Positions 1 to 31,452 of a stretch of 31,452 nt of DNA are shown in pieces. Both the position numbers and the translations under genes were made by a program. The DNA is from a virus. The notes under the pieces were generated by a model. It worked only from the letters and a program-made list of their open reading frames with translations. It did no database searches and was not told the origin of the DNA. The stretch covers positions 1 through 31,452 of IMG/VR virus record IMGVR_UViG_3300021957_000174; one strand, given 5' to 3'. Position 1 is the first letter of the stretch, and each line of letters opens with the position of its first letter.

Positions 1-163
1 CTCACCTACCATGTAGGGCTGTCCTGCCTGTACTGAGCCGCCTATAGCCTTCATGGAAAAAGGATCACTTGATCCCAGTGCAGAGCCATAACCAAACTCT
101 CTGTTGGTTGCGCTTTGCCCACCAAAAGCACTTGTTATAGCTCCGAATGCCGCATCGACTATG
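1..163. repeat. Terminal overlap, left copy
   Basis: These 163 bases recur at 31290-31452 with two substitutions, at positions 7 (t/g) and 37 (g/a). The repeat lies inside the tape-measure gene and the reading frame passes through it unchanged. That fits an assembly overlap of a circular or circularly permuted genome better than a physical terminal repeat. Confidence 0.95.
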
Positions 164-1596
164 TACTTTTGTATAAGCATTTTAATCAGGCTATCTACTA
201 CGCTTTTAGCCATAGCCTTCATAGCATCGGCAAAATTAGCCGCGCCAGTAATTCCTGCGGCAAGCGAATCTGTCAATCCATCTAAACCCTGCTTCGTTAG
301 GTTTTGTATATTTTCTTGCATTGATGGCAAAGTATCGCTCCAAGACTTAAAGCCTAGCTTTAAATTATTTACATTTTCTATAGCTGGAGCAGTAAACTCT
401 GGGACAGCATCTGAAACTTGACCAAGGCTATTTATTATATCTTGTATTTGCTGGTTTAAACCGCTTGCAAAATCAACGCGGTTCATTTCATTCAGCTGAT
501 CGCCTGATTCTATAGCCTTTTCAAGTAGTTCCTGCAACATGACAAGCCGCTTTCTGTCGCTTTCCTGCGCTATTTCGTGACTGCGCTTTGCCCTTGCTGT
601 TGAATCTTCTATTTTCTTGTCACGCTCTACCATTGCTTGCGTGATTTCTTCAATCTCAGTGCGTAACTGGCGAGCGTTCATTTCTGCTTCATCAGTAAAC
701 ATTCTGGTCAAAGCATCTTTGCCGCGCAAAGCCATGTTGTAAACTTGAACAAAGCCGTTAGCCAAGTCCTCAAATGCTTGCAGTGCTACTTGAATGCCGC
801 CTAACAGATCAACTGCTATTGCTTTAGCAAAATTTTCTATGCCACCTTTAGCTTTTATTGACTGCTGTAAAAACGCAGTAAAACGCTCAACAACTGCCTC
901 CAATGCAGGTGCGAATGCCGCTACTACTTGATCAGTAACGCCTTTAAATAAGCCTGATAATTTTGTAAGTGCATCTACAGTATCTTCAACGCCTTTTGCC
1001 GCACTGCTAGACATAGTAAGCCCAAGCAACTTAGCCTCTCCAAGCATTTCTTTAAGGCCATCACTGCCTTGAGATAAGGTGTTAACTAATGCCGCACCCT
1101 CAGAATCAAACAGCTTAAACGCTAGCCTTAATCTATCGCTTTCGCTTGTCACATTTTCAAATGCATCAGCTAAAACAATCATCCGCTTATCAAGCGGCAT
1201 TCTGTTTAATTCTTGAGCATTTATGCCTAGTTCTTTGATTGCGCCTTTAGCCTCGCCTGTCCCTGCGGCGGCCTCTGCGGTTCTGCGAGTAAATCGTTGC
1301 AGAGCCATATCCATCGTCTGCGTAGATACGCCAGTGAGATCAGCGGCATAGCGCAACGCGCCTAGTGCCTCTGTAGTAGTTCCTATTTTTGACGCAGTCT
1401 TAGCTAGACTATCAGTTGCTTTAAGGCTTCTATTAACCAATAAAGCTAGACCGCCAGCACCAACCGCGCCAGCTATAGCGGTTTTGAGACTAAATACTGC
1501 ACCTGCGACCTTCTTGATGCCGCTAGTGGCAGTAGAAAATGCGCCTTTTGTTTTATCAAAGGCCTTGATGGTGATTTTTAGATTCTGGTCAGCCAT
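1..1596 (-). CDS. Tail tape measure protein, N-terminal 532 codons
   Basis: The open frame starts at the ATG at 1596 and runs off the left edge. It continues in frame at the right end and stops at 31056, for a total of about 609 residues. It begins MADQNLKITIKAFDKTK and has an Ala/Gly-rich hydrophobic stretch (AIAGAVGAGGLALLV), long predicted helices and a charged coiled-coil segment around residues 305-355. Tape measure proteins fill the tail lumen, set tail length and leave at infection. At about 0.15 nm per residue the tail would be near 90 nm, an inference typical of siphoviruses. The start overlaps the end of the chaperone frameshift extension by 8 bases, as at the lambda G/T to H junction. 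Confidence 0.92.
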   Translation of the reverse strand, partial: MADQNLKITIKAFDKTKGAFSTATSGIKKVAGAVFSLKTAIAGAVGAGGLALLVNRSLKATDSLAKTASKIGTTTEALGALRYAADLTGVSTQTMDMALQRFTRRTAEAAAGTGEAKGAIKELGINAQELNRMPLDKRMIVLADAFENVTSESDRLRLAFKLFDSEGAALVNTLSQGSDGLKEMLGEAKLLGLTMSSSAAKGVEDTVDALTKLSGLFKGVTDQVVAAFAPALEAVVERFTAFLQQSIKAKGGIENFAKAIAVDLLGGIQVALQAFEDLANGFVQVYNMALRGKDALTRMFTDEAEMNARQLRTEIEEITQAMVERDKKIEDSTARAKRSHEIAQESDRKRLVMLQELLEKAIESGDQLNEMNRVDFASGLNQQIQDIINSLGQVSDAVPEFTAPAIENVNNLKLGFKSWSDTLPSMQENIQNLTKQGLDGLTDSLAAGITGAANFADAMKAMAKSVVDSLIKMLIQKYIVDAAFGAITSAFGGQSATNREFGYGSALGSSDPFSMKAIGGSVQAGQPYMVGE

Positions 1597-1711
1597 TAGT
1601 CTCGCTCGCTATTTTGTAATACGCCATCCATTCGTTGAACTCAGATACACTTATCTGCTCAATCTCCTCGATGGTTTTGTGAAGCCGATCAGCCAAAGCA
1701 ATTAGATTCAT
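1589..1711 (-). CDS. Tail assembly chaperone frameshift extension (GT-like T part)
   Basis: A 40-codon frame from ATG 1711 to TGA 1589, in the -1 frame of the upstream chaperone gene. It reads MNLIALADRLHKTIEEIEQI and ends with a FNEWMAYYKI segment. Short tape-measure-proximal chaperone domains often carry an EWxAYY-type motif. There is no convincing Shine-Dalgarno at the ATG. Seven sense codons link it in frame to the slippery site at 1732-1738, so it is probably translated only as the C-terminal part of a 162-residue fusion. The gene order (tail tube, chaperone, extension, tape measure) supports the role. Confidence 0.78.
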   Translation of the reverse strand: MNLIALADRLHKTIEEIEQISVSEFNEWMAYYKIASETNG

Positions 1712-1728
1712 CCTTGACGGATCGGTTC

Positions 1729-2076
1729 TTAGTTTCCCTCAGCGGCCTCTACAGACTGCACATCAGCAAACATTTGATTGGCTATTTCGGATATTACCGC
1801 TGTTTCTTCACCCATCAAGTCTATGCGATCTTCTGCCGATGTAAACAGCTTATTCCCTGCCTCATCTTCTGCCTTCATAACAATTAAATCGACCATAGCT
1901 CCAACAGTCGTATTGTTAAGAAAGTTAGGGTGCTTCTTCTGTAGCTGATCTAAGTCATAACAGGTAATCGCCCTGCAATACAACTTAAATGCCCCAGATT
2001 CGTCACCCCATGCAGGCACTAATACTTCACGCGCATCTAACTTTCGCCTACTGCGTAACTCTTTCGCTAGTCCCAT
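1729..2076 (-). CDS. Tail assembly chaperone (gpG-like)
   Basis: A 115-residue cytoplasmic protein starting MGLAKELRSRRKLDAREV, with AAGGGG eight bases before the ATG. By position, size and the frameshift at its 3' end it is the lambda gpG counterpart, which coats the tape measure during tail assembly and is absent from mature virions. It sits between the tail tube gene (16 bp upstream) and the tape measure. The C terminus is acidic (SVEAAEGN) and its last two codons form the slippery sequence. Family recognition rests mainly on synteny. Confidence 0.8.
   Translation of the reverse strand: MGLAKELRSRRKLDAREVLVPAWGDESGAFKLYCRAITCYDLDQLQKKHPNFLNNTTVGAMVDLIVMKAEDEAGNKLFTSAEDRIDLMGEETAVISEIANQMFADVQSVEAAEGN
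1732..1738 (-). other. -1 programmed ribosomal frameshift site GGGAAAC
   Basis: On the minus strand the last sense codons of the chaperone gene read GAG GGA AAC followed by TAA. The heptamer G-GGA-AAC is in the X-XXY-YYZ register required for tandem -1 slippage and is one base different from lambda's GGGAAAG between genes G and T. Slipping back one base reads CTA AGA ACC GAT CCG TCA AGG, then ATG of the downstream frame, with no stop. Known for lambda-like phages: the short and fused chaperones are needed in a fixed ratio. Use of the site here is inferred. Confidence 0.82.
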
Positions 2077-2091
2077 GATTTGATCCCCTTG

Positions 2092-2493
2092 TTACGCTGT
2101 TGCTTCGGTTACTGCTCCACTGCACTGAATAGAAAAGCTGGCTTCTACCATTCCATCAAAAGAGGCAGTTATAGATCGGCTAGTAACAACACCGCTACCT
2201 GAAAAGTAAGTCTCGCCAGTGCCAGTTCCAGTTGGATACAGCTCAAAGTCAACAGAAGCTCTTTCATCCAGAATGCCCTGTGGAGCATCAGCTTCATCCC
2301 AGTAGCACTCTACGGTCAGGGTGTTGGTTTTTAAACCTGCCTTGTAGCTACGCGCAGAATCACCCATAACGCTATCTTCAATAGTGTCAGCAGTTCCATC
2401 AAAAGTATAGCTACGAACTTCACCTACTACGGCAACAGTACCGCCAGAAGTCGCAACCTTAACTACACCGCTTGAACCAGTTGTTGTTGCCAT
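2092..2493 (-). CDS. Major tail tube protein
   Basis: A 133-residue protein, rich in Thr, Ser, Gly and beta-prone segments, beginning MATTTGSSGVVKVATSGG. The core GEVRSYTFDGTADTIEDSVM and the later FSIQCSGAV resemble the tail tube family that polymerises into hexameric rings around the tape measure (lambda gpV, HK97 TTP). The site AAGGTGA lies six bases before the ATG. It is placed between the tail terminator and the chaperone, the usual siphovirus order. No Ig-like extension domain is present. Confidence 0.85.
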   Translation of the reverse strand: MATTTGSSGVVKVATSGGTVAVVGEVRSYTFDGTADTIEDSVMGDSARSYKAGLKTNTLTVECYWDEADAPQGILDERASVDFELYPTGTGTGETYFSGSGVVTSRSITASFDGMVEASFSIQCSGAVTEATA

Positions 2494-2517
2494 AATAAAT
2501 CACCTTTAAAAGTTAAG

Positions 2518-2952
2518 TTAAGTTGTTCCCCTCTGGTATTGATATAACACCGTTACGGTAATTATAACGCCACCAATAGGATCTATAGAACCTTCATCAA
2601 TCTCCACACTGACTATCTGGGTATCTATAGCATAGCCGCCCCTAGTCCTGTCAGTGTCTAAGCCTTCTTCTACAGCCTCTATTATATTGTTTCTTGCGCT
2701 ATCTATGTTAGCCGCTTTTACATAACAGATTAGCTGATAATTAATTGTTGCCATCCGCTGAGTTAGCGAACCGCCTAGCGTTGAATCCTCTCTATCTTCG
2801 TCTGCGCTTCTAACAAGTATAGCAGGGTACTGAGCATTAGATAGCTTCTCAAAATCAAATGGCTCTCTAGTAACATACTTAATATCTACAGGCTGTTTAA
2901 CTGTTTTTAAGGTAGTTACTATGTTTTTCGCTATATCTTCTCTCGCGCTCAT
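2518..2952 (-). CDS. Tail terminator (gpU-like)
   Basis: 144 residues, with an alternating helix and strand pattern. A motif PAILVRSADED sits near residue 43, and a central YQLICYVKAANIDSARNNII segment is followed by VEIDEGSIDPIGGVIITVTV. This pattern fits the tail terminator or minor tail U family, which caps the tail tube and binds the head connector. The ATG overlaps the stop of the upstream gene by four bases (ATGA), implying translational coupling. Assigned from fold-like pattern and gene order, so the precise family is uncertain. Confidence 0.7.
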   Translation of the reverse strand: MSAREDIAKNIVTTLKTVKQPVDIKYVTREPFDFEKLSNAQYPAILVRSADEDREDSTLGGSLTQRMATINYQLICYVKAANIDSARNNIIEAVEEGLDTDRTRGGYAIDTQIVSVEIDEGSIDPIGGVIITVTVLYQYQRGTT

Positions 2953-3371
2953 TTCAACGCCCTAAAAAACACTTGTCCCAATGCCTTATCTTCTTTGTCG
3001 TTAAACCCAAAGAAAGGTCGGGACTTGTTATTCATTGCGGCTTTTTTAGCTTCTGCCGCCCTTGTAAAAAATATCTGTGCCTGTCGCCTATTAGCTCGGC
3101 TAGTCATACTGCCAAGCATCTTCCCTGTAAACTGCAAATCAGGCGTTGTGCCTCTGCCTTTTTGTGTCCGAAAAGCACTGTATTTTTCCGTATAAGGCTT
3201 AAATATACCGCCCTTATACCCTACACCATCCTTAGTCCTATCCTCGATTAGGTTGATCCCTGTCTGCGCTGTAATGGATAGAGCCTTCTTAACACTCGCT
3301 GACAGCTCTTTGCCGCGCTTCTTAGTTGCTCGCTCTATCTGTTTAGCGTTACTAGCTACAGATACCTGCAT
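2949..3371 (-). CDS. Tail completion / virion morphogenesis protein (gp10, Mu gpG-like)
   Basis: 140-residue basic protein. The N-terminal helix (KQIERATKKRGKELSASVKK) and the C-terminal motif SRPFFGFNDKED match the pattern of the phage virion-morphogenesis and HK97 gp10 families, which build the neck or the top of the tail. The first base of its ATG coincides with the last base of the upstream stop (TAATG). It lies between the head-tail adaptor and the tail terminator, as expected. Confidence 0.72.
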   Translation of the reverse strand: MQVSVASNAKQIERATKKRGKELSASVKKALSITAQTGINLIEDRTKDGVGYKGGIFKPYTEKYSAFRTQKGRGTTPDLQFTGKMLGSMTSRANRRQAQIFFTRAAEAKKAAMNNKSRPFFGFNDKEDKALGQVFFRALK

Positions 3372-3784
3372 TATCTAGTTAGCCTACCATGATGTAGTGA
3401 CTGCTTTTCTTTCTCAGTAATCACTGAATCATTATCGGCATCATATTCAACACCATCACGCAATATAGATTCTAGCTCCTCGCCATACCTCGCCTTATAA
3501 AAGGAAATCATGGATTGAAACCTGTCACCCTCTACCCAGTTAGTCAGTTGTGGTAGCGCGTATTTCCACAGCACCAAATAGGCACTGCATCGGGTAAATT
3601 GTGAATCAGTCAAATAGGCTGAATTCATCTCGCCCGATAAACCTTTTTTATCCCACCATCCTATACGCAGTTCTCTTTCAATGTCTGCTTGCGCTCTGGC
3701 GTGTTCGCGATTAAACGAATCAATACCAAGATCTAAAATGTCGGGAACATAATCTAATAGATTAGCATCTGTACTAAAAGCCAT
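3371..3784 (-). CDS. Head-tail adaptor protein with EF-hand-like loop
   Basis: 137 residues, mostly helical, opening with MAFSTDANLLDYVPDILDLG. Position after the capsid genes and the short helical architecture suggest a gp6-like head-tail adaptor that binds the portal. Near the C terminus the loop DADNDSVITEKE has Asp at positions 1, 3 and 5, Ile at 8 and Glu at 12, which is the EF-hand spacing apart from Ser in place of Gly at 6. Calcium binding is inference. A good GGTGAG site precedes the ATG. Confidence 0.65.
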   Translation of the reverse strand: MAFSTDANLLDYVPDILDLGIDSFNREHARAQADIERELRIGWWDKKGLSGEMNSAYLTDSQFTRCSAYLVLWKYALPQLTNWVEGDRFQSMISFYKARYGEELESILRDGVEYDADNDSVITEKEKQSLHHGRLTR

Positions 3785-3788
3785 TATC

Positions 3789-4076
3789 TCACCACTTGAC
3801 CAAATCAGCCCAATAAGCCGCTGATGCTGTTTTATCTTTGCGGCCTCTTGCTATGTCCTTAGCAAATCTAGCCTTAAATGATCTGCGTTTAGCCTTGTCT
3901 GCCTCGCTCTCGCCCTTTCTAGGCGGTTTATTATCAGCACCCTTTTGCCCAAACCTAATCAGCCGCACTTTATCGCCTTCTTTAGCTAAGACAGCATGAC
4001 TTTTATTAGGATGTTTAGGGGTGCGTTTAGGCTTGTTATAACCTTCAAACCGCTCACCGCGATAGGTAATAGGCAT
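3789..4076 (-). CDS. Small basic head-module protein
   Basis: 95 residues, very Lys/Arg-rich, with segments YNKPKRTPKHPNKSHAVLA and AKRRSFKARFAKDIARG and a C-terminal AAYWADLVKW. I recognise the pattern as a conserved small phage protein found near capsid genes (DUF6321-like), function unknown. The charge suggests nucleic acid contact. It follows the terminator that lies after the capsid gene and is preceded by a GAGG site, so it is the first gene of the post-capsid joining module. Confidence 0.7.
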   Translation of the reverse strand: MPITYRGERFEGYNKPKRTPKHPNKSHAVLAKEGDKVRLIRFGQKGADNKPPRKGESEADKAKRRSFKARFAKDIARGRKDKTASAAYWADLVKW

Positions 4077-4088
4077 TATAACCTCAGA

Positions 4089-4113
4089 TAAAAGCCCCCT
4101 CCGAAAAGGGGGC
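4089..4113 (-). terminator. Rho-independent terminator after the major capsid gene
   Basis: Read on the minus strand: GCCCCCT, loop TTTCGG, AGGGGGC, then TTTTA. A seven-base-pair GC stem with a short T tract begins eight bases after the capsid stop codon. With only four Ts it may be leaky. It would keep capsid transcripts more abundant than those of the joining and tail genes. Confidence 0.85.
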
Positions 4114-4120
4114 GATTGCC

Positions 4121-4954
4121 TTAAAGTGCCGCGTCAGACAGTACTTCAACACCGAAGCTGTCATCAAGCTCGCCAACACCATAAATGGCAGTGGCATTAA
4201 GCTCAAAGGCTCGGTTAGAAGCATCGCGCTCAGGCTCGATCTGGAAATCACGCTTCATAGCAATGGCCAGAGCTTCTGGGGCAAATACAGCACCTTTAGC
4301 ATCGTCAGAACCATCAATAGAAACATTAGCTGACTCATAAATGTTAACGCCAGCAATAGTGCCTACGTAGCCATTTCGCATAGCTTCGTTTTGTAGGTCT
4401 CCACCGTTGGGGTTAGCAAAAGTGTTAGTCAGGTTAGCTTTCAGAGCATACGCCTGATAAGGATGTACTACAGCGTTGATAACGCCAGTTACCTTGTTAG
4501 CGCGTAGAGTAGCGGCCGCTTTGAAAATATCAGCAACAGTTATCTCAGCACCAGCCGCACCAATTGAGGAGCTAAATCCGTCAAACAGAGCAATAAGGTC
4601 GGTGTCCATTTTGGTAGCGATAGCGTTACCCAAAACAGTTCCCAGCTCGTCAGCAGGATTGCCAGCACCCATAGCGGCAAGGTCAGTCAGAAGCACTTGA
4701 GCACCAACTTCACCAACAGTTATAGAAACTGATGAAGTTGAAACAGTAGTGCTAGTCATGTCAGTTCCCTCGGTTAAGTCAGCCGCCGCAATTGCAGGGT
4801 ACTTAGGAACTTGGATAGTTTTGCCAGCTTGTGCGCCAATTTCATATTGGGTAACAAGACCAAGCATCAAGGATTGCTCCTCGGCAGTGAATCGTGCCTG
4901 TGCGATAATATTCGCAAACAGATCGTCTAAAGTTGAGCTAGTAGTAGCCGCCAT
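4121..4954 (-). CDS. Major capsid protein (HK97-fold)
   Basis: 277 residues, MAATTSSTLDDLFANIIAQA at the start. Segments typical of the family are VPKYPAIAAADLTEGTDM (residues about 44-61), the helix AIATKMDTDLIALFDGF, and a C-terminal IAMKRDFQIEPERDASNRAF followed by YGVGELDDSFGVEVL. Capsid subunits of this kind form the icosahedral shell around the scaffold. It has no long N-terminal delta domain, which agrees with a separate scaffold gene immediately upstream. GAGG lies eight bases before the ATG, and a terminator follows the gene. Confidence 0.88.
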   Translation of the reverse strand: MAATTSSTLDDLFANIIAQARFTAEEQSLMLGLVTQYEIGAQAGKTIQVPKYPAIAAADLTEGTDMTSTTVSTSSVSITVGEVGAQVLLTDLAAMGAGNPADELGTVLGNAIATKMDTDLIALFDGFSSSIGAAGAEITVADIFKAAATLRANKVTGVINAVVHPYQAYALKANLTNTFANPNGGDLQNEAMRNGYVGTIAGVNIYESANVSIDGSDDAKGAVFAPEALAIAMKRDFQIEPERDASNRAFELNATAIYGVGELDDSFGVEVLSDAAL

Positions 4955-4992
4955 AATAATAACCTCAAATAAATGTAATAATGAAAAAAGTG

Positions 4993-5652
4993 TTACTTAC
5001 TTTTCATAGCTTTATAGGCTTCACGCCCACCACTACTCCAGTTAGCAACAATATCGACCATCGACTGAGGCTTCGATGTTGAGCCACCTACATTACCTTG
5101 ACTGCCAGAGCCTCCAGCAGAAGCCCTCACAAAATGGGGATTTGTAGTCAAAAACTCTGTAACCATTTCATCAACGGATAACAGATCACCTTTGTCATTG
5201 TAACGCGGTGTTCCGTTACCGTCTAGCACTTCTACAGTGCCATCTTCTGATAGGCGTGTACTGCCTTTCAAAAGTGCGGCTACCTGTGCAGTATCTACGG
5301 CATTATTTCTACTCGCTGAATTAGTCAACGCGCCATCTATAAGCGTTTCCTGTAGCTTTCGTTTATAACTCTGTATCTCTGCATCTTTCTTTTCGACTGT
5401 TTGCTTCAAGATGTTATCAAACTCGCCACGTTGCTTTTGTGCTTCCAGTTCCGCTTCTTCGCGCTTCTGGATTAGCTCTCTAGCTTCGTCAAGGTTTACG
5501 CCTTGTAGTTTCTTGTCGAATTTTCTCTGCTCTCTAGCAACTCGATCAGCCACTATGCGGTCTAGTTCATCTTGAGTAAACGTCTTGGCCTGAGTTTCTA
5601 CTGCCGCTGTCTCAGTTTCAGCTTCTACGGTTTCCATGACTTCATCGCTCAT
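4993..5652 (-). CDS. Capsid scaffolding protein
   Basis: 219 residues, acidic and Glu/Gln-rich. The N-terminal motif FTQDELDRIVADRVAREQRK followed by a long coiled coil to about residue 115 is typical of phage scaffold proteins of the DUF4355-like type. The C terminus is Gly/Ser-rich, then MVDIVANWSSGGREAYKAMK, which could contact the capsid protein. It sits directly upstream of the capsid gene with AGAGG eight bases before the ATG. Scaffolds guide shell assembly and are then expelled. Confidence 0.85.
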   Translation of the reverse strand: MSDEVMETVEAETETAAVETQAKTFTQDELDRIVADRVAREQRKFDKKLQGVNLDEARELIQKREEAELEAQKQRGEFDNILKQTVEKKDAEIQSYKRKLQETLIDGALTNSASRNNAVDTAQVAALLKGSTRLSEDGTVEVLDGNGTPRYNDKGDLLSVDEMVTEFLTTNPHFVRASAGGSGSQGNVGGSTSKPQSMVDIVANWSSGGREAYKAMKSK

Positions 5653-5699
5653 GTTACGAACCTCTAAAAGAGTAGTTGGTGAATTGTTAGTTTAACATA

Positions 5700-5774
5700 T
5701 CATTTTTTTGTCTTGCGTTTCTTCTTTTTAGGTCTACCGACCTTTGATCCATATGTACCTTTTCCGCTTGGCAT
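5700..5774 (-). CDS. 24-residue highly basic protein
   Basis: A very short gene, starting MPSGKGTYGSKVGRP and ending in a tract of Lys and Arg (KKKKRKTKK). The site AAGAGGTG precedes the ATG at 5774 by about five bases and is stronger than for most neighbours, so translation is likely. Similar tiny GTYGSxVGRP-type proteins occur next to portal and minor head genes in marine phages, from memory. The function is unknown. DNA or RNA binding during packaging is a guess from the charge. Confidence 0.72.
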   Translation of the reverse strand: MPSGKGTYGSKVGRPKKKKRKTKK

Positions 5775-5784
5775 AATACACCTC

Positions 5785-6531
5785 TTAGTCAAACACTGGT
5801 CTAAATCTATGGCGGCAATTATAGCCACCGGCTGTAGCAAATGCGTTGGAACTACTTTTGCCTGCCCATTCGCCTTGCCAAATCTCATTAATTTCATCAA
5901 TCGTGTATATCTTGCCTACGTGCTTTTGGCAAAACGGTCTTGTTTTTTCGTCATCACTTCCGCGATAAACAAACTTTTCAGCACCAGAGTCTAACGCTAT
6001 CTTAGTATTTACTGCGCGATCAAACTGCATAAGAGAATCATGCACTTGTTGGCTAGCATATCTAGCCATATCGCGGCCAACTGCTTCTCTAACCGCATTG
6101 ACACTATTAGCAAAGGTTGCGCCAGTCAGTGTGCTTTCATATACCTGCTTAGAGATTATATCTAAATGTTCTGCGCCTAAATCCTCAAAACCTTGATAAG
6201 TCATCTTTTGTAACTGGCTCACAACACTTTTGTCTAACTGTGTAATATCGCCATATTCACTAAGCATTGTTGCGGCATCGACTGCAACCTTGTCATAGTC
6301 TCTTATTATGCTATCAACTTCGGTTAAGTAATCCTCTCTGATCACTTGCCTTAGTTCATTTCTAGCATTTACAGCCCACTCTAAATCAAACAGCTTGCCA
6401 TCCTGTAGGGGGGCAGTAGCCATTAAGTCAGCAATTCTGTTTTCAAGAGTTACTAACGACTCAGCTAGTTTCTTCTGATGCGTATCGGCTAACTTATCTA
6501 ACGCATCAAAGTGATCGGTATCAGCCGGCAC
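5785..6531 (-). CDS. Minor head protein (Mu gpF-like morphogenesis)
   Basis: 248 residues starting at GTG 6531, overlapping the portal stop by 11 bases. The N-terminal two thirds is helical. The C terminus carries the Mu gpF/SPP1 gp7 signature: KFVYRGSDDEKTRPFCQKHV, then GKIYTIDEI, IWQGEW and AGGYNCRHRFRPVFD with Cys and His residues. These proteins bind the portal and can enter with DNA. A gene beside the portal is the expected location. The Shine-Dalgarno is weak, so translational coupling to the portal is likely. Confidence 0.88.
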   Translation of the reverse strand: MPADTDHFDALDKLADTHQKKLAESLVTLENRIADLMATAPLQDGKLFDLEWAVNARNELRQVIREDYLTEVDSIIRDYDKVAVDAATMLSEYGDITQLDKSVVSQLQKMTYQGFEDLGAEHLDIISKQVYESTLTGATFANSVNAVREAVGRDMARYASQQVHDSLMQFDRAVNTKIALDSGAEKFVYRGSDDEKTRPFCQKHVGKIYTIDEINEIWQGEWAGKSSSNAFATAGGYNCRHRFRPVFD

Positions 6532-7906
6532 TAACTACAGTCTCATCTGCAAAGTTGCCAATTCGCTGTGCGCCAGATTCAATCTCGATATGTGCTTTTA
6601 CTAGGTTTTCGTCATCAAGCAATAAGTCAGCAATCTTCTTATCAATTTCCTGAGACAAAGTTTCTGATTGTACGCCAGTAGCTCTCATCTGCTGTAGGAA
6701 CAAAAGCTCCTTGTCGTAGTCTCTTAGATCAAACGCATCAGGGTAAAATATCTCGACATCGTTAGTCACTCCCTGCCACTGACAGAATAAGTCCCAGATC
6801 TGCTCCTCGGCAAGCTCTAGGATGTCAGCCTTCTCAGATAGCTTGGCATTAAGCATTTGGAATTCAGTCTGCATAGCTACGCCAGACTGTGTTAGAGCCT
6901 CTGTGCCACGCACTGCGCCCATATGAGCCATGCGATTGATGGCCTCTACCTTATCAGCAATGCTCGCTCTGACAGCATCTAGGTTCTGCCCACTAGGTTG
7001 CATCTGGTACGGCTTTAGTGCGCCATCCATATCGTCAGGCAAGTTAATAACTGCGCCTGCGCCTGCGCTTGCATCGGTTTCGTAAGTCTTAACCAATGTG
7101 GGATGGTTAGAGATTCGGATAAGTTGCTCAATCTCTGATAGCTCCTGATAGACCGCCCTTTGCATATAAGCTATGTCTGATAGGTCGCTAATACCAATGC
7201 CGCGAATTACAGAGCGATTAGCAGGTAAGAAAATAGCAGGAATCTTGCCTAGCGCATTTGGAATAGTTTCTAGCTTGGTTTCGTTATCGTTGGTAGCCTT
7301 CCATGTTTCAATAGAATCCTCTGTCCATACTCGATAATAGGTTTCTGTCTCTGTATCGGTTATGCGATCAACTGACTCTCTGATCTTTAAGTAGACCAGT
7401 TTATGCTTACCGCTAGCCATTCTTTCATAACGCCAATCAAATACATTCTCAGGCGTAAACATTGTCATATAGGGGCGAATCTCTTGCGCCAGTTCTTCTG
7501 CTCTCGTTGCGGCATTACTCTGTGGCTTGTCAATCATTAACCATACATGGCCGTAGACACTAGCCCAGACTTGAGCCTGTCTCATAAACGCATCGAAACT
7601 CCGACCATCTAGGTCAGCATCTTTCAGGAATGGTTGTAGAGCCACGTTATTAGTAAGCGAGTTATAAGCCCTAGTTGGGGCTACGCGCCATAGAAAGCTA
7701 GAGTAAATATGAACTATATTCTTGCAGTGGTTATCCATTGGAGTTAAGTCTAGCCGCCTAGAATATTCGTCCTTATCCTCTGCGATGTATCGGGTTAAGT
7801 AACCGCCATCTTTATAATCTTCGCCTCCCATATAAGAGCGCAGATAAAACTCCCAGCGTTCTTTGTTATCGTCATAGTTGGGGTGCGTGTATTCAATTGT
7901 ACTCAT
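6521..7906 (-). CDS. Portal protein (DUF4055-type)
   Basis: 461 residues from the ATG at 7906, which shares a base with the terminase stop (TGATG) and has AGGTGG five bases upstream. A GTG at 7915 is a less likely start. The N terminus (YTHPNYDDNKERWEFYLRSY, then GYLTRYIAEDKDEYSRRL) and the core (VNLPDD-type barrel, EAINRMAHMGAVRGTEA, SGVAMQTEFQMLNAKLSEKA) are typical of the DUF4055 portal family. The dodecameric portal is the DNA entry channel and terminase docking site. Confidence 0.9.
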   Translation of the reverse strand: MSTIEYTHPNYDDNKERWEFYLRSYMGGEDYKDGGYLTRYIAEDKDEYSRRLDLTPMDNHCKNIVHIYSSFLWRVAPTRAYNSLTNNVALQPFLKDADLDGRSFDAFMRQAQVWASVYGHVWLMIDKPQSNAATRAEELAQEIRPYMTMFTPENVFDWRYERMASGKHKLVYLKIRESVDRITDTETETYYRVWTEDSIETWKATNDNETKLETIPNALGKIPAIFLPANRSVIRGIGISDLSDIAYMQRAVYQELSEIEQLIRISNHPTLVKTYETDASAGAGAVINLPDDMDGALKPYQMQPSGQNLDAVRASIADKVEAINRMAHMGAVRGTEALTQSGVAMQTEFQMLNAKLSEKADILELAEEQIWDLFCQWQGVTNDVEIFYPDAFDLRDYDKELLFLQQMRATGVQSETLSQEIDKKIADLLLDDENLVKAHIEIESGAQRIGNFADETVVSAG

Positions 7907-9117
7907 CAAGTCCACCTAGTCGGCTGTGGCACATCATATTCAGTGCGGATAGGGAACATATATTCTACCAAATAACCTAAAGCATCATTCATATGATCGA
8001 AGCCATCTTTATTCGGTTGAGATGTTCCCTCTTTGTATGTTTGTCTCTCTAAACTTTTAATAGTTTGCTTACATTTCGGGCTAATTAATAAATGCCGTTC
8101 ACCATTGCCACTCAGTAAACGACTATTCACCGCATTAATTCTATCCCTGACTAATGGGTGTTGCTTCTTAACCTTAACGCTGAACCCTGCGTTTTGTAAG
8201 ATCGACAAATCTGTGCGACCACCAGCGGATGTTTTTCGCTGTCTTGATGCTGGATCGGGATAGATGATTATGTGCCGATTAGGATAACGCTCAATAATCT
8301 CTGCAACCATTTCATCGGTATTTGATCCATACATTACGATCTCATCTATAGCCAACAAGTCCTGACCATGCCGCAAGCATATAACAGCACTCATTGGGTC
8401 TAAGTTGAAATCCATACCTATATGCAAAGTACCGCCAGTATCCTCAATATTAACTACTGATAGTTCTCTACTAAACGCATAATATATCAAACCAGAGTAA
8501 GTAACAAATTCTGCACAATATTCCTGATTAAATGTACGCTCGTCTAGGTCTTGTCTGGCTTGTTCTATTTCATCTTCTGGGACATTGCCACCGTCTAAGG
8601 TAGTGTATTGAAAGCTCTCCCAGCCATCTGCGCCATCAAGCCCTGTAGCCCACAGATCATAGAAGTGATTGCGGCCTTTAGGTGTACCAATAAATAAAGC
8701 CGATCCCATCCTGTCGCTAAGACTAGGCCTTATTACCTCATTCCATGTCTCAGGGCGCATATCGGCAAACTCATCTAAGACAACAAAGTCTAAAGCCCTG
8801 CCCCTTAGATTATTAGGCTTTTCTGCACCCTTTAAAGCTATAGTAGAGCCATTAACTAGCTTGAGCGTTAGAGCTGTTTCATTGCGCTTAGTTATATATT
8901 CATCTGGGATAGTATGGACTAACATATCCCACGCGATCTCTTTAGCCGCGCCATAGGTCGGTGCTATATACCAGCAGTTTCTGTTCTTAACTGATGATGC
9001 CGCTTTTAGCATTTCCCATGTGGACAGATAAGTCTTGCCAAATCGCCTGCCAGCGACTACAGCCCTGAACCTAGCTGGGGAGCAGAATATCTCAGTCTGT
9101 GGTAGCGTTAGCCGCAT
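7906..9117 (-). CDS. terL: Terminase large subunit
   Basis: 403 residues. The Walker A motif AGRRFGKT is at residues 22-29, the Walker B LDFVVLDEFADM near residue 110, and the RNase H-like nuclease begins near residue 230 with GMDFNLDPMSAVICLRHG; a further acidic segment, IIYPDPASRQR, follows. It powers DNA packaging and cuts the concatemer. It overlaps the small subunit gene by 26 bases. The C terminus (KDGFDHMNDALGYLVEYMFP) carries the conserved DHxxDAxxY-like segment. Headful cutting would fit the circular map but is not proven. Confidence 0.95.
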   Translation of the reverse strand: MRLTLPQTEIFCSPARFRAVVAGRRFGKTYLSTWEMLKAASSVKNRNCWYIAPTYGAAKEIAWDMLVHTIPDEYITKRNETALTLKLVNGSTIALKGAEKPNNLRGRALDFVVLDEFADMRPETWNEVIRPSLSDRMGSALFIGTPKGRNHFYDLWATGLDGADGWESFQYTTLDGGNVPEDEIEQARQDLDERTFNQEYCAEFVTYSGLIYYAFSRELSVVNIEDTGGTLHIGMDFNLDPMSAVICLRHGQDLLAIDEIVMYGSNTDEMVAEIIERYPNRHIIIYPDPASRQRKTSAGGRTDLSILQNAGFSVKVKKQHPLVRDRINAVNSRLLSGNGERHLLISPKCKQTIKSLERQTYKEGTSQPNKDGFDHMNDALGYLVEYMFPIRTEYDVPQPTRWT

Positions 9118-9472
9118 TACCGTCTACAATCAATGTCAATGCAGGAATATCAACTGGATCAGGGTCTTGCTCTTTCCAGCCGCCTTGTGTCTTTAGGTAG
9201 AAAATGTTTGCGCTTACATTCCCTGATTTAGCTAATTTCACTAGATTACTACCCATACTGGCTATCTGTTTAACTTTGCCCTTTTTATACGCGGTATTTA
9301 CTTCTGGTTGTCGTTTTTCTACTTCTCTTAGGGTTTTCTCTGTTATGCCAAAGTAATCAGCTACTTGGCTCTTGTTAAGTACAGCAGATAGTGCCTGTAG
9401 TTCTATGATCTGTTCATCAGTAAAGACTACTGGTGGTCTGCCGCCCCCCTCGCCTTGCTTGCCGTTTTTCAT
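9092..9472 (-). CDS. terS: Terminase small subunit
   Basis: 126 residues with an N-terminal helix-turn-helix (VLNKSQVADYFGITEKTLRE, residues about 31-50) followed by a helical oligomerisation region (KQIASMGSNLVKLAKSGNVS) and the FYLKTQGGWKEQD segment common in small terminases. It recognises the packaging site and loads the large subunit. The start overlaps the stop of the methyltransferase gene by four bases (ATGA). Confidence 0.9.
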   Translation of the reverse strand: MKNGKQGEGGGRPPVVFTDEQIIELQALSAVLNKSQVADYFGITEKTLREVEKRQPEVNTAYKKGKVKQIASMGSNLVKLAKSGNVSANIFYLKTQGGWKEQDPDPVDIPALTLIVDGNAANATTD

Positions 9473-10710
9473 TTAACAGCCTTTAGCTCGCCTAAGTTAG
9501 CATCAGCAAAATCTGCCTTGCGACCATTGATATACATATCGTTAAACTTATCGCCTGTACTTTCCATTACGGCTTCTTGCCCTGTAAAGCCTTGCCACCG
9601 CTTAATTATTACATCGCAGTATTTAGGGTCTAGTTCCATCATGCGACAATAGCGGTTAGTTTTTTCGCAAGCAATTAGTGTAGAACCTGACCCACCAAAT
9701 AAGTCTGAAATTAAATCACCGCTTTTACTGCTATTGTTAATTGCTTTTGTAACTAATCCAACAGGCTTTGGTGTTGTATGCCCAGTGACCCTTTCTTTGT
9801 CAAAATTCCATACAGATGTTTGCTTTCTATCTGAGTACCAACTATGAGAGCCATTATTCATCCAGCCATAAAGACAGGGTTCATGCTGACTCTGATAATC
9901 AGTTTGGCTTAGTGTTAAACTATTTTTTGCCCAAATAATCATTGAGCTAAAGTGAAAAAACTCTCTAAACACTAAATTAAAAACATCTGCACATCTATCA
10001 GAGTGAAAACAGTAAATACTTGCTCCATCTTTGCTAGACAAAATGTACGAGTTAAATGCTCCTCTTAATAAATCTTCAAGACCATCCCTCGAATCGTTAT
10101 TTATGCCTTTATAATCAACGCCATAAGGTGGGTCAGTAAAGACCATATCGGCTTTATTTCCTGCCATTAGCTTATCTACTGCATTAATACTGGTAGAGTC
10201 GCCACACATTAGCCTGTGGTTGCCTAATATCCAGACATCGCCCTCTACTGTTACAGGGTCATCTTCCACATCAGGAACGCTATCTTCATCGGTTAAACCC
10301 TCTGCAGGTTCTTCCTCTAACAAGCTAGATAGAAAGTCGTCATCAAAACCAAGCAAGTCAATATCAAAATCTAACTCGGTTAAGCGGTCTACCTCTACCT
10401 TTAAAGCATCTATATCCCAGTCAGCGTTAAGTGCTAATTGGTTATCGGCTATAACATACGCTTTACGCTGTGCCTCTGTAAGCCCTTCTAGCGTTATGGT
10501 GGGCACTTCATCTAGGTTTAGCTTTTGTGCCGCTAAAAGCCTTCCATGCCCTGCTATGATGCCGTTATCTTCGTCTATAAGAATAGGGTTAGTAAATCCA
10601 AACTCTTTAATACTTGATGCGACTTGCTGTACCTGTTGCTCGCTATGTGTGCGCGAATTGTTTACATACGGTATCAAGTCCCCAGTTGCTCTATAGTTTA
10701 TCTCTAGCAT
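9469..10710 (-). CDS. ParB-domain DNA methyltransferase fusion
   Basis: 413 residues. Residues 1-110 form a ParB/sulfiredoxin-type domain with LIPYVNNSRTHSEQQVQQVA and the signature GIIAGHGRLLAA. An acidic linker follows, then a SAM-dependent amino-methyltransferase with DPPYGV near residue 193 and the SAM motif DLFGGSGSTLIACE near residue 337. Catalytic motif before SAM motif is the beta-class order, so it makes N6-methyladenine or N4-methylcytosine. This fusion is common beside phage terminases, where it may protect DNA or mark it for packaging. No partner nuclease is seen. It overlaps the upstream gene by one base. Confidence 0.92.
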   Translation of the reverse strand: MLEINYRATGDLIPYVNNSRTHSEQQVQQVASSIKEFGFTNPILIDEDNGIIAGHGRLLAAQKLNLDEVPTITLEGLTEAQRKAYVIADNQLALNADWDIDALKVEVDRLTELDFDIDLLGFDDDFLSSLLEEEPAEGLTDEDSVPDVEDDPVTVEGDVWILGNHRLMCGDSTSINAVDKLMAGNKADMVFTDPPYGVDYKGINNDSRDGLEDLLRGAFNSYILSSKDGASIYCFHSDRCADVFNLVFREFFHFSSMIIWAKNSLTLSQTDYQSQHEPCLYGWMNNGSHSWYSDRKQTSVWNFDKERVTGHTTPKPVGLVTKAINNSSKSGDLISDLFGGSGSTLIACEKTNRYCRMMELDPKYCDVIIKRWQGFTGQEAVMESTGDKFNDMYINGRKADFADANLGELKAVK

Positions 10711-10961
10711 TACACTTCCGTCCCAAAGGCTTGTCGAACATTCATTATAGGATTTTTAAGGATTATATCATCCTCTACAGGTGGTAAGCCGTTGTGTCGG
10801 CAATCGACAGCATCCTTCCAGTATATTAGGGCAGTCTTTATCTGATGGCCAGCACTAGGGTTGTCAATAAGACTTTGTGTTATCTCATCTAGCTTAGACA
10901 GCAAATCTGTCCAGCCGTTTTCCTCGCACTCAATTATTCGCATACTTAATTGCAAGTTCAT
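10710..10961 (-). CDS. Hypothetical protein, first gene of the packaging operon
   Basis: 83 residues that I do not recognise, beginning MNLQLSMRIIECEENGW. It is soluble and helical in appearance, with WKDAVDCRHNGLPPVEDDII in the second half and no membrane segment. GAGGTG lies before the ATG. It follows a promoter with a perfect TATAAT and its stop shares a base with the ATG of the methyltransferase gene, so the two are cotranscribed and probably coupled. Confidence 0.7.
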   Translation of the reverse strand: MNLQLSMRIIECEENGWTDLLSKLDEITQSLIDNPSAGHQIKTALIYWKDAVDCRHNGLPPVEDDIILKNPIMNVRQAFGTEV

Positions 10962-10995
10962 AGATCACCTCACAGGTATAGTTCTATGCTTGTCA

Positions 10996-11023
10996 ATTAT
11001 ACACCATCAATAATGTGAAGCAA
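10996..11023 (-). promoter_or_regulatory. Sigma70-type promoter for the packaging/late operon
   Basis: Minus-strand TTGCTT (11023-11018), a 16-base spacer, then TATAAT (11001-10996). The -10 box is a perfect consensus. Transcription would begin near 10989, about 28 bases before the ATG at 10961. Confidence 0.6.
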
Positions 11024-11122
11024 TTATTTGCGCTTTTCGATTTGATCTCTAGGTCGTGCGGTTAAATCGTCACTAGCTATCACGCCTAAAGAAATAAGCG
11101 TAAAAATAATAATATAAATCAT
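11024..11122 (-). CDS. Possible 32-residue membrane peptide
   Basis: A short frame starting MIYIIIFTLISLGVIA with a hydrophobic first half and a charged tail (RPRDQIEKRK). It could be a small inner-membrane peptide. The ribosome site is poor (GAGAC at short spacing), so translation is uncertain. It lies between two candidate promoters. Confidence 0.35.
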   Translation of the reverse strand: MIYIIIFTLISLGVIASDDLTARPRDQIEKRK

Positions 11123-11159
11123 AATGTCTCTAACAGGTAGGGGGTTTATAACAGGCGCA

Positions 11160-11189
11160 ATTATAGAGATTTGCTAGGTTTAGCACCAA
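11160..11189 (-). promoter_or_regulatory. Upstream sigma70-type promoter
   Basis: Minus-strand TTGGTG (11189-11184), an 18-base spacer, then a perfect TATAAT (11165-11160). It lies about 170 bases upstream of the packaging operon's other promoter, in the same direction, and would also transcribe the small 11024-11122 frame. Confidence 0.5.
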
Positions 11190-11289
11190 TGCTGTGTAGT
11201 TATAGGGGTCATGTAGATAAGTGATCCGTTGTCGGCACAGGTGGATCAGTCCTGCTAATCGGGGGGAGGATAGCCCCTGCCTAAAGGTA
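11190..11289. other. GC-richer non-coding stretch with inverted repeats
   Basis: Part of a 328-base stretch (10962-11289) without a confident gene. It contains TGATCC/GGATCA arms around a 15-base loop (about 11221-11247) and a GGGGGG/CCCC pairing (about 11262-11277). No T tract follows, so it is not a standard terminator. I do not recognise a tRNA or riboswitch. Confidence 0.4.
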
Positions 11290-11454
11290 TTAAATAACCA
11301 AAGCTACCAGTAAAGTTATTACAATAATTACTTTGTGCCAGTTCTTGCCAGTGTACTCGGCCTGTAGCCATTGTTTAACACTAAACTGCTCGGTCTGAGC
11401 GATAGCTTTATCAGCAAATTTGTGAGCATCTGCGATTAGTTTATTTATGTTCAT
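11290..11454 (-). CDS. 54-residue C-tail-anchored membrane protein
   Basis: The start is at ATG 11454, preceded by a near-perfect AGGAGG five bases away. Upstream ATGs lack such a site. The sequence opens MNINKLIADAHKFADKAIAQ, has a soluble helical part, and ends in a transmembrane helix (KVIIVITLLVALVI) at the very C terminus, so it is probably tail-anchored with the N terminus in the cytoplasm. I do not recognise it. It overlaps the upstream small membrane gene by 14 bases. Confidence 0.7.
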   Translation of the reverse strand: MNINKLIADAHKFADKAIAQTEQFSVKQWLQAEYTGKNWHKVIIVITLLVALVI

Positions 11455-11566
11455 TTTTCCTCCTATCTTCCCAGCGTTTCTGTTCATCATGGGTTAACAC
11501 TATCATTCCATAAGTTACAACCAAAGCTATAAATAAAATTACTGTGCCTACTATAAACTCAATCAT
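11441..11566 (-). CDS. 41-residue single-TM protein
   Basis: A short frame starting MIEFIVGTVILFIALVVTYG, a clear N-terminal transmembrane helix, followed by a charged cytoplasmic-type tail (DEQKRWEDRRKNEHK). Its ATG overlaps the upstream gene stop (ATGATTGA). Only a weak GGG lies upstream, so coupling is likely. The AGGAGG site of the next gene lies inside its last codons. Function unknown. Small early membrane proteins often modify the host envelope or exclude other phages, which is inference. Confidence 0.6.
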   Translation of the reverse strand: MIEFIVGTVILFIALVVTYGMIVLTHDEQKRWEDRRKNEHK

Positions 11567-11777
11567 CCCAAGCCCTCTTTTTGTTAATTCGATCTATAAA
11601 GTAAATCGCTTTATATCCCTGCTTATCTATAAACCTCTCAAATGGCGTTTTTTTCTTTGTTTTCTTGCCTTGAATCAATATTCTATGCTCACCATCAATC
11701 CTCATTGCCTCTTTAGGCTCAAGTGCTGGATACTCTGCCGCTAATCTTTTCCAATCTTTTTCATGCTTAGAACTCAT
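11559..11777 (-). CDS. Small basic hypothetical protein
   Basis: 72 residues from ATG 11777 (MSSKHEKDWKRLAAEYPALE), with GGGAG eight bases upstream. An alternative start at 11795 adds six residues and has AGGAG at a shorter distance, so the start is not settled. The protein is rich in Lys and Arg (GKKTKKKTPFERFIDKQG) and has no membrane segment. I do not recognise it. Its start overlaps the end of the upstream gene. Confidence 0.65.
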   Translation of the reverse strand: MSSKHEKDWKRLAAEYPALEPKEAMRIDGEHRILIQGKKTKKKTPFERFIDKQGYKAIYFIDRINKKRAWDD

Positions 11778-12192
11778 TTCTATACTCCCTGTCATGTATC
11801 TCCTGAATAACTGTGCGGAGCGTATCTTCTAGATATAAATATACATTTTCTCTGACTGTTTCAGCTAGATTATGATCGTCTATGTCAATATCACCCATAG
11901 CCTCAGACCACCAGCATTCATCTTCTCCATACTCATCTGGCGCATTCTCGTAACAGGTAATAAATAAAGACCTGATTATCTCGCTACTGGCAGGATTTTC
12001 ACCAAACAGCATAAGCGTAGCCATTTGACAGGTTGCTTTTGAGAATGATGCAGGATATACATCATCGAACCAAGTTTCATGCTCTGTTAGCCATTCGTAA
12101 ACGGCTTCATTTTTTTCCTCGCAAAATAAATCAATGATGTCCCCATCCCAACCGCTATACTTGTCTTTCCAACTGTGAACTGAATGTATCAT
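11767..12192 (-). CDS. Acidic hypothetical protein
   Basis: 141 residues from ATG 12192, chosen because AAAGGG lies eight bases upstream. The longer frame from 12243 has no ribosome site and overlaps a separate small gene. The protein is strongly acidic (GEDECWWSEAMGDIDIDDHN), with several Trp and Cys residues, and starts MIHSVHSWKDKYSGWDGDII. No known family is recognised. Acidic early phage proteins are sometimes DNA mimics, but nothing specific supports that here. Confidence 0.7.
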   Translation of the reverse strand: MIHSVHSWKDKYSGWDGDIIDLFCEEKNEAVYEWLTEHETWFDDVYPASFSKATCQMATLMLFGENPASSEIIRSLFITCYENAPDEYGEDECWWSEAMGDIDIDDHNLAETVRENVYLYLEDTLRTVIQEIHDREYRNEF

Positions 12193-12208
12193 AGCTATAC
12201 CCTTTTGA

Positions 12209-12373
12209 TTAACAAATGCCATGCTGTAAACAGGTCTGTACATCTAAATTCTGAACATAGGCGTATAAACAAAGTATAACAAAACCGCCTATCAGACCTG
12301 CAATATTTTCTCGATTAAGTTTTTGTCGCTGTTCCTTGCGCTTGATATCCATGTAGCTTAGTGAATGTTTCAT
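12209..12373 (-). CDS. 54-residue single-TM protein
   Basis: A short gene starting MKHSLSYMDIKRKEQRQKLN with a good GAGGA site six bases before the ATG. A basic N-terminal segment is followed by one transmembrane helix (IAGLIGGFVILCLYAYV) and a short C-terminal part with two Cys residues (VQTCLQHGIC). By the positive-inside rule the N terminus is cytoplasmic and the Cys pair external. I do not recognise it. It overlaps the untranslated leader rather than the chosen start of the next gene. Confidence 0.65.
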   Translation of the reverse strand: MKHSLSYMDIKRKEQRQKLNRENIAGLIGGFVILCLYAYVQNLDVQTCLQHGIC

Positions 12374-12390
12374 GTTGTATCCTCAATTGT

Positions 12391-12651
12391 TTACGGAAAA
12401 GGGTGGGTATTTACGGCTAGGGTGACGGTATCCTGCCCCCACCTATCTGCTATTGCTTGATGCATTACGGGGATCAGTTTTTCTAAGCGTGCTAGTTGGA
12501 GCCGGTCAGGACTCCAATCTTTTCTGGGTGAATTTTTTACCCTATCGTCAACCTCACAGTGGAACGCAACTAGCAATCCATAGTTTGCGACAGACATAGC
12601 CGCTGTTGTGTCTATATGTTTGACACGATGTAAAGGTGCGTAATATCTCAT
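12391..12651 (-). CDS. Hypothetical protein, first gene after the repeated promoter
   Basis: 86 residues, starting MRYYAPLHRVKHIDTTAAMS, with AGAGG seven bases before the ATG. It is soluble, with SPRKDWSPDRLQLARLEKLI in the middle. I do not recognise it. It is the first gene behind the promoter copy at 12663-12727, so it is likely expressed early together with the small membrane proteins downstream. Confidence 0.7.
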   Translation of the reverse strand: MRYYAPLHRVKHIDTTAAMSVANYGLLVAFHCEVDDRVKNSPRKDWSPDRLQLARLEKLIPVMHQAIADRWGQDTVTLAVNTHPFP

Positions 12652-12662
12652 GGTGTTACCTC

Positions 12663-12727
12663 TTTTTGATTAATGTAAAGCTATTATTAACCATATTAAG
12701 GTAAATGTAAACCCTTTATTTAACTTT
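12663..12727 (-). promoter_or_regulatory. Repeated promoter module, copy A
   Basis: Minus-strand -35 TTTACA (12711-12706), 17-base spacer, -10 AATAAT (12688-12683). The block 12663-12686 is identical to 18052-18075. The upstream AT-rich block 12707-12727 matches 18096-18116 at 19 of 21 bases. The spacing between blocks is the same, while the middle 20 bases differ. This argues for a conserved promoter with regulator contacts outside the spacer. Confidence 0.75.
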
Positions 12728-12729
12728 TT

Positions 12730-13161
12730 TCAATATTCTCCAATCCTAGCTTCTTCGTTGCTTATTCTTTGCTTTAGCTCTTTCTGAAATTCTATAACTT
12801 CATCTCTGTTAAATTTGTCTGCTGTACGCCATGCCATACGCTCCATTGCTTTTACTCTGCGCTCTCCGTAATTCTCGACCATCCATTCCCGATATTTCAG
12901 AACATAGTGCGCCTGCTTCATTCCCCAGCAGTTGCAATGTGGACACTGGGGGTGAATGTTTTCCTCAAACAGTTTGAAGATTGTCCTCCCTCTAGGTATA
13001 AAGTGACCGCCCTGCATATTCTTGTAATGATCTACCTTGCCGCAAGTTACGCACTGGCAGTATCCGTTATCGTCAGAAGCCTTAAGCCTGACAAGCCGCT
13101 GTAGCAATACAGCCGCCTTTTCGACCTCTTTTGCTGTAGTTGTTTTACGCTTGCGTTTCAT
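12730..13161 (-). CDS. ninG: NinG/Rap recombination nuclease
   Basis: 143 residues, shorter than the lambda protein (about 204). The N terminus is very basic (MKRKRKTTTAKEV). Zinc and HNH-like residues are visible: CQCVTCGK near residue 35, GGHFIPRG near residue 51 and HPQCPHCN near residue 70. NinG is a structure-specific endonuclease acting on recombination intermediates. It lies in the same early operon as NinB and an ERF annealing protein, a coherent recombination set. It is the last gene before the repeated promoter, and its start overlaps the upstream gene. Confidence 0.9.
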   Translation of the reverse strand: MKRKRKTTTAKEVEKAAVLLQRLVRLKASDDNGYCQCVTCGKVDHYKNMQGGHFIPRGRTIFKLFEENIHPQCPHCNCWGMKQAHYVLKYREWMVENYGERRVKAMERMAWRTADKFNRDEVIEFQKELKQRISNEEARIGEY

Positions 13162-13354
13162 GTTCTATCAAGAAATCAATGTAGTGTTTTGCCTTTTCTA
13201 AGTCCTCGATTCCATTCTTGTCCCTCCACCTGCACAGATATTTTATCGCGCAAGCCTCTGGGTAAGGTATCTCGTTCGCTATAATAAATTCGATGGGCTG
13301 GATCGTAAAGTGCTGGTAGTGTCTGCCCCCGATCTGGGTTTTTAGAGCTTTCAT
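13145..13354 (-). CDS. DUF3310 protein (T7 gp1.7-like)
   Basis: 69 residues with the family pattern IGGRHYQHFTIQPIEFI followed by YLCRWRDKNGIEDLEKAKHY. DUF3310 proteins are small phage proteins; T7 gp1.7 of this family has nucleotide kinase activity. Activity here is inferred only. It overlaps both neighbours by a few bases, so it is part of a tightly coupled early operon. Confidence 0.85.
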   Translation of the reverse strand: MKALKTQIGGRHYQHFTIQPIEFIIANEIPYPEACAIKYLCRWRDKNGIEDLEKAKHYIDFLIEHETQA

Positions 13355-13539
13355 GCTTCCTCCTCTGGAATAGGCAATTCGATAGGATTTTTGCCAATGT
13401 TAAAATTGCAAATATTGCACAGACCAAAGGCGTTATTATCGCAATCAGTCCACATTTCCAGAGGACTGCCACATTCGCAGAATTCTCTGGTGATAACCAT
13501 TGTTTTTTTCGGAAACTTGATAACATTTTTAGCACTCAT
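13351..13539 (-). CDS. Zinc-ribbon-like small protein
   Basis: 62 residues. Two Cys pairs, FCECGSP near residue 20 and LCNICNF near residue 40, are spaced like a zinc ribbon. The C terminus is acidic (IPEEEA). It probably binds a metal. Role unknown; it could be a nucleic acid or protein adaptor. The ATG overlaps the stop of the phosphoesterase gene by 11 bases, so translation is likely coupled. Confidence 0.7.
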   Translation of the reverse strand: MSAKNVIKFPKKTMVITREFCECGSPLEMWTDCDNNAFGLCNICNFNIGKNPIELPIPEEEA

Positions 13540-14707
13540 TCAATTGGCCTATTGATATTTTGACTCTTGAATCTTCGCCATAGTCTTTATGATAGACCAC
13601 AGCAGTCATTGATCGCTCTGCGCCATAGCCAGAATCACTATGCCATTGGTCAGTAGCCGTTAAGCTACCCCACCAGCTAAATTGCATTGATCCGCACTCT
13701 CGCTCTACATGGTGGTGAATATGCCCTAGATGGCAGTAACGGTTCTTGTGTGCTGACCACTGATCATCTAAATTCTTAATGACTGTCTGCAAGATCTGCT
13801 CTGGCTTTATCCTATCCCCATGATGGTACACAAACATATTGTTACCCCACTCCCAGTGCAGAAACTTAGAGTAATTCTCAAGCACTTTGAGTCGCGGCTC
13901 TTTCTTGTACATTAGCTCTATACAGGTCGATAGATGGCAAGCCATATCATAATCATGGTTGCCCCTGACATTTATAACCACCACTTCTTTATGCACCTGT
14001 AGTAGTCGATCAATTAGAATTTGGAACAATTGCCCTGCCAGCTTGAAAGTCTTACCAATCCTAGTATCTACATCAACTGGCGTTCCTTTGGTTGTCGTAT
14101 TTGCGCTAGAATCAGCATGAAAAAAGTCTCCCACATTTACCAAAACGCCTGTTTTAGCATTGCCAACTCTGCCAGCCAATCTATCAACTGCATCTATTAA
14201 AACCTTTGTAGCTATCTTTATGTCCCAATCATCATCATCTAGCTTCATTGCGGCATCTGCCAACATACCAAAGTGGTGATCCCCTATCATATACATAGCG
14301 CAGTAGTCATTATTTGCGCTTTTAGGGGGCTTAGATTTGCTTTTAAGGCCAGATATATCATCACTAAGGCCATCAACCATTGCTTCTATTTTTTGCCTTA
14401 GATCGCGTTTTTCTGGCTCTTGAATTACCCACTGTAATTTGACTGATCCATCATCTCCATAAGCAGTCGATATTCTTTTAGCTTCAAAACCTTCTGCTGT
14501 TTGGTGGCTTAAGTCTCGATGTGGGGCTACACCTCTTTGCGCGGCCTGAGTCTCTAGCTTTTTAATTATTCTATCTACTGTTCTGCGATCAATGCCAAGT
14601 GCTTTTGCCGCTTTGTTATTGCTTCCATTCAGCTTGACTGCGTTTAATACTTCAACGTGCTTATCGTTAGTTGCAAACTCATATAGCGTTTCGATGTTAA
14701 CTTGCAT
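13529..14707 (-). CDS. Metallophosphoesterase with N-terminal HTH
   Basis: 392 residues from ATG 14707, with AGGAG eight bases upstream; the TTG two codons earlier is too close to that site. An N-terminal helix-turn-helix (NKAAKALGIDRRTVDRIIKK, residues about 30-50) precedes a calcineurin-type phosphoesterase with the metal motifs GDHHFG, VGDFFHADS, RGNHDYD and LGHIHHH. This set is complete, so the enzyme should be active, probably a nuclease or phosphatase. Phages often carry this HTH-phosphoesterase fusion next to recombination genes. A partner role with NinB/NinG is inferred. Confidence 0.85.
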   Translation of the reverse strand: MQVNIETLYEFATNDKHVEVLNAVKLNGSNNKAAKALGIDRRTVDRIIKKLETQAAQRGVAPHRDLSHQTAEGFEAKRISTAYGDDGSVKLQWVIQEPEKRDLRQKIEAMVDGLSDDISGLKSKSKPPKSANNDYCAMYMIGDHHFGMLADAAMKLDDDDWDIKIATKVLIDAVDRLAGRVGNAKTGVLVNVGDFFHADSSANTTTKGTPVDVDTRIGKTFKLAGQLFQILIDRLLQVHKEVVVINVRGNHDYDMACHLSTCIELMYKKEPRLKVLENYSKFLHWEWGNNMFVYHHGDRIKPEQILQTVIKNLDDQWSAHKNRYCHLGHIHHHVERECGSMQFSWWGSLTATDQWHSDSGYGAERSMTAVVYHKDYGEDSRVKISIGQLNEC

Positions 14708-14709
14708 GG

Positions 14710-15168
14710 TCAACTCTCCTGTAAGCTTTTTAGCTCTGCGTACTCACTCTCTGCTGGAATTGTTAGGTTTATTCCCTGATCTAACGCCCAATGATAGCAC
14801 TGATCCATAAAATGCACCATCTCACCCTTATTTAGATCACTGGTGCGCCTTATCTGCCCTTCTATCTTTTGGTTTTTAATCTTAAAATCATCAGTCCCTA
14901 AAAACCTCCTTTTTAACCACAGCTTCCATGCTTCTTCGGCATCTCCTTCTGTAACCTTCACCCCTTTGCGCTCCATGCCTGTTTTAATCTCTCTTAGCCA
15001 GATATGCAATAGGGCGTTCTGGCTTAGGCTTCTTGGGTTTTGATAAGGCTCTAACTTAATACACAGAGGTCGATCATAATCCCATTCTAATACCCTATCT
15101 TTTAAGTATCTTAGCTTGTGTTCTGTTTCTTCTTTAGAAAAAACCTTAACATGATCGCCACTGCTCAT
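14710..15168 (-). CDS. ninB: NinB recombination protein
   Basis: 152 residues from ATG 15168, which overlaps the upstream stop by four bases (ATGA); lambda NinB has 146. The core NPRSLSQNALLHIWLREI is characteristic. NinB is a ssDNA-binding recombination mediator of the lambda nin region. The longer frame from 15186 is less likely because the ATGA coupling is typical here. Together with the ERF protein and NinG it suggests phage-directed annealing recombination. Confidence 0.88.
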   Translation of the reverse strand: MSSGDHVKVFSKEETEHKLRYLKDRVLEWDYDRPLCIKLEPYQNPRSLSQNALLHIWLREIKTGMERKGVKVTEGDAEEAWKLWLKRRFLGTDDFKIKNQKIEGQIRRTSDLNKGEMVHFMDQCYHWALDQGINLTIPAESEYAELKSLQES

Positions 15169-15428
15169 AAGGCTCTGCGCATCCACATATCAGATAGCTT
15201 TTCCTGCGGTGTTTCTAAAGTAGGCATAAAGTGTGTCTTTTTTCTCTCGCTTCTAGGCTTTGGAAATATTTTATTATCGTCAATAATCGTATGCTTACCG
15301 ATTCTATTTCTCATGGCTGTTTGTGTAACGCCTGCTATCTCTGAAAGTTGTTTATAAGTATATAGATTCCCATGCACTAACTTGTCTGATTTGCCTATGT
15401 ATTTAATCAGCTTAATATTTTTATGCAC
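15165..15428 (-). CDS. Small HTH protein of the replication segment
   Basis: 87 residues starting MHKNIKLIKYIGKSDKLVHG. The segment YTYKQLSEIAGVTQTAMRNR (residues about 24-43) looks like a helix-turn-helix. The basic middle (FPKPRSERKKTHF) supports DNA binding. It lies between the O/DnaT-like gene and ninB, in the place lambda has P, but shows no resemblance to P or to a helicase loader that I can see. It overlaps the upstream stop by eight bases. Confidence 0.7.
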   Translation of the reverse strand: MHKNIKLIKYIGKSDKLVHGNLYTYKQLSEIAGVTQTAMRNRIGKHTIIDDNKIFPKPRSERKKTHFMPTLETPQEKLSDMWMRRAL

Positions 15429-15786
15429 TTCTTATTTCTCCATCGTAGTAGTAGCCCAGTTTCGCTAAATAATATTTCTTCATTTGCTCAACTTGGCTGG
15501 GGTTTACCCAAGTTATATCTGCCATCTGCATCTCTACTGTTTTGCTTCGCAAGTTAGTTTTAAACTTTCTGGCTTGAGGAGAGCCTCCCTTATCTTGCGC
15601 TCTAGCTAACCATGAATTTATAAATCTTTTAATACCTTGCTTCGTTTTACGTTTAGCTGGGTTAGCGTCACACCATGATTCCATTGCCATCAATTCTTGA
15701 TGTACGTCAATTGCAGGGTAGGTTCGTTGCCATGCAAGTATATCTCCCTGATCTGGCGTGTAGTTTTCACCTGTATTAAGAAGCAT
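15421..15786 (-). CDS. Replication initiator C-terminal-like protein (O/DnaT-like)
   Basis: 121 residues. The pattern WQRTYPAIDVHQELMAMESW, then NPAKRKTKQGIKRFINSWLA and RAQDKGG is the C-terminal module of phage replication proteins (lambda O-like, DnaT-like), which recruits host helicase. There is no DNA-binding domain on this polypeptide. The HTH protein immediately upstream could supply it. AGGAGG eight bases from the ATG shows separate translation, and the two genes overlap by 11 bases. Confidence 0.75.
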   Translation of the reverse strand: MLLNTGENYTPDQGDILAWQRTYPAIDVHQELMAMESWCDANPAKRKTKQGIKRFINSWLARAQDKGGSPQARKFKTNLRSKTVEMQMADITWVNPSQVEQMKKYYLAKLGYYYDGEIRSA

Positions 15787-15997
15787 TAGAACCTCCTAGC
15801 GAATATTCTGCAATACTGCACTTTTCATCATATCTATTTAGCACAGTGATCATCTTTTTGTTAATTAAATGACCTGATTCTTTTAGGTCGTAAATCCTAC
15901 TGGCCAACCTTGTTATTCCTAACTCATTAAAAGCATTTAATGTTGTTATGGTTTTGCCAGTTTGTAAATATTCCAAAATTCTTTCTTGCTGTGTCAT
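15776..15997 (-). CDS. Winged-helix/HTH protein (HTH_39-like)
   Basis: 73 residues. The pattern QQERILEYLQTGKTITTLNA, then GITRLASRIYDLKESGHLI and a Tyr-Ser-Leu end matches the small HTH_39-type winged helix of phage proteins. It is the first gene after the 427-base control region, with AGGAG six bases before the ATG. Position suggests that it binds the origin or the nearby promoter and works with the downstream O/DnaT-like protein. That partnership is inference. Confidence 0.78.
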   Translation of the reverse strand: MTQQERILEYLQTGKTITTLNAFNELGITRLASRIYDLKESGHLINKKMITVLNRYDEKCSIAEYSLGGSNAS

Positions 15998-16060
15998 GCT
16001 TAACTCCTATGGCTCGGCAAGCCTCGCCTGTAATTTTAAAAAATTTATTTGTATATATTT

Positions 16061-16117
16061 AAGTATATATTCACTTACTTTTTGTAAACATTTGAGTATA
16101 TAAACACCCACTTTTTC
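16061..16117. repeat. Imperfect direct repeats in an AT-rich control region
   Basis: Two 24-base repeats at 16061-16084 and 16094-16117 share 18 of 24 positions (consensus AGTATATAnnCACnnACTTTTT) with a period of 33 bases, about three helical turns. A further GTATATATT unit lies at 16051. A minus-strand TTTACA (16088-16083) lies 15 bases before a TATACT. The site may be an operator, promoter or replication origin iterons. Confidence 0.55.
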
Positions 16118-16144
16118 CCCTTTAACTACGCAAAGCTAAATTTT

Positions 16145-16300
16145 CGATCTGAGGGCAAAGCAACTCAGCGGCTTAGTCGTAATCGTATCGGATATCCAAC
16201 CTATCCATCAGCAGAAACCGATCTGCTTTTGGGGCTATGTCTGGAGGGTCAACCACGCTCTGATGTTTTATTTAAGGTGTTCATCAGCCTCTAGCCCGAT
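16145..16300. other. Structured non-coding stretch
   Basis: No frame longer than 11 codons. Inverted repeats include CTGAG/CTCAG near 16150-16167, AGCAGA/TCTGCT at 16210-16227, and nested GGGCTA/TAGCCC (16232-16297) around CTGATG/CATCAG (16260-16287). This could be a folded leader RNA of the replication operon, such as an antitermination site, or DNA-binding sites. I do not recognise the family. Confidence 0.45.
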
Positions 16301-16324
16301 TACTAGTGCGATAAGAAAGGTATA

Positions 16325-16353
16325 AAGACAATATTTAGATATGTTATTATGAT
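16325..16353 (+). promoter_or_regulatory. Candidate plus-strand promoter for a small RNA
   Basis: AAGACA (16325-16330), a 17-base spacer, then TATGAT (16348-16353), five of six matches to the -10 consensus. It points against all genes and lies just before three hairpins and a T tract. Initiation would be near 16360. Confidence 0.5.
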
Positions 16354-16357
16354 CTTT

Positions 16358-16427
16358 CTGTATCCGCACATACAGTATTACTCATCTCGATGAGTTTGTA
16401 AAGCCCCTTAATTGGGGCTTTCTTTTA
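16358..16427 (+). ncRNA. Candidate OOP-like small RNA
   Basis: About 68 nt of three consecutive hairpins: CTGTAT/ATACAG (16358-16375), CTCATC/GATGAG (16381-16394) and AAAGCCCC/GGGGCTTT (16400-16421), the last followed by CTTTT. The 3' end overlaps the stop codon of the HTH gene on the other strand. Lambda OOP RNA has the same location, between cII and O, opposite in direction and of similar size. Expression is inferred. Confidence 0.5.
16400..16426 (+). terminator. Hairpin terminator at the 3' end of the HTH gene
   Basis: Eight-base-pair stem AAAGCCCC/GGGGCTTT with loop TTAATT. Read on the plus strand it is followed by TTTCTTTT. On the minus strand it ends in TTTAC, a weaker tail. It may act in both directions, ending the recombination operon and the plus-strand small RNA. 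Confidence 0.7.
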
Positions 16428-16619
16428 CAGCTTAATAAATTCCTCCAAGCCGTAACCTAGCGCATCAGATACCCTAATAGCAGTATCTAGCCTGCAATTT
16501 TTCTTACTTCGCCAGATATTTATCTGCTGGCGGTGTACGCCTAACATCCTTGATAACTCTGCGCTACTAATCCCTTTCATTTGTTGTGCTACTCTTAGCG
16601 AGTTTCCAAAATCTAGCAT
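16425..16619 (-). CDS. Cro/C1-type HTH regulator
   Basis: 64 residues from ATG 16619, with AAGGGTGG five bases upstream; a GTG at 16628 is possible. The HTH_3 fold is clear: LRVAQQMKGISSAELSRMLG then VHRQQINIWRSKKNCR and LDTAIRVSDALGYGLEEFIK. It has no C-terminal cleavage or oligomerisation domain, so it resembles Cro or a cII-type regulator more than CI. Likely targets are the palindrome at 16381-16394, the repeats at 16061-16117 or the two repeated promoters. No second, divergent repressor gene is seen. Confidence 0.85.
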   Translation of the reverse strand: MLDFGNSLRVAQQMKGISSAELSRMLGVHRQQINIWRSKKNCRLDTAIRVSDALGYGLEEFIKL

Positions 16620-16681
16620 TTTTGCCACCCTTATGTTAAATTTGCGTTGATGCTTTCCCCGAGCATCTCTCCTATGGTTTA

Positions 16682-16708
16682 CCCTCCCCTTCGGGGGAGG
16701 GGTTTTTT
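16682..16708 (+). terminator. Strong UUCG-loop terminator facing the plus strand
   Basis: CCCTCCCC, loop TTCG, GGGGAGGG, then a final G and six Ts. The C(UUCG)G tetraloop and U6 tail make a textbook terminator for plus-strand transcripts. On the minus strand the hairpin is followed by TAAACC, so it should stop leftward transcription poorly. Confidence 0.8.
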
Positions 16709-16710
16709 AA

Positions 16711-17025
16711 CTAAAATGGAATGTCATCATCCTGAAAATCAGACTGAGATTCCTGCTGTGGCTTGCTAGGCGGCAATCCATCCTCCTGCCAGACCACCTT
16801 GCTATTCCCAAGTATGCTTCCTTGTATCCCTGCCTCCTTTTCCTCTAAGGTAATCTGCTCTGCAATAAAGCCATGATCGCCATACTTGCTTTCTTTTGTG
16901 GTATCTACAAAAGTAGTCAGAGACAAATATTTTCCATATGTACCATCTTGGCGTTTCTTGCCCATTTTTAATCTTTCTTTGTCTATCTTAGTTACATCAA
17001 TTGATATGTTGATTCTAGCTTTCAT
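16711..17025 (-). CDS. Probable ssDNA-binding protein
   Basis: 104 residues from ATG 17025, with AGGAGG five bases upstream. It starts MKARINISIDVTKIDKERLK, is beta-rich (GTYGKYLSLTTFVDTTKE, then GILGNSKVVW-like SILGNSKVVWQEDG), and ends with a Gln/Ser-rich linker and DFQDDDIPF. That acidic tail with terminal Pro-Phe is the protein-interaction tip of bacterial SSBs. It lies next to the ERF annealing protein gene group, which supports ssDNA binding. It is not obviously a classical OB-fold SSB, so the call is inference from tail and context. Confidence 0.65.
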   Translation of the reverse strand: MKARINISIDVTKIDKERLKMGKKRQDGTYGKYLSLTTFVDTTKESKYGDHGFIAEQITLEEKEAGIQGSILGNSKVVWQEDGLPPSKPQQESQSDFQDDDIPF

Positions 17026-17038
17026 GTTGCCTCCTATC
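17021..17038 (-). repeat. Repeated translation-initiation sequence, copy 1
   Basis: The 18-base minus-strand sequence GATAGGAGGCAACATGAA covers the ribosome site and start codon of the SSB-like gene. It recurs exactly at 17224-17241 in front of the secreted protein gene, suggesting local duplication or selection for equal translation. Confidence 0.85.
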
Positions 17039-17228
17039 GCGGCATGGGGCAATAACCATAGCCCGATGTTGTTGTATGTTGTGCATCACTTCCAAAGCCA
17101 CACCGCCATGTGCATACTTTCTGTCCATTCATTCCTGTGTATTGTGATACTTTAGTCCAAATGCAGGTGTTGTATGCAGACACTGTTGCGCTTGCAGTTA
17201 ATAATAAAATTGCGAGTAATTTATTCAT
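17034..17228 (-). CDS. Small secreted Cys-rich protein
   Basis: 64 residues from ATG 17228, preceded by AGGAGG. A typical signal peptide (MNKLLAILLLTASATVSA) is followed by a 46-residue mature part with four Cys (YNTC, KVCTWRC, GYGYC), enough for two disulfides in the periplasm. It has no lipobox. The function is unknown; its presence among cytoplasmic recombination genes is odd. The longer frame from 17357 runs through the ERF gene and lacks a ribosome site. Confidence 0.75.
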   Translation of the reverse strand: MNKLLAILLLTASATVSAYNTCIWTKVSQYTGMNGQKVCTWRCGFGSDAQHTTTSGYGYCPMPR

Positions 17229-17241
17229 GTTGCCTCCTATC
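17224..17241 (-). repeat. Repeated translation-initiation sequence, copy 2
   Basis: Exact second copy of GATAGGAGGCAACATGAA, 203 bases from the first, at the start of the secreted Cys-rich protein gene. Confidence 0.85.
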
Positions 17242-17860
17242 TGGCTTCTCTGAACTCTGTGGTTTTCATTGTGGCGCGTTCTTCTGTAGTGAATACGCCT
17301 CCTTTGCTTGGTGCTTTCCATAGCAATTGCTTCTCCGTATCTGTTAGTTCTGACCATGCCTCATTAGCTGTAGCTAGATCACCTGTGGCGATTCCATCTT
17401 TTATAGCATGAACGCTAGGCATTAAGTCCATTACCATGTCTTGATACTTTTCTTGCTCTGACTTTTCGCCTCTCAGCATAGCCGCTTCTGCATCATCATC
17501 AGCAGTAGGAATACCTGCGATACTTTGTAGCGCGTACCTTCTAGCATAAGTGATAGCTGATCCTGCGGCCTGTGGGTCACGCTTTACAATTGGCAGGATA
17601 TAAGACATCTCTAGCCATTGCCCTGATATGTGCATCAACTTTGTTGATACGCCTACGCCAATCTCGTCACTGACAGGGAACTGTGTATAGCTTAATCCGT
17701 TATCAGCAAAAGGCTGTTTAATGGCCTTGATGACAGAAGTTAGGTCTGCATAGCTTGACTTAAAGAATGGGTTAGCACTGTCCTTAACAGCACCGCCCAT
17801 CTCTGATTGTGCTTTATGTAGAGCACTAGCCAGCTCGTTGATTTGTTCGCTTGATCTCAT
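17237..17860 (-). CDS. erf: ERF-family single-strand annealing protein
   Basis: 207 residues, close to the length of P22 Erf. The core is typical: SANPFFKSSYADLTSVIKAI near residue 28 and GSAITYARRYALQSIAGIPT near residue 100, followed by DDDAEAA. ERF proteins form rings that anneal complementary ssDNA and allow genome circularisation and recombination. No phage exonuclease is visible, so a host nuclease such as RecBCD or RecJ may provide ends (inference). GGGAGAAGG precedes the ATG, and the gene overlaps its upstream neighbour by 35 bases. Confidence 0.93.
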   Translation of the reverse strand: MRSSEQINELASALHKAQSEMGGAVKDSANPFFKSSYADLTSVIKAIKQPFADNGLSYTQFPVSDEIGVGVSTKLMHISGQWLEMSYILPIVKRDPQAAGSAITYARRYALQSIAGIPTADDDAEAAMLRGEKSEQEKYQDMVMDLMPSVHAIKDGIATGDLATANEAWSELTDTEKQLLWKAPSKGGVFTTEERATMKTTEFREAR

Positions 17861-18038
17861 TGCCTTCTCCCATGATGGTTATAAATTGTTGCTCTGAATA
17901 CCATGTGGCTGATTGTTCTTTTGCATAAGCATCAGCATATCCGTTGTAGTATTCTCCCGATTCGCACTCTCGCGCTCTATGACCATGTATGCAGTCATAC
18001 TCGCCCTGCTCATAGTCAGTTAGTTTAAAGTTTTTCAT
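17826..18038 (-). CDS. Hypothetical protein, first gene of the early operon
   Basis: 70 residues starting MKNFKLTDYEQGEYDCIHGH. The pattern of Tyr, Glu and Gly with a DAYAKEQSATWYSEQQ segment is reminiscent of small phage proteins of unknown role; no family is assigned. The site GTAGGTGA lies before the ATG. It is the first gene behind promoter copy B and overlaps the ERF gene, so it should be among the first proteins made. Confidence 0.68.
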   Translation of the reverse strand: MKNFKLTDYEQGEYDCIHGHRARECESGEYYNGYADAYAKEQSATWYSEQQFITIMGEGNEIKRTNQRAG

Positions 18039-18051
18039 ATTTTCACCTACT

Positions 18052-18116
18052 TTTTTGATTAATGTAAAGCTATTAAATCACACAATAGAACAAAAGTAAA
18101 CTATTTATTTAACTTT
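18052..18116 (-). promoter_or_regulatory. Repeated promoter module, copy B
   Basis: Minus-strand -35 TTTACT (18100-18095), 17-base spacer, -10 TTTAAT (18077-18072). It has the same layout as the module at 12663-12727. It lies directly after the endolysin terminator and before the 18038 gene, so it marks the point on the circle where the early program begins. Confidence 0.78.
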
Positions 18117-18123
18117 ATAGGCG

Positions 18124-18150
18124 AAAAAAAGCCCCACCAAGGCAGGGCTA
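18124..18150 (-). terminator. Terminator of the late operon
   Basis: Minus-strand AGCCC TGCCTTGGTG GGGCT followed by seven Ts (18130-18124 are all a on the plus strand). It starts just after the endolysin stop codon and separates late from early transcription. Confidence 0.9.
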
Positions 18151-18154
18151 TTAT

Positions 18155-18562
18155 TTAGTATGACCAGATTGCATCTTCTGGGAAATCTTTGTAATCAGGA
18201 AAATCCTCTTGCGTACAAATATCCAAATGGATAAATCTGTTCTGACCTTTCTGCTGTACGCCAATGCGACTAATGCCATTTGCTAGAGCGACAGAAACGA
18301 CTTCTAAGGCCTTTTCCCTGCTACATAGTATATCTACCGCCTTTCCTGTAGTATGCGCCCCTAAACGCTCCTTGCGCTGTTCTATAGGGTGTTTAGGCGA
18401 TCTGTATGCGCTAGTTATAGGAAATGGGAAATCGCACTCCAATCTTATCTTGGTCAGTAGCTCAAGAAAGTCTGGATCAAAGCCATGCTCACCAGTATGC
18501 TGGCAAGCTAATTCCTTCGCGGAAAAATAGTCATTTTCAACTATTTCTGTTTTTTTAGTCAT
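18155..18562 (-). CDS. Endolysin, peptidase M15A-type
   Basis: 135 residues. SAYRSPKHP at residues 51-59, GAHTTGKAVDI with His70 and Asp77, and RFIHLD with His112 supply the three zinc ligands of the M15A/VanY-like peptidases that cut peptide cross-links in peptidoglycan. There is no signal peptide, so export depends on a holin. It is the last late gene before a strong terminator, downstream of the 3TM holin, which supports the lysis role. Confidence 0.88.
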   Translation of the reverse strand: MTKKTEIVENDYFSAKELACQHTGEHGFDPDFLELLTKIRLECDFPFPITSAYRSPKHPIEQRKERLGAHTTGKAVDILCSREKALEVVSVALANGISRIGVQQKGQNRFIHLDICTQEDFPDYKDFPEDAIWSY

Positions 18563-18564
18563 AA

Positions 18565-19275
18565 TTAATCCTTAGTCAATATACCTTCAACAACAATTGC
18601 AATTTCATTTTCAGATTGACTGCTTTTAGCTTCATAATGAAAATCAGTTTTTTCTGCTATTTTAAATGGCACTTGTCTGTCAAGGCTTACTTGGTTAGTT
18701 GCCATTGTGCCTTCGCCAACTCTTAAAATACGCCCTGTATTAGTAGTTAAAACATTCCTAAAGGAAACATACTTATTCTGATTAGCTGTAGCAGATATTA
18801 TATCAAAGCGCACAAAATAGGCACTATGACCTGCTGGTACAGTGTAAATGCAAGCCTGTGTAGATCCAATTCCTGCGCCTATAAAAGCGTAGTTAGTGCC
18901 GCCATTAGAGATAGATATATTTCCGACATTAGATCCAGCCAATATTGTTGCGCGATTGATTCTATAAAATGCTGTTGTCGTAGTGACTGCACTTGTGCCA
19001 GTTAGCGTTACAGTCTCAGTGATTTGATTGTAATTAATATCAAGCCCATCTATAAACACATTCATAGTATCGCTGGCTGATGTTGATACCACATCCATTA
19101 TTAGAGCTGATGTCGGGTAAACATAAGAGCCGCCATCATCCCAGACTGTCTCAAAAGCTGTACCAATAGTTTGATTGTAGCCAAAAACATTAACAGGGCT
19201 AGTATCAAACATATTGCCCTTTACAACATCATAAAAGAAATTTGTGGTTGGTCTAGTTTTGTTATATTGGTACAT
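18565..19275 (-). CDS. Putative virion structural protein
   Basis: 236 residues, beta-rich, Thr/Ser/Asn-rich, beginning MYQYNKTRPTTNFFYDVVKG. Segments NVFGYNQTIGTAFETVWDDG and YVYPTSALIMDVVSTSA are of a kind I associate with structural proteins of marine phages; no fold is certain. It could be a capsid decoration or fibre protein. Its ATG shares a base with the holin stop, so it is in the lysis operon. Virion location is inference. Confidence 0.6.
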   Translation of the reverse strand: MYQYNKTRPTTNFFYDVVKGNMFDTSPVNVFGYNQTIGTAFETVWDDGGSYVYPTSALIMDVVSTSASDTMNVFIDGLDINYNQITETVTLTGTSAVTTTTAFYRINRATILAGSNVGNISISNGGTNYAFIGAGIGSTQACIYTVPAGHSAYFVRFDIISATANQNKYVSFRNVLTTNTGRILRVGEGTMATNQVSLDRQVPFKIAEKTDFHYEAKSSQSENEIAIVVEGILTKD

Positions 19276-19646
19276 TATTTGCCTACTCCTTTGAATCGCT
19301 CTGCTGTTCTTGCCCCTGCAAGACCTAGCATACCTAAAAGCACTGGCATCATAGTCCCAGTGTCAGCCTGTGGTACAACTATGCCAAAAGCCGCCGCTAT
19401 AGGGCTTACTAAAAAATTAACGCCAAATCCCAATACACAAACCCAAGCGCAAGCTGGCCGCCATGATGATTGAAACCAATTGCCTTTTGCTTCTTGTTTA
19501 TTGACCTCAATTTGAGCTAGTGCATTTTCCTGCGCGTGTTTCTGCGCCATTGTTGCAATTTCATGCGCCAAAGCATTCTTTTGGTCTTTGTCCTCGATAA
19601 ATTTATCAAGCAGACCCGTAACTGGTGCGATAAGTTGTTGCCACAT
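19275..19646 (-). CDS. Holin, 3TM (GTA-type) family
   Basis: 123 residues. An N-terminal amphipathic helical part precedes the family signature WFQSSWRPACAWVCVLGFGV (residues about 57-76), then FLVSPIAAAFGIVV and LLGMLGLAGARTAERF, giving about three hydrophobic segments. This class is found in gene transfer agents and many alphaproteobacterial phages. It would permeabilise the inner membrane for the endolysin two genes downstream. GAGGTGATGT precedes the ATG. Confidence 0.85.
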   Translation of the reverse strand: MWQQLIAPVTGLLDKFIEDKDQKNALAHEIATMAQKHAQENALAQIEVNKQEAKGNWFQSSWRPACAWVCVLGFGVNFLVSPIAAAFGIVVPQADTGTMMPVLLGMLGLAGARTAERFKGVGK

Positions 19647-19649
19647 ACA

Positions 19650-20126
19650 TCACCTCAATGGGTTAGATAGATAGTCCATGCCTTCCCACAGATCATCTAT
19701 TTCCCTATTAATGGTATCAAGTTTCTGTTTAACATCACCCATACTATCAGAAACTAGTTCTGCTTGCTTAACTGTCGCTTTCATTGCTTCCAGTTCTTGT
19801 TTCATATCGTTAACATCGTTTCTTATAAGCAACAGTTTCTCTTGTTGTTCTGATATGGTTTTGAGGTTTACGCCTAACTCCGCAAGTTTTCCCTGCAACC
19901 GCGAAATATCGTTAACTTGTAGCTCTTGTTGGATGAGTTTAACGCTCTCATCAAGTGGTGTTATATCGGGAATTGATATACTTTCAACAGCCTCTAAGCG
20001 CGAATACAGGCTACTGGCTGTCCATACGCCACCGCCAATAGTAGAGCCAATGCCTAAAACTATGGCTATCCATACACCCTTAAACGATGTATCGCCAATA
20101 GTTAGCGTGGTATCCTCTAAGCTCAT
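19650..20126 (-). CDS. Membrane-anchored coiled-coil protein, spanin-like
   Basis: 158 residues. One N-terminal transmembrane helix (GVWIAIVLGIGSTIGGGVW, residues about 17-35) is followed by a long coiled-coil region (EQQEKLLLIRNDVNDMKQEL) to the C terminus. This resembles an i-spanin or holin accessory protein with a periplasmic coil. No o-spanin lipoprotein is visible, so the spanin label is tentative. The ATG overlaps the upstream stop by four bases and the holin gene follows after three. Confidence 0.6.
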   Translation of the reverse strand: MSLEDTTLTIGDTSFKGVWIAIVLGIGSTIGGGVWTASSLYSRLEAVESISIPDITPLDESVKLIQQELQVNDISRLQGKLAELGVNLKTISEQQEKLLLIRNDVNDMKQELEAMKATVKQAELVSDSMGDVKQKLDTINREIDDLWEGMDYLSNPLR

Positions 20127-20971
20127 CCTTCGTTACAGCCTTCGCCTGTTATAAAACACTGATAACCCAAATAAGTTGGGCTGGTTAGGTACAATTCAGA
20201 CTCTGTACCAGCAGTAAGCACATCGGCATCTGATACATAAAAATCCATGCCAAAATTAGTGCCATTTAGATAAACAGCCGTTGCGTTGTTTGTGCCATCC
20301 CAAGCCATCTTAACCCACTGCCTATTTGCATCATAATTAACTGTGGCAAGGGTAGCATTAGAGTTGTTGTTCTCTGCGCCTGTCTGTAAGAAAGCTACAG
20401 CATCTTCGTTAGCGGCTACACCAAGATACGCAGAGGCATTGTTTGCGTGTGTCTCAATGTCATTTACTGATTGGTTATAGGTATCAACCTGTTCTTGCGA
20501 TATGGTTAAAATCTCTTGATTTGTAGACACATACTCTTGTACTTCCACCTGTTCATCTGGAGTAGCGGCATCTGAGGCTATCTCTGCTACCTCTACTACC
20601 GCAATCATATCGACAACCACTTCGGTAAACGTATCAACTGCGTTACTCATTAGCTCCAGTTCTTGCTCGGCTTTTAAGGTGAGCACTTCTTGCACATCAC
20701 CGTAGGGCTGATAAGTAGCCATCCCTGCTAGGGCACTATTATAGGCATCTAACTGCTCACTGCTAATATGAACCGTACTGGAAACCGTACCACTGGATAG
20801 ATAGCCGCCCTGATATGAATATTCTAAAGCCGCACCGCTTAACTGAATGCCGCTGTCTATTTGATTAACAATAGCACTAGAAGCATCAATAAGATTATCC
20901 AGCTCATTTGATAGAACTACGGAACTTATCGCTGACAGAGATAGTATCTTCGCTAATTTGATCGCTTTCAT
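20123..20971 (-). CDS. Exported protein of unknown function
   Basis: 282 residues. The N terminus MKAIKLAKILSLSAISSVVL reads as a signal peptide. The body is acidic and helical (VVVDMIAVVEVAEIASDAAT, then TISQEQVDTYNQSVNDIETH), and the C-terminal third is beta-rich with a Cys pair near the end (YQCFITGEGCNEG). No family is recognised. It overlaps the upstream gene by 68 bases. It lies between two holin-type genes, so a role in lysis or in the envelope is possible. Confidence 0.65.
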   Translation of the reverse strand: MKAIKLAKILSLSAISSVVLSNELDNLIDASSAIVNQIDSGIQLSGAALEYSYQGGYLSSGTVSSTVHISSEQLDAYNSALAGMATYQPYGDVQEVLTLKAEQELELMSNAVDTFTEVVVDMIAVVEVAEIASDAATPDEQVEVQEYVSTNQEILTISQEQVDTYNQSVNDIETHANNASAYLGVAANEDAVAFLQTGAENNNSNATLATVNYDANRQWVKMAWDGTNNATAVYLNGTNFGMDFYVSDADVLTAGTESELYLTSPTYLGYQCFITGEGCNEG

Positions 20972-21530
20972 TTTCGCCTATACCTAAAATAGTATTATAC
21001 CAATCAGAAGTTTTTCTGCTGTAGTCTGGAATGTAAATATCTGGCTGGCGTTTCATAATTAAAAAAGCTCTTTTTCCTACCACTAATCTACCAGATGAAA
21101 GTATCGGGCAAGGTGTACCACTAACAAACATTGACCGCCACACTTCTAAAGATTCGCACATTCTAGCAACTGCGGCAACTTTCATTCCTAGATCGCTTAG
21201 CATTTTTGCATCCCTTCTTCGATTACAGTCAACGTCAGTCATATAACGTCCACCGCTAATCCCGACCAATCCTGTCTGTATAGATGATCCAATACCTTGC
21301 AAGCAAGTCTCAACGCCATTCGACATATAAGAGGGGGTTATAGCAGAGCCGACAGGCATTTCTGAGCTACTGCCAGCCCCGTTATAAGTATTTGATACCG
21401 ATTTATCCTCGGTTTTATTATGGCTGTTAGTTGTGCTACCTTCACCATTATAAGTATTTAACGAGCCTTCTTGTGTATTTTCAGCTAGGACTATACCTGT
21501 CAAAAATACTAGGCAAATTAAGCGTTTCAC
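20904..21530 (-). CDS. Exported protein with Asn/Ser-rich N terminus
   Basis: 208 residues from GTG 21530, overlapping the holin stop by four bases (GTGA). A signal peptide (MKRLICLVFLTGIVLA) is followed by a low-complexity segment with two YNGxGSxxN-type repeats, then a conserved-looking core, MPVGSAITPSYMSNGVETCL, with several Cys, and CNRRRDAKMLSDLGMKVAAV. I associate the core with uncharacterised proteins of marine phages. It may act in the periplasm or in the virion. Function not assigned. Confidence 0.7.
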   Translation of the reverse strand: MKRLICLVFLTGIVLAENTQEGSLNTYNGEGSTTNSHNKTEDKSVSNTYNGAGSSSEMPVGSAITPSYMSNGVETCLQGIGSSIQTGLVGISGGRYMTDVDCNRRRDAKMLSDLGMKVAAVARMCESLEVWRSMFVSGTPCPILSSGRLVVGKRAFLIMKRQPDIYIPDYSRKTSDWYNTILGIGENESDQISEDTISVSDKFRSSIK

Positions 21531-21691
21531 TTCTTATGTACAATTTTCTGTACAGTATCCGATTCGTAAATGCGAATGCCCAACCAAATAATAGTGAATA
21601 TACTAGCTATTGGGGGCAACCAAGCCGCCATTGACATAACTCCAGTCGATGCCGCAAATACGTCAACGGCCTGCTTCGTTTCTTCTTGCAT
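21527..21691 (-). CDS. Class II-like holin, 54 residues
   Basis: Starts MQEETKQAVDVFAASTGVMS, with two hydrophobic segments (TGVMSMAAWLPPIASIF and TIIWLGIRIYE) and a basic C terminus (VQKIVHKK). The AAWLPPIASIFTIIWLGIRI pattern resembles small T7-type and marine-phage holins. The ATG overlaps the upstream stop (TGATG), indicating coupling. It is separate from the 3TM holin 2 kb downstream, so the phage may carry a holin pair. Confidence 0.75.
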   Translation of the reverse strand: MQEETKQAVDVFAASTGVMSMAAWLPPIASIFTIIWLGIRIYESDTVQKIVHKK

Positions 21692-21876
21692 CATTCTTCC
21701 TCAGATAAACTGTCCTTAATCGAATTAGCATAAGCATTAAGAAGGACATTAATTTCCTGCGCTTGCATTTCTAATTGATTAAGCTCTGCTTTTAATACAT
21801 TAATGCGCTGAACCTGTGCTTTTTGTGCATCGTTCAAATCATCTTCTGTGTACGTCTTGTCATCTATGGTTATCAT
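21691..21876 (-). CDS. DUF6447-like small coiled protein
   Basis: 61 residues from ATG 21876, where AAGGGG lies six bases upstream; the frame from 21903 lacks a site. It starts MITIDDKTYTEDDLNDAQKA and continues as a helical coiled region, LKAELNQLEMQAQEINVLLN. This matches the DUF6447 pattern seen near tail-fibre genes of marine phages. Function unknown. Confidence 0.75.
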   Translation of the reverse strand: MITIDDKTYTEDDLNDAQKAQVQRINVLKAELNQLEMQAQEINVLLNAYANSIKDSLSEEE

Positions 21877-21886
21877 GTTAATCCCC

Positions 21887-22174
21887 TTACCAAGGTGTTC
21901 CAACAGTTACAGATGGACTAGCTTGTTCCGCTAGGTCAGCATCCAGTGAAGCCTCAAGAGACTCTGTGTCTAGTTCTTCCTGTACCCATCCGATAACCGC
22001 TTCTTCGGTAAGGCTGTCATAAGCTACATAGCCTTCTGCTTCTGCATCGGGGGTGAAGCTACAAGTGCCGTAGGATGAGGCTGTAAAGTCACCAGAGGTC
22101 TTAGAGACTCTCCAGTGGGCTATAATAACGCCTCCGTCTGTGTTGCTTTCTAAGTTTGAGATTGTAAAGTTCAT
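21887..22174 (-). CDS. Small conserved phage protein (DUF7936-like)
   Basis: 95 residues from ATG 22174. The pattern NTDGGVIIAHWRVSKTSGDF, then YDSLTEEAVIGWVQEELD and a C-terminal VTVGTPW corresponds to a small beta-strand plus helix protein common after tail-fibre genes in marine phages. Function unknown. Its short distance to both neighbours places it in the fibre-lysis operon. Confidence 0.75.
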   Translation of the reverse strand: MNFTISNLESNTDGGVIIAHWRVSKTSGDFTASSYGTCSFTPDAEAEGYVAYDSLTEEAVIGWVQEELDTESLEASLDADLAEQASPSVTVGTPW

Positions 22175-22175
22175 A

Positions 22176-22421
22176 TTAGTTGGTCTCCAGTGATGCTTGA
22201 TAAGCCGCAACTACGGCATCGGTATGAACAGCGGCACAGATAGCTTGCACCTCTGTAGATTCGTTACTGTAGTCATCACCTGCGGTTACTACGTGTCTGT
22301 GGTAGCCAGAAGATAGTTCTACGCCATCCTCTAATACCTTGGTGCAGGTTCGTACTTGTACTGCTTTGAACTCACCTACGATTTCAATCTTGTCTTCTGA
22401 TATTACTTTTTCTAAAGCCAT
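22176..22421 (-). CDS. Small conserved phage protein downstream of the tail fibre
   Basis: 81 residues, starting MALEKVISEDKIEIVGEFKA, with GGAG six bases before the ATG. It contains QVRTCTKVLEDGVELSSGYH and a helical C terminus. It resembles small proteins commonly found beside tail-fibre genes; role unknown. The next gene starts two bases after its stop. Confidence 0.72.
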   Translation of the reverse strand: MALEKVISEDKIEIVGEFKAVQVRTCTKVLEDGVELSSGYHRHVVTAGDDYSNESTEVQAICAAVHTDAVVAAYQASLETN

Positions 22422-22439
22422 TGTATTGCTCCTGTCTGT

Positions 22440-22457
22440 GCCTAGAATCCACTAGGC
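22440..22457 (-). terminator. Hairpin after the tail fibre, no T tract
   Basis: GCCTAG/CTAGGC with a six-base loop lies between the tail-fibre stop and the next gene. The absence of a T run argues against strong termination. It may protect the 3' end of the fibre transcript or partially pause transcription. Confidence 0.4.
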
Positions 22458-22466
22458 GTATGGTTG

Positions 22467-25076
22467 TTATGCTACCTTGTAGGTTACAGTGCCTCTAACC
22501 GACCAACTACCTGACGCATCGCTGTATCTAACGAGACTTGTAGTGTTATCTCTGACTAAGTTAATTTCATCGCTTCTTATTAGGCAACCAGTGATATCCA
22601 ACCCAGTAAGCTGGTCTAAATATGATACCGAACCCTGTCCATGGTGAAAAGAAACTGAAGTACCAGCGGAATTAAAAGGCAGACTTTTTATTTTTATTTC
22701 GTTTGTTGACGTTGATTCTGTAGCAGTGTTGATTGCAAAAAACACAGTAACTAAATCGCCTACTTTGACATATAATCCCGCCGCCGCGCCAAAAGTCCCT
22801 AAAGTAGCCGTAGGAGTCCAAGTACCCTCCTCATAGTCATCCAACTTGTTAGCAGCACCTGTGCCGCCTAAGTAGACACCGCCTGATAGGTAGAGGTCTT
22901 TGAAGCGACCGCCTGACCAACCTAAGCCAACAGCACCGTCCCTATGCGAACCATCAGAGTTAACAGGGTAAATCTGGTCAGCACCGTCATCAAAGCGAAC
23001 ATTAGTATCACCAGTGCCGACATACACATCACCACCAGTAGTACCAATAGTACCTACGGTTGAGCCGTCTTTGTAGAACTGAGCAATAGCGCCATCTGAA
23101 GATAGACGATTTAACTGCAAAGGATGTGCATTAGTTTGTGTTACATAAAGTTCGCCACCAGCTTTTATCTCAGTTCCATCGGCGTTAAAATTAACCCCAG
23201 ACTTACCCACCAACAGGTTGCCTGATGAGTCTATGCGCATACGTTCTGCGCCGCCACTTTCAAACGTAGCAGTTCCATTAGAATCCCATGTCTGCCTCTT
23301 AACTCCATCGTGATAAAGAGATAATGTTTCTCCATTACCGCCATGCGACCTTATGTAAGATACTTTGCCTGTGCCTTTTGTATTTGTAAGCACTATGGCT
23401 TTTTGTGTTTCAAAATCTCCTTCAATATCTAATATTCCATCAGGCGAACTAGTACCAATACCTACATTCCCTGATGAGTCTATGCGCATACGTTCTGTGT
23501 TGCCTGTCTTAAACGCCATTTGGTAGGCAGCGTTAATGTGCGACAAGCCTACTCCATCGCCGCCTCGCATTTCAATATACTGGTCGGGGTTAGAAAACCT
23601 TGTTGCTCGCAAACCTACACCATTATCGTGCGAATCAACTCTTACACTAGGCGAACTAGTACCAATACCCACACGACCGCTGGAGTCTATGCGCAGGCGT
23701 TCTGTATTGTGTACAGAAAAAGCTAACGGGTGATTATTTCTTGAGTTTATTTTCGCTACATTGTTGGTCTGGTCTGCTTCAATGTATGTTTTAACATTAT
23801 CACCAGTAAAGTCACCTACACTGATAATACCCGTAGACGAACTATTGACAGAAAGATTATGGTTTGGCGAAGCAGTACCAATACCCACATTGCCTGATGA
23901 GTCTATGCGCATGGCTTCTGCGCCGCCAGCCCTCAAGTAAAGGTTGTCACCAATAGAACCTATTTGTACTTTATAGTCTGCTGTAGTTGCCGCATCTTGG
24001 AACTCTATACCGCCAGTAGTTGTACCTGAACCACCAATGACTCTCACTGGCAAAGTGTCTCCAGCACCACCTTGAATTGTTAGCTTTCTACTAGGCGAAT
24101 TAGTACCAATACCTAGATTTTGTCCTGTGTTGATGTAGTTATCACCACCAGTTCTTAACCGTACTTTAGCTGTTCCTGATTGTGATAAACGGAACTCAGG
24201 GGCTGAAGCATCTACATGAAGGGTAGCCGTAGGACTAGTAGTACCAATACCCACATTCCCTGATGAGTCTATTAAGAACTTAGTACCTGCGGAATTAGCA
24301 ATTAAAAAACTACCGTCATAATATCCTGCAAAGCCAGAGCCGACACTCCAAGAGTTATTGCCACCATCAAGCTTTAATTGAAAACCGTCGGTTTTTTTAA
24401 TATGCGCTGCCGCACTAGGCGAGCTAGTACCTATACCTAAAGACTCCGCAGACGCATCCCAGAACAACTTAGGCGTTGTGCCTGTGTCCTCGTAGAAGCT
24501 GATGTCACCGCCTGAACTTAATTTAGCTCTATTTGTTCCGTCTTGAGTAAAGTACAGAGATGAATCTGTAGACTCATTGCGTAATGCCCAAGATGTAATT
24601 CCAGCAGATGTTAGTGTAAGAGAAGCATCTGTTGCGCTATTGCCTTGAACTGATAAATTTGGAGAAGAAGCCGCTATAGCCAAACCATCAGCAGAAATAC
24701 TGCCAGTAACGTCTATGCCTGTGGAGGTGGTGGCTAGTTTTTCTGCATTGTCGTAATACAGTTGAACAGAGCCATTACTATTCGCTACTACTTTGTTTTC
24801 ACCTGATGAGCTTTGTAAACTTACAAAGTTACTACCTATAAGGCGTAAACCGCCTGTTCCTGTATCTTCTACACGGCTATTATTACCATCATGATAAATC
24901 TGTAGGTCATTCCCTGCACCGAAGATAGCCTTGTCGTTGTCACCGAAGTTGAGGTTGCCTGTTAAAGTGCCGCCAGAAGTCTCTAGTTTATCGTCATTTA
25001 AATTAGTAAAGTTCGCATCAACTTCATTATTAGTTAGGGGCGAACCCTTACCACTTCGTGTCGTAATAGTAGCCAT
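22467..25076 (-). CDS. Tail fibre with GxxGIGTxSP repeats
   Basis: 869 residues. The N terminus (ITTRSGKGSPLTNNEVDANF) is a common virion-attachment start in marine phages. The middle has about seven repeats of the type RMRIDSSGNVGIGTSSP or shorter forms, with DNA-level similarity. The C terminus begins DDYEEGTWTPTATLG and contains beta-rich segments that probably bind the receptor. The repeats may form a trimeric beta-helical shaft. Repeat units allow recombination between fibres. No chaperone domain is recognisable. Confidence 0.85.
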   Translation of the reverse strand: MATITTRSGKGSPLTNNEVDANFTNLNDDKLETSGGTLTGNLNFGDNDKAIFGAGNDLQIYHDGNNSRVEDTGTGGLRLIGSNFVSLQSSSGENKVVANSNGSVQLYYDNAEKLATTSTGIDVTGSISADGLAIAASSPNLSVQGNSATDASLTLTSAGITSWALRNESTDSSLYFTQDGTNRAKLSSGGDISFYEDTGTTPKLFWDASAESLGIGTSSPSAAAHIKKTDGFQLKLDGGNNSWSVGSGFAGYYDGSFLIANSAGTKFLIDSSGNVGIGTTSPTATLHVDASAPEFRLSQSGTAKVRLRTGGDNYINTGQNLGIGTNSPSRKLTIQGGAGDTLPVRVIGGSGTTTGGIEFQDAATTADYKVQIGSIGDNLYLRAGGAEAMRIDSSGNVGIGTASPNHNLSVNSSSTGIISVGDFTGDNVKTYIEADQTNNVAKINSRNNHPLAFSVHNTERLRIDSSGRVGIGTSSPSVRVDSHDNGVGLRATRFSNPDQYIEMRGGDGVGLSHINAAYQMAFKTGNTERMRIDSSGNVGIGTSSPDGILDIEGDFETQKAIVLTNTKGTGKVSYIRSHGGNGETLSLYHDGVKRQTWDSNGTATFESGGAERMRIDSSGNLLVGKSGVNFNADGTEIKAGGELYVTQTNAHPLQLNRLSSDGAIAQFYKDGSTVGTIGTTGGDVYVGTGDTNVRFDDGADQIYPVNSDGSHRDGAVGLGWSGGRFKDLYLSGGVYLGGTGAANKLDDYEEGTWTPTATLGTFGAAAGLYVKVGDLVTVFFAINTATESTSTNEIKIKSLPFNSAGTSVSFHHGQGSVSYLDQLTGLDITGCLIRSDEINLVRDNTTSLVRYSDASGSWSVRGTVTYKVA

Positions 25077-25092
25077 CGGTAGCCCCTTCTAA

Positions 25093-25542
25093 TTAAACTG
25101 CGTTTATAGTTATAGTCCAAGTAACTGACATAGTATCATCAGGTTCCTTATAGACTTGATTAAAGGTAGTTCGGCAAAGCATAGTCCCACCAGAAGCCGC
25201 ATTGAAAATACCTGCTTCTGTAACCGCACCAGTGCCTTCTCCTGCCTCAAAAGAAGAAACATAGGTGATGGTGTTGCTTGATGCGGAAGTGCTGTCTAAA
25301 GCCTCCCTAGAGCCTAGAATAGAGACTAGATCAGTCTGACCAGCGGCAGGGGTAGTAGTGCCAGAGCCTAAAGCCATATGCGACATAACACTGGCAGAAG
25401 TGCCAGCCATTCTTGAGCATATAAACTCAAGGCCAGAGCTGACTAAAAGGTTTTTAATCTCGCGGCTTTCCTTAACTTTGCCATTTTTATCTTTCAATAC
25501 TAAGCGAACCTTGCCGCTTACTTTCACTTTATCATGAATCAT
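25093..25542 (-). CDS. Conserved tail/baseplate-associated protein
   Basis: 149 residues. It opens with strands (VKVSGKVRLVLKDKNGKVKE), then NLLVSSGLEFICSRMAG, SHMALGSGTTTPAAGQTDL and GTGAVTEAGIFNAASGGTML. I associate this pattern with proteins beside tail fibres in many phages; it probably forms a small beta domain in the baseplate or fibre base. The site AGGTGA precedes the ATG. Function by context only. Confidence 0.72.
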   Translation of the reverse strand: MIHDKVKVSGKVRLVLKDKNGKVKESREIKNLLVSSGLEFICSRMAGTSASVMSHMALGSGTTTPAAGQTDLVSILGSREALDSTSASSNTITYVSSFEAGEGTGAVTEAGIFNAASGGTMLCRTTFNQVYKEPDDTMSVTWTITINAV

Positions 25543-25552
25543 AAGTCACCTG

Positions 25553-26173
25553 CTAAAAGGATTGTGAGTAGCCGACATAATCTTCGGCAAAATAATTAAA
25601 CGAGCAATAACCTTGCCCACGTAATGAACCAGAATCGGATGTTTGAATTGTATCACTTAATTGCTTGCCAAACGAATTAACCGATTGATCAGACACAATT
25701 CCTAAATCAGTCCTTACTTTTGTAAAGTGCATCTCCTGATCATCTTGCGCTGTAGCCTGTCCATCAAGATCATCTGTAGCATAAACAGTATCAGTTAGAA
25801 CTTTAGCAAAGTCATATCGCAAAGCATCACTAACAACTGTGCTATCAGATAATCTTTTGCCAACTGCAATATTATCTATTTGGTCTGTAGCACTAGCGGC
25901 ATCGTTAACTACTTTGCCAACATTTAATATCTGATCATCTGCAACATTGCCTTGATCGGCTAAATATTTGCCTACATCCTTGCGCTCTGCATCCGAAACA
26001 GTCGCGCTATCAGATAATGACTTGATAAAATTCTTAACTAATTGATCAGCGGCACTTATTGAATCTAGCAAAAACTTAGTGATAAGAAAATCACCCAGCT
26101 TTATATCTGCGACTGCCTTTTTGAATCCTACCGTTGCAACAGCCTTTTTAAATGCTATGGCCGCCTTAATCAT
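25553..26173 (-). CDS. Tail-associated protein with 18-residue repeats
   Basis: 206 residues. After a basic start (MIKAAIAFKKAVATVGFKKA) there are at least seven tandem units of about 18 residues with core K-x-L-x-D-x(5)-D, for example GKYLADQGNVADDQ, GKRLSDSTVVSDA and GKQLSDTIQTSDS. The last part ends GQGYCSFNYFAEDYVGYSQS, an aromatic-rich tail I associate with marine phage fibres. A repetitive rod or shaft is likely. It lies between two other tail genes. Confidence 0.72.
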   Translation of the reverse strand: MIKAAIAFKKAVATVGFKKAVADIKLGDFLITKFLLDSISAADQLVKNFIKSLSDSATVSDAERKDVGKYLADQGNVADDQILNVGKVVNDAASATDQIDNIAVGKRLSDSTVVSDALRYDFAKVLTDTVYATDDLDGQATAQDDQEMHFTKVRTDLGIVSDQSVNSFGKQLSDTIQTSDSGSLRGQGYCSFNYFAEDYVGYSQSF

Positions 26174-26496
26174 TAGAAATCTTCCCTGATATAGAAATCT
26201 AAAACCTCATAAACAGTTTCAACATTTCCGTTCTGGTAGGTAATTTCAATCTCGCCTTCGTAGTATCCTTCTGAGATGTCTAGCTGATCATTGGAAAAGG
26301 TAAAAATTGCAATGCCTTCTGCAAAGTTGCTACCTATATCAGCAGAGGATAAAGTAAATAAAATAGTGGTTGAGCCTTTAGCCCGAAACTTTAGAACACA
26401 TGAACCACCGCTAAAGTCAATAACAGAGCCATCGTCATCTCTAGTTAGCTCAGCCCTTATCTGTGGAGCTTGATCATTTTGGACTAATTGATACAT
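26173..26496 (-). CDS. Baseplate-type Ig-like protein (BppU N-terminal-like)
   Basis: 107 residues, nearly all beta strand, starting MYQLVQNDQAPQIRAELTRD. VIDFSGGSCVLKFRAKGST, then EGYYEGEIEITYQNGNVETV and a final DFYIREDF fit the small beta domain of upper-baseplate proteins. It would link fibre parts to the baseplate. Its start follows a 60-base AT-rich gap. Assignment from pattern only. Confidence 0.7.
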   Translation of the reverse strand: MYQLVQNDQAPQIRAELTRDDDGSVIDFSGGSCVLKFRAKGSTTILFTLSSADIGSNFAEGIAIFTFSNDQLDISEGYYEGEIEITYQNGNVETVYEVLDFYIREDF

Positions 26497-26556
26497 ATTT
26501 AACCTCTAAAATTTATTAAATTATACTGTTTAAGGATCAATATAACCATAGTGTAT

Positions 26557-26796
26557 TTAATCTGTAGGTTGAACTGGAAAGGTTTCATCAGTCCAGCTCG
26601 CTACCTCAGGAAAGTTTTGCGGCATATCGCGCAAAGCCTGTCTATATATAGCCCATTCTGCCTTTTTTGATTCGCTCAATGGACTATCTGCAACTTGTGT
26701 CCAATCTGATTCTTGCAGTGCTTCTAATCTGCGTTTTCTGTTTATATCTTCAAAAGGTATAGAAAATTGTGTTTCGGAATCGCCTGTATATATCAT
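26557..26796 (-). CDS. Phage tail assembly chaperone (Phage_tail_APC-like)
   Basis: 79 residues. RRLEALQESDWTQVADSPLS, then SKKAEWAIYRQALRDMPQ and a final SWTDETFPVQP match the Phage_tail_APC family, small proteins linked to tail-fibre genes. Its ATG overlaps the stop of the tail hub gene by four bases (ATGA). It probably assists fibre or hub assembly. Confidence 0.82.
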   Translation of the reverse strand: MIYTGDSETQFSIPFEDINRKRRLEALQESDWTQVADSPLSESKKAEWAIYRQALRDMPQNFPEVASWTDETFPVQPTD

Positions 26797-29372
26797 CTAG
26801 CTAACGCCTCTGCCGATATAAAATTATTGTCCCATTGGCGTACGCCATAAACGCCTATCTGATAGCCATAAAGCCTAATGTAAACTTTGCTACCGCCTCG
26901 CAAAGCTAATATTTTTGGAATGCGCAATAATTTTCCAGCGAGTGTTCCAGTTGCATAACCAAAACTATAAAAATTAAAATCTCCTGTTCTTGTGCCATTA
27001 ATATCATATGAATCAGTTATAGAATTAGCTCTTTGTATGTGTGTTGTGATCATTGTTGCAGATGTGCTACTAAATTCTCCACTAGCACTGGCTTCCATTA
27101 AAACTATATAGTCAATTGCTTGTGATGTGGTTAGCGGTGTAATAAACTCAATTGCCGCTAATTGGTCTAAAGTTGAAGTTAAATACTTATGGTAGGGTGT
27201 TGTAGCAATATATTCATAATATTCACTACTAAATTGAGTTGCGCTTACATTAAGTGTACTGATTCCCTTTATAGTGCCCAGTGCATTCTCTTTAATTTGC
27301 GGTGAATCAACAGTATTGTTTACGATTAAATCGCCAGTTACGAAATCATCGTCTGCATCCCAGCTACTTGTAGAGGCGTTATAAGTCCACGCATGGGTAG
27401 AATCTGGCGAAGTTGATGTATCTTTAGTTATAACAGCATCTTTATCCTTTGGATCACGCCCTGCCGCTGTAGTAAATTCTGCTGTAGTTGGGGCATTAGC
27501 ATTAGCTTTAGTAATTCTATAAATACTAGGCACTTTAGGAGCAAAGTCAGCAGGGGTAGTGGCTGTTCCACTTAGCCCAGCACTCTTTACGCCAAGTTCA
27601 TTGATTGCATAAACAACAATTTGATATGTTTTATTTGGTAATACGCCTGCAATAACAAATGGCGATCCTAATGTGGTCTGTTTATAGACCTGTCCACTAT
27701 CAGTCGTATTCTGCCAAGTTATCTCATATCTATCAGTAAAGGCATCATCAGGAGCAGTCCAAGATACTCCAATAGTACCGACTACAGTGCCATCATCATT
27801 AACAGTAGTATCAGGAGTTAATACTAAGGGGGCTTGCGCTGGTTGTGCTGTTTTGCCATCGTACAAGCTAACTGTACCGCCTACAGTGAAATCAAGTTCA
27901 TCACTGGTGTTCCACGTGTAAGCGGCTGAATCGTTCTCAATAGCTTCTATTTCTACTGCTAATCCAGCCTCTTGGTCTAAGACTAGGTTATAGTTAATAA
28001 TCTCGAATATCTTATTGGTATATCCTAAACGAGTATTACTCAAGCGGATATTGTCCCCGACTTTAACTTTAAGCCCTGTAAGATTAAGGCGCATCTTAAC
28101 GGTGGTCTGTAGCCTACTCTTTAACATCGTCAGCCTAGCAATCCGCTGAGAGCGTATGTTGTTAGTAGTCATTGGCAGTGCCATATCAAGATATATGGTC
28201 TCGCCATCTGCGGTGGCATAGGTACTGCTAACTTGAGATGGGTAGTCTGCAACTACATAGTTTTCTTCTTCGCTAACAAAACTGCCTTTGACAGCGTTAT
28301 ATATATTTCTTCGGCTTTGCTTAGTACTGACCTCTAGTGGGGCTATTAGATTATCTTCGTTTATATCTAGGCTAGGCGATTGATATTCGTGTGCAGTCAT
28401 TACATATTTGCCGCCCACTAAAGTCAGCGTTCCAATCATAGAAGATAGGATATTTTCTATATTAGCCTTGTGGGTATTAGCGGTGTCCAGTACGCCATCA
28501 CAGGTAAAACGCTTTTGCGTACCTCCAGCATCTAAAGCAACATCTTCATCACAAATATCAGCGGCATCTACCACAGATTGAAGATCGATATTATCTATAG
28601 ATTCGCCTAAACCATACTTTTCATTAGTTAAATAATCTAAAAGTATTATCGCTGGATTTGTTGTATAGCCTTCATTAGTCCATATCCCAGTAGGTCTATG
28701 ATATGAATCGCCTACACTAGAATCATAATAACTAGATGTGCTGTCTTGTCTAGGATCATAAGCTCTAGTCCCTTTTACAACTACGCTAATATTAGGAACA
28801 CCACTTGTGAAAACCTCTGCATCATACCTAAGCCTAACAACTAAGGCCGCGACACCGTTCAACGTATGTCTTTTTAAATATCCGCTAGATACCCAACCAG
28901 CAATTCCATTATCAGCCAGCGCAGATGATTGGTCAGTGTCATAGCCATAGATAAATTCATGCTGTACATAATCCCCCCAATCACCCTGATAGCCAGAGTC
29001 CCAGATCTTTTCATCATTGAAATATATTTCTTCAAATTCTTGTAATCTATGCCCTGCAACAGCTATAACCATCGTCAGATATGTGTTATCAGTGCCGCTA
29101 GAACCTATGGCAATAATTGTGCCACCAATCCTTGCGCGTCCATAGATCATTTTTTTTGGAGATTGTGGATCGCGCACATTAAAATTAAGGCCGCGCATTT
29201 GGTCAAAGCTCGGCTTCGGCATCAAAGCTCTACTAACAGCGGATAGCCCTGCACCTACGGCAAAAGCCGCCGCAAAACCAGCTAATGATGTAGCGGCTAA
29301 TCCGAAAATAGTTGCGCCTGTTGCGGCCGCGCCTGCGGCTGTAGCTAGACCTGCTATTGCTGATATTGCCAT
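26793..29372 (-). CDS. Central tail hub / host specificity protein (gpJ-like)
   Basis: 859 residues. An Ala/Gly-rich hydrophobic N terminus precedes PKKMIYGRARIGGTIIAIGS, YLTMVIAVAGHRLQEFEEIY and EIWFND-like IYFNDEKIWDSG, which are typical of tail-tip J-type proteins. A fibronectin type III domain spans about residues 514-610 (PNKTYQIVVYAINELGVKSA). The C-terminal part, beta-rich, may carry receptor-binding surfaces. Lambda gpJ has 1132 residues. It forms the hub at the tail tip. Confidence 0.85.
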   Translation of the reverse strand: MAISAIAGLATAAGAAATGATIFGLAATSLAGFAAAFAVGAGLSAVSRALMPKPSFDQMRGLNFNVRDPQSPKKMIYGRARIGGTIIAIGSSGTDNTYLTMVIAVAGHRLQEFEEIYFNDEKIWDSGYQGDWGDYVQHEFIYGYDTDQSSALADNGIAGWVSSGYLKRHTLNGVAALVVRLRYDAEVFTSGVPNISVVVKGTRAYDPRQDSTSSYYDSSVGDSYHRPTGIWTNEGYTTNPAIILLDYLTNEKYGLGESIDNIDLQSVVDAADICDEDVALDAGGTQKRFTCDGVLDTANTHKANIENILSSMIGTLTLVGGKYVMTAHEYQSPSLDINEDNLIAPLEVSTKQSRRNIYNAVKGSFVSEEENYVVADYPSQVSSTYATADGETIYLDMALPMTTNNIRSQRIARLTMLKSRLQTTVKMRLNLTGLKVKVGDNIRLSNTRLGYTNKIFEIINYNLVLDQEAGLAVEIEAIENDSAAYTWNTSDELDFTVGGTVSLYDGKTAQPAQAPLVLTPDTTVNDDGTVVGTIGVSWTAPDDAFTDRYEITWQNTTDSGQVYKQTTLGSPFVIAGVLPNKTYQIVVYAINELGVKSAGLSGTATTPADFAPKVPSIYRITKANANAPTTAEFTTAAGRDPKDKDAVITKDTSTSPDSTHAWTYNASTSSWDADDDFVTGDLIVNNTVDSPQIKENALGTIKGISTLNVSATQFSSEYYEYIATTPYHKYLTSTLDQLAAIEFITPLTTSQAIDYIVLMEASASGEFSSTSATMITTHIQRANSITDSYDINGTRTGDFNFYSFGYATGTLAGKLLRIPKILALRGGSKVYIRLYGYQIGVYGVRQWDNNFISAEALAR

Positions 29373-29375
29373 TTA

Positions 29376-29828
29376 TTAACCTAAATGCTTAGAGTATATG
29401 CGCTCTATTAAATCAAATCCCATGCCGACCATTAAACTATCAAATGGGATATGTACCTTTGTGTTAATGTTCATTAGAGAAACGTCATTTTCTCTGCACC
29501 ATTTCTCAGCATATTTGATCAACTTATAACCAGTTGCGCCTGCTCTTGAATCAGGCGTTACAAATATAATATCGCATATGCCAAACATATGATCCTTGTA
29601 GTGCAATGATCTGCTAACAGTCATCACAAAATAACCAACTAACTTGCCTTCATCTCTTGCTGTAAAGATTTTCAGAATACCTGCGGCATCTAATGTCGCG
29701 TATTGTTCCCAGTCTGGGTTCAGCTTTATCTGGCCTTTATTTAAAGCTACCAGCTCCCAGTGTTCTTCGATTAGTGGCTGAATATCTTCTTTGACATTAG
29801 CCAAACACTCTAAGGAATATTTAATCAT
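29376..29828 (-). CDS. GNAT-family acetyltransferase
   Basis: 150 residues. EGKLVGYFVMTVSRSLH, then ICDIIFVTPDSRAGATGYKL with the acetyl-CoA loop RAGATG and LIKYAEKWCRENDV are the GNAT motifs. It lies between tail-tip genes and may modify a virion or host protein; the substrate is unknown. Such enzymes occur at this site in other marine phages, from memory. A TAGGC lies very close to the ATG, so initiation may be weak or coupled. Confidence 0.85.
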   Translation of the reverse strand: MIKYSLECLANVKEDIQPLIEEHWELVALNKGQIKLNPDWEQYATLDAAGILKIFTARDEGKLVGYFVMTVSRSLHYKDHMFGICDIIFVTPDSRAGATGYKLIKYAEKWCRENDVSLMNINTKVHIPFDSLMVGMGFDLIERIYSKHLG

Positions 29829-29882
29829 CTGCCTACTCTCATAGTCTTTCGGACTGCTATAAAAGACAATCCCAAAGCTGGC

Positions 29883-30503
29883 TTAAAACGCCATCGGATC
29901 TATACCCAACCCATAACTACTTCCACCACCGCCAACACTGCTTGATTTTCTACCCCAAACTATTTCTTTTTCTTGTATCTTTGCCACAAACTCAAAAGAA
30001 TAGTCATTAGGAAAATCTAATTTCTGATCGCCATCTGTGTATCTACGCTCTTTTGTTTTCTCTAGCTGTAGTAACTTATTTTCTATCGCTACTGTGATAG
30101 TTGAATAATCAGCACCCTCGCTGATAGTCATAACATCCATAAAGCCGCTAAAGATAGTGACTGGATCATTAATAATAGAAGCCGTAGCATCAAACGCGCC
30201 TAAACGTATCACTACCGACCGCCCCTGATAATCTTCATCTCTAGCCTTTTGCACTAAAGAAGTTTTAACACCTGTCAGTGTAAGGCTTGCGCCTACTGCA
30301 CCTAGATCTGTCTTTTCTTCAAAGCTAGATATTGATAACAGATCGCCAGCACCTAGATAGGTATTACTGTTCCAGATTAGATCGCCATGTCCAGACCACA
30401 GATAAATAGAGCCTGATGTAAAGTTAAGATCAACAAGGTAGAACGGCCTAACTAAATCCGCAGTGGCGGCTGACTGCATTCCTGATGTTAAATCTCTGCT
30501 CAT
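29883..30503 (-). CDS. Tail-tip protein (DUF2163/gpL-like)
   Basis: 206 residues. ADLVRPFYLVDLNFTSGSIY, then GAVGASLTLTGVKTSLVQKA and ISEGADYSTITVAIENKLLQ fit the family that forms the distal tail and binds the hub. It ends in a Ser/Gly-rich segment. Its ATG overlaps the stop of the preceding gene by one base with GAGG upstream. Assigned from pattern and position between tape measure and hub. Confidence 0.75.
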   Translation of the reverse strand: MSRDLTSGMQSAATADLVRPFYLVDLNFTSGSIYLWSGHGDLIWNSNTYLGAGDLLSISSFEEKTDLGAVGASLTLTGVKTSLVQKARDEDYQGRSVVIRLGAFDATASIINDPVTIFSGFMDVMTISEGADYSTITVAIENKLLQLEKTKERRYTDGDQKLDFPNDYSFEFVAKIQEKEIVWGRKSSSVGGGGSSYGLGIDPMAF

Positions 30504-31054
30504 TATAGAGCCTCAACGCAAGCAAAAGAAAAGCCATACAAGGAGGCTGAATCTGTTGACCATCCTATATCGTTAGTAGCCATTCGCCATGTGCTTTTAG
30601 GCAAAGAAAAGTCTAGAGTTGCGCCACTCGCAACCACTTCCCTCATAGGTGGCTGTATAGACATTGCACCACTGCCAGTCCAATCTTCTGTCACCATGTA
30701 AAGATAATTCCCTAACTGGAAATAATTGCCAGCATCAACACTTGAGCCAGAAACCGATAAGGTGTCATCTCGCACAGCAGTAGCACTGGTTAGGCTTATT
30801 GACTTTGAGATATTGTGTAGCGGATGGCCAAACGTGAATGTCCCAGAACGCCCTTTTAAGGCGATTATAAATGCCTCGACTGATCGTGCCTCTGCATGGC
30901 TTAAAGGCGGCAGGGTGATCTCTGCTTCCCATCTAGCCCCACCAAAATCATGCGCCTGCTGTTCATAACTAAAAGGCGATTCTGTAACTGCAACAGACCG
31001 TCTTAATCGCATATTAATACTTTGTATCCCGACACTAGGGAAAGCTAATGGCAT
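30503..31054 (-). CDS. Minor tail / distal tail protein
   Basis: 183 residues, beta-rich, beginning MPLAFPSVGIQSINMRLRRS. A central RSGTFTFGHPLHNISKSISL and the C-terminal WSTDSASLYGFSFACVEAL are visible. It lies directly after the tape measure, where siphoviruses encode the Dit or gpM-like protein that joins the tube to the tip. AGGAG sits about six bases before the ATG. The family is not certain. Confidence 0.72.
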   Translation of the reverse strand: MPLAFPSVGIQSINMRLRRSVAVTESPFSYEQQAHDFGGARWEAEITLPPLSHAEARSVEAFIIALKGRSGTFTFGHPLHNISKSISLTSATAVRDDTLSVSGSSVDAGNYFQLGNYLYMVTEDWTGSGAMSIQPPMREVVASGATLDFSLPKSTWRMATNDIGWSTDSASLYGFSFACVEAL

Positions 31055-31055
31055 T

Positions 31056-31452
31056 TTATGCTCCTACTAGGGACTTAGAGTAATTACCGCCCCTCATTCT
31101 AGCATCAGCCACCGCCTGTTTAGTAGCGTTTGCAATCTGTGGCATCAGTGTAGCTATCTCAGCACGTACGGTTTGCTGTACGCCTGTACTTACATTAATA
31201 GTCTGGTTAATAACAGTACCGCCACCGCCTAATTGATTGTTTGGGATAATAGAGCCTGATTGATTAGGCACAAACATTTCTGCACCGCGCTCACCGACCA
31301 TGTAGGGCTGTCCTGCCTGTACTGAACCGCCTATAGCCTTCATGGAAAAAGGATCACTTGATCCCAGTGCAGAGCCATAACCAAACTCTCTGTTGGTTGC
31401 GCTTTGCCCACCAAAAGCACTTGTTATAGCTCCGAATGCCGCATCGACTATG
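31056..31452 (-). CDS. Tail tape measure protein, C-terminal part
   Basis: Carboxy end of the gene that begins at 1596. It includes the motif GGSVQAGQPYMVGERGAEMF, commonly seen near the C terminus of lambda-type tape measure proteins (GxYxVGExGxE). The stop is at 31056-31058, and the next tail-tip gene starts one base downstream with an AGGAG site that overlaps this gene's end. The frame matches the left fragment exactly when 31289 is subtracted from the coordinate. Confidence 0.92.
   Translation of the reverse strand, partial: IVDAAFGAITSAFGGQSATNREFGYGSALGSSDPFSMKAIGGSVQAGQPYMVGERGAEMFVPNQSGSIIPNNQLGGGGTVINQTINVSTGVQQTVRAEIATLMPQIANATKQAVADARMRGGNYSKSLVGA
31290..31452. repeat. Terminal overlap, right copy
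   Basis: Right-hand copy of the 163-base overlap with the window start. The two mismatches suggest that the reads came from a mixed population or that an error sits near a contig end. Removing one copy gives a circle of about 31,289 bp. Confidence 0.95.

Follow-up and report, generated by a model that had tools for sequence, protein, structure and literature searches.

The DNA analysed here (referred to as the window) is a 31.45 kb virus record, taken over its entire length of 31,452 nucleotides, in which all clear genes are on the minus strand. Its ends carry a repeat (positions 1-163 and 31290-31452, identical at 161 of 163 bases; the record is classed as linear), so that the record looks complete and probably represents a complete genome of about 31.29 kb. 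The region of interest is a gap of 427 nt without coding sequence (15998-16424), which separates a Cro/C1-type HTH gene (16425-16619, minus strand, with an ORF running from a GTG at 16628; PF13443, E 1e-7) from a winged-helix gene (15776-15997, minus strand; PF14090). The winged-helix gene is preceded by a Shine-Dalgarno sequence (SD) and is the first gene of the operon located behind the leader RNA described below. The sequence-only reading had assigned an O-like protein to this position; the observed domain does not bear this out, and a weak match to a replication initiation family (phrog_1032, E 1.7e-5) is found one gene further on (15421-15786). The 16 kb downstream contain a single strong minus-strand terminator, behind the major capsid gene (4113-4094). 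On the plus strand, there are exactly two strong terminators in the whole genome, T1 (16400-16421) and T2 (16682-16701). The second longest ORF-poor gap of the genome measures 328 nt (10962-11289); a hydrophobic ORF of 32 aa (MIYIIIFTLISLGVIASDDLTARPRDQIEKRK) may lie in it.

The gap holds a candidate plus-strand small RNA, sRNA1, that had been noticed from the sequence alone. It is one part of a compact control region in which two better conserved RNAs, a second small RNA (sRNA2) and the leader RNA, adjoin it, both missed by that first reading. Relatives of the locus were gathered by protein and by DNA pattern, and the distinct loci were split into 34 "extended" ones, with the sRNA1 unit, and 53 "compact" ones; these counts are inflated by relatedness among the sequences, and at least one locus (L096) is listed as compact only through a mismatch to the search pattern. 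Nearly every copy of the leader RNA has a small HTH gene on its upstream side. The closest cultured phages, as judged by the terminase, are the Pelagibacter phages HTVC202P, 026P, 111P and 112P, along with DSL-LC06 (51-55% identity; 52-55% for the terminases of the Pelagibacter phages). The leader RNA is absent from them. That the phages analysed here are of marine type is a guess based on these closest cultured phages.

The probable minus-strand leader RNA and its 3' flank

The leader RNA is the main novelty of this locus: a large, previously unlisted RNA whose conservation extends over more than 90 distinct phage sequences. Its core of approximately 197 nt (16110-16306, minus strand) consists of ten helices including a pseudoknot, and the sequence from the window scores 219.7 bits with the covariance model. 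The architecture includes a long-range closing stem, P0 (GUNAUC/GAUNAC; 16303-16298/16184-16179), a three-way part formed by P1 (16296-16292/16237-16233), P2 (16287-16282/16265-16260) and P2b (16255-16253/16244-16242), the P3 helix with a conserved loop (16232-16231/16206-16205 and 16226-16222/16215-16211), P4 (16201-16200/16191-16190), and the P5-P6 portion (16168-16164/16153-16149 and 16140-16135/16126-16121, respectively). The pseudoknot spans 16169-16220 and joins the P3 loop, CGGUN (16220-16216), to NACCG (16173-16169).

When folded as a single sequence, the leader shows a z-score of -0.6, which does not reveal the structure; the structure rests on covariation. In the alignment of 48 distinct copies, with 47 pairs in the ten helices, 97.9% of the cells are paired, and changes on both sides are found in 31 of the 47 pairs, compared with 17.2 in shuffles (covariation score 0.430 versus 0.163). 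When the partners are slid by 1-3 columns as a control, pairing amounts to only 35-44%. The pseudoknot is paired in 99.2% of the cells, with both sides changed in three of the five pairs: the usual form is CGGU/ACCG, with UGGU/ACCA in L021 and L073 and CGAU/AUCG in L182 and L204. The wobble cells (73 G.U versus 3 A.C) indicate that the RNA is on the minus strand. The covariance model also matches divergent copies in L160 and L025-L030 (E about 1e-12), and those of L025-L030 likewise precede the winged-helix gene. Altogether, at least 96 distinct cores were collected, and the family is larger. Structural variants are present as well. L109 (8059-8274) and L212 (224-447) share one additional hairpin, about 19 nt long, that is inserted at P2b; L107 (2096-2279) and L169 (1099-1282) have shortened leaders without P5, in which GGC/GCC seems to replace the pseudoknot.

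The search of Rfam 15 in permissive mode with the window and eight other loci produced no relevant match to the leader RNA. No match was detected either with blastn against INPHARED (the region and two leader copies) or against PLSDB (one leader copy). When 84,980 cellular genomes were scanned twice by pattern, the first scan returned none and the second 17 loose matches, none of which is matched by the covariance model, and the literature searches found no description of such an RNA. A group I intron, tmRNA and tRNA were also considered, with no match in Rfam or by ARAGORN. An RNA of about 200 nt, with a pseudoknot and dozens of compensated pairs, for which neither Rfam nor the records of cultured phages and plasmids have an entry, shows that the control regions of common uncultivated phages contain large RNA elements that are yet to be described.

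A conserved minus-strand promoter is predicted directly before the RNA in both compact and extended loci. In the window, this putative promoter, P_minus, has the form TTTACA-N17-AATACT (from TTTACA at 16402 to AATACT at 16374, minus strand). Among the 34 extended loci, TTTACW is found in 33 and nATACT in 31, at a spacing of 17-18 and with near variants in the remainder; many compact loci likewise have a TTTAC-type -35 ahead of the leader RNA. Between the RNA and the next gene no terminator is seen; a conserved hairpin and an SD are present there instead. Because a conserved promoter precedes the RNA and no terminator intervenes before the next gene, the structured RNA is probably the leader of the downstream operon.

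The leader is joined by an AT-rich linker to the 5'-UTR hairpin GGC-GA-GGC-TT-GCC-GA-GCC, which is followed by the SD CCATAGGAG (16004-16028 together, minus strand). The strict form of the hairpin is found in 59 of 96 members, and the others mostly differ by one bulge. The tandem GA is retained in compensated variants, such as TGC-GA-TGC...GCA-GA-GCA and GGC-GA-AAC...GTT-GA-GCC. The hairpin and CCATAGGAG are kept irrespective of the identity of the next gene, which is often the winged-helix gene and often an accessory gene. The slot for accessory genes between the leader and the winged-helix gene (for example L002 3685-4257, L004 2549-2809, L005 3500-3826) is filled differently among the relatives, by a C5-methyltransferase-like gene, genes for 86-aa and 108-aa proteins, and others, with the SD hairpin constant. 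The linker of the window (16050-16120) contains two 28-bp imperfect direct repeats (ATTTAAGTATATATTCACTTACTTTTTG and ATTTGAGTATATAAACACCCACTTTTTC), one of which was lost in L002.

Candidate small RNAs on the plus strand

The predicted sRNA1 (16356-16426, plus strand, with a putative 5' end) comprises the hairpins H3 (CTGTAT-CCGCAC-ATACAG, 16358-16375) and H2 (ACTCAT-CTCG-ATGAGT, 16380-16395), and the terminator T1 (AAAGCCCC-TTAATT-GGGGCTTT) with its T-tract. The three hairpins followed by a T tract that had been noticed on this strand are confirmed: the segment 16358-16427 folds at -22.5 kcal/mol (z -5.1), which was matched by none of 200 shuffles. The tail after T1, TTTCTTTT, extends to the stop codon of the minus-strand gene, in agreement with the earlier description of a unit ending at the stop of a Cro-type control gene. 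The promoter had been described as -35/-10 boxes at 17-base spacing. Such a pair is present (AAGACA-17-TATGAT) but scores only 9 of 12, and sites of this quality occur in the region at chance level (19 found, 21 expected); better supported is the extended -10 TGTTATTAT (16342-16350), with TGNTANNNT at the same place in 33 of the 34 extended loci.

The stem of T1 (H1) contains, across the extended loci, 22 G.U and no A.C cells when read in the plus sense, and the T-tract is on the plus side. The arms of the upstream dyads are also kept in these loci, with 14 different stem sequences for H2 and 17 for H3 (the latter from automatically determined stems, some of them spurious). The conserved extended -10, the plus-sense wobble and U-tract of T1, and the retention of both dyads favour a genuine plus-strand transcript at this site. 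The conservation of the hairpins in relatives concerns the extended loci: the unit is missing from most of the 53 compact loci and, consequently, cannot be essential. Rfam, at both gathering and permissive thresholds, yields just chance terminator-type matches to the sRNA1 unit. In L083, tandem copies of TATAAGACACT (plus sense) are present upstream of the leader RNA, adjoining the plus promoter region.

This unit had been considered the only plus-strand transcription unit in the genome, which is wrong, given that T2 belongs to the more widely conserved sRNA2. The predicted promoter of sRNA2 is an extended -10, TGTTAAATT (16634-16642, plus strand), with TGNTANNNT in all 76 distinct regions, mostly as TGNTATATT. 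The RNA itself (16649-16708, plus strand) is predicted to consist of the hairpin S1 (16649-16667), the single-stranded CTCCTATGG (16669-16677), and T2 with six U residues. The same order, namely extended -10, a hairpin with a UUCCCC-type loop, CUCCUAUGG in most cases, and T2, is observed across the 76 distinct regions. sRNA2 is kept in about 80 loci and is better conserved than sRNA1. Of 84 loci, which include compact as well as extended ones, 80 have T2, with 5-7 T among the 8 positions on the plus side and nearly always 0-2 on the minus side. The S1 stem is paired in 95.7% of the cells with a covariation score of 0.685 versus 0.270 for shuffled alignments, although the counts of changed pairs and pair types are not above those of the shuffles. 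Read in the plus sense, S1 contains 28 G.U versus 1 A.C, which places the sRNA2 hairpin on the plus strand.

sRNA2 runs antisense to the Cro-type gene in its 5' region. On the minus strand, about 16629-16664, antisense to sRNA2 and within this 5' region, there is a possible 11-codon ORF (MLGESINANLT), which did not turn up in those compact relatives that were inspected. The CUCCUAUGG stretch, unpaired in the fold for the window, is complementary to CCATAGGAG at 16004-16012, the SD of the leader operon. The window contains CCATAGGAG twice, each time on the minus strand: at this SD and opposite sRNA2. The latter is too distant from the start codon of the Cro-type gene to be the SD of that gene. 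Among 88 distinct loci, CCATAGGAG is found at both sites in 54, at the sRNA2 site only in 16, at the leader SD only in 1, and at neither in 17, a distribution that is confounded by relatedness. When the duplex of the CUCCUAUGG stretch was evaluated against 46 gene starts, the best was the first gene of the operon (-19.6 kcal/mol).

Alternative explanations and proposed circuit

The main alternative to a plus-strand transcript at the sRNA1 site is that P_minus has its repressor operators in H2 and H3, and that T1 terminates the Cro-type gene's own mRNA. In the extended loci, H2 fills the spacer between the -35 and the -10 of P_minus exactly and H3 covers both the -10 and the predicted start; moreover, T1 lies directly behind the Cro-type gene. 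The 14 different stems of H2 include 194 Watson-Crick cells and zero wobble, a composition as compatible with an operator as with an RNA hairpin. The specific version in which the Cro-type protein binds H2 was rejected: L038 and L041, whose Cro-type proteins are identical over the part compared, share the recognition regions, yet their dyads differ, so that H2 is at least not an operator of that protein. Against the absence of a plus transcript speak the T-tract and the wobble pairs of T1, on the plus and not the minus side, and the near-universal retention of the plus extended -10 in the extended loci. On balance, this explanation appears unlikely. It is highly improbable that sRNA1 is a plain homologue of lambda OOP that silences the Cro/cII-type gene by antisense to its 3' end. 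The position between a control gene and a downstream operon, the length near 70 nt and the terminator at the gene end all agree with such a role, but the overlap is limited to the stop codon whereas OOP overlaps 52 nt of cII (PMC5869508), there is no Rfam relation to OOP, and the RNA that is antisense to the mRNA of the Cro-type gene is sRNA2 rather than sRNA1.

With regard to the structured minus-strand RNA, it seems improbable that it is not a leader and instead primes replication or is transcribed from an origin. It adjoins the gene with the weak replication initiation match, and a primer role was once proposed for OOP-type RNA (PMC3985674); however, there is no skew switch at the leader site, and a fixed hairpin and SD follow the RNA whatever gene is next. 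A role in trans for this RNA, be it as a small RNA or as an RNP component that is processed from the transcript, is rather doubtful. In compact loci, the predicted start is located a few nucleotides before P0, which would provide a tidy 5' end, but no terminator is present at the 3' end of the leader and its continuity with the SD hairpin is conserved.

The reading we prefer, and consider fairly probable from the comparison of sequences, is that of an RNA-based phage control region in which the leader operon transcribed from P_minus is faced by plus-strand small RNAs. What the sequences establish is the conserved architecture, the strand on which the leader RNA, the sRNA2 hairpin and each of the two terminators lie, and the shared complement of the SD; the promoters, transcripts and effects are predictions. 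P_minus, located just after the Cro-type gene, would start the downstream operon with the leader RNA, the hairpin and the SD CCATAGGAG; one or two plus promoters opposing P_minus would produce the small RNAs. Through its predicted pairing via CUCCUAUGG, sRNA2 most likely prevents, in trans, the first gene of the operon from being translated; in cis, it may act as an antisense RNA on the Cro-type gene, at its 5' region. In the extended subset, the sRNA1 promoter would fire across P_minus, with transcription stopping at the end of the Cro-type gene, and the most likely mode of action of sRNA1 is interference with transcription from P_minus, similarly to lambda pO, which lowers transcription from pR (PMC3985674). 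The leader most likely acts in cis on its own transcript, either on the RNA polymerase, by put-like antitermination, or on translation. With a single strong minus terminator downstream, the need for antitermination is not evident, and the lone terminator behind the major capsid gene is at most a slight hint of it.

Somewhat less likely than not is a further reading, in which large leader RNAs with a pseudoknot, such as this one, form a class of their own in phages, each with a co-conserved small anti-SD RNA, and the resulting RNA circuit sets how strongly the main operon is expressed, regardless of the accessory gene in first position. The leader and its paired sRNA2 would constitute a testable switch built of four short elements, in which mutation and compensation should shift expression predictably.

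Relation to known systems

The likeness to OOP that had been proposed for sRNA1 stands with respect to position and convergent transcription: as with lambda OOP/pO, a short RNA, here a predicted one, that is convergent to the main operon is located between a small control gene and the downstream genes and ends at a terminator. As to a transcript with a promoter and a terminator of its own, what is observed is an extended -10 and a plus terminator conserved in 33-34 loci. The likeness fails with respect to antisense complementarity, given that sRNA1 lacks the tens of nucleotides complementary to the coding 3' end of the control gene that would be expected of an OOP RNA. Unlike OOP, sRNA1 is present in only part of the family, and a second RNA covers the 5' side of the control gene. 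There is no sequence relation of sRNA1 to OOP, no Rfam match and no blastn match in phages. Control of the ColE1 RNA I type was rejected as well, the overlap of sRNA1 with the predicted minus transcript being just about 12 nt.

The leader RNA resembles HK022 put, an RNA of about 70 nt with two stem-loops (PMC9378689), solely in where it lies, a short way behind an early promoter and at the start of a long phage operon. Unlike put, it has ten helices and a pseudoknot within approximately 197 nt and not the two stem-loops.

The closest parallels to sRNA2 are the proteobacterial small RNAs with anti-Shine-Dalgarno (aSD) loops (PMC3927594), with which it shares a hairpin, a C/U-rich anti-SD stretch and a terminator. 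In Rfam, the segment 16647-16710 of the window matches anti-hemB (RF02837, 25.0 bits) and suhB/mmgR (RF00519, 18.9 bits) far below the respective gathering scores of 49.5 and 41, and the sRNA2 sequences of L045, L118 and L196 show no match to either family. Unlike these families, sRNA2 has CUCCUAUGG in a predicted single-stranded segment that matches a specific phage SD. An exposed stretch complementary to an SD is the general hallmark of anti-SD small RNAs, and sRNA2, as predicted, fits this type without being a member of the anti-hemB/suhB families.
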